Positions 1-64,000 of a stretch of 64,000 nt of DNA are shown one piece after another. The notes beneath the pieces are model-generated. The model was not told the DNA's origin. It made no database searches and was given only the letters and a program-made list of their open reading frames with translations. How positions within the stretch are numbered: the stretch's first letter is position 1; each line of letters opens with the position of its first letter. Source of the DNA: Lactobacillus mulieris (GTDB taxonomy: Bacteria; Bacillota; Bacilli; Lactobacillales; Lactobacillaceae); the NCBI RefSeq assembly GCF_007095465.1, contig NZ_SDGL01000009.1, forward strand, positions 28,066 through 92,065, written 5' to 3'. Made by a program: the position numbers and the translations under genes.

Positions 1-285
1 ATTCAACGACCACTTGACTTGATGGCTAATCAAATTAATGAAGGACTTTTTGAACAATTTCTTCGTTTCTTTAGTGTTAGACGGCGGCCTTGGTTACAAC
101 TAGCCAATATAGTTTTAGATTTTATTTTATGTTATATTGCAACCTTCCTAGTCCGCACTTTCCTTAACTTAGATCAAATTGTTGGCAATTCAGTTGGCAT
201 TACCTTGATAGTAATGTTTGTTTCAACTTGTATTGGGGCATATTTAGAATATGACAACCTTTCAATTGATCCTGGCCAACATTAA
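1..285 (+). CDS. Membrane protein of unknown function, 5'-truncated by the window
   Basis: I do not recognise this protein. The reading frame is open from base 1. The first internal starts (TTG at 19, ATG at 22) have no Shine-Dalgarno sequence, so the true start probably lies left of the window. The visible part has two hydrophobic stretches, roughly the segment after WLQLANI and the segment around GITLIVMFV. They are separated by a short polar stretch and preceded by a basic RRRPW patch, which suggests two membrane spans. It ends 2 bp before a convergent gene, and its terminator lies inside that gene. Confidence 0.5.
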   Translation: MQRPLDLMANQINEGLFEQFLRFFSVRRRPWLQLANIVLDFILCYIATFLVRTFLNLDQIVGNSVGITLIVMFVSTCIGAYLEYDNLSIDPGQH

Positions 286-287
286 CT

Positions 288-764
288 TTATTCACTGACC
301 TTCAAGTAAAGCACTTGGGTCAGTTTTTTTGTATCTAAATCAACTTTTTGTAAAACATATGGAAGTGGTGAATCGCCTAAGTTTTCATACACCTTAATTC
401 CTTCAGCAGTAACATCTTTTAAGAAACTAGGAATTGAGCTATTCAAAGGTGTTGAAAGATTGGCTAAATCACCATTTCTTTCTTTAACAGCCACTTCACT
501 TTTTGGTAAGTTCATCTTGAGCATCCCATGACTTTTGGTAAGTTCATGGTCACTAACAGCTCCATACCAATACATAAAGCTATCTGGATTAAACACAACT
601 AAACTTGCTCGATTATTTTCTAAATTATTTTCTTTCAAAAAATTAGCAAATTCTTCATCGTTTTCCATCATCATATTTTGTTCAGAAAAACTACGATTTT
701 GGTCAATTAAACTAGCTGGAAATGGTCGTCCATAAAAAAATAATTCATCAATTGTTGTTTTCAT
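288..764 (-). CDS. Conserved hypothetical protein downstream of recX
   Basis: This 158-residue soluble protein has no signal peptide or membrane segment, and I cannot assign it a function. Its middle (VVFNPDSFMYWYGAV, then a PKSEVAVKERNGDL segment) and its C-terminus ending in short beta-like strands faintly recall effector-binding (GyrI-like) folds, but this is only an impression. I chose the ATG at 764 because AGGAG lies 8 bp upstream; a longer frame from 785 would start inside recX. The RBS overlaps the recX stop codon, so the two genes are probably co-transcribed and translationally coupled. Confidence 0.55.
   Translation of the reverse strand: MKTTIDELFFYGRPFPASLIDQNRSFSEQNMMMENDEEFANFLKENNLENNRASLVVFNPDSFMYWYGAVSDHELTKSHGMLKMNLPKSEVAVKERNGDLANLSTPLNSSIPSFLKDVTAEGIKVYENLGDSPLPYVLQKVDLDTKKLTQVLYLKVSE
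295..330 (+). terminator. Rho-independent terminator of the leftmost gene
   Basis: CTGACC pairs with GGTCAG and an inner CAAGT pairs with ACTTG, followed by seven Ts. The hairpin starts 10 bp after the stop codon of the upstream membrane protein. It lies entirely within the 3' end of the convergent gene at 288-764, so those bases serve both as terminator and as codons. Confidence 0.7.
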
Positions 765-774
765 AAAACTTCTC

Positions 775-1590
775 CTAATATTCATCTAATTCTGAAAGAG
801 AAATAACTTCTCCTGCCAAAAAACGGTCAATATCATTATTTGAAAAGCCGTGACTATATAAATACGTTCTTATTTTATACTTTCTTTGGCTTTCATCAAG
901 TCTTTTAAAACGTTTATAAGCTTTTATACCTTGTTTTTTCAAAGCCTCATCTTCTTGCGTTTCTTCATTAACTAAATCTAAATCATCAATTATAACTTGC
1001 ACTAAATCAGTTCTAAAACCATGTTGCAATAACTTGAACGTCATTTTTTTCTTAACTTCGTTAAAGGCTATTTTTCCAAGTTGATTTTTTAAAGATTTAA
1101 TCAATCTTTTTCCCACTTCTATCCAGTCCTCAGATGAAACTTCTGCTAATGCATCTTCAATATTGTTATCTGGGACTTTTTTTAAGCGCAATTTTTGAGC
1201 AACAGAAGCTGGTCCATCTTGTCCAACTGCCAAATCATTTTTTATAAATAGTCGAGCATACTCGAAATCATTTAAATAGCCCAAGTTAATAAATTCGTTA
1301 ATTGCACTGTCAATTGCTTCAGGGCTTAATTCATGCTTAACCAAATATTGTCTTACTTCATCAACTGTTCTAATTTGATAACTTAAATACCGAGCAGCTA
1401 GTTCACTAGCTTTGGCATCTGTATCAAATTGTTTAATTTGTTCAATTTGCTTATCGGTCAGCTCACTGCCTTTAAATAATCGAAATTCTGTCAGTGTGCG
1501 CTCACTTGCTGAAAAAGCATATTTATCATCAAGAAAAATATTATATCGTCCGCTTCTTTTTTGTGCGGAAACTTTTGTAATTTTTGACAT
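775..1590 (-). CDS. recX: RecX, regulator of RecA
   Basis: This protein binds the RecA filament and modulates its recombinase and coprotease activity in the cytoplasm. It is 271 residues, close to the roughly 264 of Bacillus RecX. It shows the family architecture: an N-terminal beta region (ITKVSAQKRSGRYNIFLD), then repeated three-helix modules such as SYQIRTVDEVRQYLVKHEL and FKLLQHGFRTDLVQVIIDDL. The ATG at 1590 sits 8 bp after AAGGA; a second ATG at 1593 and one at 1605 are less well spaced. It is divergent from the rRNA methyltransferase gene and followed without a gap by an unknown gene. Confidence 0.9.
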   Translation of the reverse strand: MSKITKVSAQKRSGRYNIFLDDKYAFSASERTLTEFRLFKGSELTDKQIEQIKQFDTDAKASELAARYLSYQIRTVDEVRQYLVKHELSPEAIDSAINEFINLGYLNDFEYARLFIKNDLAVGQDGPASVAQKLRLKKVPDNNIEDALAEVSSEDWIEVGKRLIKSLKNQLGKIAFNEVKKKMTFKLLQHGFRTDLVQVIIDDLDLVNEETQEDEALKKQGIKAYKRFKRLDESQRKYKIRTYLYSHGFSNNDIDRFLAGEVISLSELDEY

Positions 1591-1730
1591 CATATTTCCT
1601 TTCACTAGTTTAATTCCATGCTATCAAAAAAAGTAACCTTCAACACTACTTTTTTTCTTGCACGTGTAGTTTTTTGCACTTAATATAATCTAAGACAGTA
1701 AAATTAGATTTTTGTAGAAAGAATTATGAA

Positions 1731-3107
1731 ATGGTATATCAAAAGAAAGATTTAAAAAAAGACATTATTATTACCATTAAGCGCTTAGGTATTAATGGTG
1801 AAGGTATTGGCTATTATAAAAAAAAGATTATTTTTATTCCTGGTGCTTTACCAGATGAAGTAGTCGTAGCCCAAATAATTAAAACACATCCTGGCTACAT
1901 CGAAGGTGAATTAGTTCGAATTAAAGAAAAAAGTCCTAATCGGGTGGCTTTCCCTGATAAAGTTGATCCAGAAATTGGTGGTCTAGAACTAGCTCATTTA
2001 AGTTATGACAAGCAACTTGAATTCAAGAAAGATATTGTCTTAGAATCTCTTAGAAAATATCATCCTCGTGGCTATCAAAAATACAAAGTTAAAAATACTA
2101 TCCCAGCTAAAGAAAATTGGCATTATCGTGCTAAAGCACAATACCAACTCGAATTTAGTAAAGGGAAAACCAAATTGGGCATGTATGCACCAAATTCCCG
2201 TCGTTTAATTGACCTACCGGAAATGCCTACCCAATCTAAAAATACCCAAAAAACAGAACGTTTAATCAAAAAATTAATCGACAAATATCATCTACCTGTT
2301 GCCAATTGGCGCAAGCATTTTGATGGAATTAAAACAATAGTAGTTCGTGAAGCTGTTTCTACTGGAGAAATGCAGGTTACTTTTATTACTATTGGGAAAA
2401 AGATTAATGGTTTGAAAAAACTAGCTCAAGAAGTTATGAAGCTTGATAACGTAGTTTCTGTCTTTCAAAATGAAACTGATTGGAATAATCCGCAAGTTTG
2501 GGGAAATAAGACGGTTAAACTAGCTGGAAAGAATCAAATTATAGAACATATTCTCGATAAAAAATTTGCTTTATCTCCAAGAGCATTTTTCCAACTTAAT
2601 CCAGAACAAACAGAAATTCTTTACAGCGAAGCTATTAAACTGCTTAACTTAACTCCTGATCAAGTTTTAATTGATGCTTACAGTGGCGTTGGGACAATTG
2701 GTATCATTGCCAGTGACTATGTTAAGCAAGTTATTGGTATTGAAAGCATCCCTGAAGCAGTTGAAGATGCAATGCACAATGTTAAATTAAACCATGTCCG
2801 CAATACTGAATATCTACAAGGTAGCGTTGAAAAAATCTTGCCACAACTAAAAAACAGTGGGGTTCCAATCGATGCTTTAATTGTCGATCCACCAAGAACA
2901 GGGTTAGCTAAATCCTTAATTAAGACCATTATGCAAGTTAAACCTGAGAGCTTTGTTTATATTTCATGTAATCCATCTACTTTAGCTCAAGATTTAGTAA
3001 TGTTAAGTGAAGTATATGATGTTCGCGTAATTGAAAATGTCGATATGCTACCACAAACTGCTCGTTGCGAAGCAATCGCTAAATTAGTTTTACGTAAAGA
3101 AAATTAG
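1731..3107 (+). CDS. rlmD: 23S rRNA (uracil-5-)-methyltransferase, RlmD/RlmCD family
   Basis: This enzyme uses S-adenosylmethionine to methylate C5 of a uridine in 23S rRNA. The 458 residues comprise an N-terminal TRAM-type OB fold (IKRLGINGEGIGY), a central domain and a Rossmann methyltransferase domain. SAM motif DAYSGVGTIGI lies near residue 315, the catalytic cysteine is in SCNPSTL near residue 412, and the general-base glutamate is in ARCEAIA near the C-terminus. The cysteines that bind a 4Fe-4S cluster in many homologues (CGGC before QHLSY) are replaced here by IGGLELAHLSY. I infer a cluster-free variant. Which uridine is modified (747, 1939 or both) cannot be read from sequence. Confidence 0.88.
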   Translation: MVYQKKDLKKDIIITIKRLGINGEGIGYYKKKIIFIPGALPDEVVVAQIIKTHPGYIEGELVRIKEKSPNRVAFPDKVDPEIGGLELAHLSYDKQLEFKKDIVLESLRKYHPRGYQKYKVKNTIPAKENWHYRAKAQYQLEFSKGKTKLGMYAPNSRRLIDLPEMPTQSKNTQKTERLIKKLIDKYHLPVANWRKHFDGIKTIVVREAVSTGEMQVTFITIGKKINGLKKLAQEVMKLDNVVSVFQNETDWNNPQVWGNKTVKLAGKNQIIEHILDKKFALSPRAFFQLNPEQTEILYSEAIKLLNLTPDQVLIDAYSGVGTIGIIASDYVKQVIGIESIPEAVEDAMHNVKLNHVRNTEYLQGSVEKILPQLKNSGVPIDALIVDPPRTGLAKSLIKTIMQVKPESFVYISCNPSTLAQDLVMLSEVYDVRVIENVDMLPQTARCEAIAKLVLRKEN

Positions 3108-3113
3108 TTTTAG

Positions 3114-3158
3114 AAAAAAAGACTAGTAATGTAAAATAACATTACTAGTCTTCTTTTT
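3114..3158 (+). terminator. Bidirectional terminator after rlmD
   Basis: GACTAGTAATGT (3121-3132) pairs perfectly with ACATTACTAGTC (3139-3150). It is flanked by an A-run on the left and a T-run on the right, so it can stop transcription from either side. Confidence 0.85.
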
Positions 3159-3162
3159 TGCA

Positions 3163-3208
3163 TTAAAAAACAGGCTACCCTTTTACTCTTCCTGGTAAGT
3201 AGCCTGTT
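3163..3208 (-). terminator. Terminator of the candidate ncRNA (and possibly of the mva operon)
   Basis: On the minus strand, AACAGGCTAC (3199-3208) pairs with GTAGCCTGTT (3169-3178) and is followed by six Ts. It lies 44 bp from the rlmD terminator, so the two are separate structures. Confidence 0.8.
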
Positions 3209-3482
3209 CATCAAATGGATGAGGTAGTATTTCCTCTAGTCACAATCATCAACATGTTTATCAATATATTGGCTGACGCGACCATAATAACATCACTTGT
3301 TCGAGTTTTTGCGAAAAGAACGCAACCTATTTTTAATAATCAAATGGAAAACATACGCGCAGCCAAATCATAAGTCTATTAACTATAACGGCTGACACCT
3401 CTTTTTCAGAGAATCTTCATTCAACTAACAATACAATTCTGGAGATAAAAACCTAAATTTTGTTACTTTCTACCTCTTCCAC
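3165..3482 (-). ncRNA. Candidate structured small RNA, about 318 nt, unrecognised family
   Basis: No open reading frame of useful length lies in this strand. The predicted transcript begins about 7 bp after a consensus promoter and ends at a strong terminator. Just before the terminator, its 3' part (CTACCTCATCC, 3217-3227) pairs 10 of 11 with its 5' end (GGAAGAGGTAG, 3470-3480), closing the molecule. Inside, TTGGCTGCGCG (3356-3366) pairs with CGCG-T-CAGCCAA (3269-3280), 11 pairs with one bulged base. A local TTGCG/CGCAA hairpin (3309-3325) and a CTCT/AGAG hairpin (3398-3412) sit within. A second GTCAGCC copy (about 3390-3396) could compete for the GGCTG strand. I looked for tmRNA, RNase P and T-box hallmarks and saw none; 6S RNA cannot be excluded. 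It may also be the 3' UTR of the mva operon, because no terminator separates it from mvaS. Confidence 0.6.
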
Positions 3483-3488
3483 ACTTCT

Positions 3489-3517
3489 AATATATCATTT
3501 TATGTAACCGCTTGCAA
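3489..3517 (-). promoter_or_regulatory. Promoter with overlapping cre (CcpA) site for the candidate ncRNA
   Basis: On the minus strand, TTGCAA (3512-3517), a 17-bp spacer and TATATT (3489-3494) form a near-consensus sigma-A promoter. TTGCAAGCGGTTACA (3503-3517) fits every fixed position of the cre consensus WTGNAANCGNWNNCW and overlaps the -35 box, the arrangement expected for CcpA repression. The mvaS stop codon is only 4 bp upstream. Confidence 0.7.
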
Positions 3518-3520
3518 GTA

Positions 3521-4678
3521 TTATTTCTTAGAATATTGACGAATATTTTCATTTGTTCCAGCAAAATACCAACCATTTGCATCAGAATTTATTTCTTCAC
3601 TAGCAGCCAAGTCTTTCAAACTATCATTAAATATTTCTTCATATTCTGAAACCGTTAATTTTTTACGATTTTCTAGCAGTTCTTTATGCTTTGCAGGATA
3701 TAATTGTTTTTCGTATCCTTCTACTAAACGACCAGTAAAGAATTCTGCCATTGCACCTGAACCATATGAAAATAGTCCAATTAAACTCCCTGCCTTTGGT
3801 TGATCTACTTCTAATAAACTAAGTAAAGACATGTAAAGTGAAGCTGTATAAATATTACCAACTTCTTTACTATAAGTTGCACTTGCTACAAATTTATCAA
3901 GCAGTCTAGCACATGTTTCAGGTTCTTGACCTTCAATAGCTAATTTAAGAGCTTTTTGTCCCATTTTAGTAAATGGCAAGTGGAACAATAATGCTTCAAA
4001 GTCACTCGTCTTCAAGTTTTGCTTTTGAGTATAATCTTCAAAACAATTCTTGAAGAAATCAAGATAAACATTAGTTGAGTATTTACCATCAACTAAAGCA
4101 CATTTGAAATTGTTAGGGCGCCAAAAATCATCAATATCATCAGAATACATACTAGTTTCACTATCAATTTCTAAGATACTTGGGTCTTTTTTAATAAGTA
4201 AACTAATACTACCAGCACCTTGCGTAACTTCACCAGGTGTTGCTACGCCATAACGCGCAATATCACTACCAATAACAATTGCGGTCTTATCTTCATGTGC
4301 TCTAACATAATCAATTGCTGTCAAAATAGCTGCTGTTAAGCCAAAGCAAGCTTCTTTCAATTCAAAAGTTCTAATATTTTTGGGTAAATTCAAAGCCTTT
4401 TTGACAAATAATGAAGCAGACTTAGATTGATCGACACTTGATTCCGTACCAAATACTAGCAATCCTAACTTTTCAAGATCAATTTCATCAATATATTCAC
4501 TAGTTGCATTGATTGCCATTGATACAGCATCTTGACTTTTATCTGCAACCGCCATTTTATTTTGGCCAATTCCAATTAAAAACTTGCCAGGATCTACATT
4601 TCTTGCTTCAGCTAAATCCACCATATCGACAAATTTATTTGGTGTATAAAAACCTATTTTATCAATACCGACTTTCAT
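3521..4678 (-). CDS. mvaS: Hydroxymethylglutaryl-CoA synthase
   Basis: This enzyme condenses acetyl-CoA with acetoacetyl-CoA to HMG-CoA, the second step of the mevalonate route to isopentenyl diphosphate and undecaprenyl lipids. At 385 residues it has the usual bacterial length. Glu79 (in FGTES), Cys111 (in EACFGLTA) and His233 (in LLFHLPF) fall exactly at the positions of the known catalytic triad of the staphylococcal and enterococcal enzymes. It starts 2 bp after the mvaA stop, with GAGG further upstream inside mvaA. It is the last gene of a thiolase-mvaA-mvaS operon. Confidence 0.97.
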   Translation of the reverse strand: MKVGIDKIGFYTPNKFVDMVDLAEARNVDPGKFLIGIGQNKMAVADKSQDAVSMAINATSEYIDEIDLEKLGLLVFGTESSVDQSKSASLFVKKALNLPKNIRTFELKEACFGLTAAILTAIDYVRAHEDKTAIVIGSDIARYGVATPGEVTQGAGSISLLIKKDPSILEIDSETSMYSDDIDDFWRPNNFKCALVDGKYSTNVYLDFFKNCFEDYTQKQNLKTSDFEALLFHLPFTKMGQKALKLAIEGQEPETCARLLDKFVASATYSKEVGNIYTASLYMSLLSLLEVDQPKAGSLIGLFSYGSGAMAEFFTGRLVEGYEKQLYPAKHKELLENRKKLTVSEYEEIFNDSLKDLAASEEINSDANGWYFAGTNENIRQYSKK

Positions 4679-4680
4679 TC

Positions 4681-5907
4681 TTAACTATTTTCCTCTCTAA
4701 TCTTTTGTAAAAAATTCTTTGCATCAGTTTCACCATAGCGTTTTTGCTCTTGCATCAACTGCTTTACTGCTTTTTTTTCATTATCAGTAGCAGATAAATT
4801 TTTCAAAACATTGCGAATTTGCAAATTCATATGGCCCTTTTGAATACCAACAGTTGAAATAGCAAGTAATGCTGCCAGATTATTCGCTAATCCAACAGTT
4901 GCAATAAGTTCAGCTAGTTCACTGACGCTAACTTGCCCCAAAATATTATATGCTACTTGTACATCACTACGTGACTTAATGGAGCCCCCAACCACGCCAA
5001 TAGCAAGAGGCAAGCTTATCTCACCAACTAGCTTACCATCTTCAATCTGCCAGCTGCTCAAGCTTTGATATGTACCTGATAGACTGGCTGCCTGATGACA
5101 AGCCGCCTCTACTGCTCGAAAATCATTTCCTGTTGCAAGTAAAATTGCATCTACACCATTCATAATTCCCTTATTGTTAGTAACAGCACGATAAGAATCT
5201 TGCTTACCAATTTTGCTAAGTAAGGCAACTTTTTGAGCAATTTCTTCTCCAATTTTTTTATCTTGGGTTTTAGTTAAGCTTGCAAAAGCTAAAGATACTT
5301 TAGCGTGAGTAAATTGACTAGGATAATTAGATAAAATTGCATATAATTTTTCAACAGCAAATTCTTGACTAATTTTTTGTCCCAAAAATTCTAGGATTGC
5401 ATTAGTTCGATTAGCCCCCATGCTTTCAGCAGGATCAACCAGAACTCGTAAAAAAAGCAAATTATCTTTTAATTCAGAGACAATTTTTTTGACACCGCCA
5501 CCATGCTTAACCAAAGAAGCAAATTCTTGGTTGGCAGCATTTAAATAACTAAGCTCTTTACTTTTAAAGCTTGCTAATGAGAATTTCTCTACTTTGAAAA
5601 CTAATTGTCCCCAAATTCCTGTCCGCTCACTTTTGGCAATAGCACCACCATTTTGATTAAAGATATTTAACCCATGGTTGGCTGCTGCAACAACTGACGC
5701 TTCTTCAGTTGCCATTGGAATTTGAAAGCTTTTGCCATTAACAACTGCTACTTGCAGAATTGATAATGGTAAGGTCAACTTACCTATTACATTTTCACTA
5801 AGTGTATCTAATTCTGCTAACAAGTCATAATCAACTTTATTAAGCTTAATTCCTTTCTGAAGTAAGCTTTCTCGTCGCTCACTTGCAGACAACTGATAAA
5901 ATTTCAC
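4681..5907 (-). CDS. mvaA: Hydroxymethylglutaryl-CoA reductase, class II
   Basis: This enzyme reduces HMG-CoA to mevalonate with NAD(P)H. The 408 residues carry the substrate-binding ENVIGKLTLPLSI segment, a variant of the dinucleotide-binding DAMGAN motif (here ESMGANRTN) and the C-terminal catalytic histidine in GHMNLQIRN. The first codon is GTG at 5907, 2 bp after the thiolase stop, with only a weak Shine-Dalgarno sequence, so translation is probably coupled to the upstream gene. It is the middle gene of the mevalonate operon. Confidence 0.96.
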   Translation of the reverse strand: MKFYQLSASERRESLLQKGIKLNKVDYDLLAELDTLSENVIGKLTLPLSILQVAVVNGKSFQIPMATEEASVVAAANHGLNIFNQNGGAIAKSERTGIWGQLVFKVEKFSLASFKSKELSYLNAANQEFASLVKHGGGVKKIVSELKDNLLFLRVLVDPAESMGANRTNAILEFLGQKISQEFAVEKLYAILSNYPSQFTHAKVSLAFASLTKTQDKKIGEEIAQKVALLSKIGKQDSYRAVTNNKGIMNGVDAILLATGNDFRAVEAACHQAASLSGTYQSLSSWQIEDGKLVGEISLPLAIGVVGGSIKSRSDVQVAYNILGQVSVSELAELIATVGLANNLAALLAISTVGIQKGHMNLQIRNVLKNLSATDNEKKAVKQLMQEQKRYGETDAKNFLQKIREENS

Positions 5908-5909
5908 CT

Positions 5910-7055
5910 TTATTTCACCCGCTCGATTTCAAAAGCAATTGCTAACCCGCCACCAATGCACAAACTAGCAATTCCTCTTTCTTTATTTTCACTAATTAAA
6001 GAATGAGCTAAAGTACCTAAAATTCTCGCACCACTTGCTCCTAAAGGATGCCCTAAAGCCAAAGCACCACCATGGATATTAACCTTGTTATGATCTAAAT
6101 GCAATTCTTTTTCAACAGCTAAACTAGTAGCTGCAAAAGCCTCATTAATTTCAAATAAATCAATATCAGCAAGTTTTTGTCCAGTTTCTTGGAGTAATTT
6201 TTCAATGGCTACTTTTGGACCAAAGCCCATTATTTGTGGATCAAGTCCTACTTCTGCATAGGCACTTAACTTAGCAAGAGGTTTAAGGTTTAATTCCTTA
6301 ACTTTATCCTCAGTAGCTAAAATTAACATACTTGCACCATCAGATAATGAAGATGAATTACCTGCTGTTGCAACACCATCTGCTTTAAAAACGGTTTTTA
6401 AACTAGCTAATTTTTCAACACTAGAGTCAGGACGTACATTTTCGTCATAGCTTAAATCAACTACTGGGCTAATTTCTTGGTCAAAGAAGCCGTGCTCTTG
6501 AGCTATAGCTGCTTTTTTATGTGAATCTACACTAAACTCATCAGCTTGTTGACGACTAATACCATATTTAATAGCTACATTCTCACAAGTATTACCCATT
6601 AACTTATTACTAAAAGCATCAGTTAATCCATCATAAAGCATACTATCAATAAAGTGGGGATTATCTTTTTCAGACTTTTTAGCTAAGAGTGGAGCATTGG
6701 TCATACTTTCACTACCACCAACCGCTACTAATTTTAAATCACCAATGAGCATTTGCGCTTGAGCTAACCGAACTGCTTTAAGTGATGAACCACAAACTTC
6801 ATTAATCGTTGTGGCAACACTTTCATTTTTCATACCACTATTAATAGCAACTTGGCGAGCCATGTTTTGTCCAAGTCCTGCACTTAAGACATTTCCCATA
6901 AACAAGGCATCTAACTCATTAGAACGCAAATTAGCAGCCATTAAGGCGTCTTTAAGGGCAAATGTCCCTAATTCTACGGCATTAAAAGCTGCTAATTGTC
7001 CACGGTAGCGGCCAAAAGGTGTTCTTTTAGCCGCTACAATATAAATGTTTTGCAT
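5910..7055 (-). CDS. Acetyl-CoA C-acetyltransferase (thiolase)
   Basis: This thiolase joins two acetyl-CoA to acetoacetyl-CoA, the entry step of the mevalonate pathway. The 381-residue protein shows the complete thiolase signature set: acylated Cys88 in NEVCGSSL, NEAFAATS, the histidine in GGALALGHPLGASGAR and the second cysteine in CIGGGLA. The ATG at 7055 follows AGAGG at good spacing; an ATG 15 bp upstream has no RBS. It lies first in the operon with mvaA and mvaS, which identifies it as the biosynthetic rather than a degradative thiolase. The hydrolase gene 41 bp upstream may be on the same transcript. Confidence 0.95.
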   Translation of the reverse strand: MQNIYIVAAKRTPFGRYRGQLAAFNAVELGTFALKDALMAANLRSNELDALFMGNVLSAGLGQNMARQVAINSGMKNESVATTINEVCGSSLKAVRLAQAQMLIGDLKLVAVGGSESMTNAPLLAKKSEKDNPHFIDSMLYDGLTDAFSNKLMGNTCENVAIKYGISRQQADEFSVDSHKKAAIAQEHGFFDQEISPVVDLSYDENVRPDSSVEKLASLKTVFKADGVATAGNSSSLSDGASMLILATEDKVKELNLKPLAKLSAYAEVGLDPQIMGFGPKVAIEKLLQETGQKLADIDLFEINEAFAATSLAVEKELHLDHNKVNIHGGALALGHPLGASGARILGTLAHSLISENKERGIASLCIGGGLAIAFEIERVK

Positions 7056-7096
7056 CAAATTTCCTCTCATTTCTCCAAAATCTGATGCTAATTTTA

Positions 7097-8050
7097 CTAT
7101 TTGATGTACTTATTTAAAAATGCTTTGATTTTAGCTTTATATTCTTGCGGATGTGTTGCAAATGACTTAGCATGACTGGCCCCTGGAACTACCCATAGCT
7201 GCTTAGGGCCGTTGCTTGCTCGATAATTTTTATAAACCATTTCAGTTGGTACAAAATTATCTTTAGCTCCATGAATAAACATCATTGGCTTAGTATTTTT
7301 CTTGAGCATCTTGATACTATCTGCATCCCCCAAGAAATAACCTGCTCTTAAACGAGTTATTCCACTCAACACTTCTACTAATGGGAAACGTGGAAAGGTT
7401 GGCATATTATACAAAGCTTGAGCTTCATGCTCTATCTCATTCTTAGCATTAGTATATCCGCAATCTTCAATAAAAGCCTTAACCTGACTAGGCAACTTCA
7501 AACCACTAGTCATCATCGTTGTAGCTCCACCCATTGAAACCCCAAAGATTACAATCTCCTGCTTCGGATTATCTTTAAGTAATTTTTGAGTCCACTTTTT
7601 CACATCATCTTTTTCCATCCAACCATATCCAACATAATTCCCTTGACTTTGACCATGTCCACGTGCATCTGGCAACAAGACATTGTAGCCCAATGAATGA
7701 AATAATGCGGCATATTCACCCATTCCATCTTTGTTATTCATATAGCCATGCAAAATGATTACAGTTTTTTGGGAATTGCCATTTTTGATATAATTAGCAT
7801 CGAGTCGCAACTTATTATCACTACTCATCATATAAAGATGCTTCTTAGTAGCTTTTTTATACCAAAGTTTTTCCTGATACAAAGGATCTGACTTAGTCAG
7901 AGGTTTACTACTGCTTAAAAATGTTTTGTGTCCTGGAACTACTGCTACATTATAAAAGTACATTCCTGCTCCTAAAAAAGCTAAAACTATAAAAGCAAAA
8001 ATGCCACCAAGCCATTTTAATCGCTTAGACTTCTTCGCGTTCTTTTCCAT
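7097..8050 (-). CDS. Membrane-anchored alpha/beta hydrolase
   Basis: This 317-residue protein has a basic N-terminus (KNAKKSKRLKW) and one hydrophobic segment (about residues 14-36), so the catalytic domain is probably outside the membrane. The serine hydrolase motifs are clear: HGYMNNKDG (oxyanion region), DARGHGQS, nucleophile elbow GVSMGG, acid loop HGAKDNFVP and the catalytic histidine in GASHAKS. The substrate is unknown; relatives are annotated as BAAT/acyl-CoA thioester hydrolase-like esterases. Of the two adjacent ATGs (8050, 8053) the inner one has better spacing to GGTGGAG. No terminator separates it from the thiolase gene. Confidence 0.85.
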   Translation of the reverse strand: MEKNAKKSKRLKWLGGIFAFIVLAFLGAGMYFYNVAVVPGHKTFLSSSKPLTKSDPLYQEKLWYKKATKKHLYMMSSDNKLRLDANYIKNGNSQKTVIILHGYMNNKDGMGEYAALFHSLGYNVLLPDARGHGQSQGNYVGYGWMEKDDVKKWTQKLLKDNPKQEIVIFGVSMGGATTMMTSGLKLPSQVKAFIEDCGYTNAKNEIEHEAQALYNMPTFPRFPLVEVLSGITRLRAGYFLGDADSIKMLKKNTKPMMFIHGAKDNFVPTEMVYKNYRASNGPKQLWVVPGASHAKSFATHPQEYKAKIKAFLNKYIK

Positions 8051-8097
8051 CATGTGCTCCACCGTCTTTCATATACTATTCAAAATAAGCTTTTAAC

Positions 8098-8106
8098 AGT
8101 ATATCA
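8098..8106 (-). promoter_or_regulatory. Extended -10 promoter of the hydrolase-mevalonate transcript
   Basis: On the minus strand TGATATACT forms an extended -10 (TGn plus TATACT). The matching -35 (TTCCTA at 17 bp) is poor. It lies about 50 bp upstream of the hydrolase start. Confidence 0.45.
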
Positions 8107-8221
8107 CTAAAGAGAACAGATAGGAAATATCAAAAAGTAAAATTAGCTCTTCTTTACGATATTATCCCAAATATAGGCATATAAAAAGTAATAAATATTT
8201 AATTAAAGAGAAAGTTAATAA

Positions 8222-8506
8222 ATGAGATTAATTGATTTTTTACAAGTAAGCAAAGATTTAACTGGTCAGACCCAATTTTATTTAAAACAAGAAAGCCAAC
8301 TTTTGCCATTAACAAAATTAAGTCTAACCAGTACTCATTGTTTTCTTTATTCAGGAACTACACCATTAACTAAAGATAAGATTTTTAATATAATAGCTCG
8401 AACAAAAAATAAACAAATCGAGCTTAAAATTATCATTAATAATCATGAATTTCCAGTCTATGGTTTACAGATTATCGTGGACAAAAAAATAGCCATTTTA
8501 ATGTAA
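8222..8506 (+). CDS. Small hypothetical protein
   Basis: I do not recognise this 94-residue protein. It is soluble, has no cysteine cluster or membrane segment, and alternates basic and hydrophobic residues in a pattern of likely beta strands (KQIELKIIINNHEFPVYG). A weak AAAGAG sequence precedes the ATG. It stands alone between two divergent or convergent minus-strand units and shares a bidirectional terminator with galU. Codon use resembles the neighbours. Confidence 0.5.
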   Translation: MRLIDFLQVSKDLTGQTQFYLKQESQLLPLTKLSLTSTHCFLYSGTTPLTKDKIFNIIARTKNKQIELKIIINNHEFPVYGLQIIVDKKIAILM

Positions 8507-8535
8507 AAAAAGAAGACCATAAGGTCTTCTTTTTA
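8504..8535 (+). terminator. Bidirectional terminator between the small gene and galU
   Basis: AGAAGACC (8511-8518) pairs with GGTCTTCT (8523-8530) around an ATAA loop. An A-run on the left and a T-run on the right serve both strands. Confidence 0.85.
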
Positions 8536-8542
8536 GTAACTA

Positions 8543-9445
8543 TTACTTCTTGTTAGGTTTCTTTTCAGCTTCAAGTTTTTTAGCTAAGTCCAAAATATAT
8601 GCTCTTAAAGCATCCTTAGTTTCTGGATGAGTCAAACCATATTCAATTGAAGTTTCAAGGTATCCTTCCTTGTTACCAACGTCATGACGTTCACCATTAA
8701 ATACGTGAGCAAAAACGCGTTGCGTCTTATTCATAGTGTCAATTGCATCAGTTAATTGAATTTCACCGCCAGCACCTGGTTTTTGCTTACCTAAAATATC
8801 AAAAATCTCAGGAGTTAACAAGTAACGACCAATAATAGCCAAGTTACTTGGTGCCTTATCAACAGCAGGCTTTTCAACAAATGACTTTACATTGTAAAGG
8901 CCATTAGTTATTTCACCATCTGGTGCAATAATTCCGTATTTTGAAACATCTTCATGTGGAACACGCTTTACAGCAATTGTTGAAGCGTGGGTTTCATTAT
9001 AACGATTAATCAATTGTTGAGTTAAAGGAACCTTATCACTCATTAAATCATCGCCAAGTAAAACAACAAATGGTTCACCAGCTACAAAGCTCTTGGCACG
9101 GTAAATAGCATCTCCCAGACCAGCTGGATGTGGTTGACGAGTGTAGTACAAATTAACCCCTAAGTTAGTAATGCTTTGAGTTAATTCTAAGAGTTTTTCT
9201 TTATGCTTTTCTTCAAGATTGGCTTCAAGTTCAGGATTTGAGTCAAAGTGATCCTCAATTGGACGCTTACTCTTACCAGTAACGATTAAAATATCTTCAA
9301 TTCCTGATGCCTTAGCTTCTTCAACAATAAATTGAATAGTTGGTTTATCAAGAATTGGTAACATTTCTTTCGGCATAGCCTTAGTAGCAGGCAAAAATCT
9401 AGTACCCAAACCTGCTGCGGGAATAACTGCTTTTCTAACTTTCAT
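8543..9445 (-). CDS. galU: UTP-glucose-1-phosphate uridylyltransferase
   Basis: This enzyme makes UDP-glucose from UTP and glucose-1-phosphate. UDP-glucose feeds exopolysaccharide, glycolipid and teichoic acid glycosylation and the Leloir pathway. The 300-residue protein opens with the nucleotidyltransferase signature [20 protein letters not shown] (about residues 10-29) and contains LLGDDLM and VEKP motifs typical of GalU. It is monocistronic, ending at a bidirectional terminator. A cre-like sequence lies between it and the upstream YihY/BrkB gene. Confidence 0.96.
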
Positions 9446-9497
9446 TTATTCACACTTTCCTATTTTTTATTTCCGTTATAAAACATAGTATATCAAA

Positions 9498-9512
9498 ATT
9501 ATGCGCTTTCAA
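9498..9512 (-). promoter_or_regulatory. cre-like sequence upstream of galU
   Basis: On the minus strand TTGAAAGCGCATAAT matches the cre consensus WTGNAANCGNWNNCW at all but one fixed position. It lies directly after the upstream gene's stop codon and about 53 bp before the galU start, near a TATACT that may be its -10. Confidence 0.35.
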
Positions 9513-10373
9513 CTATCGGATTTTAGCATCTCCATGCTTTAATTCATCAATTGTCGCATTAACACATACGCCAAGCAAAAATAACAGTGAACTTAGGTTC
9601 AACCATAACATAAAAATAATAAAAGTACCAACAATACCATAGTTTTCAAAAGAAAGCTTAAAATGGCTTAAATATAAACCAAAAAGATATGATAAACCGG
9701 ACCAACCAACTAAGTTAATAAAAACACCTGGCCAAATTGCGCGCTTACGTTTTTTTACATTCGGCAAAGCAAAATTAAAATAAGCTATTACTACTAGCAT
9801 TACTGCAAGTAATACTAACCATTTATATGTAAAAATACTCTCTATCCCTAGATAATTAATCCCTAAAAAGGCCTTTACACTATCTAAAATTTCTTGACCA
9901 AAAGTCAAAGCAATCGTCAAAACAGTCAGTAAAATAATCATCAAACCAGTAATTAAAACAACCACACCACGTTCTAATAACTTTCTACCAAATGAAAAAC
10001 GCAATTCTTGTTGTCTAACTCCATAGATTCGATTCATACTAATCCTCATTGCATTAGTTAGCGACGAAAACGACCACAAAGCAATCAAAATCCCGAAAGA
10101 AATATATCCAGTTGATTGTTTTTGTAATACTGATTTCACAATCGGCATAATAAAGTCTGCCACTTTCGTTGGCAGACCATAAATCAAGTATTCTTCAACC
10201 ACTTCTGGCTTTAAATGGAATAGTGGCATAATGTTTCCAGCAATAATTATTATTGGAAACATACTAAATAACAAATAATATGCTATAACAATTGAGCCTT
10301 GATTAATCTCACCGCGCGACATTCTTTTAGAAAAGATTTTAAAGAATTGCCGCCAATCAATTTTTTTAATCAT
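9513..10373 (-). CDS. YihY/BrkB family inner-membrane protein
   Basis: This 286-residue integral membrane protein has about six hydrophobic spans and the family hallmarks near the N-terminus (GSIVIAYYLLFSMFPIIII) and in the middle (WSFSSLTNAMRISMNRIYG). The family was long called ribonuclease BN in error; its real function, possibly transport or envelope-related, is not established. The start codon overlaps the last 8 bp of map, so the two genes are translationally coupled. It ends just before the cre-like site upstream of galU. Confidence 0.88.
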   Translation of the reverse strand: MIKKIDWRQFFKIFSKRMSRGEINQGSIVIAYYLLFSMFPIIIIAGNIMPLFHLKPEVVEEYLIYGLPTKVADFIMPIVKSVLQKQSTGYISFGILIALWSFSSLTNAMRISMNRIYGVRQQELRFSFGRKLLERGVVVLITGLMIILLTVLTIALTFGQEILDSVKAFLGINYLGIESIFTYKWLVLLAVMLVVIAYFNFALPNVKKRKRAIWPGVFINLVGWSGLSYLFGLYLSHFKLSFENYGIVGTFIIFMLWLNLSSLLFLLGVCVNATIDELKHGDAKIR

Positions 10374-11193
10374 CTAATTCATCAAAATGTGGCAAATACT
10401 TTTCTAAACCATCATAAGGCTTTTGCAAAGTTAAAATCTTAGGACCATCTTTAGTAATAGCAAAGGTATGTTCAAATTGAGCAGCTTTTGAACCATCTGG
10501 AGTTACATAGTAAACCCAATCATCGTTTGGATCATCAACTGTCTTTTGCATAATTCTCCAGTCACCACCAGCTTCAAGCATTGGTTCAACTGTAATAGTC
10601 ATACCTTCCTTTAAGCGCAATCCGTGACCTGCTTTACCCCAGTGTGGTACTTCTGGATCTTCGTGAATAGTTGGTTGAATACCATGTCCAATTAATTCAC
10701 GTACATCGCCAAAACCATTTTCATCTTCAACATAATGTTGAATTGCGGCACCAATATCACCAATTCTATTACCCACTTGGGCTTGATCAATTCCTAAATA
10801 CATTGCCTTCTTAGTTACATCAAGAAGTCGTTGATCTTCTTCAGAAATTTTACCTACTGGATAAGTAGTACATGAATCAGTTTCATAACCATCTAAATTA
10901 CAAGTTACATCAACACTAACTAAATCGCCTTCTTGTAAAATAAGATTTTTTCTAGGAATTGCGTGGGCAATTTCATCATTAACTGAAATACAAGTACCAT
11001 ACTTATAACCCTCAAAACCTTGTTCTGATAAGCGACCGCCACGTTCTTTCATAAATTTTTGGGCAAATTCTTCAATATCCCAAGTTGAAATTCCGGGTTT
11101 AATCACATCTCTTAAAGCTTCAAACAAAGAAGCAAGTAAACGACCTGATTTTTGCATACCCTTGAGTTCACGAGTTGATTTTAAAGTAATCAA
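10366..11193 (-). CDS. map: Methionine aminopeptidase, type I
   Basis: This metalloenzyme removes the initiator methionine from nascent proteins. The 275-residue protein contains the five metal ligands of the pita-bread fold: Asp in SVDVTCNLDGY, Asp in TDSCTTYP, His in GHGIQPTIHEDP, Glu in TVEPML and Glu in AQFEHTFAIT. It is slightly longer than the Bacillus enzyme, with a C-terminal extension (YDGLEKYLPHFDELDD). A TATAAT on the minus strand at 11233-11238 is its likely -10. It is followed, with an 8-bp overlap, by the YihY/BrkB gene. Confidence 0.95.
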   Translation of the reverse strand: MITLKSTRELKGMQKSGRLLASLFEALRDVIKPGISTWDIEEFAQKFMKERGGRLSEQGFEGYKYGTCISVNDEIAHAIPRKNLILQEGDLVSVDVTCNLDGYETDSCTTYPVGKISEEDQRLLDVTKKAMYLGIDQAQVGNRIGDIGAAIQHYVEDENGFGDVRELIGHGIQPTIHEDPEVPHWGKAGHGLRLKEGMTITVEPMLEAGGDWRIMQKTVDDPNDDWVYYVTPDGSKAAQFEHTFAITKDGPKILTLQKPYDGLEKYLPHFDELDD

Positions 11194-11400
11194 ATTTTTT
11201 TCTCCTTCAATAAAAAGTTTAATACAGCTACTATTATAGCCTTATTTTTACTTTAACAAAAACTATTCTCTAATACTTTTTATTCTAAAAATAAATCTTT
11301 TTCTAAATTAAGTTTACATTTGCATTCTACTATTAAATCTTTAGTTATAATGTGCTAAAATTTAACAGTTAATAATAACGATTTAGAAAAGGAATAAAAT

Positions 11401-11847
11401 ATGCAAGTAAAAATTGTCTATGCCAGCATGACTGGAAATGACGAAGATATGGCCGAAATTTTAGAAGAAGATCTTCAAGATGCTGGTTTTGATGTTGACT
11501 CTAGTGATGTTTCTTTTACCGATGCGAGTGATTATTTAAATGCAGATATCTGTGTTTTTGTTACCTATACATACGGTGAAGGCAAAATGACTGATGAACT
11601 TGAAGACTTTTACGATCAGTTAAAAAATCTCGACTTATCAGGTAAAAAGTTCTTAGTAATGGGTAGTGGCGATAAAACATACAAGGACCACTACTGTGAA
11701 AATGTTTTTGACTTTGAAAAAGTATTTTTAGCTTGTGGTGCTGAAGAAGTAATTAAACCATTAACAGTTGAAAATGCCCCTGATGATGATGATATTGCTA
11801 AAATTGATGAAATTGCCGATGAATTAGCTGAAAAATTCAATGGTTAA
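11401..11847 (+). CDS. Flavodoxin
   Basis: This 148-residue acidic electron carrier has an FMN-binding fold. The phosphate loop is ASMTGNDEDMA (about residues 8-18), a flavin-flanking loop is TYTYGEGKM, and a second is GSGDKTYKDHYCENV. Its redox partner is not evident here. The start follows AGAAAAGGAA. It overlaps the next gene by 8 bp, suggesting one transcript, though the partner gene is a membrane protein with no obvious redox role. Confidence 0.92.
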   Translation: MQVKIVYASMTGNDEDMAEILEEDLQDAGFDVDSSDVSFTDASDYLNADICVFVTYTYGEGKMTDELEDFYDQLKNLDLSGKKFLVMGSGDKTYKDHYCENVFDFEKVFLACGAEEVIKPLTVENAPDDDDIAKIDEIADELAEKFNG

Positions 11848-12343
11848 ATCTGATCGTACCCTACTACGTGAGCAGGGGCGCAAACTATTAAGGCGTCATA
11901 GAAACTTATACGTTTATATGTTTTTTGGTTTCGTTGCTGCCTTAATTAACACAATCGTTTTTGTCGTTTTACACAATAACTTTAAAGTAGTTTTAGTACT
12001 TGCTAATACTCTAGCATTTATCATTTCTAACTTAGCCTCATTTTTCTTCAATCACTATGCTGTTTTTACTCATCATGTTGATAAAAGTAAATCAATCTGG
12101 CACAAATTAATAGCTTTTTTCACTTTTAGAATAATTAGTATCATACCCGATACATTAATTATGTTAGTAGGCCTAAGTGTACTTCGCTGGAATACAGTGC
12201 TTGTTAAGCTAATTGATCAATTGCTAGTGGGAATCTTTAATTATTTAACTACTAAAGCTGTCTTTCAAAAAAACGACCATTTTATTAGAGAACGAATTCG
12301 GCAATATGTAATCGAATCAAAGCAAAAAAATAAGGACCATTAA
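11840..12343 (+). CDS. GtrA-like four-helix membrane protein
   Basis: This 167-residue protein has about four membrane spans and the GtrA family pattern (YMFFGFVAALINTIVFVV, then ASFFFNHYAVF). GtrA proteins are thought to flip or present lipid-linked sugars for glycosylation of teichoic acids or polysaccharides. No glycosyltransferase is adjacent, so its partner is elsewhere. Its start lies within the flavodoxin 3' end and its stop codon lies in the loop of the downstream terminator. Confidence 0.85.
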   Translation: MVKSDRTLLREQGRKLLRRHRNLYVYMFFGFVAALINTIVFVVLHNNFKVVLVLANTLAFIISNLASFFFNHYAVFTHHVDKSKSIWHKLIAFFTFRIISIIPDTLIMLVGLSVLRWNTVLVKLIDQLLVGIFNYLTTKAVFQKNDHFIRERIRQYVIESKQKNKDH

Positions 12344-12356
12344 AGGTCCTTTTTAT
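12325..12356 (+). terminator. Bidirectional terminator after the GtrA-like gene
   Basis: AAGGACC (12332-12338) pairs with GGTCCTT (12345-12351). The preceding seven As and following Ts allow use from both sides. The stop codon of the GtrA-like gene sits in the loop. Confidence 0.8.
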
Positions 12357-12372
12357 TTTACAATATATCAAC

Positions 12373-12807
12373 TTATAACCTTTCATGAACCATTTTAATA
12401 TGAGGTGTTGATTCAAAAATAAAAGGTGTTCCAATAGTCTTAAAGCCTATTTTTTTATAAAAATCTTTTACCTGTTCTTGAGCTTCAATTTCAATTTCTT
12501 TTCCTGGGAAGTAGTCTTTTATGGTAGCCATGATTTTCTTTAATAACTTCATCCCATATCCATGCCCACGAACTACTTCACTAGTAACCACTCTCCCAAA
12601 AGAAACATATTTTTCATTTAAAAAGATACGAGCATAAGCTATTATTTTATCATTTTTGATTGCAAAAATATGCAAAGCAGAAAGATCTGTTTTATCAATT
12701 TCATGATAAATTCGTTTTTGTTCAACCACAAACGTAGAAATCCGTAAATCTAAGATTTGCCAAATTTCTTTAGGAGTTAATTCATTCCACTTCTTTACGT
12801 ACCACAT
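12373..12807 (-). CDS. GNAT acetyltransferase, ElaA-like
   Basis: This 144-residue GNAT-fold protein is predicted to transfer acetyl from acetyl-CoA to an unknown acceptor. The N-terminal RISTFVVEQKRIYHEID segment and the acetyl-CoA loop (GRVVTSEVVRGHGYGMKLL) match the ElaA family. It begins 2 bp after the MarR gene stop on the same strand, so the pair is an operon and the enzyme is probably under the control of that regulator. Confidence 0.85.
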   Translation of the reverse strand: MWYVKKWNELTPKEIWQILDLRISTFVVEQKRIYHEIDKTDLSALHIFAIKNDKIIAYARIFLNEKYVSFGRVVTSEVVRGHGYGMKLLKKIMATIKDYFPGKEIEIEAQEQVKDFYKKIGFKTIGTPFIFESTPHIKMVHERL

Positions 12808-12809
12808 AA

Positions 12810-13250
12810 CTATTTTTCCTTTCTTTCAAATAATAATTGATTCACACGTTCAATACTCTCAAAAAGTTCTATTTGTTGACTGTCTGATAAATCTTCAATT
12901 AAGTTATTTATTTGATCATTCGAACGCATATCAATTGATTTATATGCTTCAAGTCCCTTGGCTGTTAAAACTAATTTAATCGAACGTCGATCTTGTGAAT
13001 CAGGAATTTTTTCAATTAACATTTTCTTTTCCAATTGGCTAATTATTCGACTAGTATAACCTTTATCAACCTGTAGTTTATGGACGATTTGAATTGGTGT
13101 TATATCATCTTCTTCAGCAATTTCCTCAAGAATTCTACCTTCAGGCCAAGATAAATCTGTTTTAAAAATCTTCTTATTAAGCACTCCAAGAGCTATTACA
13201 TATTGTCGATTAAATTTTCGAATTATATTAATTTCTTTATGGTTAAGCAT
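12810..13250 (-). CDS. MarR family transcriptional regulator
   Basis: This 146-residue winged-helix regulator has the MarR core: DNA-binding helices around DITPIQIVHKLQVDKGYTSR, then a wing DSQDRRSIKLVLTAKG. Dimerisation helices lie at both ends. The ligand is unknown. Two copies of an operator-like repeat cover its own promoter, indicating autorepression. It heads a two-gene operon with a GNAT acetyltransferase. Confidence 0.9.
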   Translation of the reverse strand: MLNHKEINIIRKFNRQYVIALGVLNKKIFKTDLSWPEGRILEEIAEEDDITPIQIVHKLQVDKGYTSRIISQLEKKMLIEKIPDSQDRRSIKLVLTAKGLEAYKSIDMRSNDQINNLIEDLSDSQQIELFESIERVNQLLFERKEK

Positions 13251-13268
13251 TAGTTATCTCCTGTAAAT

Positions 13269-13315
13269 AGTTGCCTTTGTCAATTATCTTATAGCAATAC
13301 AGTTGCCTTTGTCAA
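13269..13315 (-). promoter_or_regulatory. Promoter with paired MarR-type operators
   Basis: TTGACAAAGGCAACT occurs twice on the minus strand (13301-13315 and 13269-13283), 32 bp apart, about three helical turns. Each contains an imperfect palindrome TTG-C---G-CAA. The first copy supplies the -35 TTGACA; a -10 such as TATAAG follows 16 bp later, and the second copy lies at the predicted transcription start. Confidence 0.65.
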
Positions 13316-13332
13316 CCTGTTTTTTTGCAAAC

Positions 13333-13376
13333 TAAAAAGGCTCAATTCCGATAAAATATCAGAACCAAGCCTTAAA
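13333..13376 (-). terminator. Terminator of wecB
   Basis: On the minus strand AAGGCT and AGCCTT close a hairpin with partial inner pairing around a TATTTTAT loop, followed by five Ts. It lies about 55 bp after the wecB stop. Confidence 0.65.
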
Positions 13377-13429
13377 AATAAATATTGTCAGAAATTAAAG
13401 TCCAGTTTTAAAGTTATTACTCTTATTTT

Positions 13430-14572
13430 TTATTCAAATTCTGCTGGACGCTCAGTATTCTCTTTATCAAAGTAATAAGCAATCGCATCCATAATTCGAT
13501 CACTTGCATGACCATCACCATATGGATTCTTTGCATTGGCCATTTCTTCATAAGCATTCTTATCTTCTAAAAGTTTAACCATTTCAGTTCTTACTTTATC
13601 AACTTCAGTACCTACTAACTTCAAAGTCCCTGCTTCAACACCTTCAGGTCTTTCTGTAGTATCCCGTAAGACTAAAACGGGCTTACCAAGTGAAGGGGCT
13701 TCTTCTTGCACACCACCTGAATCAGTCATAATAAAGTAACTTCTTTGAGCTAAGTTATGGAAGTCAACAACATCTAATGGATCAATCAAGTGAATTCTAG
13801 GATCGCCACCTAGTACTTCCTTGGCTACTGCTTGCACACGTGGTGACAAGTGAACTGGATAAATAATTTCAACATCATCGTGACTATCCACCACTTGTTT
13901 CATCACCTTAAATACTCGGCGCATTGGTTCACCTTGGTTTTCACGTCGGTGCATAGTTACCAAAATCACGCGATTACCTGGTTTAATCTCATCTAAAACA
14001 TCATGATGGTAATCTTTTTGAACTGTTTCATGTAAAGCATCAATAGCTGTATTACCAGTAATAAAAATATTATCTGCAGGGTGACTTTCTTTAAGTAAAT
14101 TTTGTTTACTTAAACTAGTTGGAGCAAAGTATAAATCACTCAAAACATCAGTTAATTGACGATTCATTTCTTCAGGAAATGGAGAATATTTATTCCAAGT
14201 TCTAAGTCCAGCTTCAACGTGACCTAAGGTTGTTTGTTCATAAAATGTAGCTAAACTTGCAGCAAATGAAGTAGTAGTATCACCATGAACTAAAACAATA
14301 TCAGGCTTTTCTTTTTTAATTGTATCAGTAAGCATTGTCATGACCTTAGTTGTAATATCAGCTAAAGTTTGGTTCTTGTGCATAATATTAAAGTCATAAT
14401 CTGGCTTAATCTTAAAAATATCTAACACTTGATCAAGCATTTCTCTATGTTGAGCAGTAACAACAGTCACTTCTTCAAAGCGTGCATCTGACTTTAATTT
14501 TAAAACAAGCGGAGCCATCTTAATTGCTTCTGGTCTTGTTCCAAAAACAGTCATTACTTTAATTTGCTTCAT
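13430..14572 (-). CDS. wecB: UDP-N-acetylglucosamine 2-epimerase (non-hydrolysing)
   Basis: This enzyme interconverts UDP-GlcNAc and UDP-ManNAc. In Gram-positives UDP-ManNAc is used for the linkage unit of wall teichoic acid. The 380 residues show the GT-B-like fold with the family motifs GTRPEAIKMAPL near the N-terminus, HVEAGLRTWNKYSPFPEEMN in the middle, and TDSGGVQEEAPSLGKPVLVL in the C-terminal nucleotide-binding half. The ATG follows TGGAGG. The gene stands alone with its own terminator. Confidence 0.95.
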   Translation of the reverse strand: MKQIKVMTVFGTRPEAIKMAPLVLKLKSDARFEEVTVVTAQHREMLDQVLDIFKIKPDYDFNIMHKNQTLADITTKVMTMLTDTIKKEKPDIVLVHGDTTTSFAASLATFYEQTTLGHVEAGLRTWNKYSPFPEEMNRQLTDVLSDLYFAPTSLSKQNLLKESHPADNIFITGNTAIDALHETVQKDYHHDVLDEIKPGNRVILVTMHRRENQGEPMRRVFKVMKQVVDSHDDVEIIYPVHLSPRVQAVAKEVLGGDPRIHLIDPLDVVDFHNLAQRSYFIMTDSGGVQEEAPSLGKPVLVLRDTTERPEGVEAGTLKLVGTEVDKVRTEMVKLLEDKNAYEEMANAKNPYGDGHASDRIMDAIAYYFDKENTERPAEFE

Positions 14573-14640
14573 AAAATTACCTCCATCGCGTTAATACCTA
14601 TGATACGCTATTAATAAGTTATTGAAAAGAAGGGAATTAA

Positions 14641-14820
14641 ATGGATTTACGATTTTTCTATTTATTTATTAGTGGCTTTTTAATCACAATTGGATCTTTT
14701 TGTTCAGTTTTTGGAGTAGCGGAAAAAAGCACTTTAAAAAAATGGATTTTAATTTCAACCGGATTGATTTGTTGGGGAATTGTAGCAATTTTACTTATTG
14801 CAAAAATCGTACAATATTAA
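14641..14820 (+). CDS. Small membrane protein of 59 residues
   Basis: The ATG at 14641 is preceded by AGAAGGGA at ideal spacing and opens a 59-codon frame ending in TAA at 14818-14820. The product has two hydrophobic segments (about residues 5-27 and 36-55) joined by a short charged loop (VAEKSTLKKW), giving a helical hairpin. I do not recognise a family. A longer frame at 14700-14891 overlaps it but has no RBS and an implausible composition. The 165 bp that follow hold a TATAAT (14930-14935) but no clear terminator. Confidence 0.6.
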   Translation: MDLRFFYLFISGFLITIGSFCSVFGVAEKSTLKKWILISTGLICWGIVAILLIAKIVQY

Positions 14821-14986
14821 ATATATTAACTCTTATAATTCTTGTTTTATATCTTTTCTTTGTAAATGTTATTGTATTTTATGATGATTAGTAATAAAAT
14901 TATGAACTATAAATCCGGGTTTATTTATCTATAATACATAATCAGTTCTTGTTATATTAAGGACAATACAGAAAGAAGTATTAAAC

Positions 14987-15283
14987 ATGAATAAATTAGT
15001 ACGAGATAAAATACCAGAATTTGTAACTAATGCAAAATTTAGAAAACTCAACCAAGACGAAATTCTTCCAGCACTAAAAAATAAAATTGTAGAAGAAGCT
15101 AATGAAGTAAAAGATGCTACAAGTGAAGAAAAGTTAATTGAAGAATTGGCAGATGTTTATACAGTTTTAAAAGCATTTTTAGATTTTAAAGGAATTACTG
15201 AAGAAGAGTTATTAAAGGTTGTAAATGATAAAAAAGCATTTAAAGGGGATTTTTCTAAGTTTTTATTTATGGAGAAAAGTTAA
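14987..15283 (+). CDS. MazG-like nucleoside triphosphate pyrophosphohydrolase
   Basis: This 98-residue all-alpha protein begins with the NKLVRDKIPEFV motif typical of phosphoribosyl-ATP pyrophosphohydrolase-like house-cleaning enzymes. It carries the magnesium-binding pattern EEANEVKDA ... EELADVYTVLKA (ExxE and ExxD). It probably hydrolyses non-canonical or excess nucleoside triphosphates to monophosphates. No histidine biosynthesis genes are nearby, so a histidine-pathway role is unlikely. AGAAAG precedes the ATG. Confidence 0.82.
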   Translation: MNKLVRDKIPEFVTNAKFRKLNQDEILPALKNKIVEEANEVKDATSEEKLIEELADVYTVLKAFLDFKGITEEELLKVVNDKKAFKGDFSKFLFMEKS

Positions 15284-15285
15284 AT

Positions 15286-15335
15286 AAAAAGGTTGATATT
15301 CTTCGTTTAAAAACGAAGAATATCAACCTTTTTTT
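15286..15335 (+). terminator. Strong bidirectional terminator
   Basis: AAGGTTGATATTCTTCGTTT (15289-15308) is repeated inverted and perfect at 15311-15330, with flanking A and T runs. It ends the pyrophosphohydrolase gene on the plus strand and the tRNA on the minus strand. Confidence 0.92.
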
Positions 15336-15343
15336 GTATATTA

Positions 15344-15417
15344 TGACCACGGCCAGAATCGAACTGGCGACCTACTGTTTAGGAGACAGTGGCTCTATCC
15401 TACTGAGCTACGTGGCC
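15344..15417 (-). tRNA. tRNA-Arg (anticodon CCU)
   Basis: The minus strand folds into a full cloverleaf: acceptor GGCCACG/CGTGGTC, D-arm GCTC/GAGC, anticodon arm ACTGT-CTCCTAA-ACAGT and T-arm GCCAG-TTCGATT-CTGGC. The anticodon loop CTCCTAA gives CCU, reading the rare arginine codon AGG. The 3' CCA is not encoded after the discriminator A and must be added after transcription. Confidence 0.95.
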
Positions 15418-15466
15418 AAGGTACAATATAACTCTATCATACTTTTACTTATTGTACCCAACTTTT

Positions 15467-16807
15467 TTAATATTCAAATGAAAAAAGACTATGTTTTTCT
15501 TGTTCTTTTGCTATTCTTTCACCTGCCAGAACAAATGGTAGCCAAATTAAAATCGCTACTATCACATTTACCGCTACTAAAACTAATGCCCTCCAGTCAT
15601 AATTAGTTGCTAAAAAAGCATTTAAAAATGGCGGAATAACATTAGGCACGGAAGTTGATACTGGTTCAACTAAGTGCCAAGCCGTTGCCCAATAAGCCAG
15701 AGTAACGTTAGCTAATGGTGCTAAAATAAATGGAATTAAATATAATGGATTAAGAACCAATGGCAATCCCCAGACTATTGGATCATTTATATTAAAAAAT
15801 CCTGGTCCAATAGCAATCTTCGCTAAAGTTCGAAAATCACTTCGTTTTGAAATCAACAATATCAATAGAATTAAGACTAAGGTATCCCCAGTTCCACCAA
15901 TCCAGCTATAAACATCAAAAGAATTTCTAGTCCAAAGATAGTGAACAACATGTCCTGACTTTACCGCTGTTAAATTAGCATTTTGTGGAGTAAGCCAGAT
16001 TGAATCAATGACTGGCACTAAGACACTCATTCCATTAATACCAAAGAAATAAAAAGCATGTAATAAAAACGTGATTAATAATACTATTCCAAACCCCTGC
16101 CCCATTTTAGTCAAAGGATTCTGAATTGTATTCAATAACCAATTTCCAAAATAAGTACCTGTCACCATTTGAAAAATATAATTGATTGCTCCAACAATAC
16201 TCAAACTAATAATCATTGGTATCAAGGCAATGAATGCTGCTTCTTCAGCATGGGGCATGTATGAACTAAAGCGTAAAGTTAATCTAGCTTTAGTCATTAA
16301 TATAAATATAGATAGCCCAACAGCACCAAAAATTAACGATGTAAACAAGCCTAAACTCGAAAGTTGGCTAGTATTAAAAGCATTTTTTATTGAAACTTCA
16401 TCACCATTAATATTTAATTTCACAACATTTGCTATGCTCATTAAATAGCAACCTAAAGACGTTATTGCACCGGCAAGACGATTAACTTCAAAGCTCCTTG
16501 CTAATTGATAGCCCCATGCTAAAGCAAAATATAACGAAAACAGTTGGAAGGTTCCTTGATAAATCAAATTAGAAATATTAATTACCGGTGTTAAAGCATA
16601 TTCAACCGCCCCTAACCCCAATTCTGTTTTTGCAGCATTAATTAACCCGGGAATTAAAACAGTCAAAGATCCTACAATGCTGATCGGCATCACTGATATA
16701 AAGGCATCCCGCAAGGCAACTAACCAACGCCATTTTGCCATTGTGGTTGCTAAAGGAAGTACCCATCTCTCCAAAAAATAGATAAAATTTTTAATAAGCT
16801 TTCTCAC
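15467..16807 (-). CDS. PTS sugar transporter EIIC component (lactose/cellobiose family), orphan
   Basis: This 446-residue polytopic protein has about ten spans and the EIIC signature GPGFFNINDPIVWGLPLVLNP with an upstream HAFYFFGINGM motif. EIIC forms the membrane channel that phosphorylates a beta-glucoside or oligosaccharide during uptake. No EIIA or EIIB is encoded nearby, so it must borrow them. The start is GTG, sharing one base with the helicase stop (TAGTG), so it is co-translated with an RNA helicase, an unexpected partner. The sugar cannot be read from sequence. Confidence 0.88.
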   Translation of the reverse strand: MRKLIKNFIYFLERWVLPLATTMAKWRWLVALRDAFISVMPISIVGSLTVLIPGLINAAKTELGLGAVEYALTPVINISNLIYQGTFQLFSLYFALAWGYQLARSFEVNRLAGAITSLGCYLMSIANVVKLNINGDEVSIKNAFNTSQLSSLGLFTSLIFGAVGLSIFILMTKARLTLRFSSYMPHAEEAAFIALIPMIISLSIVGAINYIFQMVTGTYFGNWLLNTIQNPLTKMGQGFGIVLLITFLLHAFYFFGINGMSVLVPVIDSIWLTPQNANLTAVKSGHVVHYLWTRNSFDVYSWIGGTGDTLVLILLILLISKRSDFRTLAKIAIGPGFFNINDPIVWGLPLVLNPLYLIPFILAPLANVTLAYWATAWHLVEPVSTSVPNVIPPFLNAFLATNYDWRALVLVAVNVIVAILIWLPFVLAGERIAKEQEKHSLFSFEY

Positions 16808-18033
16808 TACTTTTTCTCTTTTCTCGGATGATATCCTTTATTTTTTTGATTTCTTTTACGCTTTTTATGATGTTTCTTAGCTTTCTTAACTTCACTAGAA
16901 ACAGCTTTTTCAAGTTGTTTCTTTTCTGTCTTTTTCGGCTTTTCAGTTGATAAACCAAATCCTTTAAAATAAACTTGCTTTAAATCAATGCCTGTGAGCA
17001 ATTTACGCATATCCCGCAAGTCATGATCATCACCTAAAGTTACTACAAAACCGTCATGCCCCATTCGTCCTGTTCTACCAGCGCGGTGTAAGTAAGTATT
17101 TTCATCTTCAGGCAATTCATAATTAACCACATAAGTTAGCTTAGGAATATCCAGACCACGGGCTGCTAAATCCGTTGCTAATAGCAACCGTGTTTTACCT
17201 GCTACCAAATCATTAATAGCTTTTTGACGTCTAGTTTTAGGTTGGTTGTTAGTTAATAAATCAAATTTGGTCTGTGAATGACTAAAAATACGCGCAAATT
17301 TTTCTAACGTTTCATTAGAGTCAAAAAATAGAATTCCCTTAAAGCCATCTAGTTTTACCAGCCGTTGCAAAAATTGAATCTTATATCGATTAGTCACTTT
17401 TAAGAAATAATGTTCAACTGGGCTTTTTTGTTCTGGTCGAACATCAATTAAGAAGAAATTAGTTGCAAATAACTCCTCAGCTTCTTGCGTTACGCTACTT
17501 TCAGTCGCCCCAAATAAAACAACTTGACTAGTTGTTGGTAAATTTTGTCCTAAGCTAGAAAGCAGCTCCAATTTAGTAAATTCTAAAATATCATCAGCTT
17601 CATCAATAACCAATTTTTGAATTTTATTAAGCTTTATTTTATTATCTGAAAACAAATCGAAAAAGCGTCCCGGTGTTACAACTAAAACTTCCGGTTTTTT
17701 CTTCTTCAATTGCTCAATCTGTCTACTACGATTACCGCTACCTACCAAAGCTAAAACATTTAAGCCAAGTGCTAAAACGTACGGACGAATCGCATTTCTA
17801 GTTTGAATAGCTAATTCAGTAGTTGGTTCAAAAATCACCATACTTGCATCACTACCAGGCTTAGTAGTTTCTAGCAAAGGTAAACTATATGCTAAAGTCT
17901 TTCCTGTTCCAGTTTTAGCTAAACCTATAACATTTGCCCCGCTTTTAAGGCTTTCATAACTAGCTTTTTGAATTAAAGTGGGACTTTTTTTCCCTTCTTT
18001 AGTTAAGATTGCTTGAATTTCTTTTGAATACAT
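16807..18033 (-). CDS. DEAD-box RNA helicase
   Basis: This ATP-dependent RNA helicase (408 residues) probably acts in ribosome assembly or mRNA turnover. All motifs are present: Q motif PTLIQ, Walker A AKTGTGKT, Ia EPTTELA, Ib TPGRF, DEAD in VIDEADDI, III as GAT, V ATDLAARGLDI and VI HRAGRTGRMG. The C-terminus is a lysine-rich tail of the kind that binds rRNA. It resembles CshB-type helicases. It overlaps by one base both the preceding GH25-like gene and the following EIIC gene. Confidence 0.93.
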   Translation of the reverse strand: MYSKEIQAILTKEGKKSPTLIQKASYESLKSGANVIGLAKTGTGKTLAYSLPLLETTKPGSDASMVIFEPTTELAIQTRNAIRPYVLALGLNVLALVGSGNRSRQIEQLKKKKPEVLVVTPGRFFDLFSDNKIKLNKIQKLVIDEADDILEFTKLELLSSLGQNLPTTSQVVLFGATESSVTQEAEELFATNFFLIDVRPEQKSPVEHYFLKVTNRYKIQFLQRLVKLDGFKGILFFDSNETLEKFARIFSHSQTKFDLLTNNQPKTRRQKAINDLVAGKTRLLLATDLAARGLDIPKLTYVVNYELPEDENTYLHRAGRTGRMGHDGFVVTLGDDHDLRDMRKLLTGIDLKQVYFKGFGLSTEKPKKTEKKQLEKAVSSEVKKAKKHHKKRKRNQKNKGYHPRKEKK

Positions 18034-18746
18034 TATTGTGTTAAATCTCCATAAAGTTGTTTATATTGACCCATTGTGCCGTTATATGCATACATTTCTA
18101 CATCATATTCCATTGCTTTTACATTTTTTATATGCCCTTTATTTGTATAGCGCCAAAATGAATATTGCAACTTATCAGGGGCTTGACTAGCTGTCGACAT
18201 GAATTTAGTTGCAGCTGGGAAGTATTTTTTATATTTAATATCTCCTTGAACCATAACGCTTTTACCATCTTTTAAAAACAATTTTGCTAATTGCCCCATA
18301 TGGTTCCAAAATGCTAATTTATTGCTATCACTACCAGGAGCAGCTTCTAGCAAAATTGGTAGACTTCCAGTGTTATTAGCTGTTTTCTTATTAAAATATT
18401 TATATTGCGCCCTAACAGATGACTCATCACTAAAATATAACACACTACCAAAAGCCAAATTAGTTCCCTGAATTTGACTACGATAGCGTTCATAGTCATC
18501 ATCAAAATAAGACTTACCCTGTGTAGCACGCAAATAAACAAAGGAAACTCCCGCAGCTTGTAACTTATGCAAGTCAACAGAAGCTCGATATTGATCAAGT
18601 TTAACACCAATTACACTCAAGTTTGAGCCAGTTGGTAATGTAGTTCTCTTAGGTAATGTACGATATGCAAACAATAAAGCGCCAATTACCAAAAAGAGAC
18701 TAATAATAATTAATGGTAATGTAGACCGATGACGAAAATGTGGCAC
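18033..18746 (-). CDS. GH25 (lysozyme)-like membrane-anchored protein, probably inactive
   Basis: This 237-residue protein has one N-terminal membrane segment (about residues 9-30) and an extracellular domain that follows the glycoside hydrolase family 25 pattern: GVKLDQYRASVDLHKL, then FVYLRATQGKSYFDDDY, and LPILLEAA. The catalytic acids appear lost: the first Asp of GID is Lys (GVK), and the DxE pair is EAA. The GTG start at 18746 follows AGGAGG at 7 bp; an ATG at 18776 would lack an RBS. It shares one base with the helicase start. A structural or peptidoglycan-binding role is inferred. Confidence 0.75.
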   Translation of the reverse strand: MPHFRHRSTLPLIIISLFLVIGALLFAYRTLPKRTTLPTGSNLSVIGVKLDQYRASVDLHKLQAAGVSFVYLRATQGKSYFDDDYERYRSQIQGTNLAFGSVLYFSDESSVRAQYKYFNKKTANNTGSLPILLEAAPGSDSNKLAFWNHMGQLAKLFLKDGKSVMVQGDIKYKKYFPAATKFMSTASQAPDKLQYSFWRYTNKGHIKNVKAMEYDVEMYAYNGTMGQYKQLYGDLTQ

Positions 18747-18864
18747 AATAAACCCTCCTAGAAATATTTTAACCAATATTCATGGCTATACCAAGACTTT
18801 GTATGGTTTATCTAGTATAATTTCAATATACTTCATTATTAACTAATTAAAAGAGGAGAAAACA

Positions 18865-20160
18865 TTGAAAAAAGAAATTACCTTTACCCAAGGTCTTGCA
18901 ACATTAGTTGGTAGCGTAATTGGGGCCGGTGTATTTTTTAAAATTGGAACAATCAGTCAACAAACTAACTCTGCTGGTTTAACAATATTTGTCTGGATTT
19001 TAGCTGGTTTTTTATCACTAGCATCTGGTTTAACAATCGCAGAAGTTGCTGCCGAATTACCTGTAAATGGCTCCATTCAATATTTAGAATATACTTATGG
19101 TAGTATCTGGGGGTTTTTATTCGGTTGGGCTCAAATAATTGTCTATTTCCCTGCTGAAGCTGGAGCCAGCAGCTCAATTTTGGGTACTCAAGCTAGCAAC
19201 CTCTTTGGAAACAAGATTGCCGCTCTACCAATTTCATTGTGTATGATTACTTTTATTTTCTTAACTAATTTATTAGGAACTAAATTTTCAAGTAAATTAC
19301 AATCGGTAGTCACTGTGATTAAAGTTATCCCACTTATTTTAATCATTATCTTTGGTTTAATGGCTCCTGAACAACATTTTAGCTTTACAGGTTTTGCATC
19401 AAAGAATGCTGTTCCACTAGTAACTGCAATAAGTGGTGGATTATTATCTGCTCTTTTCGCTTTCGATGGGTGGGTTAGTGTTACTAACTTAGCTGGTGAT
19501 TTAAAAAATCCTCAAAAGGATATGGCTAAGATTTTAATTTGGGGATTAGGAATTGTTACAGCCATCTATGTTTTAGTCAACTTTGTATTTTTAAAAACTT
19601 TACCATTTAATAGCATTTATGGTAATCAAAATACTGCTTTCAATACTAGTATTAAGCTATTTGGGAATATGGGCGGTAAATTAGTTACAATTGGTATTTT
19701 GATATCTTGTTATGGTGCCGCTAATGCTTTCATGCTTACTGGTATGCGCGCTCCATATATTTTAGCCCAAAATAATTTATTACCATTTTCCCATCAATTC
19801 AAACAAGTTAATAAAAAGACGGGAGTTCCCGTCTTAGGTGCCGTTACTATCTGGCTCATCACAATGGCTATGATTAGTTTAGGTAATTTCGATATTCTAA
19901 CTGACATGCTGGTATTTGTAATGTGGTTTTTCACAATTATGTTAACCCTATGTCAACCTATTTTGCGTCGTCGCAAGCCTAATCTTAACCGCCCATTTAT
20001 GGTGCCGTTTTATCCAATTACACCAATAATTGCTTTAGCAGGTGGTATTTTTATCATTATAATGACTGTTATTAATCAATTCTGGCTATCATTAATTGGA
20101 TCTGGACTTACTGTATTAGGGCTTCCAATATACTTTTATAAGAAAAAACAGAATAAGTAA
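18865..20160 (+). CDS. Amino acid permease, APC family
   Basis: This 431-residue transporter has about 12 spans and the APC hallmark LVGSVIGAGVFFKIGTI in the first span. FAFDGWVSVTNLAGDLKNP lies in the central loop. It probably carries an amino acid by proton symport or exchange, and resembles the SteT-type serine/threonine exchanger group. The start is TTG with AGAGGAG 7 bp upstream. A TATAAT about 50 bp upstream is the likely -10. It is monocistronic. Confidence 0.88.
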   Translation: MKKEITFTQGLATLVGSVIGAGVFFKIGTISQQTNSAGLTIFVWILAGFLSLASGLTIAEVAAELPVNGSIQYLEYTYGSIWGFLFGWAQIIVYFPAEAGASSSILGTQASNLFGNKIAALPISLCMITFIFLTNLLGTKFSSKLQSVVTVIKVIPLILIIIFGLMAPEQHFSFTGFASKNAVPLVTAISGGLLSALFAFDGWVSVTNLAGDLKNPQKDMAKILIWGLGIVTAIYVLVNFVFLKTLPFNSIYGNQNTAFNTSIKLFGNMGGKLVTIGILISCYGAANAFMLTGMRAPYILAQNNLLPFSHQFKQVNKKTGVPVLGAVTIWLITMAMISLGNFDILTDMLVFVMWFFTIMLTLCQPILRRRKPNLNRPFMVPFYPITPIIALAGGIFIIIMTVINQFWLSLIGSGLTVLGLPIYFYKKKQNK

Positions 20161-20161
20161 T

Positions 20162-20203
20162 AAAAGAGGCTATATTCACTTCACCGTTAAATATAGCCTC
20201 TTG
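20162..20203 (-). terminator. Terminator between the APC permease and hpt
   Basis: AAGAGGCTATATT (20164-20176) pairs with AATATAGCCTCTT (20190-20202). The T-run is better on the minus strand (hpt), but the hairpin also follows the permease stop directly. Confidence 0.75.
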
Positions 20204-20208
20204 ATATT

Positions 20209-20772
20209 TTATTTATTTGCATATGCTTGAATAACTTCTGGCTTTACAACACCAATATATGGAATATTTCTAAACATATTATAAAAGTCTAATCCATAAC
20301 CAACTACATATTGATTACCAACTTCTGACCCATAATAGTCAACAACCACATCATCAACCCGACGAGATGGCTTATCTAGCAATGCCACACATTTAACACT
20401 TCTAGCTCCTAAACTAAGAAAGTGCTGCTTCATAAACTTCATTGTATGTCCGGTATCAACAATATCTTCAACAATTAAAACGTCTTTATCAGTTAAATCA
20501 GTATGAACATCTTTAACTAACTTAACTTTACCAGATGATTCCAAACCATTACCATAACTAGATACATCAATAAAGTCCATCTTACAACGTACATCCATTT
20601 CACGAGCAAGATCAGTCATGAAGAAAATTGCACCAGTTAATGCCCCTACTAATACCGGCTCTTTTCCAGCATAATCTTCAGTTAATTGCTTACCTAGCCG
20701 GACACACATTTCATGAATATCATCACGACTAAATAAAGTACTTTCTAAAATATCTTCGATATTATCTCTCAT
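20209..20772 (-). CDS. hpt: Hypoxanthine-guanine phosphoribosyltransferase
   Basis: This enzyme converts hypoxanthine or guanine with PRPP to IMP or GMP, purine salvage in the cytoplasm. The 187-residue protein has the PRPP-binding loop LIVEDIVDTGHTM near residue 100 and the C-terminal purine-binding region DFYNMFRNIPYIG. It stands alone between two terminators. Confidence 0.95.
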   Translation of the reverse strand: MRDNIEDILESTLFSRDDIHEMCVRLGKQLTEDYAGKEPVLVGALTGAIFFMTDLAREMDVRCKMDFIDVSSYGNGLESSGKVKLVKDVHTDLTDKDVLIVEDIVDTGHTMKFMKQHFLSLGARSVKCVALLDKPSRRVDDVVVDYYGSEVGNQYVVGYGLDFYNMFRNIPYIGVVKPEVIQAYANK

Positions 20773-20825
20773 TGCTAACCTATCCTTGAATCCTTATCTA
20801 TACAATTCTATTTAAATTAATAATA

Positions 20826-20856
20826 ACAAAAAAAGCACTAATTTGTCAGTGCTTTT
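20826..20856 (-). terminator. Terminator of the DUF21/CBS protein gene
   Basis: AAAGCACT and AGTGCTTT pair across a GACAAATT loop on the minus strand, followed by seven Ts. Confidence 0.85.
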
Positions 20857-20863
20857 GTGAATA

Positions 20864-22204
20864 TTATTCAGTAGTTTTGGAATTATTATTCAGTTTTTCA
20901 ACATTGAACCATCTCATGAAGCCTTGCTCTATTTCAGCAACTTCAAATTTATAACCTTCAACAGTTACACTATCACCCTTCTTCAAGTCTGGATAGTGTT
21001 CCATCATATAACCACCGATTGTGATTATATCGCTATCTTGGAATGCCTTAAGCTTTTCATGATAAAATCTTTCAAAGTCGTACAAAGTGGTCTTTCCTGA
21101 AACGCGGACCTTACCATCCTTATCTCGGATAATATATTCATCAGAAACGTCATCAATTTCATCTTTAATTGATCCAAACAGTTCTTCATAAATATCCTTA
21201 TCAGTAACAATCCCACTAGTTCCACCATATTCATCAACAACTAAAACGATTGGAGTATGTTTTTGAATCATTAATTGCAAAATATCTTGAATAGGCATGG
21301 ATTCTGGTACCGTGATAATAGCTCTAATCAATCTACTTAATGATGCGTTGTTACCTTCATTACTCTGTTCTACAATGTCATAAGCATAAACATAGCCAAC
21401 CACATCATCTTTATCATTATCACGCACAACTGGGAAACGACTAAAGCCTTCATCTAAATATAACTTTAGAGCAGTCTTTACCGTATCAGTAGCATCAAGA
21501 ACAGTTAATCGTGTTCTATCAGTCATAATGTCCTTAGCTACTTTATCATTTAATTCAAAAGCTCGCTCCATATACTTCAAATCTTCTTTATCAAGTGCAC
21601 CACCTGTTACTGCTAAACGTGACAACTTAATAATTTCAGATTGTGAATAAATCTCATTTTCTTCAGCAGCTTCTTTAAAGCCCATTAATTTTAAAACACC
21701 ATTAGAACTAGTATTTAAAATCCACACAAATGGGTAAACCAAGGTGTGAAAACATTTAAGGGGAGTTACAATTACCATTAACATTTTTACAGGCATATCA
21801 ATTGCAATATTTTTAGGTACAATTTCCGTAAAAACGACCTCTAAATAGGTTAACAATAATACCCCTAAAACAGCTCCAACAGATTTAGCTAAAGATTCAC
21901 CAAGTGGACTAAACTTTAATCCCCTAATAATAAGTTCTGATAAAGTATCTGTGGAGAACCAACCTAAAACAACCCCAACTAAGGTTGTACCTACCTGTGT
22001 TGTTGACAGGTACTCATTCAGATTATGAACCATATGCAAAGCTCGTTTTAGCTTTTTTAAATTACCTTCTTTGTTAGTAATCATATCTTCAAGCTGGCTT
22101 GGTCTTGTTTGAACAAGCGCAAACTCAGAAATAACAAAAAAAGTAGCAAATCCCAAAATAATAAGTGTAGCAACTAAATTAGTCACTATCTGACTAGTAT
22201 CCAA
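20864..22204 (-). CDS. DUF21 / CBS / CorC_HlyC membrane protein (hemolysin C family)
   Basis: This 446-residue protein has an N-terminal DUF21 domain with about four spans (about residues 1-195), a pair of CBS domains (about 210-335; first IMTDRTRLTVLDATDT, second with IVLVVDEYGGTSGIVT) and a C-terminal CorC_HlyC transporter-associated domain. The DEYGGTSGIVT signature is typical of this family. Relatives (YhdP/MpfA, CNNM) take part in magnesium efflux, so that is the best guess. The hemolysin name is historical. It is monocistronic with its own terminator. Confidence 0.9.
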   Translation of the reverse strand: MDTSQIVTNLVATLIILGFATFFVISEFALVQTRPSQLEDMITNKEGNLKKLKRALHMVHNLNEYLSTTQVGTTLVGVVLGWFSTDTLSELIIRGLKFSPLGESLAKSVGAVLGVLLLTYLEVVFTEIVPKNIAIDMPVKMLMVIVTPLKCFHTLVYPFVWILNTSSNGVLKLMGFKEAAEENEIYSQSEIIKLSRLAVTGGALDKEDLKYMERAFELNDKVAKDIMTDRTRLTVLDATDTVKTALKLYLDEGFSRFPVVRDNDKDDVVGYVYAYDIVEQSNEGNNASLSRLIRAIITVPESMPIQDILQLMIQKHTPIVLVVDEYGGTSGIVTDKDIYEELFGSIKDEIDDVSDEYIIRDKDGKVRVSGKTTLYDFERFYHEKLKAFQDSDIITIGGYMMEHYPDLKKGDSVTVEGYKFEVAEIEQGFMRWFNVEKLNNNSKTTE

Positions 22205-22270
22205 TTTTTATATCACCTTTAAAAATAAAAATTACAATAAACTATTTATATTTTACCATTAGCTAGGCAT

Positions 22271-22927
22271 TTATTTAATTAATTTGAAAATTTTGTCAAA
22301 TGGAACTCTTCCCGGAATATAAGTTGGTGAATTTACTTCAGCAGCTTTATCAGCATAGCCAATGGCAATTGCCATTCCAATCGCCTCATCATCAGGAATA
22401 TTGGTATATTTTCTAATTAAATCAGGATAAGCAACCAATGAATGGGCTGGCATTGTATCTAATCCACGATTGATTGCTAAAAGCATAATACTTTGTGCAA
22501 AAATACCTAAATCAAAAACTGACCATGCAGGAGATTTTTTGGGTATCGTCAAAAAAATAATCGCTGGAGCATAGAACATATTATTATTAGCATTTTCAAA
22601 TAATTCAGTTTTATTATGCAAAAAGTATGTAACAAAAGCGCCCATATTAGACATATTTTGACTAGGGAAAGTTGACCAATCAATTGATAACATTGTTGAA
22701 AAATCTTCACTAACCGGTGCTTTACGTGCAATATATGCCTTGTTTTCACGCTTTAATTTTAATAAAGCTCCACCAGTAATGGCATATGCTCTCCAAGGTT
22801 GCGAATTAAGCAATGATGGTGATTGTTGAGCTTTTTTAATAATCTCTTTGATTAATTCATCATCTACTTTACGAGTTGAAAATTTTCGAGTTGCACGTTC
22901 CTTATTGAACACCTCTTCAAAATCCAT
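22271..22927 (-). CDS. Nitroreductase family FMN oxidoreductase
   Basis: This 218-residue flavoprotein is predicted to reduce nitro compounds, quinones or similar with NAD(P)H. The FMN phosphate-binding signature ERATRKFSTRKVDDELI lies at the N-terminus and the region QQSPSLLNSQPWRAYAITG follows. The C-terminal AIGYADKAAEVNSP segment is also typical. The ATG at 22927 has GGAGAG upstream; a TTG five codons earlier overlaps that site. Confidence 0.9.
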   Translation of the reverse strand: MDFEEVFNKERATRKFSTRKVDDELIKEIIKKAQQSPSLLNSQPWRAYAITGGALLKLKRENKAYIARKAPVSEDFSTMLSIDWSTFPSQNMSNMGAFVTYFLHNKTELFENANNNMFYAPAIIFLTIPKKSPAWSVFDLGIFAQSIMLLAINRGLDTMPAHSLVAYPDLIRKYTNIPDDEAIGMAIAIGYADKAAEVNSPTYIPGRVPFDKIFKLIK

Positions 22928-23007
22928 AATATATCTCTCCAATCAAGTTACACTTTCAATTTATATTATAAGAAAAATGCTTTCAGTTTACTAATATTTT
23001 CATCTAA

Positions 23008-23040
23008 TAAAAAAGTGTCTGACCAGAGGTCAGACACTTA
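23008..23040 (-). terminator. Terminator of xfp
   Basis: AAGTGTCTGACC and GGTCAGACACTT form a perfect 12-bp stem around three or four bases, followed by six Ts on the minus strand. Confidence 0.92.
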
Positions 23041-23051
23041 TATTTTAAGAC

Positions 23052-25421
23052 TTAGTTTAAGCCTTTCCATTTCCATTCAGTAACTTCAGGAATATCCTTA
23101 CCATTATCACGAATGTAAGTGTGGTGCTTAGATAAAAGTCTATCCATTTCATCAATAAAGCCTGCTGCTGGTAAATCAAGATGTTCAACAGCATCTTTGG
23201 CTAAGTGGAAACGGTCAATTTCATTTAATACACGCATATCAAATGGAGTAGTAATGTCACCATTTTCTTCATAACCATGAATTGATACATTATGATTATG
23301 ACGATCGAACCAAATTGATTCCATCATTGGCTTGAAGCCATGCCATGCAAAGATTACTGGCTTATCCTTAGTAAACAAACGATCAAATTCTTCATCTGAT
23401 AAACCATTTGGATTCTTACGTTGACTTTGCATCTTCATTACATCCAAGACGTTAATGTAACGAATCTTAAGTTCTGGGAAATTCTTGTGCAATAAATCAA
23501 TTGCCGCTAAAGTTTCCAAAGTTGGTTCTGTACCAGTTGAAGCAAAGACTACGTCTGGTTCAGCATGTTCATCAGTTGATGCCCAGTCAATATAACTAAG
23601 GCCATTTTCAACTAATCTTTGAGCTTCTTCTTTACTAAACCATTGAGGACGAGGTTGTTTTGAAGTTACCAAAACATTGATACATTCACGGTCCGCAAAA
23701 GCTTTATTACTTACAGCAAGTAATGAGTTAGTATCAGCAGGCAAGTATTCATGAATTAAATCTGGACGATTCTTTTCAAAGAGGTGGGTTAAAAGACCTG
23801 GATCTTGGTGAGTGTATCCGTTGTGATCTTGTTGGAAAACAGTTGAAGTATCAACAATGTTAAGTGCTGGGTAATCATGTCTCCAGTATTGTTCTTTAGC
23901 CTTTCTGAGCCATTTCATATGTTGAGTTAGCATTGAGTCAACAACTCTACCAAAAGCTTCGTAAGTTGCAAAGAAGCCATGACGACCTGTTAAGACATAC
24001 CCTTCAAGCCATCCTTCTGCTTGGTGTTCTGACAATTGAGAATCAATCATTCTACCAGAACGAGCTAAATCTTCATCGTTTGGTTCTTCAATATCTTCCA
24101 TCCATTGACGCTTTTGTCCATCTAAAATAGTGAACAAGCGGTTAGACTTAGATTCATCAGGACCAAAGCCACGGAAGTTAGTTGGATTCAAATTAGCAAT
24201 TTCATTTAGATATTTAGACCATTCTGCCATATCTTGCTTTTCAACACTACCTGGCTTATCAAAATCAATTGCATAATTTCTCCAATCAGGTAAGTGAAGC
24301 CGCTTAGGATTAATACCACCATTTGTGACTGGATTCATTGCCATTCTTTGATCGCCTTGAACTGTATTTTCAAGAACGATATCTTTTGGTGAGCCATCTT
24401 CATTAAATAATTCTTCTGGCTTGTAGCTCTTCATCCAATCAATAAGCATATCTTTATGTTCCATATGTTCTTGATCTACTGGAATTGGAATTTGGTGAGC
24501 TCTAAATGAATTTTCAATTGGGTTACCATCTAAATCAAACTTAGGACCAGTCCATCCCTTTGGTGCACGTAAAACAAGCATTGGCCATTGTGGCATTGAG
24601 TCATCACCACTTTCACGAGCGTGCTTTTGAATAGCCTTAATATCTTCAATAGCTTTATCTAATTCCTTAGCCATCAATTCGTGAGCTTCCATGTGGCTTA
24701 AACCATGAACATTTACAAAGTATGGCTTCCAACCCATACCTTCAAAGTATTGAGTTAATTCACTATCGCTCATTCTTGAAACAATAGTAGGATTTGAAAT
24801 CTTAAAACCGTTAATTTGTAAAATTGGTAAAACTGCACCATCGTGAATTGGGTTAATAAACTTATCACTAAACCAACTTGCTGCAAGTGGACCAGTTTCA
24901 CTTTCACCATCGCCAATTTCAACAGCTGCAATTACATCAGGGTTATCTAAAATTGCACCAACACCATGTGAAAGTGAATAACCAAGTTCTCCCCCTTCAT
25001 GAATTGAGCCAGGAGTTTCTGGTGCAGCATGTGAAGCAACACCACCTGGGAATGAAAAGCGCTTGAACAAGCGTGTCATCCCTGCTTCATCTTGTGTAAT
25101 TTCTGGATATCTTTCAGTGTATGAACCATCAAGATATGAATTTGAAACCATAACTTGGCCACCATGTCCAGAACCTTCAATGTAAAACATATTAAGATCA
25201 TATTTCTTAATTGCACGGTTTAAATGAGCATAAATAAAGTTTTGTGGGACAATAGTTCCCCAGTGACCGATTGGCTTAGGTTTAACATCTTCAGCCTTCA
25301 ATTCTGTTTTTAATAAAGGATTCTTCATTAAAAATAATTGACCAACTGATAAATAATTAGCTGCACGCCAATATGCATCAACACTTCTTAAGTAGTCTTG
25401 TGAATCATAATTAACTGCCAT
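23052..25421 (-). CDS. xfp: Xylulose-5-phosphate/fructose-6-phosphate phosphoketolase
   Basis: This thiamine diphosphate enzyme splits xylulose-5-phosphate (and often fructose-6-phosphate) with phosphate into acetyl phosphate and an aldose phosphate. It is the key step of pentose fermentation. The 789 residues have family length. [17 protein letters not shown] and [16 protein letters not shown] mark the N-terminal domain, [14 protein letters not shown] is the ThDP-binding motif, and [14 protein letters not shown] lies in the second domain. AAAAGGAG precedes the ATG. It is transcribed alone from a good promoter holding a palindrome. Confidence 0.97.
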
Positions 25422-25465
25422 TTTTGTTCTCCTTTTAAGGAATTAAAATTCTTTTTTACACTTAT

Positions 25466-25494
25466 ATAATACCCAACTTTTTGCAAAAGTTCAA
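25466..25494 (-). promoter_or_regulatory. xfp promoter with an internal palindrome
   Basis: On the minus strand, TTGAAC (25489-25494), a 17-bp spacer and TATTAT (25466-25471) form the promoter. AACTTTT-TGC-AAAAGTT (25475-25491) is a perfect 7-bp inverted repeat filling the spacer and part of the -35, an operator-like position. A second repeat, AATTGG/CCAATT (25505-25522), lies just upstream of the -35. Confidence 0.6.
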
Positions 25495-25528
25495 CTTATT
25501 TTATAATTGGTTGGGTCCAATTTTGGTA

Positions 25529-25560
25529 CAAAAAATAAGGTCTCTTTCGGCCTTATTTTT
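25529..25560 (-). terminator. Terminator of the nucleoside hydrolase-gntR operon
   Basis: AAAAATAAGG and CCTTATTTTT form the stem with a TCTCTTTCGG loop. The stop codon of the GntR gene overlaps the upstream arm. Confidence 0.8.
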
Positions 25561-26284
25561 ATTGGTTCAAATTAACAAAACTGTTATATCTCATATACTT
25601 ATAATGAATTCGCATATTAGATACTTCAAAAGGGGTCCCATCATCTAAAAAGAAAATCCCTTCCATAACACCTACAGGTTCATTAGCTTGCAAATTCAAT
25701 TCTGATTGATCTTCCGAATTAGATGGCTCAACAGTAATATTCAAAAACGATCTAGTAACAGTTTTGTTTTGAGTATCTTCTAAATAATTAAATAGGGAAT
25801 CTTTTAAAATCTCCGGTGTAAGCTCAGGTACGATCTTTATTGGCAAATATCCTGTTTCAATTAAAAAAGGTTGATTATCAAGTAACCTAAGTCTTTTAAA
25901 CTGATAAACAAAATCCGATTCATTAATAAATAAATCTTGAGCCAATTCTTTACTAGCATTAATAACTTTAAACTCTAAAAGTTTAATTTTTTGCTCTTTA
26001 CCAGGAACTTTAAAACTATCAGTTAACCCCAAGTTAGAGCCTTCATAACGGAACAAGGCTTGATTTTTTAAATACAGTGGATTAATGAAAGTCCCACTTC
26101 CCCGCTTTTTAAAGATAATACCTTGTTGCGCCAATAACTCAAGCGCCCGCTTCATTGAAGACCGTGATACTTGATAATGACTAGCCAAGCTGCGCTCATC
26201 TGGCAAGCGCATATCTTCATATTTTTGAGCGAGAATATTTTGTTTAATATCACGCATTACAGCGCGATAGACGAAATCAGTCAT
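25559..26284 (-). CDS. GntR family regulator, HutC/UTRA subfamily
   Basis: This 241-residue repressor has a winged-helix domain (LPDERSLASHYQVSRSSMKRA, about residues 28-48) and a C-terminal UTRA ligand-binding domain (FKRLRLLDNQPFLIETGYLP onward). It follows the nucleoside hydrolase gene by 15 bp, so it probably controls nucleoside or ribose use, with a sugar phosphate or nucleoside as signal. The ligand is inferred from context only. Confidence 0.88.
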   Translation of the reverse strand: MTDFVYRAVMRDIKQNILAQKYEDMRLPDERSLASHYQVSRSSMKRALELLAQQGIIFKKRGSGTFINPLYLKNQALFRYEGSNLGLTDSFKVPGKEQKIKLLEFKVINASKELAQDLFINESDFVYQFKRLRLLDNQPFLIETGYLPIKIVPELTPEILKDSLFNYLEDTQNKTVTRSFLNITVEPSNSEDQSELNLQANEPVGVMEGIFFLDDGTPFEVSNMRIHYKYMRYNSFVNLNQ

Positions 26285-26299
26285 TTCAATCTTCTCTCT

Positions 26300-27223
26300 T
26301 TACTTATCTGCTTCTTTTAAAACCTTGGCAAACCAGCTTACAAATTGTTCTCGATCAATTGCAACTCCAATTTCTGCATTTGCTGGTTTACCAAAAAAGT
26401 TATCAAAGTCCATTACACTAGCACCATAAGTATAAGAATCATTTGTATCAATTGCCACAAAAGCTGGCTTAAAAGTATACATATCTGGTGCAAGTAGCAT
26501 CCCTACTGCTAAGGCATCATAAATTTCAAGACCATCAGTTAAGGTCCCATCATGTAAATTAGACAAGATAGAATACAGCATATCGTCGTTTTTTCCATAA
26601 TTTCTAACAATATCCATTGTATCTTGCTTAACAAAGGCTTGATGACCCAGCTCAAGAGGCGCAACTCGAATTTTTACTCCACTTTCAAAAACAATTTTAG
26701 CTGCTTCAGGATCACCACTAACATTGTATTCATCATATGGTCCATAATTTCCTCGACCAATTGCTCCACCCATAATAACTAATTCTTCAATTTTTTCCAA
26801 GTCATCTGGATATTGTCTAAAGTACAGAGCAAAGTCAGTTGCTGGTCCAATTTGCATCAAAGTAACTTTTTCAGAGCTATTAGCAACAACTTCATGAATT
26901 TTGGTGGCTGCTAAACCAGAAACCAATAATCCTTTATCTGGTTCAGGGAAGTCGAACCCATCCATTCCACTTTTACCATGCACTTCAGATGCATCAATTG
27001 GCTTCTTCACTAATGGTAATTTAGCTCCCGATACCACCGGTACTTTAGTACCTAAAAATGTTTCTAATTTCAAAGTATTATTAAGAGTTTTTTCTAAATT
27101 AACATTTCCCCATGTTGCAGCAATTAGCTTAACATCAAGTTCTTTAGCAAATAAAGAAATCGTTAATGCAACTGCATCATCAATACCTGGATCAGTACTA
27201 ATAATTAATGGTTTCTTATTCAT
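26300..27223 (-). CDS. Inosine-uridine preferring nucleoside hydrolase
   Basis: This enzyme cleaves the N-glycosidic bond of ribonucleosides to release base and ribose. The 307-residue protein starts with the calcium-binding aspartate cluster STDPGIDDAVAL. The EYNVSGDPEAAKIV segment and the C-terminal DALAVGMLLAPDMY are also family motifs. The ATG at 27223 has AAGGAG upstream; a start 15 bp earlier lacks it. Its product ribose would enter RbsK and RpiA, encoded just upstream on the same strand. Base specificity (RihA/B/C type) is not decided. Confidence 0.92.
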   Translation of the reverse strand: MNKKPLIISTDPGIDDAVALTISLFAKELDVKLIAATWGNVNLEKTLNNTLKLETFLGTKVPVVSGAKLPLVKKPIDASEVHGKSGMDGFDFPEPDKGLLVSGLAATKIHEVVANSSEKVTLMQIGPATDFALYFRQYPDDLEKIEELVIMGGAIGRGNYGPYDEYNVSGDPEAAKIVFESGVKIRVAPLELGHQAFVKQDTMDIVRNYGKNDDMLYSILSNLHDGTLTDGLEIYDALAVGMLLAPDMYTFKPAFVAIDTNDSYTYGASVMDFDNFFGKPANAEIGVAIDREQFVSWFAKVLKEADK

Positions 27224-27247
27224 TGCTTTCTCCTTCAAAAATCTTTT

Positions 27248-27276
27248 AAATTATCATATCAAAAATAAAAAGACAA
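27248..27276 (-). promoter_or_regulatory. Promoter of the nucleoside hydrolase-gntR operon
   Basis: TTGTCT (27271-27276), a 17-bp spacer and TAATTT (27248-27253) on the minus strand. The -35 lies in the second arm of the rpiA terminator, so both elements share bases. Confidence 0.4.
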
Positions 27277-27296
27277 AGATAATTATCTTCGTCTTA
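27258..27296 (-). terminator. Terminator of rbsK-rpiA
   Basis: AAGACGAAGAT and ATCTTTGTCTT pair on the minus strand with one G-U, followed by TTTATTTTT. Confidence 0.75.
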
Positions 27297-27314
27297 TTCT
27301 AAAATTAAGTTAAA

Positions 27315-28007
27315 TTAGCGCTTAATTTCTTGAATTGTTCCGTTACTTTTAGCAACGATTACTTCATCACAAATATTTAAGAACAAACCATGTTCAACCA
27401 CACCAACAGTATGATCAAGATAATCTGCCAAACCAGTTGGAACAGGTATTGGGCTAACATCTAAATCTAAAATATAGTTGCCATAATGTGTAGTCAACTT
27501 CTGATTACCATTCATTCTAAACTCTGGATTTAGGCCTTCTTTTTCAAGGCGCTTTTTTACTTGCATGCAAGAAACGGGCAAGACTTCAACTGGTAACTTA
27601 AATCCTGATAAGTGGTCAACCACTTTGCTTTCATCAACAATCCAAATATTCTTTTTAGAATTAACAGCAACATTTTTTTCTAGTGTTAAAGCAGCTCCGC
27701 CACCTTTGATGCCATTTAGTTGGCTGTCAACACGGTCAGCCCCATCAACAGTTAAATCTACTTCATCAACATCTGCTAATTCATCTACTTTAAAGCCATA
27801 ACTTTCTAATTGCTTTTTTGAGCGACTAGAAGTAGTTACTATATGCTTCAAAGTTAGACCTTCTTTTTCTTTACGCTCACCTAACCAATCAATGAAAAAC
27901 TTTACAGTAGATCCGGTTCCAACACCTAAAACAGAACCAGCTTGAACTTTGTCAGCTGCTACTTTAGCTGCTTCTTTTTTTAGTTCATCTTGCGTATTTT
28001 TATCCAT
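27315..28007 (-). CDS. rpiA: Ribose-5-phosphate isomerase A
   Basis: This enzyme interconverts ribose-5-phosphate and ribulose-5-phosphate in the pentose phosphate pathway. The 230-residue protein carries GTGSTVKFFIDWL (phosphate loop), DGADRVDSQLNGIKGGGAALTLEK with the catalytic residues, and the C-terminal DHTVGVVEHGLF. Its start shares one base with the rbsK stop (TAATG), so the two are translationally coupled. Confidence 0.97.
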   Translation of the reverse strand: MDKNTQDELKKEAAKVAADKVQAGSVLGVGTGSTVKFFIDWLGERKEKEGLTLKHIVTTSSRSKKQLESYGFKVDELADVDEVDLTVDGADRVDSQLNGIKGGGAALTLEKNVAVNSKKNIWIVDESKVVDHLSGFKLPVEVLPVSCMQVKKRLEKEGLNPEFRMNGNQKLTTHYGNYILDLDVSPIPVPTGLADYLDHTVGVVEHGLFLNICDEVIVAKSNGTIQEIKR

Positions 28008-28930
28008 TATTCTCTCCCCATTAATTCCTTAACTTCGTTGTAAGTAGGGATTGAAGGCTGAGCCCCTAATCTGCTCACAGCAATTGATGATGCACGAGCT
28101 GCAAATGTAGCAGCTTGTTCAATATTAGAAAAGTCAGCATTCAATTGACTTGTCAAAAAGCCAATAAAAGTATCTCCAGCCCCAGTTGTATCTGCCGCTT
28201 CCACTTTAAATGCTGGGACTAGTTTTTCAACATTGGAAGTTGAAATGTAACTTCCCTTATCACCATATGTAATAACTACATTTTCAATACCTAATTCATG
28301 TAGCTTATCACTATTAGCCTTGATTGATTCTAAATCCGTAACTTCAATTCCTGTAATTAAGCTACTTTCAGTTTCATTAGGTGCAATCATATCTGTTAAT
28401 TTTAGTAGCTCTTTAGGAAGGTCTTTAATTGCAGGTGCTGGATTTAAAACTGTAACCACATTATTTTTCTTAGCAATTTTAAATGCTTCAATAGCTACTT
28501 CAATTGGTGTTTCTAATTGTGTAATAATCGCATCACTATCTTTAATCAATTCTTCGGCAGCATCAATATCATCAATACTTAATTCATAATTGGCACCATG
28601 ATCAATAATAATATTATTTTGACCAGCTTCATTCAAATTGATGTATGCATGTCCTGTATTGGTACCAGAAGTAGTTTGGACATAAGTGGTATCAACACCA
28701 TAACACTTCAATTGCTTCAAAATAAATCGCCCTGATGAATCTTCACCAACTCGATTAATGAAGTAAGTTTCACTCCCAGCCTTAGCAGCAGCGATTGCTT
28801 GATTGGCACCCTTTCCGCCACCTGCTTCTGTAATATCAAGTGCATTAATAGTTTCACCAGGCTTTGGAAAATCTACTACATGGAGGGTGGTATCGACATT
28901 ACTTGACCCTACAACAACAATCTTTTTCAT
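28007..28930 (-). CDS. rbsK: Ribokinase
   Basis: This PfkB-family kinase phosphorylates ribose with ATP to ribose-5-phosphate. The 307 residues show GGGKGANQAIAAAKAG (substrate lid region, about residues 37-52), the potassium and ATP-binding region around VEAADTTGAGDTFIGF with the catalytic Asp in GAGD, and PTYNEV at the end. It heads the rbsK-rpiA transcript. No ribose transporter is adjacent, so ribose may come mainly from the neighbouring nucleoside hydrolase. Confidence 0.95.
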   Translation of the reverse strand: MKKIVVVGSSNVDTTLHVVDFPKPGETINALDITEAGGGKGANQAIAAAKAGSETYFINRVGEDSSGRFILKQLKCYGVDTTYVQTTSGTNTGHAYINLNEAGQNNIIIDHGANYELSIDDIDAAEELIKDSDAIITQLETPIEVAIEAFKIAKKNNVVTVLNPAPAIKDLPKELLKLTDMIAPNETESSLITGIEVTDLESIKANSDKLHELGIENVVITYGDKGSYISTSNVEKLVPAFKVEAADTTGAGDTFIGFLTSQLNADFSNIEQAATFAARASSIAVSRLGAQPSIPTYNEVKELMGRE

Positions 28931-28944
28931 ATCAATTTCCTTTC

Positions 28945-28968
28945 ATGAAAGCGGTTAACCATATTATA
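28945..28968 (-). promoter_or_regulatory. rbsK -10 box with a downstream cre-like site
   Basis: TATAAT (28963-28968, minus strand) is followed at once by a sequence around 28945-28959, ATGAAAGCGGTTAAC on the plus strand. It matches the cre core (TGAAAGCG) but fails at the two last fixed positions. A weak T-rich -35 lies 17 bp upstream of the -10. If real, CcpA would block the transcript at its start. Confidence 0.35.
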
Positions 28969-28996
28969 ACCTAGTTATCGAAAATAAAAAAATAAC

Positions 28997-29803
28997 TTAA
29001 GTCAGGCTAATTCCACTAGTAATGAACCCCTTTAATCTGGCTGCTTCCCATTCAAGAGTTTCATCATCATCAACTTGAGATAATTTATAGCCAACAAAAT
29101 ATGGGGGAGCATAAAATCTTGGGATAACTTTACAGCATGTCCCTTCGCCATTTTTTATTGGATAGAAGAATAGATTATACGAATCTACCCCATGTGACAA
29201 GACACTTCTTACATATTGAGTAGATTTTTGAATTAAATCTGCCCAAGTATCTAGATTTTGATTGTGCCATGTCACAATATTTACTTCTTGATATCCTTGT
29301 ACAGGACGCTTAGATAGGTTCATTTCAACGTCCCCACTCTTACCAACTTCAAAGCCGGTAAAATTATTTTCTTGAATATTTTTATAACCATCCATTTTAT
29401 CAAGTCCCACAATCTGCATATGGGGATGTTGCAATGAACCATCAGATTTTGGTCCAAAGTTTTTATACCAAAGAACACTCTGATAATCACCCGAATTATA
29501 CATCTTTTGGAAGCACTTTAAACCAAACTTCATCAACTCCCGATTTTCTTCTCTAGTATAAGTTGAAATATCGCCTTGATGGTCACTGGACTCAATCAAA
29601 ATAGTCTGCATCGTATCTTTTAAAGTTGGATACTTATTATGAAGCCAAATTTTATCACCATCTGTTTCATAAATATCTGTCAAGGTTTGAGGATTACAAA
29701 ACGGACACGGATTTTGTGTATTACTTTGCCGATTTGCATAATCGTAGTCATAAGGTTTCCGCTTTCCGACAGAATACATATATACTAAAGGTTCATCGTT
29801 CAT
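28997..29803 (-). CDS. DUF4931 family protein (GalT/HIT-like)
   Basis: This 268-residue protein resembles galactose-1-phosphate uridylyltransferases and other HIT-fold enzymes. NPCPFCNP near residue 33 looks like the zinc-binding CxxC, and LQHPHMQIVG in the middle is the histidine triad-like active site (HPHxQ). A TCCKVIPRFYAPPYFVGY segment near the C-terminus is family-specific. The substrate is unknown; DUF4931 proteins are common in lactobacilli. It lies just upstream of the rbsK promoter and may read into it. Confidence 0.8.
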   Translation of the reverse strand: MNDEPLVYMYSVGKRKPYDYDYANRQSNTQNPCPFCNPQTLTDIYETDGDKIWLHNKYPTLKDTMQTILIESSDHQGDISTYTREENRELMKFGLKCFQKMYNSGDYQSVLWYKNFGPKSDGSLQHPHMQIVGLDKMDGYKNIQENNFTGFEVGKSGDVEMNLSKRPVQGYQEVNIVTWHNQNLDTWADLIQKSTQYVRSVLSHGVDSYNLFFYPIKNGEGTCCKVIPRFYAPPYFVGYKLSQVDDDETLEWEAARLKGFITSGISLT

Positions 29804-29958
29804 AATTTCCGCCTCATTTTCTGAATGATTATCTTATTAGCCTATTCCAAGTTCGAACTTTTTGCAAATTCTTTACAATCTAATCTTAAATTAGTGAAAG
29901 ACCAAGGTCAATTAGGAACATTATTTCCTTAAATATCGAATTTAAAGGCAAATTATGT

Positions 29959-29991
29959 TAGAATTAGCATGTGTTTGTTAATGTTTTAACA
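29959..29991 (+). promoter_or_regulatory. Promoter and inverted repeat upstream of the solute-binding protein
   Basis: TGTTAGAAT gives an extended -10 (TAGAAT at 29959-29964). About 12 bp downstream is TGTTAA-TGTT-TTAACA (29976-29991), a perfect 6-bp inverted repeat at the expected transcription start, typical of a repressor operator. Confidence 0.45.
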
Positions 29992-30027
29992 CAGTTGATT
30001 TTTTAGGTTGGGGGAGGATCCCATTTT

Positions 30028-31323
30028 ATGAAGTTTAAAAATAAAGTTGCTCTAGCCGCAATGCTAGGGGTATCATTGTTAGCTACTGCTTGTTCTACAG
30101 GAAATAAAACTTCCTCTAGTTCAAGTTCAATTCCAACTAAAATTACCAAAAAAACCACTATTACCTTTTGGTATTCTTTAACTGGAACTAGTAAGTCAAC
30201 ACTCGAAAACTTGACTAAGGAATTTGAAAAAAAGAATCCTAATATTAAGGTTCAATTGCAAAACCAAGGTGGAAATTTAGGAGATTTACAATCCAAATTA
30301 GTATCTGGTTTACAATCACCTAAGAATTTACCTACTATTACACAAGCATATCCTGGTTGGTTATATAGCGCTGCTCAAAACAAAATGTTAGTCAACCTTA
30401 CACCTTATGTTAATAATAAAGAAATTGGTTGGGGATCATATTCTAACAGTAAAATAAAGTCAGCTCTTTGGGATGGAGCAAAAATTAACGGCACTCAATA
30501 TGGCGTTCCATTTAATAAATCCGTTGAAGTTTTATTCTATAACAAAACACTTTTAGATAAATACGGCGTTAAAGTGCCTAAAACGATGTCAGAATTAAAG
30601 AAAGCTAGCCAAGAAATCTATGAAAAGAGCGAACATAAAGTTAAAGGAGTCGGTTTTGACTCACTTAATAACTACTACATGTTGGCAATGAAAGAAAAGG
30701 GCATTGACTTCAACAAGAAGTTAAATTTTGCTAGCTCTGAATCCAAAGCCGTTATTAATTATTATGCTGATGGTGTAAAAGATGGTTACTTTATGATGGC
30801 TGGTACTGAGAAGTACATGTCAACACCATTTGATTCAGGAAAAGTTGCAATGTTTGTAGGTTCAACAGCTAATGAAGCCTATGTAAAAAGTGGTTTAACT
30901 CAAGGTAATGAATATGGAATAGCTGCTCGTCCAAGTTCTATAAATGTTCAACAAGGTACGGATATTTATATGTTCAGTAAAGCTACTAAATTACAAAGAA
31001 CTGCAGCTTTCAAATACCTTAAATTCCTAACCAGCAAAGCAAGTCAGACTACTTGGGCTAATAAAACTGGTTATATGCCAGTTAACACTGATGTTTTAGA
31101 TTCAGCAAGTTACAAGGCTTCAAAAACCAGCAAGGTTCCTGCTATTTTAGAAGCAACAACTAAAAAGCTTTACTACTTACCTGTAACTAAGAACTCAGAA
31201 AGTGCATATGATCAAATCAATGCAAATATGCAAACTATCCTAGCAGATGCTGGCAAAAAGAAAAACTGGACTAGTGACGTCACAACTGGTCAAAGTAAAT
31301 TAACAGCTGCTTGGAAACAATAA
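30028..31323 (+). CDS. Solute-binding lipoprotein, UgpB-like, orphan
   Basis: This 431-residue extracytoplasmic binding protein has a signal peptide ending in the lipobox LATAC, so Cys22 is probably lipid-anchored, followed by a serine-rich linker. The ITFWYSLTG start of the mature part, the PFNKSVEVLFYNKTLLDKYG segment and the late NKTGYMPVN segment follow the UgpB (glycerol-3-phosphate) pattern as I recall it. No permease or ATPase genes are adjacent. Phosphate-transport genes lie directly downstream on the other strand. The Shine-Dalgarno sequence GGGGGAGG is strong. Confidence 0.82.
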   Translation: MKFKNKVALAAMLGVSLLATACSTGNKTSSSSSSIPTKITKKTTITFWYSLTGTSKSTLENLTKEFEKKNPNIKVQLQNQGGNLGDLQSKLVSGLQSPKNLPTITQAYPGWLYSAAQNKMLVNLTPYVNNKEIGWGSYSNSKIKSALWDGAKINGTQYGVPFNKSVEVLFYNKTLLDKYGVKVPKTMSELKKASQEIYEKSEHKVKGVGFDSLNNYYMLAMKEKGIDFNKKLNFASSESKAVINYYADGVKDGYFMMAGTEKYMSTPFDSGKVAMFVGSTANEAYVKSGLTQGNEYGIAARPSSINVQQGTDIYMFSKATKLQRTAAFKYLKFLTSKASQTTWANKTGYMPVNTDVLDSASYKASKTSKVPAILEATTKKLYYLPVTKNSESAYDQINANMQTILADAGKKKNWTSDVTTGQSKLTAAWKQ

Positions 31324-31354
31324 TTAAGAAGATAAAAAATACTAATAAACACAA

Positions 31355-31388
31355 ATAAAGAAGGTTGATTTCCAACCTTCTTTTTTCT
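31355..31388 (+). terminator. Bidirectional terminator after the binding protein
   Basis: AGAAGGTTG (31359-31367) pairs with CAACCTTCT (31373-31381), followed by five Ts on the plus strand. The DUF47 gene ends 11 bp beyond. Confidence 0.85.
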
Positions 31389-31398
31389 AGCTTTAAAA

Positions 31399-32022
31399 TT
31401 AAGCATTCTTCAAAACAATCTTTTCAACACTTGATGCCACATCTTCACAAGCATCATGACAACGCTCTAAACAATTAAAAATATCTCTCCAAACTAATAC
31501 TTGTAAAGCATCTTTTTCATGCACATGTAAGTTACGCATATTATCAATAAACATTACATCAGCTTTTCCTTCCATCGTGTTGATATTGACAATATGTTCT
31601 TTAAATTCGGCATTCTTTTTAAACTTTGGTAAGTCCTTAATTAATTCCACAACTTCATTTGTGTTTTGAATTAATAATTCACAGATTGGCAAAATTTCTG
31701 GACGAATTTTTTGAATATTATCACAGTAAAGTCGCATTAATACATCTTCAATTCGGTCAACCATATTATCAATATTATGAGCCAATTCCATAATATCTTC
31801 ACGCTCAATTGGTGTAACAAAAGCCTTGATTAATACTTCTGTCATTTCATGTTTTTCATGATCAGCATTATGTTCTATTTCGTGCATCTTATCTGTTAAA
31901 TTTGATACACGATCAGATGTATAATCATTAACCACTTCATTAAGTAATTGACTAGCTTCATATGCAAAATTTGCACACTTTAAAAAAGTATCAAAATAAT
32001 ATTGATCTGATTTTCTACTCAT
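31399..32022 (-). CDS. DUF47 family PhoU-like protein, partner of Pit
   Basis: This 207-residue all-helical protein resembles PhoU and carries the DUF47 pattern HEIEHNADHEKHEMTEVLIKAF and AHNIDNMVDRIEDVLMRLY. The acidic and histidine residues are suited to metal binding. It lies 12 bp downstream of the Pit gene on one transcript. Such proteins are thought to regulate Pit-type phosphate uptake. Confidence 0.9.
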   Translation of the reverse strand: MSRKSDQYYFDTFLKCANFAYEASQLLNEVVNDYTSDRVSNLTDKMHEIEHNADHEKHEMTEVLIKAFVTPIEREDIMELAHNIDNMVDRIEDVLMRLYCDNIQKIRPEILPICELLIQNTNEVVELIKDLPKFKKNAEFKEHIVNINTMEGKADVMFIDNMRNLHVHEKDALQVLVWRDIFNCLERCHDACEDVASSVEKIVLKNA

Positions 32023-32034
32023 TATTTTATCCCC

Positions 32035-33084
32035 TTAAAATACTAATAAAAATAGCTTTGCCATTAAATACGCGATAAGTCCACACCCTGGGAAAGTAAA
32101 TATCCATGTTAAGACCATATCTTTAACTACATTAAGATTAATAGAACTAAGTCTTTTAACCGCTCCAACTCCCATAATTGAACTAGTTTTAGCATGTGTA
32201 GTTGAAATTGGAATACCATAAAGGGTTGATATCAGGATACTGATTGCCCCTGCTAAATCAGAAGAAAAGCCTTGAAATGGTTCTAATTTTACCATGTCCA
32301 TTCCAACAGATTTAATAATCTTTTCTCCACCAACACTTGTCCCAACCCCCATCGTGATTGAACAAAGCATCATTAACCAAACTGGAATCACCATACTTGT
32401 AGCACTTGACTGCCCATTGACAAAAGCCATTCCTAATAACAAAACACCAATAAACTTTTGACCATCTTGAGCTCCATGCATAAAACTCATTGCTGCTGCA
32501 CCAGCAATTTGTGCACCAGAGAAGAAACGATTAGTTTTCCTACGATCCATGCTTTGACAAATTAGAATGACGCATTTACAAATAATCCAACCTAAAGCAA
32601 AGCCTAATACTAAACTTAAAACCATACCATATAAGACTTTAATCCATTCATTCCAATTTATACCTTTGAAACTGCCTTGAATTGCAATTGCCGCTCCGGT
32701 CAAACCAGCAATCAATGAATGACTTTCACTAGTAGGAATACCGAAAATTGAAGCTCCCACACTATAGACTACAATTGAAAAAAGTGCTGCAGCCAATGCA
32801 ATCATCGAAGCATGAGCATCACCACCAAAATCAACCATATTTGAAATAGTTTCTGCTACACTTGCATTAATCTGGGTCATTATTAAAACGCCTAAGAAAT
32901 TAAAAACAGCACTCATAATAATCGCTGGTTTAGCAGCCATTCCACGAGTGGTAACTGTAGTAGCAATTGCATTAGGTGCATCTGTCCAGCCATTAACGAA
33001 AATAACTCCTAAGGTCAAAACAACTGTAGTTAACATTGCTGGGTTCGCTAAACTCTGTAAAAAACCACTTAAACTTATATCCAT
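32035..33084 (-). CDS. pit: Low-affinity inorganic phosphate transporter, PiT family
   Basis: This 349-residue protein has about ten spans and both inverted copies of the PiT signature. The first is VNGWTDAPNAIATTVTTR and the second lies near MSFMHGAQDGQKF and STTHAKTSS. It moves phosphate, often as a metal-phosphate complex, with cations. It is the constitutive counterpart of the Pst system encoded 16 kb away. It is followed by its DUF47 partner. Confidence 0.93.
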   Translation of the reverse strand: MDISLSGFLQSLANPAMLTTVVLTLGVIFVNGWTDAPNAIATTVTTRGMAAKPAIIMSAVFNFLGVLIMTQINASVAETISNMVDFGGDAHASMIALAAALFSIVVYSVGASIFGIPTSESHSLIAGLTGAAIAIQGSFKGINWNEWIKVLYGMVLSLVLGFALGWIICKCVILICQSMDRRKTNRFFSGAQIAGAAAMSFMHGAQDGQKFIGVLLLGMAFVNGQSSATSMVIPVWLMMLCSITMGVGTSVGGEKIIKSVGMDMVKLEPFQGFSSDLAGAISILISTLYGIPISTTHAKTSSIMGVGAVKRLSSINLNVVKDMVLTWIFTFPGCGLIAYLMAKLFLLVF

Positions 33085-33150
33085 TCTTTATCTACCTCAA
33101 AAAATACTTCTCTACCTTTTTACACAAAAGCGCTTACTTAGTCAAGCAGA

Positions 33151-33173
33151 AAAAAAGGCCTTTTAGGCCTCTT
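33151..33173 (-). terminator. Terminator of the glutamine ABC operon
   Basis: AGGCC and GGCCT pair around the stop codon of the last permease gene, followed by seven Ts on the minus strand. Confidence 0.7.
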
Positions 33174-33825
33174 TTCCCAATTTTTTTCTTAACCGTTGTG
33201 CAAATAACGATAAAGCAAAGCAAACAACAAAATACATTGCAGCAATTATTAAATACATTGGAATCATATAAGTCGTATTTTGACTATAAATAATTTGAGC
33301 ATGATATAAAAGCTCTGGCAAAATGATGATTGTTGCTAGCGAAGTGTCCTTAACTAAAGAAACAAATTGCGACAGCAAGGCTGGCATCATCATATGCATT
33401 GCCTGTGGCATGATGACATAACGCATTGCTTGTAAATACGTCATCCCATTACTTCTTGCCCCTTCCATTTGACCATCTGGAACAGCTTGGATACCGCCAC
33501 GTACAATTTCCGCCAGCATTGCTGATTCAAAAATCACTAAGGCACTAATCGCTGCCCAAAATGGTGAAGCGTGAATACCTAATTCAGGAAAACCAAAGTA
33601 TGTAAAGAAAATAATTAATAACAATGGTAAATTCCTAATAATATCAATAATAACACCCACTATTGCTGAAACATATTTAATCTTCATATATCTAATTGTA
33701 CCTAAAATTAAGCCAATAATGTAACTTAGCACAATAGAAATAATTGATACTTCAACTGTTACTAGCAATCCTTCAAACAAAAAGCGTAGGTTTGTGGGGG
33801 AATAAGCATTAATAAACGTAGACAT
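33163..33825 (-). CDS. Polar amino acid ABC transporter permease (second subunit)
   Basis: This 220-residue permease has about five spans and the HisM/GlnP-type ATPase-coupling loop ARSNGMTYLQAMRYVIMPQA. With the permease upstream it forms a heterodimeric channel. It is the last gene of a four-gene operon; its stop codon lies within the terminator hairpin. Confidence 0.92.
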   Translation of the reverse strand: MSTFINAYSPTNLRFLFEGLLVTVEVSIISIVLSYIIGLILGTIRYMKIKYVSAIVGVIIDIIRNLPLLLIIFFTYFGFPELGIHASPFWAAISALVIFESAMLAEIVRGGIQAVPDGQMEGARSNGMTYLQAMRYVIMPQAMHMMMPALLSQFVSLVKDTSLATIIILPELLYHAQIIYSQNTTYMIPMYLIIAAMYFVVCFALSLFAQRLRKKLGKEA

Positions 33826-33840
33826 TTTTTATCACCCCTC

Positions 33841-34479
33841 CTAAGCAATTTTCTTTTCTAAATAACGCATATAATAGCTGAGTGGTAATGTTAAAACTAA
33901 ATAAAAGCAACCTACAACTAAATATGTATTAACAGTTTGAAAACTTGAAAAAGCAATTACATCGCCTTGATACATCAGATCAAAACCAGCTACGAATGCT
34001 AAGACACTAGAATTTTTTATTAAATTAATAAATTGATTACCTAATGAAGGGATAGCTACTTTGAATGCTTGGGGCAAAATAACAAAACGCATCGCTTGCA
34101 TATAAGTCATTCCATTACTTCTTGCTCCCTCCATTTGGCCATCTCCCACAGAGTTTATCCCAGCTCGAATACATTCGGCAATAAATGCAGAAGTATATAA
34201 AGATAAACCGATACAACCTGCAGTAAAGCCAGATATTTTAAAAAGATATTGCGGAACAATCAAATAAAAAATCATAGTAATAACTAATAAAGGAATGTTT
34301 CTAAAAAGCTCAATATAAGTATGAGCTACCGCTTGAGCAATTTTATTAGGTACTACTTCCATAATTGCAAAAACAGTTCCTAAGATTAACGAAGCACATA
34401 AACTAATTATGCTAATCATAATCGTTACGCCAAATCCAGAAAGCAGGTTTGACCAATTATTTTGCAAAATTTCAATCAT
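33841..34479 (-). CDS. Polar amino acid ABC transporter permease (first subunit)
   Basis: This 212-residue permease has the same EAA-type loop (ARSNGMTYMQAMRFVILPQA) as its partner and about five spans. Its first codons overlap the stop of the binding protein gene by 4 bp (ATGA-type), giving coupled translation. Specificity is most likely glutamine or glutamate, from the binding protein class. Confidence 0.92.
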   Translation of the reverse strand: MIEILQNNWSNLLSGFGVTIMISIISLCASLILGTVFAIMEVVPNKIAQAVAHTYIELFRNIPLLVITMIFYLIVPQYLFKISGFTAGCIGLSLYTSAFIAECIRAGINSVGDGQMEGARSNGMTYMQAMRFVILPQAFKVAIPSLGNQFINLIKNSSVLAFVAGFDLMYQGDVIAFSSFQTVNTYLVVGCFYLVLTLPLSYYMRYLEKKIA

Positions 34480-35303
34480 CTACTTGCCTCCTTAATACTA
34501 AACCCTGGTATACCACTAAACCATTTTTTTAATAGCTTTTGATAAGTACCATCAGCCTTTAATTCTTCTAAGGCTTGGTCAAGCTTGTTACGAAGCTTGG
34601 TATCACCTTTTCTAACTGCGATACCATAAGGTTCACTAGTAAAGGTTCCTCCAACTATTTTAAAACCAGGATTTTCATCAGCAATACCAGCTAAAATACC
34701 ATTATCAGTAGTTAAAGCCTGTCCTTGTCCTGCTTTCAAAGCACTGAAAGCCTGTCCATAATCATCATATTCTGAAACATTCGCCTTAGGTGCAAATTTC
34801 TTAATATTTGCAACAGCGGTTGTTCCCTTTACTGCTAAAACTGTAATGCCCCTTTTTTTCAAATCATAAACATTTTTTAACTTACTATTTTTAGGAACTA
34901 AGATAGCTTGCCCAGCATTAAAATATGGTGTTGAAAAATCAACAATCTTTTTTCTTTCCTCAGTAATTGTCATTGTTGATAAAAGTGCATCTACACTACC
35001 GTTACGTAACAATGGGATTTTAGTTTTAGCTGTTGTTTGAACTAAATTTACTTTAACATTTTTACCTAACATTTTCTTTGATAAGTCTTTTGCTAAGTCA
35101 ATTTCAAATCCTTCTAATTGACTAGTTTTAATGTTCATTATTCCGAAGAGACGAGTATCAGCTTTTACACCCCATGTAATCGTCTGAGAAGCTTTTATCT
35201 TGTCATAAGTATCTAAACTTTTACTTGATTTTTGACAAGCTGATAATGTTAAAAGAAATAACAAAGAAAATGAAGCAAAAATCCACTTACAAAATTTCTT
35301 CAT
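34476..35303 (-). CDS. Glutamine/polar amino acid ABC substrate-binding lipoprotein
   Basis: This 275-residue protein has a signal peptide with lipobox LSAC (Cys23) and a type 3 periplasmic-binding fold: TWGVKADTRLFGIMN, FEIDLAKDLSKKM, MTITEERKKIVDFSTPYF, YGIAVRKGDTKLRNKL. These follow the GlnH/FliY family. It lies second in the operon, 9 bp after the ATPase gene. Confidence 0.92.
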   Translation of the reverse strand: MKKFCKWIFASFSLLFLLTLSACQKSSKSLDTYDKIKASQTITWGVKADTRLFGIMNIKTSQLEGFEIDLAKDLSKKMLGKNVKVNLVQTTAKTKIPLLRNGSVDALLSTMTITEERKKIVDFSTPYFNAGQAILVPKNSKLKNVYDLKKRGITVLAVKGTTAVANIKKFAPKANVSEYDDYGQAFSALKAGQGQALTTDNGILAGIADENPGFKIVGGTFTSEPYGIAVRKGDTKLRNKLDQALEELKADGTYQKLLKKWFSGIPGFSIKEASR

Positions 35304-35312
35304 TTTATTCTC

Positions 35313-36053
35313 CTAGTGACTAATAACTTTACTTAAAAATTCTCTTGCTCTTTCAGTTTTAGGATGAGCGAAAAATTCTTTAGGATTGTGGGAATCTTCC
35401 AATACCTCTCCTTTATCAAAAAAGAGTAAGCGGCTTCCCACTTCACGAGCAAACCCCATTTCATGAGTTACAACAACCATTGTAATTCCTGCTTGAGCGA
35501 TGTATTTCATAACATCTAATACATCTTGAATCATTTCAGGGTCAAGCGCACTAGTTGGTTCATCAAATAAAATCACTTTAGGTTTCATTGCCAGTGATCT
35601 TGCAATTGCCACGCGTTGTTTTTGTCCGCCAGACAGTTGTTTTGGAAGTAAATCAGCTTTTTCTTCCAAGCCTACTCTTTTCAAAAGCTTCATTGCAATC
35701 TCTTTGTTTTCAGCTTCTGGTCGCTTCAAAACAATACGTGGAGCTAGCATAATATTTTCTAAAACAGTATGGTTTTCATATAAATTGAAATGTTGAAATA
35801 CCATACCTACATTCTTTCTAATTTTATTAATATCGGTTTTTTTATCAGCTAAATCATACCCCGTTACAATTAACTGACCGCTATTAATTTTTTCCAATCC
35901 ATTCATTGTTCTAATCAATGTGGACTTTCCTGAACCAGATGGGCCAATAATTGAGACGATTTCTCCCTCATCTATTTCTAAGTTGATATTTTTTAAGGCA
36001 TGATATTTTCCATAGTATTTATCAACATTTTTAAATTCAATAATCGCTCCCAT
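35313..36053 (-). CDS. glnQ: Polar amino acid ABC transporter ATPase
   Basis: This 246-residue ATPase powers the import system encoded downstream. Walker A is GPSGSGKST, the signature is LSGGQKQR, Walker B is [13 protein letters not shown] and the H-loop is VVTHEMGFAREV. It matches the GlnQ/GluA group. The ATG at 36053 has AAGGAG seven bases upstream; an upstream in-frame start at 36089 has none. It is first in the operon. Confidence 0.94.
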   Translation of the reverse strand: MGAIIEFKNVDKYYGKYHALKNINLEIDEGEIVSIIGPSGSGKSTLIRTMNGLEKINSGQLIVTGYDLADKKTDINKIRKNVGMVFQHFNLYENHTVLENIMLAPRIVLKRPEAENKEIAMKLLKRVGLEEKADLLPKQLSGGQKQRVAIARSLAMKPKVILFDEPTSALDPEMIQDVLDVMKYIAQAGITMVVVTHEMGFAREVGSRLLFFDKGEVLEDSHNPKEFFAHPKTERAREFLSKVISH

Positions 36054-36118
36054 ATTAGTTCTCCTTTCAAATATTGAATATAAGTACATAAATCTATTTT
36101 ACCTTTTTTTATCAGATA

Positions 36119-36152
36119 TTAAAAAAGTTAGCACTTTTACATGCTAACTTAA
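36119..36152 (-). terminator. Terminator downstream of the ABC exporter genes
   Basis: AAGTTAGCA and TGCTAACTT pair across a TGTAAAAG loop on the minus strand, followed by six Ts. Confidence 0.85.
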
Positions 36153-36170
36153 TTCAATATTTGTCTAAAT

Positions 36171-36986
36171 TTAATCCAATACCATCTGATCTGTATATAA
36201 CTTATAATAAAATCCTTTTCGGTTAAGAAGTTCTTTATGACTGCCTTCTTCAAGAACGGTACCATCTTTGAGAACTACAATTTTATCTGCATTGATAATA
36301 GTTTTGAGTCGATGAGCGATTACAAAACTAGTTCGATTTTTAACCACCTCATCCATTGCTACTTGAATTTTTTCTTCAGTGACAGTATCAACATTTGAAG
36401 TAGCTTCATCTAAGATTAGAAAATCCGGATCTGTTAGTAAAGTTCTTGCTATTGAAATTAATTGCTTTTGTCCTGTTGAAAATGTATCACCATTTTCGCT
36501 AATCTCTGTTTCATAACCCTTGGGCAAACTTAAAATATAATCATGAATCTGTGCTTTCTTTGCTGCAGCCTCTACTTCAGCTAAAGTCGCATCTTGCTTG
36601 CCAAAGGCAATATTTTCAAAAATGGTTCCCGAAAACACAACTGACTCTTGTAAAACAATTCCGACACTATTTCTAAGTGAAGCAATTGTAAATTTACGAA
36701 TATCTGTACCATCAATAGTAATTCGTCCAGAATCAACATCATAAAAACGATTTACTAAATTCATTATCGTCGTCTTTCCAGAGCCTGTTGGACCAACTAC
36801 AGCAACAGTTTTCCCTTTAGGAACAGAAATATTAATTCCATGCAAAATTTCTTTATCTTTATTATATCCAAAATGGACATCTTCTAAGGCTAATCCCTGC
36901 TTCAAAGGAGTCAGTTCTTTTCCATCACTTACACGCTTTTCTTCTTTTTCTTGCTCAACTTTTGCTAATCTTTTCGCTCCTGTCAA
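36171..36986 (-). CDS. ABC exporter, C-terminal ATPase fragment
   Basis: This is the ATPase half of the interrupted exporter subunit. It could be translated from TTG at 36986, but no convincing RBS precedes it. Walker [11 protein letters not shown]-loop VLQES, signature FSTGQKQ (a variant of LSGGQ), Walker [10 protein letters not shown] and the H-loop IAHRLKTI are all intact. As a separate polypeptide it would lack the membrane domain. Confidence 0.6.
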
Positions 36987-37019
36987 AGCTAATTCAATTA
37001 AATTATATAATGAAGAAAG

Positions 37020-37928
37020 CTAAGTAAGCGGTTGGAAATAGGTATAAAAATATTCAATGAACATTACCATTAACCCTAAGCCGGCCGCCATAGATACTTG
37101 ATTAGTTAAAATTAAATATGTACCGCCAGCAATTACAATTGCAAAATTCAAAGTAGCTAAACCATTCATTAATGGAAATAAAATTCCTGAGTAAAATTGT
37201 CCTTTGAACATTGCATTACGAACTGCCTTATTATATTCTTTAAATTCTTGAACAGACTGTTTTTGTAAGCCATTAGTTATAATAACAGCCTGCCCATTCA
37301 GCTGTTCATTAATAAAACCATTTAAGTTACTAATTTCTTTTTGTTGCAATCCAATATACTTGCGAGCTTTTTTAATTAAAACTAAAGCCAAAATAAGTGC
37401 TAAAGGTAATGTCATAACCGTAAATAAGGCCATTTTCACGTTTATTTTGAACATTATATAAATAGTCCCGATAAACAAGCTCACTTGCGCAATCAATTCA
37501 AAAATAGCCTGATTCATCGCATTGAAAATATTGTCTAAATCTGAAGTAAATAATGACAATATTTTTCCATCTTGATGAGTATCAAAATACCGAATAGTCA
37601 TTCTTTGTAACTTGTTAAATAGATTTTTTCTCATGGAATTATTAGCATGAGCGGTAAAATTAGACATTATTACCCAGGAAATAAAAATTGCTACAGTTGA
37701 CAATAAATAACTCGCGGCAAGAAAAGCAACTATTTCAAGAAAAGAATTAATACTCCCACCATTAGCAACATATGATGTCAACTTAGTAACCGCTTTTCCC
37801 AAATAAGTAGGAGCTAATACCTGCAGAAAGGTTGAAATCAAAGAAAAAACAGTTACCCAAAATATAGCCTTCCAATGTGGCTTTAAATATTTATAAAAGT
37901 ATTTAAGAGCTGACTTGCTATTATTCAT
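37020..37928 (-). CDS. ABC exporter, N-terminal membrane-domain fragment
   Basis: This 302-residue fragment holds the six transmembrane helices and the coupling region but no ATPase motifs. It ends at the premature TAG. The NSKSALKYFYKYLKPHWKAI start and the RYFDTHQDGKILSLFTSDLD cytoplasmic loop are standard for type IV exporters. It begins one codon overlap after its partner (TAATG). Confidence 0.6.
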   Translation of the reverse strand: MNNSKSALKYFYKYLKPHWKAIFWVTVFSLISTFLQVLAPTYLGKAVTKLTSYVANGGSINSFLEIVAFLAASYLLSTVAIFISWVIMSNFTAHANNSMRKNLFNKLQRMTIRYFDTHQDGKILSLFTSDLDNIFNAMNQAIFELIAQVSLFIGTIYIMFKINVKMALFTVMTLPLALILALVLIKKARKYIGLQQKEISNLNGFINEQLNGQAVIITNGLQKQSVQEFKEYNKAVRNAMFKGQFYSGILFPLMNGLATLNFAIVIAGGTYLILTNQVSMAAGLGLMVMFIEYFYTYFQPLT

Positions 37929-39664
37929 TAAAGTTCACCTCTCTTTTCTCTAGCTTGCTGTGTTTTAAAAATTTCTTGATAAATATTAGACGTTTTCAAT
38001 AGTTCTTCATGAGTACCTTGAGCAACTAACTTTCCCTCATCTAAAACCAAAATTCGATCTGCATTTTTTACTGAAACGATTTTTTCTGCAATTAAAAAAG
38101 TAGTAGTATCCTTTAGCTTGTGTTCTAGTGCATCTTGAACTTTCTTTTCTGATTCTGCATCAAGAGCACTAGTTGAATCATCTAAAATCAAAATTGGACT
38201 ATTAGAAATTATTCCCCGGGCTATTGACAAGCGTTGCTTTTGCCCACCTGAGAAATTAGCTGATCTTTCCTGCACTTCATGATTAAACCCATCTTGATAA
38301 TTTCTTACAAATTCAAAGGCTTGAGCAATTGCACTTGCACGTTCTAACTCAGCTTTTGTAGCATCTGATTTCCCTTGCCTTAAGTTAGAAGCAATTGTCC
38401 CCGAAAATAGAATTGCTTTTTGCAAGACAAAGGAAACACTTTTACGTAATGCTTTTTCATTAACTTTCTTTAAATCACTTCCACCTATTTTGATGATGCC
38501 TGAAGTTGGATCATACAATCTAGCAATCAATTGCGCTAACGTTGACTTACCAGAACCAGTAGCGCCAACAATACCAATCATTTCTCCTGCTTGAACATTA
38601 AAGCTAATATGTTGTAGCGTAGGCTTGGTATTTCCCGGATAAGTAAAAGATACATCATCAAATTCCACATCACCTGATAAAGTATCGTCTGGTGCAGCTT
38701 CATTAAAAATTATGCTTGGCTTGGTATCCAAAATTTCTTTTATTCTACCTAAAGAAACCTTTCCTCGAGAGACATTCATAAGTGCTATTCCAATAATCCA
38801 AACCACAAATAATAGCGTCAAAATATAATTTACATAGGGGCTTATTACTGCAATATCAGTTGGATGAAGCTTAATTTGCAATCCAATCATAGTAGTTACT
38901 GCACAGATAGCAATATAGGCAATGATTGAAAAAGCTGGAATTACCGCACTCATTAGATATCCAATATTTAAATTTAAGCGATTTAAAGCATCGCTAGCTA
39001 GTGAAAATTTATTGACTTGCCTATCTTCTTGATTGAAAGACTTTACTACTCTGATTCCAAGTAAATTTTCTTGTGCTAAGTTAGCCACCTTATCTAAACG
39101 AACTTGATATTGTTCAAATTGGCGATTAACCAATTTTAAAATAAATAGTCCAACTATAGTTAAAACTACTAAAACTAAGAGAGTTATCCACCAAAACCTA
39201 GGTATTGTAATGATTGCCAAAACAAATGAACCTACTAATATAATTGGTAAACGCAGTAACTGCATAAAAATGCTCATTATTAAGTTCATAATTTGGTTCA
39301 TATCGCTAATCAATCTAGTAGTAAGACTTCCGGTACTAAAAGTATCTATATTAGCATACGAAAAGCTCTGAATTTTTTCATATACTTCTTCACGTAAATC
39401 ACTCGTTACCCCTTGAGCTAATTTCGCAGCAAAATATACATTTAAAACCCCTGCTACAATTGCAATTAGTCCTAAACCAATAATCCAGATACTATCAGAG
39501 ATAACTTTGCTTGTATCCCCTTTCAATAAATCTTTTTGAATTGATTCAAGCAAACGTGGTTGATATAAAACTGCCAAAGCAGACAGAAGCATTGCAATTA
39601 ATGCACCACAAATGTCTTTAGGATATTGCCTCAAATGGCGAAATAATATTTGAAACAAACTCAT
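37928..39664 (-). CDS. ABC multidrug exporter subunit (intact partner)
   Basis: This 578-residue half-transporter has six spans and an ATPase domain: Walker A GATGSGKST, signature NFSGGQKQR, Walker B ILILDDSTSALD. The residue after Walker B is Asp (LDDST) in place of the catalytic Glu, and the H-loop His is absent (FLIAEKIV). These changes mark the degenerate-site subunit of a heterodimer such as LmrC/BmrC. The other, catalytically complete ATPase (DEATS, AHRLK) is the one interrupted by the amber codon. It overlaps the MarR gene by 4 bp. Confidence 0.9.
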   Translation of the reverse strand: MSLFQILFRHLRQYPKDICGALIAMLLSALAVLYQPRLLESIQKDLLKGDTSKVISDSIWIIGLGLIAIVAGVLNVYFAAKLAQGVTSDLREEVYEKIQSFSYANIDTFSTGSLTTRLISDMNQIMNLIMSIFMQLLRLPIILVGSFVLAIITIPRFWWITLLVLVVLTIVGLFILKLVNRQFEQYQVRLDKVANLAQENLLGIRVVKSFNQEDRQVNKFSLASDALNRLNLNIGYLMSAVIPAFSIIAYIAICAVTTMIGLQIKLHPTDIAVISPYVNYILTLLFVVWIIGIALMNVSRGKVSLGRIKEILDTKPSIIFNEAAPDDTLSGDVEFDDVSFTYPGNTKPTLQHISFNVQAGEMIGIVGATGSGKSTLAQLIARLYDPTSGIIKIGGSDLKKVNEKALRKSVSFVLQKAILFSGTIASNLRQGKSDATKAELERASAIAQAFEFVRNYQDGFNHEVQERSANFSGGQKQRLSIARGIISNSPILILDDSTSALDAESEKKVQDALEHKLKDTTTFLIAEKIVSVKNADRILVLDEGKLVAQGTHEELLKTSNIYQEIFKTQQAREKRGEL

Positions 39665-40104
39665 GATTTTTCACCTTCTTTAACCAGTTTCCACAAAGTG
39701 TGACTATATTCTTCAAGTAATTCAGTTAATTTTTCTACTCTTTTTACTCCCATTTGATCAATTATTTCATCTTCTAAATCAAATAACGGTCCCACTTTTG
39801 TTTTTGCGTATTCAATCCCCGCTTTAGTTAAATAGCATTCCTTAACTCGGCGATCTCCCCCGTTATATTCGCAAATCAAATAGTTCTTCTCTTGCAGCAT
39901 CTTGATTCCTTTATTAATTGACTGCTTAGGAATACCTGATCGCTCCACTAATTCTTTTTGACTTAAACACTCATGATAAAAAAGTTCATATAAAATTACA
40001 CTTAAATATGTTGGCAATCCATTATTCATATCCCATGTTTGGTATGCTCTACCCGAATTAATAATTGCCATATTCATCTTCTCTGTCATTTTTACGTATT
40101 TCAT
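39661..40104 (-). CDS. MarR family regulator of the ABC exporter
   Basis: This 147-residue winged-helix regulator has the recognition region SQKELVERSGIPKQSINKGI and wing CEYNGGDRRVKECYLTKAG. It heads the exporter operon and its stop overlaps the next start, so it is the obvious candidate to control it in response to a toxic ligand. ATG at 40104 follows GGAGGG at 8 bp; a start at 40119 lies on the RBS itself. Confidence 0.9.
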   Translation of the reverse strand: MKYVKMTEKMNMAIINSGRAYQTWDMNNGLPTYLSVILYELFYHECLSQKELVERSGIPKQSINKGIKMLQEKNYLICEYNGGDRRVKECYLTKAGIEYAKTKVGPLFDLEDEIIDQMGVKRVEKLTELLEEYSHTLWKLVKEGEKS

Positions 40105-40115
40105 AATTAGTCCCT

Positions 40116-40159
40116 CCATATACTTTTAATAATATAGTATATGGTACTACGTAAGTCAA
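40116..40159 (-). promoter_or_regulatory. Promoter and operator of the MarR-ABC exporter operon
   Basis: TTGACT (40154-40159), a 17-bp spacer and TATATT (40131-40136) on the minus strand. CCATATAC (40116-40123) and GTATATGG (40137-40144) form a perfect 8-bp inverted repeat that brackets the -10, as expected for autorepression. Confidence 0.7.
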
Positions 40160-40246
40160 TTAATTTATTTCAACTTCTTAAAATTAAGGCTAGACCCCCA
40201 CTAGAGTAAGGGTTATACTAGTTAAAGTTATGACAAGGAGAAGATT

Positions 40247-40882
40247 ATGACTGAATTAAAACGTCCAATTGTAATTGGGATTGCTGGTGGTTCTGGTTCA
40301 GGTAAAACCACCATTGCCCACGAAGTAGCCCGTTTGATTAATGATGATGATCATATCATTACACTAACTCAAGATTCTTACTATAAAGATAATACTGGGA
40401 TTCCAATGAGTGAGCGTCCAAAAATTAACTATGACCATCCTGATGCATTTGATATGCCATTATTAGTTGCTCAAATCAATCAACTAATGCACAGAAAAGC
40501 GGTCGAAATGCCTGTATACGACTTTACCGAGCACACTCGTAGTAGCAAAACAATTCATGTTGAACCTGCTGATATAATTATTTTAGAAGGAATTTTAGTT
40601 TTGGCAGATGAAGATTTGCGTGACTTAATGGATATCAAAGTATATGTTGATACAGATGATGATATTCGCTTTATCCGCCGTTTAGAACGGGATTTAAAAG
40701 AACGCGGCCGTTCACTTGACTCAGTTATCGATCAATACTTAGCTACTGTTAAGCCAATGTATCATCAATTTATTGAACCAACTAAACGATACGCAGATAT
40801 TATTGTCCCAGAAGGTGGGGAAAATAACGTTGCTATCGACATGTTAACTACAAAGATGCGCTCTGTTTTAGCTAATGATTAA
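40247..40882 (+). CDS. udk: Uridine kinase
   Basis: This kinase phosphorylates uridine and cytidine to UMP and CMP, pyrimidine salvage. The 211-residue protein has Walker [10 protein letters not shown] (about residues 14-22), YDHPDAFD substrate region, VYDFTEHTR and [13 protein letters not shown] lid. AAGGAG lies 8 bp before the ATG. It is monocistronic. Confidence 0.96.
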
Positions 40883-40889
40883 AAAAAAC

Positions 40890-40928
40890 AAAAAAAGACA
40901 TTAAGGATATTCCTTAATGCCTTTTTTG
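40890..40928 (+). terminator. Bidirectional terminator between udk and ykcC-like gene
   Basis: CATTAAGGA and TCCTTAATG pair around TAT, flanked by A and T runs on both sides. Confidence 0.85.
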
Positions 40929-40934
40929 ATTAGA

Positions 40935-41894
40935 TTAGCGAACTTTTTTCATACTGTCGCTATAGGTATCATCTTCAATGATAAATCTAGGACGCTTTTT
41001 TACATCATTAAAAACTTTTCCAACATAAGTACCTATAATACTTAATGTAATTAATTGAATGCCTCCTAATAGCCAAAGGGAGTTAATCAATGAACGATAA
41101 TCACTCATATGATGAGTAAGGCCTAATAATACCAATGCACCTCCACCATAGAGAACCATTAATATCCCTAGGTATAAGATAACCTTAATAGGTGCTATTG
41201 TAAATGAGGTTATCCCATTGATTGCTAAGCTAAGCATCTTTTTTAGAGGATAATGACTTTCTCCAGCAAAGCGTTCTTTTCGCTTGTAATAAACTTTAGT
41301 TGTATTAAAACCTAATTCTGGAACAATACCTCTTAAGAATAAATTTTCTTCATGGTATTCAAGCAAAGCTTCAACTGCTCTTTTGCTCATTAACCGATAG
41401 TCAGCATGATCTGGTATCAAATTAACACCCATTTTAGTCATCAACCAGTAATAGGCTTCAGCAGTGGTACGTTTAAAGCCGGTATCCGTATCACGATTAT
41501 TGCGAACTCCATAGACAATATCGAATCCCTGATAGAAATTATCAACCATTTCATAAATTTTTTGGATATCATCTTGTAAGTCAGCATCAATTGTAATCAT
41601 CATATCTGAATACCAAACTGCTCGACTAAGTCCTGCCATCACTGCATTTTGATGTCCAAAATTTCTTGATAAACGGATTCCTGTAAAAACTTTTTCTTGG
41701 GTTTGTAACTGCTCAATAATTTCCCAAGTTTTGTCTTTACTACCATCATTAACAAATAAGATTTTACTATTAACGCTAATTTTATTTTGTTCAATTAAAT
41801 CATCAATTATATTTTTGAGCAATTTAGATGTTTCATGCAATACTTCCTGCTCATCATAGCATGGAACGACTATTGTCAATACTTTATCAGCCAT
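40935..41894 (-). CDS. Glycosyltransferase family 2, polyprenyl-phosphate type (YkcC/GtrB-like)
   Basis: This 319-residue enzyme has a GT-A domain with the DxD motif in TIDADLQDD near residue 100 and two C-terminal membrane spans. It probably transfers a hexose from a nucleotide sugar to undecaprenyl phosphate on the inner face of the membrane. It follows the PMT-family gene by 16 bp. The pair matches Bacillus YkcB-YkcC, where one makes the lipid-linked sugar and the other uses it outside. The sugar and final acceptor are unknown. Confidence 0.88.
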   Translation of the reverse strand: MADKVLTIVVPCYDEQEVLHETSKLLKNIIDDLIEQNKISVNSKILFVNDGSKDKTWEIIEQLQTQEKVFTGIRLSRNFGHQNAVMAGLSRAVWYSDMMITIDADLQDDIQKIYEMVDNFYQGFDIVYGVRNNRDTDTGFKRTTAEAYYWLMTKMGVNLIPDHADYRLMSKRAVEALLEYHEENLFLRGIVPELGFNTTKVYYKRKERFAGESHYPLKKMLSLAINGITSFTIAPIKVILYLGILMVLYGGGALVLLGLTHHMSDYRSLINSLWLLGGIQLITLSIIGTYVGKVFNDVKKRPRFIIEDDTYSDSMKKVR

Positions 41895-41910
41895 CTTAAA
41901 TCACTCCTTT

Positions 41911-44154
41911 TTATTTAATAGATAGCTTATACAAGGTTCCGGTTGAATTGCCAGGGCCTCGTCCCATTGATTGAGAACTAGTTGAGCTACCACCATATTC
42001 ACTTGCACTAACCTTAGTACCATATTTCTTTACCCATTTTACAATTGAACTATTGTTACCATTATCATTAGTCAAGTAGAAGTATTTAACTTTTCCTGTC
42101 TTAACTAATTGCTTGAATTTCTTTAAACTAATTGCATTATCTGTACCGTTATAACCACCAATAGTCATGACGGCTTTACCAGTCTTTATAATATATGGAG
42201 CAGCAGTATTAGAATCCATGGTTGCAAATAAGTATGTTGCACTACCATTGTGCTTTTCTAAATATGAAATTAACTTAGTATTTACACTACCTGAGCCAAA
42301 TGAGTCATTTACATTATTTGAAGATAGTAAGCTTGGCCCAGTAGTTGGTACAGCTGCACTTTCTCCAGAAAGAGTTGGGGTTAATGACCAAAATCCTGGA
42401 GCTAATAATAATGTTACTAAAATTGCAGATAAACTTGCCTTTTTATTAAACTTCTTAGCTGAGATTACTATATAGCCTGAAACTAATAATCCCGCAATTA
42501 CTAATAAATAAGTTGCCCATGGATAATATTCGTAAACATACCATGCTTGCAACCCTGCAGTTGCTAAAACTGCAAAAGCCATTAGATAAGTATTAGCTTT
42601 AGAAGCAAATTTAGTTTCCTTCTCAATTTCAGCCATATTATCAGCAGTTAGACCGTCTGTTTCTGAATTAATATCTTCAAGTTTTTCTGCAGCTTTCTTC
42701 TTAGTTCTATTTTCAACAAATGATGCAATCCCAATAGCAGCCAAAGCAGCAATTGGTGGAGCTATCATAATCATATAGTATGGATGGAAGAATTGAGCCA
42801 TACTAAAGAATCCATAAACAGGAACTAACCAACCAAGCCAATACAATAAATGAGTTTGGCGTTTATTAAATTTTAACCACTTTTTCTTCTTACGCCATTC
42901 ATTGAAGTAAGCTATTACAAAACCAATTAGTGATAGTGGCAATAGCCATGAAACTTGTTGACCAAGAGCAGTTTGGAAAATTCTAAATGGACCGGCGGTT
43001 CCTACATTAAAGATACCACCACCAGCTCCTTGGCCTCCACCTTTTCTACCAGGGCCACCTTGCCCCATCTTACCACTTGGACGTTTCATTGATCCGCTTG
43101 GACGTTTTGTCTTAGTAGAATTTGAAGGAGCCTGATTCTTTCCTGGCATCTGTTTATTAGAATTAGTTCCACCAGGGCCACCAGCACTAGGACCACCTTG
43201 TCCCATTTGACCACGTGGACGTTTTCCTGAACTAGCCGGGTTAGTTCCGCTCGGCTTTTTCATGCTTCCAGTTTTAGTACCACTAGGAGCATTTCCTGAC
43301 TTGGATGAATTATTTTTACTATTCATTCCTGGGAAGGCACCGCCAGTACCTGTACTTTGACCTAATAATCTTTCTGTACCGTTATAACCAAAAGCTAAAT
43401 TCAAAACGGAATTAGTAGAAGAACTACCAATATATGGTCGATTATTTTTATTAGTTGAATCAACTGCCAATGGCCATGCCAAGGTAAATACTGCTAAGCT
43501 TGCAGTTGCCGCAATTGTCCAAAGGGTCTTTTTCTTCCAATTTTGTTTGCTGGCAATAAAATAGAAGAAATACATTGCCGGTAAAACCATAAATGCTTGC
43601 AACATTTTAATATTGAAAGAAATACCTATTAATGCAAATGAAACAAGAACTAATAATGGCTTATGCTTCAAGATAGCCTTATGTAAGACATATCCTGCTA
43701 ACAGCAGGAAGAAAACTAAAGTAGCATCCATATTATTGGTTCTTGAATTTGCGACCACAATTGGTGTTAACGTCATAAACAAGGCGCCTAAGTTGGCTGC
43801 CAAGCGACCAAAATATGGTTTGATCAACTTGTACATTAAAAATACTGATCCGATTCCAAAGAGTACAGATGATAATACTATACTCCATGAATGGAAGCCA
43901 AATATTTTTACACAAATCACCATAAACCATAAAGCTACAGGAGGCTTATCAACTGTAATAAAACTAGCAGGGTCAAAACTACCATACCAAAATGCTTTCC
44001 AGCTTTTTGACATTGATACTATTGCTGCTGTATAAAATTGATTTGCATAACCTGCTTTCCAAATGTTCCAACCATAGAGGAAGGCCGCTAAAATTAAAAT
44101 TGCGACCAACCAATAGTCTATTTTTTTTATTTTCTCTCGCATTTTTTGCTTCAT
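41911..44154 (-). CDS. PMT/GT39 family membrane glycosyltransferase (YkcB-like) with a low-complexity insert
   Basis: This 747-residue protein has about ten or more spans. The N-terminal half carries the GT-C pattern: FITVDKPPVALWF with an acidic residue in the first outer loop, and RTNNMDATLVFFLLL. It should transfer a lipid-linked sugar onto an extracellular acceptor. An unusual region of about 110 residues (about 270-380) is rich in Gly, Ser, Pro, Lys and Asn with repeated RPSG/KRPSG and MGQGGP motifs, in an outer loop. AGGAGG lies 7 bp before the ATG. It is first in the operon. Confidence 0.85.
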   Translation of the reverse strand: MKQKMREKIKKIDYWLVAILILAAFLYGWNIWKAGYANQFYTAAIVSMSKSWKAFWYGSFDPASFITVDKPPVALWFMVICVKIFGFHSWSIVLSSVLFGIGSVFLMYKLIKPYFGRLAANLGALFMTLTPIVVANSRTNNMDATLVFFLLLAGYVLHKAILKHKPLLVLVSFALIGISFNIKMLQAFMVLPAMYFFYFIASKQNWKKKTLWTIAATASLAVFTLAWPLAVDSTNKNNRPYIGSSSTNSVLNLAFGYNGTERLLGQSTGTGGAFPGMNSKNNSSKSGNAPSGTKTGSMKKPSGTNPASSGKRPRGQMGQGGPSAGGPGGTNSNKQMPGKNQAPSNSTKTKRPSGSMKRPSGKMGQGGPGRKGGGQGAGGGIFNVGTAGPFRIFQTALGQQVSWLLPLSLIGFVIAYFNEWRKKKKWLKFNKRQTHLLYWLGWLVPVYGFFSMAQFFHPYYMIMIAPPIAALAAIGIASFVENRTKKKAAEKLEDINSETDGLTADNMAEIEKETKFASKANTYLMAFAVLATAGLQAWYVYEYYPWATYLLVIAGLLVSGYIVISAKKFNKKASLSAILVTLLLAPGFWSLTPTLSGESAAVPTTGPSLLSSNNVNDSFGSGSVNTKLISYLEKHNGSATYLFATMDSNTAAPYIIKTGKAVMTIGGYNGTDNAISLKKFKQLVKTGKVKYFYLTNDNGNNSSIVKWVKKYGTKVSASEYGGSSTSSQSMGRGPGNSTGTLYKLSIK

Positions 44155-44330
44155 TGGTATGCCTCCTCTATTCTTACACCAAATATTTCATTTAGCTTAT
44201 TTAAAAGTGTAAACTTGCTTTATGACTAAATTGTGATTATTTTGTAATAAAAATAGATATATTTGCTGAATTTTAATCTATATATTTTCAAATCATCTAT
44301 AATTAAGAAAGCTGATAAGGAGGCGCTTGT

Positions 44331-45542
44331 ATGGTTACAAATAATATTTGGAAAAAGAATTTATTTATTTTATCTATAGCAGTTTTTATCGCAGGAATTG
44401 CATTTTCAGAAATCATGCCTTTTCTACCATTATATGTAGCAAGTTTAGGTGATTTTTCCCATCAAGAATTAAATTTTTGGTCTGGCTTTATTTATGCTGG
44501 TATGTACATTGTTTCAGCAATTACTTCTCCCTTGTGGGGGAAATTAGCCGATAAAAAAGGAAGAAAGTTGATGATTTTAAGAGCTTCATTTGGAATGGCA
44601 ATAGCAATCGGAGCTATGGGGCTCGTCACAAACGTCTATCAACTTTTTGCTTTGCGATGTTTGCAAGGCTTATTTGCTGGATTTGTTTCAAACTCAAATG
44701 CCTTAATTGCCACACAAACACCTAAAGAAAAAGCAGGTCAAGCCATGGGAACAATGGCTTCTTCAGTTACCGCTGGCACACTACTTGGCCCTTTAGTTGG
44801 AGGTTTTTTGGCATCAATCTTTAGTTACCGGATTACCTTTTTTATTACTGGTATTTTATTATTTACTACCTTTATTATGTCCTTTCTTTGGGTAAAAGAG
44901 GATAATTTCGTTGCTAAAAATACTGCTAAACTTGATAAAACTAAGGATGTTATTAAGCAATTTAATAGTCCAATTTTAATTTTTGGCCTATTAATTACAA
45001 CTATGATTATTCAAGCAGCAAACAATTCAATTAATCCTATTGTTTCATTATTTGTTAAGCAACTACTTCATAATCATGGAAATGTAGTTTTAATCTCTGG
45101 AATTATTGCAGCCTTACCCGGAATTGCAACTTTTGCTGTAGCTTCTAAATTTGGTGCACTTGGTGATAAAATTGGGACTCACAAAATTATTATTGCTGGT
45201 TTTATAGCAGCCAGTTTATTCTTTTTCGCGACTGCCTTTGTTCAAAATACCATCGAACTTGGTATTTTAAGATTTCTAGTTGGCTTTTCAGATGCTTGTT
45301 TATTTCCTCAAGTTCAAACCATGCTAACTAAAAATAGTCCGGCTGCAATTACTGGAAGAGTCTTTTCTTGGAATCAATCAGCCATGTACCTCGGCAACAT
45401 AATTGGTCCTTTAATAGGTACTACTGTATCAGGTCTATCTAACTACAGCATGGTTTTCTTAGTTACTGCTGTAATTGTACTCTTTAATTTATTTTTATTT
45501 AAGATAAACGTACTAAACCACTTACAAAAGTCGAAAAATTAA
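44331..45542 (+). CDS. MFS multidrug efflux transporter
   Basis: This 403-residue protein has 12 predicted spans and the motif A sequence GKLADKKGRK in the loop between spans 2 and 3, plus a motif C-like region (GTLLGPLVGGFLASI) in span 5 typical of drug:proton antiporters of the PmrA/Bmr group. AAGGAGG lies upstream of the ATG and TATAAT about 30 bp further. It is monocistronic. Substrates are unknown. Confidence 0.88.
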   Translation: MVTNNIWKKNLFILSIAVFIAGIAFSEIMPFLPLYVASLGDFSHQELNFWSGFIYAGMYIVSAITSPLWGKLADKKGRKLMILRASFGMAIAIGAMGLVTNVYQLFALRCLQGLFAGFVSNSNALIATQTPKEKAGQAMGTMASSVTAGTLLGPLVGGFLASIFSYRITFFITGILLFTTFIMSFLWVKEDNFVAKNTAKLDKTKDVIKQFNSPILIFGLLITTMIIQAANNSINPIVSLFVKQLLHNHGNVVLISGIIAALPGIATFAVASKFGALGDKIGTHKIIIAGFIAASLFFFATAFVQNTIELGILRFLVGFSDACLFPQVQTMLTKNSPAAITGRVFSWNQSAMYLGNIIGPLIGTTVSGLSNYSMVFLVTAVIVLFNLFLFKINVLNHLQKSKN

Positions 45543-45562
45543 CTTTTTCCTTGCTTTTTCCG

Positions 45563-45591
45563 TTTACACTAACATTAGCATCTGATATAAT
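45563..45591 (+). promoter_or_regulatory. Promoter of the second APC permease
   Basis: TTTACA (45563-45568), a 17-bp spacer and TATAAT (45586-45591), near the sigma-A consensus. Confidence 0.65.
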
Positions 45592-45634
45592 CTTTAAAAG
45601 TTTTTAAAAGGCACTCAAAAGGAGGCGCGATTTT

Positions 45635-47074
45635 TTGAAGAATTTATTCGAACGTTTATCTTTAAAAGAAGATCCATCAGTATATGAAGATAAAGATTCC
45701 CACCTAAAGAGAACTTTAGGCGTCAAAGAATTTCTTGCTTTAGGTGTTGGAACAATTGTTTCAGCATCCATTTTTACTCTACCAGGCGTAGTTGCTGCAA
45801 AATATGCCGGTCCAGCTGTAACAATCTCTTTCTTATTAGCGGCTTTAGTCGCAGGGTTAGTGGCATTTGCATATGCAGAAATGTCTGCTGCTATGCCATT
45901 TGCAGGAAGTGCTTACTCTTGGATTAATGTTATATTTGGTGAATTTTGGGGTTGGATTGCTGGCTGGGCTCTTTTAGCTGAATACTTTATTGCGGTAGCG
46001 TTTGTTGCCAGTGGTTTATCTTCCAACTTACAAGGGTTACTTTCACCAATGGGCTTCTCTCTTCCTAAACAACTCCAAGCAGCTTTGGGAACTGATGGTG
46101 GTTTGTTTGACTTTTTCGCATGCGGAGTTATTTTATTGATTGCTATCTTACTTTCTCGTGGAGTTAAAGAGGCTGCTCGCGTCCAAAATATCTTAGTCGT
46201 TTTAAAAGTATTAGCAATCATTATTTTTATTGCAGTTGGAATTACTGCGCTTCATCCCGAAAATTACACCCCATTTATTCCTGCTCAAAAAGTAAACAGC
46301 GATGGAACTATTTTTGGTGGTTGGATTGGAATTTATGAAGGGGTTTCAACCATTTTCTTGTCATATATTGGGTTTGATTCAATTGCTGCCAACTCTGCGG
46401 AAGCAAAGAATCCTCAAAAAACTATGCCCCGCGGAATTATGGGCTCCCTATTAATCGCTGTAGTATTATTTGTTGGCGTAGGCTTGGTATTGGTTGGAAT
46501 GTTTCCATATTCAGAATATGCTAACAATGCTGAACCTGTCGGCTGGGCCTTGCGTCAATCTGGACATCCTATTATTGCAGTAGTTGTTCAAGCTATTGCA
46601 GTTGTAGGAATGTTTACGGCCTTAATTGGAATGATGCTAGCGGGATCACGACTCGTTTATTCATTTGGTCGTGATGGTATGCTTCCAAAATGGTTAGGGC
46701 AGCTTAATAAAGACAAATTACCAAATCACGCACTTATATTTTTAACTGTTGTAAGTGTTGTTTTAGGGGCATTATTACCATTTAGTTTCTTGGCTCAAAT
46801 GGTTTCTGCTGGTACGCTAATTGCTTTCATGTTCGTAACACTAGGAATCTACAAATTACGGAAGCGTGAAGGGAAAGATATAAAAGATCCAAGTTTTAAG
46901 ATGCCATTTTATCCAGTATTACCTGCTTTAGCATTTCTTGCATCATTGGCCGTTTTCCTAGGCTTAGATACTGCTGCTAAGCTTACAGCTGGTGCATGGT
47001 TCATTATTGGATTAATAATTTACTTTAGCTATGGAATTAAGCATTCATCATTAGCAAAAAGTAAAAATAAGTAA
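45635..47074 (+). CDS. Amino acid permease, APC family (YfnA/CAT-like)
   Basis: This 479-residue transporter has about 12 to 13 spans, with the APC motif GVGTIVSASIFTLPGVVA in the first and SYIGFDSIAANSAEAKNPQKT in the conserved loop, as in cationic amino acid transporters of the CAT/YfnA group. The start is TTG at 45635, with AAGGAGG 9 bp upstream. It is convergent with another APC-type gene across a strong terminator. Confidence 0.9.
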   Translation: MKNLFERLSLKEDPSVYEDKDSHLKRTLGVKEFLALGVGTIVSASIFTLPGVVAAKYAGPAVTISFLLAALVAGLVAFAYAEMSAAMPFAGSAYSWINVIFGEFWGWIAGWALLAEYFIAVAFVASGLSSNLQGLLSPMGFSLPKQLQAALGTDGGLFDFFACGVILLIAILLSRGVKEAARVQNILVVLKVLAIIIFIAVGITALHPENYTPFIPAQKVNSDGTIFGGWIGIYEGVSTIFLSYIGFDSIAANSAEAKNPQKTMPRGIMGSLLIAVVLFVGVGLVLVGMFPYSEYANNAEPVGWALRQSGHPIIAVVVQAIAVVGMFTALIGMMLAGSRLVYSFGRDGMLPKWLGQLNKDKLPNHALIFLTVVSVVLGALLPFSFLAQMVSAGTLIAFMFVTLGIYKLRKREGKDIKDPSFKMPFYPVLPALAFLASLAVFLGLDTAAKLTAGAWFIIGLIIYFSYGIKHSSLAKSKNK

Positions 47075-47084
47075 TAAATTTAGA

Positions 47085-47126
47085 TAAAAAATAGGGTTTC
47101 GATACTTACGAAACCCTATTTTTTTA
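47085..47126 (+). terminator. Bidirectional terminator between two APC permeases
   Basis: AAATAGGGTTTCG (47089-47101) pairs perfectly with CGAAACCCTATTT (47109-47121), flanked by A and T runs. Confidence 0.92.
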
Positions 47127-47137
47127 TAATCAATCTA

Positions 47138-48616
47138 TTACTTTTGTTTTTTTTCAGCTCTCGCATAGATACCATATGCTAAACTACCAAAGAAAATTGG
47201 CCCAATTACGGTCCAAAATCCGGTTACCAAATCGCCTTGCAAAAATGGTTCAACACAAGTAAAAATAATTCCAAATAACACAATTAAAAAGCTAATGGCT
47301 ACCACTAAATTGGTAAATCCCTTATGTTTAAATACTTCAAATGGCAAGTTTTTTTGCTTCTTTTTAAACAATGGAAAAGCTGCAATTAAAAACAAATATG
47401 GGAAGCTCGTTGCAACATTAGACATATCAGTCAAAATTGTATAAAAAGTCTTAGCTTCTCCACCACCAAATGAAATTAAGAAAATTAGTACACAAACTAA
47501 AATTGCTTGCATCCACATTGCATGTGCGGGAACACCTACTTTATTCAATTTAGTCATTTTTTCTGACCAAAGATGCTTGGATCCTAAAATAAATGACTTA
47601 ATTGGAGAATAAATTAAGATAAAGAATGAACCTACATATGCCAAGAACATACCCAATCCAACAAATCTAATAAAAATACTTTGTAAAAGTAAACTGGTTG
47701 AATTGCTTAATCCTAATGTTTGTCCAAGATAATAGCCTAAATGCCCCATCATAACATAGGTAATATTCCCTAAGTTTACGCTTTTAGAGTTCAAAACTTC
47801 GTTCCAGTTAACACTAATTCCCCAAAGCAAAACCATAACTGAATATCCAGCTGCAATTAACAAAGATGAAATCATCATCCCTTTAGGGAAAGTTTTTTCT
47901 GGATCTTTAACAGAATCAATAATTCCCCCTAACGCTTCCATCCCTGCATAAGCAAAAATAGCATAAACTACAAACGATAATGTTGCAATTGGCGTTTGAA
48001 AAGCAGGGTTAGGAGAAACAAATAGTGAAGAAGTCGTCAACTCTTGTGATAAATGACCATGACCAGCAATCAAAGTAACAATACTTCCAATGATAAAAAC
48101 AAAAATCATCCCAGTCACAAAATAACCACCCACAGATGATACTTTAGAAATCACTTCTGCACCATGACTAGCTGCAAAAGTAACAAAAATCATCCATAAG
48201 ATAGCTAAAATTCCAACTACTTGTGTAGCATTAAAAGGTCCAAAAGCCCAAGTTTGGGTCATATCCTTTCCAAAAATTAAAGCTGAAAATGGGATAAATA
48301 CTTTTGATGAAATGGATAAAAGCCAAACAATCCAACTAGATAACCAAATAAAAGTACCAATAAAAGCCCATTTTTCTCCAATTGATTCTTTAAGCCAAGT
48401 ATACATTCCACCGTGGTCATCTTTAAATGCTGCTCCATACTCAGCAATCATCATTGATACTGGTAAGAAAAATAACAAAGCGGCAAAAATAAACCATGGA
48501 ATACTTGCATATCCCATTTGCAAAAAGGCTACTGGCATATTGGCAAAGCCAAAAATGCTTGAAAAAATCATCATGATTAGACTAAAAAGTCCTATTTTCT
48601 TCTGTTTATCACTCAT
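47138..48616 (-). CDS. APC family transporter, YjeM / glutamate-GABA antiporter-like
   Basis: This 492-residue transporter has about 12 spans. IFSSIFGFANMPVAFLQMGY opens the first span, and AIFAYAGMEALGGIIDSVKDPEKTFPKG matches the YjeM and glutamate:GABA antiporter group rather than typical permeases. No decarboxylase is nearby, so an acid-resistance antiporter role cannot be claimed. A Shine-Dalgarno-like AAGGAA precedes the ATG. Confidence 0.85.
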   Translation of the reverse strand: MSDKQKKIGLFSLIMMIFSSIFGFANMPVAFLQMGYASIPWFIFAALLFFLPVSMMIAEYGAAFKDDHGGMYTWLKESIGEKWAFIGTFIWLSSWIVWLLSISSKVFIPFSALIFGKDMTQTWAFGPFNATQVVGILAILWMIFVTFAASHGAEVISKVSSVGGYFVTGMIFVFIIGSIVTLIAGHGHLSQELTTSSLFVSPNPAFQTPIATLSFVVYAIFAYAGMEALGGIIDSVKDPEKTFPKGMMISSLLIAAGYSVMVLLWGISVNWNEVLNSKSVNLGNITYVMMGHLGYYLGQTLGLSNSTSLLLQSIFIRFVGLGMFLAYVGSFFILIYSPIKSFILGSKHLWSEKMTKLNKVGVPAHAMWMQAILVCVLIFLISFGGGEAKTFYTILTDMSNVATSFPYLFLIAAFPLFKKKQKNLPFEVFKHKGFTNLVVAISFLIVLFGIIFTCVEPFLQGDLVTGFWTVIGPIFFGSLAYGIYARAEKKQK

Positions 48617-48695
48617 AAAATAACATATTTCCTTCTATATAGTTTCCTTGTTTTATCTTTTAAATTTTAGCACGTTTAATTGTAACCGTATACTT

Positions 48696-48728
48696 AAAAA
48701 AAGAGTTGGGGAATTCCAACTCTCTTTC
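48696..48728 (-). terminator. Terminator of the pst-phoU operon
   Basis: AGAGTTGG and CCAACTCT pair across GGAATT on the minus strand, followed by seven Ts. Confidence 0.85.
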
Positions 48729-48740
48729 GCAGTACTATCT

Positions 48741-49460
48741 TTATTTTTTATTAGCTTTTGAAGTATCTTTTAAGCCTTTTTCAACTAAATCCGGGTCAGT
48801 CTTACCAGGGTTTAATTCAACTAACTTACCACTTGCAATATAAATAACCCATTCTGCCAGATTTACAATATGATCTCCTGCTCTCTCAAGCGTCCGAATC
48901 ACACTAACATATTGTTCATATGAAGGAATTGATTCCCCATTAGACATCATCTTTTCCAATAAACGTTTTTGTTCTCTGACATAAATGATATCAACTTTCA
49001 AATCTTGGTTAGCTACTTCATAAGCTGCTTTTTCATCAGTATAAACGTAGGCATCTAAAACTTTTTCTAACATTTCACGAACGACTGCACTCATTTCTTC
49101 AATTGCCTGTTCAATTTCTGGGGAATGGTGATTTCCTTTTAATTGAACAGTAGCTCGTCCAATATGAACCGCATAGTCACCAAGGCGCTCCACATCATTA
49201 CTTGCCTTCAAAATAGAAATAATAGTTCTAAAATCATTAGCTAAAGGTTGTTGCAATGCAATTAGTTTAAGTGCTCTTTTTTCTAAACTAACTTCTTCAT
49301 CGTTGATTGCTAAATCACCATTAATTACCTTTTTTGCTAAAACGGAATCATGGTCTAAAAAAGCCTTAGTAGCTTGATAAAGCTGTTCATTAGTATCTAG
49401 TCCCATTTCAACAAAGCGACTCTTTAATTTTTTTAATTCTGAATCAAACATTACACCCAT
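48741..49460 (-). CDS. phoU: PhoU, phosphate uptake regulator
   Basis: This 239-residue helical protein has two PhoU repeats, with metal-binding patterns such as NDVERLGDYAVHIG and RTLERAGDHIVNLAEWV. It senses Pst activity and dampens the phosphate response. AAGGAGG lies about 11 bp before the ATG. It is the last gene of the pst operon. No PhoR histidine kinase is present here for it to act on, so its output route is unclear. Confidence 0.95.
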   Translation of the reverse strand: MGVMFDSELKKLKSRFVEMGLDTNEQLYQATKAFLDHDSVLAKKVINGDLAINDEEVSLEKRALKLIALQQPLANDFRTIISILKASNDVERLGDYAVHIGRATVQLKGNHHSPEIEQAIEEMSAVVREMLEKVLDAYVYTDEKAAYEVANQDLKVDIIYVREQKRLLEKMMSNGESIPSYEQYVSVIRTLERAGDHIVNLAEWVIYIASGKLVELNPGKTDPDLVEKGLKDTSKANKK

Positions 49461-49477
49461 TGCTCAAATATCCTCCT

Positions 49478-50230
49478 TTAACCAAACTTACCGCTCAAGT
49501 AATCACTAGTTTGTTGCTTTTGCGGATTAATAAAGATTTCACTAGTTTTATTAAATTCTACTAATTCTCCTTGATGCATAAATGCTGTCCAATCAGATGA
49601 ACGACTAGCTTGCTGCATATTATGAGTAACAATGATAATCGTATAATCCTTTCTTAATTCAAGCATTGTTTGCTCAATTTGACTAGTAGAAATTGGATCT
49701 AATGCACTAGTAGGTTCGTCCATTAAAATAATTTCAGGTCTAGTTGCTAAAGTTCTAGCGATGCACAATCTTTGCTGCTGACCACCAGATAAAGAATTAC
49801 CATTACTATTTAAAGAATCTTTTACTTCATCCCATAAAGCAGCCTGTTTTAAACTTTCTTCCACTCTTTGATCTAAAATATCTTTTCGCTTTTCTCCTGC
49901 AAGACGCAAGCCATAAACTACATTATCATAAATTGACATTGGAAAGGGAGTAGGCTGCTGAAAGACCATTCCAATTTGTCGGCGAAGACGATAAACATTA
50001 ATCTTCGGATCATTAATATTGACATCTTCAAACATGATTTTACCAGTTACAGTTGCTATATCGTCATTCATTCGATTAATTGAACGCAATAAGGTGGATT
50101 TCCCTGAACCACTTGCTCCAATTAAAGCAGAAATTTGATTTTTTGGGAATTTCATAGAAACGTTTTTTACAACTTGCTTTTCACCATATGCAACGCCTAC
50201 ATTTTTTAATTCTAACGCAATTTTATCCAT
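49478..50230 (-). CDS. pstB: Phosphate ABC transporter ATPase
   Basis: This 250-residue ATPase energises phosphate uptake. Walker A is [10 protein letters not shown]-loop [15 protein letters not shown], signature LSGGQQQR, Walker [14 protein letters not shown] and the His switch in [26 protein letters not shown] is characteristic of PstB. It lies 17 bp upstream of phoU. Confidence 0.96.
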
Positions 50231-50244
50231 TATTCTTTCCTTTG

Positions 50245-51126
50245 CTACTTACCTAACTTTTTACTAATGTATGCACTAAATAATCTTGCGGAAACATTAA
50301 AAATCAAAATAGTTAAAATTAGAACTGCTACTGCCCCACTACTAATCGCTTGTGCATTTGGAACTAAACCTTCAGTATTTAACTTCCAGATATTTACTGC
50401 TAAAGTTTCTGCTGGTCGCATTAAATTTAAGAAACTTGTTGGGTCAAACGGATTCCAATTACTATAACTAACTGCAATTGAACTCTGTCCGGAAGTAAAA
50501 ATTAATGCTGCTGCCTCACCAAAAATTCTCCCTGAAGCTAAAATAGCCCCTGTCAAAATACTTGGAAAAGCAGCTGGAATCACAATATCTTTAGTAACTC
50601 TCCATTTGGTCATTCCTAAACCCAAGCCAGCTTGTCTTTGCAAATATGGAATTTGTCTTAAAGCTTGTTCTGCATTTGTAGTCAAAAGTGGGATATTCAA
50701 AATTGTTAAAGCTAATGCACCAGCCAAAATTGAGAAACCCATTTTAAAATTCACTACAAAAATCAAATATCCAAAAAGTCCAATTACAACACTGGGTAAT
50801 GATGATAAAACTTCAATCGCTAGTCGTAAACTTCTCGTAAAGATATTATCTTTGGCATATTCACTTAAATAGATAGCTGCTCCAAGTGAAAGCGGAATAG
50901 AAATAATCAATGTAATAACTACTAAATAAAAAGAATTAAATAACTGATCTCTAATTCCGCCATTAGTACTAAAAGAATCACTCGCACTTGTTAAAAAATG
51001 CCAAGATAATTGAGGTAATCCTTCTACTATCAAATAAAGCAAGAATAAGATAACTAATATACCCGCAAAAATCGCTCCACCACTAATTAAAATAGTTGCT
51101 AAATGATCACGTTTTTCTGCATTCAT
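50245..51126 (-). CDS. pstA: Phosphate ABC transporter permease PstA
   Basis: This 293-residue membrane protein has six spans and the coupling loop [31 protein letters not shown] and the conserved E in [15 protein letters not shown] mark PstA. It pairs with PstC to form the phosphate channel. It begins 3 bp after pstC. Confidence 0.95.
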
Positions 51127-51129
51127 TGC

Positions 51130-52029
51130 TTATCCTCTCTTTTTATTAATCAATTTAATCAAAATATTGAAAACTAAGGACATTAATAATAAAACTAAGG
51201 CTAAACTCCATAAGGCATCATTAGCACTTGTTCCCATAATTGTATTACCCATTCCTGTAGTTAAAACACTAGTTAATGTAGCCGCAGGACTCATTAGGTT
51301 TTTGGGCATAAGGGCCGCATTACCAATTACCATTTGAACAGCTAAAGCTTCACCAAAAGCTCTAGTCATTCCAAAAATTATTGCAGTTAAAAGTCCACCT
51401 TTAGCTGATGGAATTACAACCATATGAAGCGTCTGCCATCTTGTCGCTCCTAAATCATAACTTGCAGTTCGGAAATTTTTAGGAGTAGCACGTAAGCTAT
51501 CTACCATCATTGAAACCATGGTCGGTAAAATCATCATAAATAAAACTACTACCGCAGCTAAAATTCCGAATCCAGATCCTCCAAAAAATCCTCTTAAAAC
51601 AGGAGTAATCAAAATTAAGCCCGCAAAACCATATACAACTGAAGGTACTCCTACTAGCAATTCAATTATTGGCTGTAAAATCTTTCCAAACCACTTAGGG
51701 AAAATCTCATTAATTGCCAAAGCGATAATTAAGGCAAAAGGTGCGGCAATAATACCAGCAAGTAAGGTAACTACAAAAGAAGTTACAATCATCGGTAATG
51801 CCCCAAAACTATTATGACTTGGATTCCAATTATTGCTGGTTAAGAACTCCCAAATACTAGCATGATCTTTAAGAAATAAGGCTAACCCTTTTCCAGTTAG
51901 GAAAATAATAATACTAATAACGACTATTCCAATTAAGGCAATAGAGCCATATGATATTGTCTTTCCCCATTTTTCTTCATAACTTTCTTTGGATGGAGAT
52001 AATAAAAGATGCTTTTTATTTTGCTTCAT
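51130..52029 (-). CDS. pstC: Phosphate ABC transporter permease PstC
   Basis: This 299-residue membrane protein has six spans, with LLVGVPSVVYGFAGLIL and the coupling loop YDLGATRWQTLHMVVIPSAKGGL. The start is the ATG at 52029; a GTG one codon earlier is possible. AGAAAGAAG serves as a weak RBS that overlaps the pstS end. Confidence 0.95.
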   Translation of the reverse strand: MKQNKKHLLLSPSKESYEEKWGKTISYGSIALIGIVVISIIIFLTGKGLALFLKDHASIWEFLTSNNWNPSHNSFGALPMIVTSFVVTLLAGIIAAPFALIIALAINEIFPKWFGKILQPIIELLVGVPSVVYGFAGLILITPVLRGFFGGSGFGILAAVVVLFMMILPTMVSMMVDSLRATPKNFRTASYDLGATRWQTLHMVVIPSAKGGLLTAIIFGMTRAFGEALAVQMVIGNAALMPKNLMSPAATLTSVLTTGMGNTIMGTSANDALWSLALVLLLMSLVFNILIKLINKKRG

Positions 52030-52033
52030 CACG

Positions 52034-52900
52034 TTACTTCTTTCTAACTACCCCATTAATATCGCGAACTACTTTCATATCGTAAATACTTATATAATGT
52101 GCTCGCTTTACCAACGTATTTTGAACTTCTTTTGACTGAATATATTTAATAAATTTTATTGCTGCTGCACTTGCTTGCTTTTGAGTATACATATGTTCAT
52201 AAGACCACAATTTATATTTATTAGTTTCAACATTTTTACTACTTGCATCAATTCCATCAACAGTCAAAGTTTTAATGGTATTGTCAACATATGAGGTAGC
52301 AACATATGAAATTGCTCCAGGCGTTGCTTTAACAATTTGCTTAACAGAACCATTTGAATCCTGCTCTTGAGCCTTTACAGGATCTTTTCCATTCAAAACT
52401 AATTCTTGAAAGGCTGCTCTAGTACCAGATCCGCTTGCTCGATTAATAATTGTAATCTCCAAATTTGGCCCACCAACTTGCTTCCAGTTAGTAATTTTCC
52501 CCAAGAAAATATCTCGTAATTGCTGGGTAGTTAAATTTTTAATATTTAATTTTTTATTTACAATTGGAACTATGGCCGAGATAGCTACAATGTGGTCTGT
52601 TAATTTCTTAGCATTAATACCTTTTTTACTTTCAGCATATACATCAGAAGAGCCAATTTCGACAGTACCGTTTTGAACTTGTGACAAACCCGTGCCAGAT
52701 CCACCACCTTGAACAATTAAATTAATTGTAGGATTCTTTTTCAAAAAGCCTGCCGCAGCACTTTCACTAAGTGGTTGCAAAGCTGTAGATCCTACATTTG
52801 TTACTTTACTTGTTTGTTTAACTCCATGTGCTTCATAATCCCACCAGCAAAAAGCCATTAGGGCAATGAACACGAGGCCAAAGATTGATTTTTTATTCAT
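52034..52900 (-). CDS. pstS: Phosphate-binding protein PstS
   Basis: This 288-residue extracytoplasmic protein captures phosphate. GSTALQPLSESAAAGF, GGGSGTGLSQVQNG, and INRASGSGTRAAF are the phosphate-ligand loops. The N-terminal hydrophobic segment ends in FCWWDY, which does not fit a lipobox, so it may remain as an uncleaved anchor rather than a lipoprotein. I chose ATG 52900 with AGGTG upstream; a GTG at 52909 overlaps that site. It is first in the operon, downstream of TTTACA repeats. Confidence 0.94.
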   Translation of the reverse strand: MNKKSIFGLVFIALMAFCWWDYEAHGVKQTSKVTNVGSTALQPLSESAAAGFLKKNPTINLIVQGGGSGTGLSQVQNGTVEIGSSDVYAESKKGINAKKLTDHIVAISAIVPIVNKKLNIKNLTTQQLRDIFLGKITNWKQVGGPNLEITIINRASGSGTRAAFQELVLNGKDPVKAQEQDSNGSVKQIVKATPGAISYVATSYVDNTIKTLTVDGIDASSKNVETNKYKLWSYEHMYTQKQASAAAIKFIKYIQSKEVQNTLVKRAHYISIYDMKVVRDINGVVRKK

Positions 52901-52946
52901 CTTCTCCACCTGTTTTCTTGTTGTTTTTCTAACTCTTGTGGTACAA

Positions 52947-53000
52947 ATAATAACAAAGGAATGTAAATGTAAAGTTTTTCTTATGTAAAGGCTTTGTAAA
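52947..53000 (-). promoter_or_regulatory. Pho-box repeats and pstS promoter region
   Basis: On the minus strand TTTACA occurs at 52995-53000, 52984-52989, 52968-52973 and 52962-52967. Three of the four fall on an 11-bp register (52995, 52984, 52962). TTTACA-type repeats at 11-bp spacing are the known PhoP-binding pattern of Bacillus. TATTAT (52947-52952) lies just downstream as a -10, with the repeats over the -35 position. The repeats also lie just upstream of the divergent regulator gene. Confidence 0.65.
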
Positions 53001-53014
53001 TTTTTGAGGGAAAA

Positions 53015-53731
53015 ATGACAAAAAAATTCTTAATTCTATCCCAAAATCCAGATTTAACTACTAAACTTAAACAACTAATTAAAAAGAAAAAAGAAAATTA
53101 TCGGCACTTAACTACTCCAACTTCATTAGTTGTAGCACTAAATGATGATGACGATAGCTATTCTGGAATCTTTTGGGATATTACCAAATCTAACTTAGAC
53201 ACAACACTTGCAACCTTATTATTAATTCGCAATCAGGTTGCTGGACCGATTATAATCTTCACTAATAGTCACTCTGATCGAACGCTAAATAAGCTTTATA
53301 AAGCTAAAGTAGACTTTGTAGCAGATTTAGAAATCAACGAAAAATTATTATTACGGATTTTTGAGCAACGTCTATGGAGTTACACTTTCAAAATCCAGCC
53401 TGAAGAAAAGAAATTAGCAAAAAGAGCTAATGAAGAAATAATTGAAACTGGGAACATAAAAATCAACATCAACAAATATTCGGTTTTCAAAAACAATGAA
53501 CCTGTCGTATTAACTCCGAAAGAGTTTCAATTACTTGTCTATTTAGCCCAAAATAAAGGTAATGTTATCAGCCGTGAACAATTACTACAGAAGATTTGGG
53601 GCTATGATTTACTAGGTTCTTCAAGAATTGTAGACATACACATCTCACATTTACGAGATAAATTAGAAGATGATTCTAGCCATCCCCAACACATTTTAAC
53701 GAAACGAGGATTCGGTTATCGTTTTATATAA
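53015..53731 (+). CDS. Orphan OmpR/PhoP-type response regulator with degenerate receiver
   Basis: This 238-residue protein has an N-terminal receiver-like domain (about 1-115) and an OmpR winged helix (about 140-238: TPKEFQLLVYLAQNKGNVIS, then SSRIVDIHISHLRDKL). The Asp of the phosphorylation site may be kept in GIFWDITK, but the acidic pocket (normally VDDD) reads ILSQNPDL and the conserved Lys is not seen (VADLEINEKLL). No histidine kinase is adjacent. It lies divergent from pstS across TTTACA repeats, so it is probably the phosphate regulator, perhaps phosphorylation-independent. RBS GAGGG. Confidence 0.85.
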   Translation: MTKKFLILSQNPDLTTKLKQLIKKKKENYRHLTTPTSLVVALNDDDDSYSGIFWDITKSNLDTTLATLLLIRNQVAGPIIIFTNSHSDRTLNKLYKAKVDFVADLEINEKLLLRIFEQRLWSYTFKIQPEEKKLAKRANEEIIETGNIKININKYSVFKNNEPVVLTPKEFQLLVYLAQNKGNVISREQLLQKIWGYDLLGSSRIVDIHISHLRDKLEDDSSHPQHILTKRGFGYRFI

Positions 53732-53776
53732 AACGAACTTTTAAGATTATTTTCCACAGCTTTGTAAAGTTTTCAT

Positions 53777-53805
53777 TTGACAAAAATGTATTTTCTTTGT
53801 ATGCT
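53777..53805 (+). promoter_or_regulatory. pyrP promoter
   Basis: TTGACA (53777-53782), a 17-bp spacer and TATGCT (53800-53805), close to sigma-A consensus. Transcription should start near 53812, giving a leader of about 105 nt. Confidence 0.7.
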
Positions 53806-53820
53806 AGTCAAGATGAATTT

Positions 53821-53895
53821 TTACATCCAGGCCGCTCGGGCCTGCAGGTGCTATTTTTTAGTCCTAAGGCCCAGGCCTTAGGACTTTTGTTTTCT
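53821..53895 (+). promoter_or_regulatory. Attenuator-like leader of pyrP
   Basis: CAGGCC/GGCCTG (53828-53844) forms a first hairpin, extended by outer pairs with a two-base bulge. GTCCTAAGG and CCTTAGGAC (53861-53884) form a terminator hairpin followed by TTTTGTTTT. GGGCCT (53838-53843) in the first hairpin could instead pair with AGGCCC (53867-53872) of the terminator, so the two states exclude each other. The PyrR binding consensus (loop CNGNGA) is not seen, so the effector is open. Confidence 0.6.
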
Positions 53896-53916
53896 AAAAT
53901 AGAAAGGGATTGCGAA

Positions 53917-55179
53917 ATGGCACAAGATGTTGTTCTCGATGTAGAAGAAAAGCCTGGTTTTGGTCAATGGATTGGGTTAAGTATGCAGCACATGTTTTCC
54001 ATGTTTGGCTCAACTGTATTAGTCCCTATCCTAGTAGGACTAGACCCAAGTATCGCTTTATTTTCATCAGGTGTTGGTACCCTACTTCACCTCTTAATTA
54101 CTCACCACAAAATCCCTGCATATATGGGATCCAGTTTTGCTTTCATTACACCAATGATTGCATTAATGAAAACTGCGGGATATCCAGCCATTGCACAAGG
54201 GGTAATTGCTAGTGGGCTAGTATACTTGATTGTGGCTTTAATTGTCGCCTTTGCTGGTAGCGATTGGATTGATCGGATTCTACCGCCAATTGTAGTTGGA
54301 CCAATTGTAATGGTAATTGGCTTGTCGCTCGCTGGGACTGCTGCAACTGATGCAACAATGAATAACAGCAAATATGATTTACGCTATTTTGCGGTTGCAA
54401 TGTTAACCCTATTAGTTACTATTGTCTTCAATATGTACTTCAAAGGTTTTTGGGGATTAATTCCAATTTTACTTGGAATTGTTAGTGGTTATATCATTGC
54501 TTGTCTATTTGGAATTGTTGATTTTTCAAAAGTTATGAGTGCAAGTTGGATTTCAATGCCTAAATTTGAAATTCCTTTTGTATCATATTCACCTAAGATG
54601 TATTGGGGAGCTATTTTGAGTATGGCCCCGATTGCATTTGTTACAATGACTGAGCATATGGGCCATATCATGGTATTAAATGAATTAACTGGTCGAGACT
54701 TCTTTAAAGATCCTGGCCTTAAAAAGACATTAGCTGGCGACGGTGTAGCTAGCGTAGCAGCTGGTTTATTAGGTGGACCAAGTGTGACTAGTTATGGTGA
54801 AAATATCGGGGTAATGGCCATTACTCGCGTTCATAGCGTATACGTCTTAATGGGAGCAGCAGTTTTTGCAATCCTGTTTAGTTTTGTTGGTAAATTAAGT
54901 GCTTTAATTGAATCAATTCCTAGTCCAGTTATTGGTGGGATAAGTTTCCTATTATTCGGAGTAATTGCAGCTAGCGGATTAAAAGTCATCGTAGAAAAGA
55001 AGATTGACTTCAATAAAAAGCGAAACTTAATGATTGCTTCAGTTATTTTAGTTATTGGAATTGGTAATGCATACCTTCAATTAGGTAATTTCCAATTTTC
55101 TGGTGTAGCTGTTGCAACTATCTTGGGGATTATTTTGAACTTAGTCTTACCTCAAGAAGCAGCAAGTGAAAAAGAATAA
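53917..55179 (+). CDS. pyrP: Uracil permease (UraA/PyrP, NCS2 family)
   Basis: This 420-residue transporter has about 14 spans and imports uracil by proton symport. PAYMGSSFAFITPM and TEHMGHIMVLNELTGRDFF, then PSVTSYGENIGVMAITRVHSV, match UraA closely; the Glu in TEHMGH and the YGENIG segment line the substrate site. The ATG at 53917 has AAAGG upstream. Longer in-frame starts run through the terminator leader and are not used. With udk and hpt it serves base salvage. Confidence 0.93.
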   Translation: MAQDVVLDVEEKPGFGQWIGLSMQHMFSMFGSTVLVPILVGLDPSIALFSSGVGTLLHLLITHHKIPAYMGSSFAFITPMIALMKTAGYPAIAQGVIASGLVYLIVALIVAFAGSDWIDRILPPIVVGPIVMVIGLSLAGTAATDATMNNSKYDLRYFAVAMLTLLVTIVFNMYFKGFWGLIPILLGIVSGYIIACLFGIVDFSKVMSASWISMPKFEIPFVSYSPKMYWGAILSMAPIAFVTMTEHMGHIMVLNELTGRDFFKDPGLKKTLAGDGVASVAAGLLGGPSVTSYGENIGVMAITRVHSVYVLMGAAVFAILFSFVGKLSALIESIPSPVIGGISFLLFGVIAASGLKVIVEKKIDFNKKRNLMIASVILVIGIGNAYLQLGNFQFSGVAVATILGIILNLVLPQEAASEKE

Positions 55180-55235
55180 AGTTCATTTAGATTTTCATAG
55201 TTAATTATTTTTTCAAATACCAATATCAAATTATC

Positions 55236-55265
55236 AAGGTCTGCTTAACCCAAGCAGGCCTTTTT
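55236..55265 (+). terminator. Terminator of pyrP
   Basis: AAGGTCTGCTT pairs with AAGCAGGCCTT (one G-U), followed by Ts. Confidence 0.85.
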
Positions 55266-55310
55266 ATGATAGAGTTATTATTGTTGAATTATTTTTCTGG
55301 AGGAAAAACT

Positions 55311-56576
55311 ATGAAGCATTCACGAGTTCCACGTATTAGCCTTGGAACACAAATTATCATCGGATTGGTTCTAGGAATCATTGTTGGAGCCGCTACTTAT
55401 CATAATCAAGTAGCAATCTCCACTATGTCTGGTTTAGGAACTATCTTTTTACGCTTAATTCAGATGATTGTTATGCCAATTGTGGTTTCATGTTTAACAG
55501 TTGGAATTGCTAATATTGGTGACTTACGTAAGTTGGGACGAATTGGTGGTAAAACGCTACTATATTTTGAAGTTTTAACTACTATTGCAATTATTTTAGG
55601 TTTGATAGTTGCTAACTTAACGCGTCCTGGTGATTTTATTAATATCCATTCTCTGCAAGGTGGCGATATTTCTAAATATCTTGCTACTGCCAAAACAGCC
55701 TCTAAAACTGGAATCTGGGATACCATCTTTGCAGTTATTCCAACTAATATTTTTAAATCTATGTCTGAGGGAGACATGATGCCTGTCATCTTTTTCAGTG
55801 TTTTCTTTGGATTAGGTATTGCAGCAATTGGTGAAAAAGGAAAAATTATCACCCAATTTTTGAATGCCGTTAGTGGCGTTATGTTTAAAGTAACCAACTG
55901 GGTTATGAAGTTTGCACCACTTGGAGTATTCGGGTTAATTGGAATGACCATTGCTCAAATGGGCTTGTCTGCACTACTGCCATTAGGTTACTTTATTTTA
56001 GTTGCCTATCTAACTATGATTTTCTTCTGTATTGTTATCTTAGGACTAGTGGCTTATATTTTTAAACTTGATTACTGGGAAACAATGAAGAAGATTTGGC
56101 CAGAGATTTTGCTTGCATTTTCTACCGCTAGTTCTGAAGCAACTTTGCCACGTCTAATGAAGAAAATGCAAGATATGGGTGTAGAAAAAGGTGTTGCCAG
56201 CTTTGTTATTCCGACAGGTTATACTTTTAACCTAGATGGTAGTGCAATCTATCAAAGCTTAGCAGCAATTTTCCTAGCTCAAGCTTATGGACTTCACCTA
56301 ACTTGGGAACATCAATTTACTTTATTAGTTGTTTTGATGATTACTTCTAAAGGAATGGCTGGTGTTCCAGGTGCATCATTTGTTGTTTTATTAGCTAGTG
56401 TAGCGACAATCGGAGTTCCAATTGCTGGTTTAACCTTCATTGCTGGAATTGATCGCTTCGTTGATATGGGAAGAACCAGTGTAAATGTAGTTGGTAATAC
56501 CTTTGCAAGCTTGGTTATTGGTGAAAGTGAAAAAGCACTTGATCGTAAAAAATACGAGCAATATTTAAATAAATAA
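55311..56576 (+). CDS. Dicarboxylate/amino acid:cation symporter (DAACS family)
   Basis: This 421-residue secondary transporter carries glutamate, aspartate or C4-dicarboxylates. The hairpin motif STASSEATLPRLM, the NLDGSAIYQSLA segment in span 7 and the KGMAGVPGASFVVLLA hairpin 2 match GltP/GltT/DctA. The ATG at 55311 follows CTGGAGG at 7 bp; an ATG 45 bp upstream has no RBS and lies in the preceding terminator. Confidence 0.9.
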   Translation: MKHSRVPRISLGTQIIIGLVLGIIVGAATYHNQVAISTMSGLGTIFLRLIQMIVMPIVVSCLTVGIANIGDLRKLGRIGGKTLLYFEVLTTIAIILGLIVANLTRPGDFINIHSLQGGDISKYLATAKTASKTGIWDTIFAVIPTNIFKSMSEGDMMPVIFFSVFFGLGIAAIGEKGKIITQFLNAVSGVMFKVTNWVMKFAPLGVFGLIGMTIAQMGLSALLPLGYFILVAYLTMIFFCIVILGLVAYIFKLDYWETMKKIWPEILLAFSTASSEATLPRLMKKMQDMGVEKGVASFVIPTGYTFNLDGSAIYQSLAAIFLAQAYGLHLTWEHQFTLLVVLMITSKGMAGVPGASFVVLLASVATIGVPIAGLTFIAGIDRFVDMGRTSVNVVGNTFASLVIGESEKALDRKKYEQYLNK

Positions 56577-56583
56577 GTTCAAT

Positions 56584-56620
56584 AAAAAAGGCCTCGAATT
56601 AGAATTCGAGGCCTTTTTCT
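56584..56620 (+). terminator. Bidirectional terminator between the symporter and add
   Basis: AAAAAGGCCTCGAATT (56585-56600) is repeated inverted and perfect at 56603-56618. Confidence 0.93.
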
Positions 56621-56638
56621 ACACAAAATTACATATAA

Positions 56639-57652
56639 TTAATTTTCTTCAAAATAGCGATCAAGTTCTTCTAAGTAAAATTGCTTTTGCTCCTCACTAA
56701 TCCAGCTCATCTTAAATGAGTTAGCAGCTAAAGCCTTTACTTCATCAGCACTCAAGTTATACTTTTTAACTTCTGCTTCAAAATTATCTGTAATGTATCC
56801 ACCAAAATATGCTGGATCATCACTGTTTAAACAAACGCGCACATCATGTTCAAGTAAATACTTAACTTCATTTCCTTTCAAGTCAGGACTTAAAAAGCCA
56901 TTAGAAAGTGGACAGCTAGTAAAGCCAACCTTTTGCTTAGCAGCAAAAGAAACTAAATCTTCATTTTCGACAATATTAGTTCCATGATCTATCCGTTCAA
57001 CATTAATTACTTCAAGCAATTCTTTAATATGATTAATTGAATCCACTTGATCAACATCAGCGTGAGCAGTTATATGAAAGCCTGCTTCACTTGCCTTAGC
57101 AAATTGATAATAAAACTTCATTGGTGGATTATTGTGTTCATCAGAATCAAGCCCAATTCCTAATATCTTATCTTGATGTTTCAAGGCTTTTTCAAGAGTT
57201 TTTTGGGCGTTATTTCTTGAATAATCACGTAAAAAGCACATTACTAAATGAGCATCTACATTTAAGGCTCTGGCATCAACTGTTGCTTGATAAAGTCCAT
57301 TTAAAACAGTTTCAAAGCTAATGCCACGACTTTCGTGAGCTTGAGGATCAAAGAATATCTCAACATGACGAACGTTATTTTTGGCAGCTTTTTTAAGATA
57401 AGCCATTGCCAAGTCATAAAAGTCTTGTTCTGTCTGTAAGACTTGCATAGCTTCATAATATACTGCTAAGAAATCAGCTAAATTGTCATATTGCAAAGTT
57501 GCCTTAACTTCTTCAATTGTCTTTTGAGCCAATTCAACGTGATTTCTCTTAGCCAATTCTAGTTTCAATTTTGGCTCTAATGTTCCTTCAATATGAACAT
57601 GCAACTCAGCTTTAGGCATTTTTTCTAAAAAATCTCTTGTTAAATCGACCAT
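56639..57652 (-). CDS. add: Adenosine deaminase
   Basis: This enzyme deaminates adenosine to inosine, which can be cleaved to hypoxanthine and re-used through Hpt. The 337-residue protein has HVHIEGTL (zinc His pair), HITAHADVDQ, TSCPLSNGFL and LNSDDPAYFGG. It lies divergent from guaB. ATG 57652 follows GGAGG; an upstream start overlaps it. Confidence 0.95.
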   Translation of the reverse strand: MVDLTRDFLEKMPKAELHVHIEGTLEPKLKLELAKRNHVELAQKTIEEVKATLQYDNLADFLAVYYEAMQVLQTEQDFYDLAMAYLKKAAKNNVRHVEIFFDPQAHESRGISFETVLNGLYQATVDARALNVDAHLVMCFLRDYSRNNAQKTLEKALKHQDKILGIGLDSDEHNNPPMKFYYQFAKASEAGFHITAHADVDQVDSINHIKELLEVINVERIDHGTNIVENEDLVSFAAKQKVGFTSCPLSNGFLSPDLKGNEVKYLLEHDVRVCLNSDDPAYFGGYITDNFEAEVKKYNLSADEVKALAANSFKMSWISEEQKQFYLEELDRYFEEN

Positions 57653-57668
57653 TATATCCTCCATATGT

Positions 57669-57753
57669 AAAAATAATTCGGAAAAATTTGATTAATTGAA
57701 AAAGATATTAGCACTATCTAATTTTTTATGCAAGTTAAAAACGAATTATTTTT
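57669..57753. promoter_or_regulatory. add promoter and paired PurBox-like sites between add and guaB
   Basis: AAAAATAATTCG (57669-57680) and CGAATTATTTTT (57742-57753) are a perfect 12-bp inverted repeat 61 bp apart. Read outward, TTTTCCGAATTAT and AAAAACGAATTAT each differ from the PurBox consensus AWWWCCGAACWWT at two positions. The add promoter (minus: TTGCAT 57728-57733, 17 bp, TAATAT 57705-57710) lies between them. Confidence 0.5.
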
Positions 57754-57818
57754 CCACTTGATTTTTGCATTGTTTGTGTTATCGTATAAACAATATATTT
57801 TTTTATTAAAAAATTTAA

Positions 57819-58979
<1,161 letters not shown>

Positions 58980-58987
58980 TACAACAC

Positions 58988-59034
58988 AAAAAAATGAAGT
59001 CGCTATAGAACTTTTTATCTATAGCGACTTTTTC
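58988..59034 (+). terminator. Terminator of guaB
   Basis: AAGTCGCTATAGA (58997-59009) pairs with TCTATAGCGACTT (59018-59030), followed by Ts. Confidence 0.9.
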
Positions 59035-59051
59035 TGGGAAAAGGAGCTTTT

Positions 59052-60371
59052 ATGAATCACGAATCATTTCAAATAAAAGAAAAAGATCGAACTACCAACA
59101 GCTGGGATATGTTTGCTACTTGGGTCGGAGCCAATGCAAATAACGGAACTTGGTTTGTCGGAGGCGTTTTAGCAGCTTGTGGATTTGCACTAGCCACTAA
59201 AATTCTTGTTTTATCTTCTGCACTATCATATATCTTTTTAAGTTTAGTGGGTTACATCGGATACAAAACCGGCTTATCAACTATGACAATAGCAAGAGCT
59301 AGTTTTGGTGAACGTGGTAGTTATCTTCCTTCATTAGTAAATATTACACAATTTATCGGTTGGACAGCGGTTAACACCTTTATTGCCGCACAATCTGTCA
59401 GCTTGCTATTAAAAGATCTTTTGAATATGCATAATGAGACTTTAGGTTTAACAATCGGAATTATCGTTATGAGTATTTTACATATTTTAAGTGTTGCTAG
59501 TGGTTCAAAATCCATTCAATTAATCGAACGCATTGGTGTTGCACTAGTATTTATCTTTGTAATTTGGGAATCGATTGCTGTTTTCAAAGCCGTTTCGTTA
59601 AATCAAATTATCTCTTGGAAAGTCCCTAATTCAAGCAAAATGGCCTTAGGAAGTGCTATTGATTATGTTGCTGCCTTTAATTTAGCTTGGGTTACAGCTG
59701 GCGCTGATTTTACACGTTTTACAAAGAAAAAAAGCAATTCAACAATTGCACCTTTTTGGGGAGCTCTAACTGGCGTAATCTGGTTTGCAGTAATTGGTTT
59801 AATTTCAACCATTAGCATTGCAATTACTTCTGGTGTATACAATGCCAACAACTCAGATCCTTCAACAATTGCTAGCAAATTAGGCTTAGGAATTGTTGCA
59901 CTATTAGTTATTATCTTAACTTCAATGACTGCTAATGCGGTTAATTTATTAGCAGCCGGCTCTGCACTTTCAAATATCTTTCCAAAAATCAGACTAAAAC
60001 ATTCACTTTGGATAGTAGTAAGTGCAGCAACACTTGTTACTTTCATTCCAATGTTTGTAGGATCATTTTTAGAAACTTTTGAGAGCTTTCTAGATTATGT
60101 AGGAATGGTCTTAGGTCCTACAATTGCAATTATTTGTACAGACTATTATTTCATTAAAAAGAGAAATTATGAAATTCCTCAATTTGGTAAAACATTTGGA
60201 ACATATTGGTATAAATCAGGAATTAATTGGAAAGCAATTATTGTTTTCATATTAGGAATAATCATCTTCTTAACTGGCAAAAACATTCAATTACTATCTA
60301 ATACCATTGGAATTACTTTCTTAGATATGACCATTTGTAGTTTACTTTACTGGATTTTGATGAAGAAATAA
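59052..60371 (+). CDS. NCS1 family nucleobase permease (CodB-like)
   Basis: This 439-residue protein has 12 spans and the NCS1 start TTNSWDMFATWVGANANNGT. FNLAWVTAGADFTRFTKK in the centre and YVGMVLGPTIAIICTDYYFIKK near the end are family motifs. It should bring in cytosine, a purine or a pyrimidine derivative; the substrate is open. It follows guaB across a terminator, close to other nucleobase genes. RBS AAAGGAG. Confidence 0.88.
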   Translation: MNHESFQIKEKDRTTNSWDMFATWVGANANNGTWFVGGVLAACGFALATKILVLSSALSYIFLSLVGYIGYKTGLSTMTIARASFGERGSYLPSLVNITQFIGWTAVNTFIAAQSVSLLLKDLLNMHNETLGLTIGIIVMSILHILSVASGSKSIQLIERIGVALVFIFVIWESIAVFKAVSLNQIISWKVPNSSKMALGSAIDYVAAFNLAWVTAGADFTRFTKKKSNSTIAPFWGALTGVIWFAVIGLISTISIAITSGVYNANNSDPSTIASKLGLGIVALLVIILTSMTANAVNLLAAGSALSNIFPKIRLKHSLWIVVSAATLVTFIPMFVGSFLETFESFLDYVGMVLGPTIAIICTDYYFIKKRNYEIPQFGKTFGTYWYKSGINWKAIIVFILGIIIFLTGKNIQLLSNTIGITFLDMTICSLLYWILMKK

Positions 60372-60377
60372 TTGATA

Positions 60378-60412
60378 AAAAATGCACCTTCTTAACAATA
60401 AGGTGCATTTTT
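60378..60412 (+). terminator. Bidirectional terminator after the NCS1 permease
   Basis: AAATGCACCTT (60380-60390) pairs with AAGGTGCATTT (60400-60410), flanked by A and T runs. Confidence 0.88.
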
Positions 60413-60414
60413 AT

Positions 60415-60936
60415 TTAAATATCTTTTACCATCATTAAATCGCGCTGTGCAGTATCACCCATCATAAAAGTATGCTCATCTTCAATTTTAAAACCAAAGT
60501 AATGATAAAATTTTTGCGCCTTATCATTATGTTCCCAAACACCTAACCATACACGATGAAAATGCTCTTCTTTAGCCATCGAAATTGCTTTATGCATAAG
60601 GGCGGATCCTACATGTAATCCTTGGAACTGCTTCAAAACATAAATTCTCTGTATTTCAAAAGCTTCAGGCCAATTATTTTCCGTTTGAGAAGAATCCCAA
60701 TTAACTTTCAAATACCCTACTATTTGATTATCTACAAAAGCAAAAAACATTTTAGAAGTAGTAGTTTTCAATTCTGACAGTAATTTTTCTCTTGTATAAG
60801 CTCGTTGAATATAAGTATTAACATCTTCTAAAGCTCTCCAAGGATCAAAAGTCTGGTGAAAGCATTGCTTACTAATTTTTATTAATTGATCAATTTCATC
60901 AGTTTGAATTGGCCGGATACTAACTTTTTGACTCAT
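60415..60936 (-). CDS. GNAT family N-acetyltransferase
   Basis: This 173-residue protein has the GNAT fold: FAFVDNQIVGYLKVNW (strand 3-4) and the acetyl-CoA loop IYVLKQFQGLHVGSALMHKAI, then WLGVWEHNDKAQKFYHYFGF. The substrate is unknown; relatives include spermidine and ribosomal-protein acetyltransferases of the PaiA type. It is monocistronic. Confidence 0.85.
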   Translation of the reverse strand: MSQKVSIRPIQTDEIDQLIKISKQCFHQTFDPWRALEDVNTYIQRAYTREKLLSELKTTTSKMFFAFVDNQIVGYLKVNWDSSQTENNWPEAFEIQRIYVLKQFQGLHVGSALMHKAISMAKEEHFHRVWLGVWEHNDKAQKFYHYFGFKIEDEHTFMMGDTAQRDLMMVKDI

Positions 60937-60987
60937 ATTCTTACCCTACCTAAATCTTCTTTTAAAACAAATAATACACTCTTAAAA

Positions 60988-61018
60988 CAAAAAAACAACG
61001 ATACTATTAGTATCGTTG
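60988..61018 (-). terminator. Terminator of the surface protein gene
   Basis: CAACGATACT and AGTATCGTTG pair around ATT/AAT, followed by seven Ts on the minus strand. Confidence 0.88.
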
Positions 61019-61030
61019 CTTACAAGTTAA

Positions 61031-64000
61031 TTATTCTTCATTATTCTTTTTTCTTCTAAAGCCTAATAAACCTAGCAAAGCAAGAATCAAACCAATCAAA
61101 CTAACTTCTCCAACTTGTGCACCAGTTTGTGGCAATTTATTAGCATCAGTTGCTACTCTATTTTCACTAGAATTAGAAGCTGGTGTTTTTTCTTTAGATG
61201 AAGTTGAAGATACCGAGGAAGATTTAGAATTAGCAGTTGCTTTGGAATTAATCTCAGTATTATCATCAAGAGCTGCTTTGGCATTCTTAATAGTCTGTAG
61301 TGCTTGATCAACCTCATTTTGGGTAGCGGAGTTATCATTTAGCACCTTTTGACCAGCACTTACCGCATCATCATATGCTTGCTTCTTGTCATCACTTGCA
61401 TTCTTATATGCATCTGTTGACTCTACTGAAGATTTTTCATTCACTGCTGCTTCAAGTGAACTCTTATCTATTGAACTGTCAGAATTTTCAAAATTACTAT
61501 TTCCGGTATTTTCTGAACTTGATCTATCACCATTATTTTCGATTGCATCAGTTTGAATAGTAGTATCTTCTTTAGTTAATTCTGCACTTGAACCGTCACT
61601 AAACTTAATTGTTGCACTACCATCACTGTATACAGTTACAGTTGTATTTGGATTTGCTGCTTCAATATTCTTTTTGATTTGTGAAAGTTCATCAGAAGTT
61701 GGTTGACCCATTTTTTCAACTTTAACACGCTCTGGGAGATTTACATTATTTTGCGCTTTTTCTGCTGAGTCAATCAATCTCTGTTCTGCATCTCTAATTG
61801 CTTTATCAGCTGCATCAACTTCTTCTTGTGTTGCATTAGTGTCAGACAAAACTTGCTCACCTTTTGCAACAGCATCGCCATATGCTTTTCTAGCTTCATC
61901 TGAAGCACTGGCATAATATAGATATTCATTAGGATTAGTTGAAGTTTGGACTTCATGAGCCCTGTCCACATCTTTTTGTAAATTTGTTTTATCTACAGAT
62001 TCAGTTGAACCATCAGTTTCTGATTGAGTCGCTGGTTTATCTGATGAACTTTGACCATCTAATGCTGCTTTTGCATTGTCAATTGCACTTGTAGCACTAT
62101 CTACTTCACTTTGGGTTGCGGAGTCATTGTTCAACACTGTTTGACCAGCAGCTACTGCATCATCATACGCTTGTTTCTTGTCATCACTTGCGTTGTAGTA
62201 GGCTGAGGTCTTTTGAACATCGCTTTGTTCATTCACTGCTGTTTCCAAAGCACTTTTATCTACAGAACTTTCAGTAGTTGTACCTGGAGTCGAACTTGTA
62301 GTATCACTTGCTCCTGTTGAACTAGTATCTGTTTCTGTAGCTTGCCCATCTAGTGCTGCTTTTGCGTTGTCAATTGCAGTTGTAGCGCTATCTACTTCAC
62401 TTTGAGTAGCGGAATCATTGTTCAACACCTTTTGACCAGCACTTACCGCATCATCATATGCTTGTTTCTTATCGTTACTTGCGTTCTTGTATGCATCTGT
62501 TGCTTCTACTGTTGATTGTTCATTTACTGCTGTTTCTAAGCCACTCTTATCTACTGAATTTTCAGTAGTTGAGCCTGTAGTCGAACTCGTAGTATCGCTT
62601 GCTCCTGTTGAACTAGTATCTGTGGCTTGACCATCTAAGGCTGATTTTGCATTGTTAATTGCAGTTGTAGCACTATCCACTTCGCTTTGAGTAGCGGAAT
62701 CATTGTTCAACACCTTTTGACCAGCACTTACCGCATCATCATATGCTTGTTTCTTGTCATCACTTGCGTTCTTGTATGGATCTGTTGATTCTACTGTTGA
62801 TTGTTCATTTACTGCTTTTTCTAAGCCACTCTTATCTACTGAATTTTCAGTAGTTGAGCCTGTAGTCGAACTCGTAGTATCGCTTGCTCCTGTTGAACTA
62901 GTATCTGTTTCTGTGGCTTGACCATCTAAGGCTGCCTTTGCATTGTTAATTGCAGTTGTAGCGCTATCTACTTCACTTTGAGTAGCGGAATCATCATTCA
63001 ACACTGTTTGACCAGCACTTACTGCATCATCATATGCTTGTTTCTTATCGTTACTTGCGTTCTTGTATGCATCTGTTGCTTCTACTGTTGATTGTTCATT
63101 TACTGCTGTTTCTAAGCCACTCTTATCTACTGAATTTTCAGTAGTTGAGCCTGTAGTCGAACTCGTAGTATCGCTTGCTCCTGTTGAACTAGTATCTGTT
63201 TCTGTGGCTTGACCATCTAAGGCTGCCTTTGCATTGTTAATTGCAGTTGTAGCGCTATCTACTTCACTTTGAGTAGCGGAATCATCATTCAACACTGTTT
63301 GACCAGCACTTACTGCATCATTATATGCTTGCTTCTTGTCATCACTTGCGTTGTAGTAAGCTGATGTGCTTTCTACTGTTGATTGTTCATTCACCGCAGT
63401 TTCCAAAGCGCTTTTATCTACAGAACTTTCAGTAGTTGAGCCTGTAGTCGAACTCGTAGTATCACTTGTTCCTGTTGAACTAGTAGCTGTTTCTGTGGCT
63501 TGACCATCTAAGGCTGCTTTGGCATTGTCAATTGCAGTTGTAGCACTATCCACTTCGCTTTGAGTAGCGGAATCATTGTTCAACACCTTTTGACCAGCAC
63601 TTACCGCATCATCATATGCTTGCTTCTTGTCATCACTTGCGTTGTAGTAAGCTGAGGTCTTTTGAACATCGCTTTGGTCATTCACTGCAGTTTCCAAAGC
63701 GCTCTTGTCTGTGGTTTCACCATCTAAGGCTGACTTTGCATTGTTAATTGCACTTGTGGCACTATCCACTTCGCTTTGAGTAGCAGAATCATTGTTCAAC
63801 ACCTTTTGACCGGCACTTACTGCATCATCATACGCTTGTTTCTTGTCATCACTTGCGTTGTAGTAGGCTGAGGTCTTTTGAACATCGCTTTGGTCATTCA
63901 CTGCAGTTTCCAAAGCGCTCTTGTCTGTGGTTTCACCATCTAAGGCTGACTTTGCATTGTTAATTGCACTTGTGGCACTATCCACTTCGCTTTGAGTAGC
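61031..64000 (-). CDS. LPQTG-anchored surface protein with FIVAR repeats, 5'-truncated
   Basis: The visible part (about 989 residues) is the C-terminal portion; the frame is open at the right edge. It contains a partial and nine further FIVAR-like repeats (each beginning DKSALETAVN or DKSGLE and ending AKAALDG), joined by Thr/Ser-rich linkers. The eighth repeat is divergent and is followed by a domain PTSDELSQIKKNIEAANPNT and YSDGSATIKFSDGSSAEL. The end is LPQTGAQVGE, a hydrophobic span and FRRKKNNEE, a sortase signal. Such proteins act as adhesins; the N-terminal ligand-binding part is not visible. Confidence 0.9.
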   Translation of the reverse strand, partial: ATQSEVDSATSAINNAKSALDGETTDKSALETAVNDQSDVQKTSAYYNASDDKKQAYDDAVSAGQKVLNNDSATQSEVDSATSAINNAKSALDGETTDKSALETAVNDQSDVQKTSAYYNASDDKKQAYDDAVSAGQKVLNNDSATQSEVDSATTAIDNAKAALDGQATETATSSTGTSDTTSSTTGSTTESSVDKSALETAVNEQSTVESTSAYYNASDDKKQAYNDAVSAGQTVLNDDSATQSEVDSATTAINNAKAALDGQATETDTSSTGASDTTSSTTGSTTENSVDKSGLETAVNEQSTVEATDAYKNASNDKKQAYDDAVSAGQTVLNDDSATQSEVDSATTAINNAKAALDGQATETDTSSTGASDTTSSTTGSTTENSVDKSGLEKAVNEQSTVESTDPYKNASDDKKQAYDDAVSAGQKVLNNDSATQSEVDSATTAINNAKSALDGQATDTSSTGASDTTSSTTGSTTENSVDKSGLETAVNEQSTVEATDAYKNASNDKKQAYDDAVSAGQKVLNNDSATQSEVDSATTAIDNAKAALDGQATETDTSSTGASDTTSSTPGTTTESSVDKSALETAVNEQSDVQKTSAYYNASDDKKQAYDDAVAAGQTVLNNDSATQSEVDSATSAIDNAKAALDGQSSSDKPATQSETDGSTESVDKTNLQKDVDRAHEVQTSTNPNEYLYYASASDEARKAYGDAVAKGEQVLSDTNATQEEVDAADKAIRDAEQRLIDSAEKAQNNVNLPERVKVEKMGQPTSDELSQIKKNIEAANPNTTVTVYSDGSATIKFSDGSSAELTKEDTTIQTDAIENNGDRSSSENTGNSNFENSDSSIDKSSLEAAVNEKSSVESTDAYKNASDDKKQAYDDAVSAGQKVLNDNSATQNEVDQALQTIKNAKAALDDNTEINSKATANSKSSSVSSTSSKEKTPASNSSENRVATDANKLPQTGAQVGEVSLIGLILALLGLLGFRRKKNNEE
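62040..64000 (-). repeat. Tandem DNA repeats encoding FIVAR units
   Basis: The gene's repeats are nearly identical in DNA. The two rightmost complete units are 216 bp (72 codons). Most others are 285-291 bp because of a 26-28 codon Thr/Ser linker. The first two units are almost indistinguishable base for base, so homologous gain or loss of units is likely. Confidence 0.85.

Follow-up and report, generated by a model that had tools for sequence, protein, structure and literature searches.

A candidate CcpA-controlled noncoding RNA with a conserved fold beside rlmD in Lactobacillus

In the 64,000-nucleotide stretch of Lactobacillus mulieris DNA analysed here (the window), the convergent genes rlmD and mvaS are separated by a gap that holds the gene for a predicted noncoding RNA, read in the same direction as mvaS (Table 1). 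The next minus-strand genes past mvaS are mvaA and a thiolase gene, both recognised by eye, followed by a gene for an alpha/beta hydrolase (Pfam). On the other side, rlmD ends in a strong terminator with a 14-pair stem (3119-3152) that stands back to back with the terminator of the RNA. No terminator was seen between mvaS and the promoter of the RNA, and read-through from mvaS is possible. The promoter, the cre site (the operator of CcpA) on its -35 box and the terminator that a first-pass annotation had placed in this gap are all present.

Table 1. Genes, signals and predicted RNA elements in and around the rlmD-mvaS gap (window coordinates)
Feature	Position	Strand	Remarks
rlmD	1731..3107	+	23S rRNA uracil-C5 methyltransferase (NCBIfam name); convergent neighbour, main synteny marker
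mvaS	3521..4678	-	HMG-CoA synthase (NCBIfam name); gene upstream of the RNA in the window, stop codon ending at 3521
Promoter TTGCAA-17-TATATT	3489..3517	-	-35 TTGCAA 3517-3512, spacer 17, TG-extended -10 TATATT 3494-3489
cre (CcpA operator) TTGCAAGCGGTTACA	3503..3517	-	full match to WTGNAANCGNWNNCW; covers the -35 box
Predicted noncoding RNA	3165..3482	-	roughly 318 nt including the terminator; both ends predicted from the promoter and terminator positions
RNA core	3482-3215	-	covariance-model match, 120.9 bits, E 6e-37
P1 5' strand GUGGAAGAGGUAG	3470..3482	-	pairs with 3227-3215
Strand GGUUUUUAUCUCC	3441..3453	-	its final 12 letters form the near-invariant strand that resembles an anti-Shine-Dalgarno sequence
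P2 5' strand AGUUGAAUG	3418..3426	-	9/9 pairs with CAUUUGAUU 3346-3338; mean pair probability 0.61
P3 hairpin UCUCU...AGAGG	3398..3412	-	pair probability 0.73
P4 hairpin	3360..3394	-	CAGCC 3394-3390 with GGCUG 3364-3360; register in the window read by eye
P5 hairpin UUGCG...CGCAA	3309..3325	-	probability 0.75; not in the single-sequence minimum-energy fold
Conserved CUCGAACAAGUGAUGUU	3305-3289	-	directly after P5
P6	3238..3283	-	GGUCGCG 3283-3277 with UGUGACU 3244-3238; encloses the P7 region; probability 0.92
Palt 3' strand CGCGUCAGCC	3271..3280	-	could pair with GGCUGCGCG 3364-3356, competing with P4 and P6
P1 3' strand CUACCUCAUCCAU	3215..3227	-	pairs with 3482-3470
Intrinsic terminator AACAGGCUAC...GUAGCCUGUU, then U run	3165..3208	-	hairpin 3208-3169 and T run

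Among the 12 mvaS loci found, that of the window is closest to those of Lactobacillus jensenii and L. psittaci (92% identity), and BLASTN with a 361-nt query recovered the RNA region of both (94% for the L. jensenii copy, 81% for the L. psittaci copy). The same search matched eight of nine genomes at E<=0.1 and 44 of the 75 genomes on the genus list at E<=0.01, some of the matches being weak and short. A covariance model, R1, with 288 positions and 53 pairs, was built from 11 relatives with the window left out; it matches 42 of the 75 Lactobacillus genomes, 38 of them at E<1e-10. Applied to 301 genomes of the family, R1 found 20, of which 13 belong to the genus list and six are weak; the last is G138 (locus L089, E 3e-11), a genome off that list. 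Of 198 genomes of the order it matched 11, nine of them from the genus list and two only weakly (G456 and G573). The weak matches outside the genus, near E 1e-3, were set aside as chance. A strict sequence pattern, whose control matched nowhere, occurs in G138 and in 12 genomes of the genus list, 13 of the 397 family genomes in all; an initial pattern with too narrow a gap, which had found 8 of 75 genomes, was discarded. Because the searches are lossy, the other 33 genomes on the genus list should not be taken to lack the RNA; the divergent copy in G053 (L046) escaped the model and was identified by inspection. The RNA gene is probably ancestral to much of the genus Lactobacillus. No match was found in either the phage or the plasmid collection, and an origin from such elements was discarded. 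One record with an mvaS gene 61% identical to that of the window, L006 (JAEDAG010000002.1), is titled Faecalicatena absiana; its genome, G006, is on the genus list and carries the RNA beside an rlmD-like gene (L017, L076), and the record is probably misnamed.

The comparisons below draw on 40 copies, i.e. the window and 39 loci; outside this set are L046, missed by the model search, and the copies in G061, G071, G050 and G051, which have a genome match and no model locus. A second set, A1, consists of the window and 29 loci, all picked by loose matches to the 5' strand and the conserved strand; from L013-L047 it omits L020-L024 (weak or repeated matches) and L046 (without the 5' anchor). The length of the RNA core is 268 nt in the window and 180-328 nt in the other 39 copies. 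In 38 of the 40, rlmD faces the RNA, as judged for 37 from an RlmD-like C-terminal end and for L071 from other sequence of its genome; in the two remaining copies, L063 and L089, the RNA is retained and no neighbouring rlmD was seen. The gene upstream has an mvaS-like end in 13 copies, a hydrolase-like end in 25 (23 from the neighbour reading, L056 and L062 from sequence) and neither in two (L063 and L069). The RNA therefore goes with rlmD and not with mvaS. A hidden protein, already dismissed in the first-pass annotation because stops are frequent, is rejected on the 40 copies: the sole frame of at least 50 aa inside the gap is one of 52 aa on the plus strand (3215-3373), and neither plus-strand frames of at least 20 aa nor sense frames of at least 15 aa have a start common to more than 12 of the copies.

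The cre site was scored against WTGNAANCGNWNNCW, which we take to be the consensus. It is a full match in 35 of the 40 copies, has one mismatch in three (L073, L080, L081) and two mismatches in L090, and has no match at all in L091. The match stays full even where letters have changed (compare TTGCAAGCGGTTACA with TGTATTCGCTTACAT), and this survival of the operator through sequence change is the main evidence for the predicted control by CcpA. The divergent copies L090 (1501-1680; G009, L. rodentium) and L091 (1501-1683; G047) keep the RNA and not the promoter cre, and provide a natural comparison for the proposed role of CcpA. The region holds 5 promoter-like sites against 4.6 in shuffles, no more than chance would give; the promoter is nonetheless credible because it is conserved in the aligned upstream stretches of the 40 copies.

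The minus-strand RNA of the window has a folding energy of -85.5 kcal/mol (z -3.87), and none of 100 shuffles was as stable, although the plus strand is equally stable for its composition (z -4.13). Eight helices are proposed for the consensus: P1 joins the ends, P2 encloses P3 and P4, P5 follows, P6 encloses P7, and P8 comes last. Closure of the 5' and 3' ends, first put at 10 of 11 pairs, now stands at 12 of 13 pairs with one A.A mismatch and a mean pair probability of 0.95, and the inner helices of that earlier proposal are also present in the window. At the P2 position other copies have AUUGGA and UCCAAU.

Compensatory changes argue for this fold. In an alignment fitted to the model, with 18 copies drawn from the 40 and the window left out, two-sided changes occur at 22 of the 53 pairs, compared to 6.2 in shuffles (0 of 500 reaching 22) and 3-7 when the partners are slid; 95.4% of cells are paired, compared to 37-48% with slid partners, and every helix has at least one two-sided pair. 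P1 is mostly invariant in this alignment, with two-sided change at 1 of 12 pairs. When all 44 matches are counted, including four antisense self-matches of delbrueckii-type copies, the number of two-sided pairs rises to 38, against 18.2 in shuffles and 12-21 with slid partners. These antisense rows, which were kept out of the 18-copy and reading-frame counts and of the 40-copy scoring of the competing helix Palt described below, also entered a comparison of every column of the fitted alignment with every other, in which P5, P4, P6, P2 and P8 ranked first. A structure-free MAFFT alignment of 30 sequences gave 14 two-sided pairs, compared to 7.0 in shuffles (0 of 500); the slid control was not beaten on pairs or cells, since slid partners reach 9-13 pairs (13 with a slide of 2 columns) and up to 28 cells versus 27. 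In the same alignment, pairing stood at 89.0% versus 38-44% with slid partners and the covariation score at 0.126 versus at most 0.049. Among the 11 close relatives no excess of covariation was found (2 versus 1.8). The stretches GUUUUUAUCUCC and ACAAGUGA are conserved outside the helices. What sequence comparison establishes, then, is a conserved gene with a predicted promoter, a cre site and a supported fold. Of the outcomes that the first-pass annotation had named as refuting, neither a lack of conservation and compensatory changes nor, at threshold in the Rfam scans, a hit to a known family was encountered.

Two further helices could compete with this fold. The first, P0, would pair GAGGUAGAAA (3476-3467, within the 5' region of P1) with UUUUUAUCUC (3451-3442) and excludes P1. 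In equilibrium folding of the 40 copies, P0 averages 8.4 pairs in the 5' fragment and 0.55 in the full-length RNA, and the average unpaired probability of the AUCUCC letters rises from 0.12 in the fragment to 0.59 for the complete RNA, an increase seen in 40 of 40 copies. As the RNA of the window is lengthened, P0 weakens at 230 nt, returns, and yields to P1 at about 262 nt. Against two controls with permuted strands, on average 38 and 21 of 300 were as good as P0, and 10 of the 40 copies beat both controls at 15/300. P0 is therefore suggestive only, permuted strands pairing as well in a fair share of cases, and we dropped it as a proven helix.

The second, Palt, joins the 3' strand of P4 and the letters following it to the 5' strand of P6. 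It corresponds to the earlier remark that a duplicated GTCAGCC (3396-3390 and 3277-3271) could pair with a single GGCTG strand (3364-3360) to give two states; the repeats and the strand are present, and the two states receive modest support from alignments and a Palt probability of 0.00 in the window's own pseudoknot-free ensemble. Since Palt crosses P2, it would be a pseudoknot or belong to another state. It could be scored in 27 of the 40 copies, the other 13 having too few letters in one stretch (L079 probably through the alignment), and outperforms shuffles in 21 of these 27 (no more than 10 of 200 shuffles equalling it), the exceptions being L062, L068, L071, L073, L075 and L089. In an alignment not fitted to Palt, there are 3 two-sided pairs versus 1.0 in shuffles (23 of 500) and 4 cells versus 1.0 (4 of 500), and the covariation score is reached in 2 of 500; with the 44 matches, four of them antisense, the counts are 5 pairs versus 2.8 (26 of 500) and 11 cells versus 4.7 (0 of 500). 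Slid versions have as many two-sided pairs (up to 4, or up to 5 with the 44 matches) but pair in 19-55% of cells versus 84-87%. In the shorter copies L070, L071 and L080-L088 (cores of 187-217 nt), the strands of P4 and Palt were not found in the alignment, so a P4/Palt switch would not be universal. A genus-wide bistable switch under CcpA, exchanging P0 for P1 and P4 with P6 for Palt and withholding the strand until the RNA is complete or a partner binds, is a speculative model that we consider unlikely; the zero probability of Palt in the window ensemble and the slid controls lower its odds. If true, it would give carbon control in Lactobacillus a large branch that acts after transcription.

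The first-pass annotation knew of no family that fits, and the Rfam 15 scans agree. In the whole window the gathering score is reached only by a tRNA (15344-15417); around the interval there are 25 sub-threshold matches, the best being sau-5971 at 30.9 bits versus 90, and ten relatives gave four sub-threshold matches and none at threshold. Lacto-rpoB (RF01709) is irrelevant here. A short 23S-methyl RNA motif occurs upstream of rRNA methyltransferase genes in Lactobacillales, but the present RNA is convergent with rlmD and the Rfam scans gave no match to that motif. The 6S model RF00013 matched neither the interval nor the ten relatives; it may miss the 6S RNA of this genus, because it also matched nothing in 16 of 16 Lactobacillus genomes. 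According to the passages on 6S RNA of lactic acid bacteria in PMC8414754, roughly one species in three has a cre overlapping the -35 region, and the RNA is 160-200 nt long (210 in L. delbrueckii), rod-shaped and usually flanked by rarA and uspA. The present RNA is likewise predicted to be noncoding and has a cre on its -35 box, but differs from that description in being mostly longer and, in its predicted fold, branched (PMC8414754). Its neighbours are rlmD and either mvaS or a hydrolase gene instead of rarA and uspA, and in the predicted consensus a P2 domain, P5, a P6 domain and P8 lie within P1 in place of a rod with a large central bulge.

Two CcpA-repressed RNAs are closer in kind. ArgX of Lactococcus lactis, as portrayed in the relevant sections of PMC6586332, immediately follows the protein gene argR, is transcribed from a separate promoter that carries a predicted cre, is conserved across strains of L. 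lactis, increases 3.9-fold without ccpA and lowers arc mRNA. The present RNA also immediately follows a protein gene and has a promoter and predicted cre of its own, but is set apart, by description and not by sequence, through its place beside rlmD, its genus-wide distribution and its multi-helix fold (PMC6586332). RsaI of Staphylococcus aureus, in the account of PMC9266662, is derepressed on glucose shortage and pairs with Shine-Dalgarno sequences; its table value of 111, taken as length in nt, contrasts with our core lengths, the sequences being compared through the Rfam scans only. Two features expected of such trans-acting RNAs, a cre overlapping the promoter and the absence of a coded protein, are both found here, the former as a full match in 35 of 40 copies and the latter in the 40 copies. 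A literature search on Lactobacillus small or noncoding RNA, CcpA or cre, and RNA-seq, at the level of titles and abstracts and mostly of open papers, found no such RNA, with an unnamed entry in an RNA-seq table being possible, and little on Lactobacillus regulatory RNAs beyond 6S. The RNA thus appears to be a new family within a known kind, the CcpA-controlled noncoding RNAs, whose predicted fold and size are unlike those of the closest examples as these are described.

The near-invariant strand GUUUUUAUCUCC is present in all 30 rows of A1, rows that had been preselected by a loose match to it, and 36 of the 75 genomes have an exact copy at the expected distance behind GAGGTA; L089, L090, L091 and L046 have variants. 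Of the weak matches outside the genus, L092-L097, two (L094 and L095) carry this strand with no more than one mismatch, and GTGGAAGAGGTA was not seen ahead of it in either. The UCUCC of GUUUUUAUCUCC is complementary to Shine-Dalgarno letters. Tests for mRNA targets, which used predicted starts of one genome and a fifth of another and ignored mRNA structure, were negative. Of the 64 exact complements of the 12-mer in the 75 genomes, 38 are in the RNA itself and 26 elsewhere, versus 35 for the reversed control. At the 1764 predicted start regions of one genome, 170 duplexes reach -14 kcal/mol, versus an average of 214.8 for shuffled strings that keep UCUCC, so the strand behaves like any UCUCC string; fully shuffled strings average 99.3, and 2 of 40 reach 170. 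Over 236 ortholog pairs rho was 0.23 versus 0.28 in controls of the kind that keep UCUCC, and 4 pairs were low in both versus 3.6. When the contexts of exact complements were inspected (all of G011, the window, the first 0.4 Mb of G029 and eight loci), two lay near starts and the rest did not: one at the start of a gene presumably ybaB-like (L107), the other before the start codon of a short frame (L119). In five other loci (L117, L123, L126, L128, L129) the 12-mer GGAGATAAAAAC lies in one common longer context (GGCTGGTTTCGGGGAGATAAAAACAGT), which is unrelated to the RNA.

We favour, with a probability of roughly 0.55, a CcpA-repressed regulatory noncoding RNA that is made when the preferred sugar runs out and that exposes the anti-Shine-Dalgarno-like strand. 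We infer that CcpA on the cre would block transcription while a preferred sugar is present and that the RNA would be transcribed once CcpA leaves, on a poor carbon source or in stationary phase. P1 would then join the 5' and 3' ends, and the RNA would fold into a multi-helix body presenting GUUUUUAUCUCC, whose UCUCC may act in trans by pairing with the Shine-Dalgarno sequences of target mRNAs or may bind a protein. As long as the 3' half has not been transcribed, the 5' strand could pair with GUUUUUAUCUCC as P0, and exposure would come only once the RNA is complete. Given the negative target tests, the antisense step is a mechanism by analogy with RsaI (PMC9266662) and ArgX (PMC6586332) as these sources portray them.

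The same negative tests, together with conserved stretches that lie outside the helices of a multi-helix body (GUUUUUAUCUCC, ACAAGUGA), would also suit an RNA that pairs with no mRNA and uses its body and conserved strands to bind or sequester a protein, in the way that 6S RNA binds RNA polymerase and CsrB binds CsrA. This reading is doubtful but deserves serious weight; the consensus fold differs from the 6S rod. It is improbable that the element simply belongs to the upstream mRNA (that of mvaS in the window), as a conserved 3' UTR or a processed 3' end that serves mRNA stability and has no independent life. In many copies the upstream stop codon lies about 40 nt before the RNA start, and read-through is likely because such a gap leaves a terminator no room, but the upstream gene varies among the 40 copies as given above while the promoter with its cre is kept. 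A 3' UTR of the mevalonate operon, the fallback offered in the first-pass annotation, is rejected as the whole explanation, since the upstream gene differs between species and is hydrolase-like, not mvaS, in 25 of 40.

Action on the mRNA of the convergent gene rlmD, in cis or as an antisense element, would explain why rlmD is the neighbour in 38 of 40 copies, but the rlmD terminator of the window precedes the 3' end of the RNA, and L063 and L089 keep the RNA with no adjacent rlmD seen; we regard this as very improbable. That the gap is a stable-looking spacer with an accidental cre is scarcely credible: the chance-level promoter scan of the single sequence and the good folding of both strands would fit, but genus-wide homologues with a retained cre and covariation do not.

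The favoured CcpA-repressed RNA would have a likely inducer (CcpA derepression), a defined position (downstream of mvaS or a hydrolase gene and convergent with rlmD) and a fold backed by compensatory changes, and through it post-transcriptional carbon control becomes testable in Lactobacillus, a genus of vaginal, gut and dairy species. As to the locus itself, thiolase, mvaA and mvaS (3521-8062) lie between the hydrolase gene and the RNA in the window, and in 25 of the 40 copies the RNA comes immediately after a hydrolase-like gene. This arrangement suggests that the mevalonate genes may be a later insertion between hydrolase gene and RNA in some genomes.
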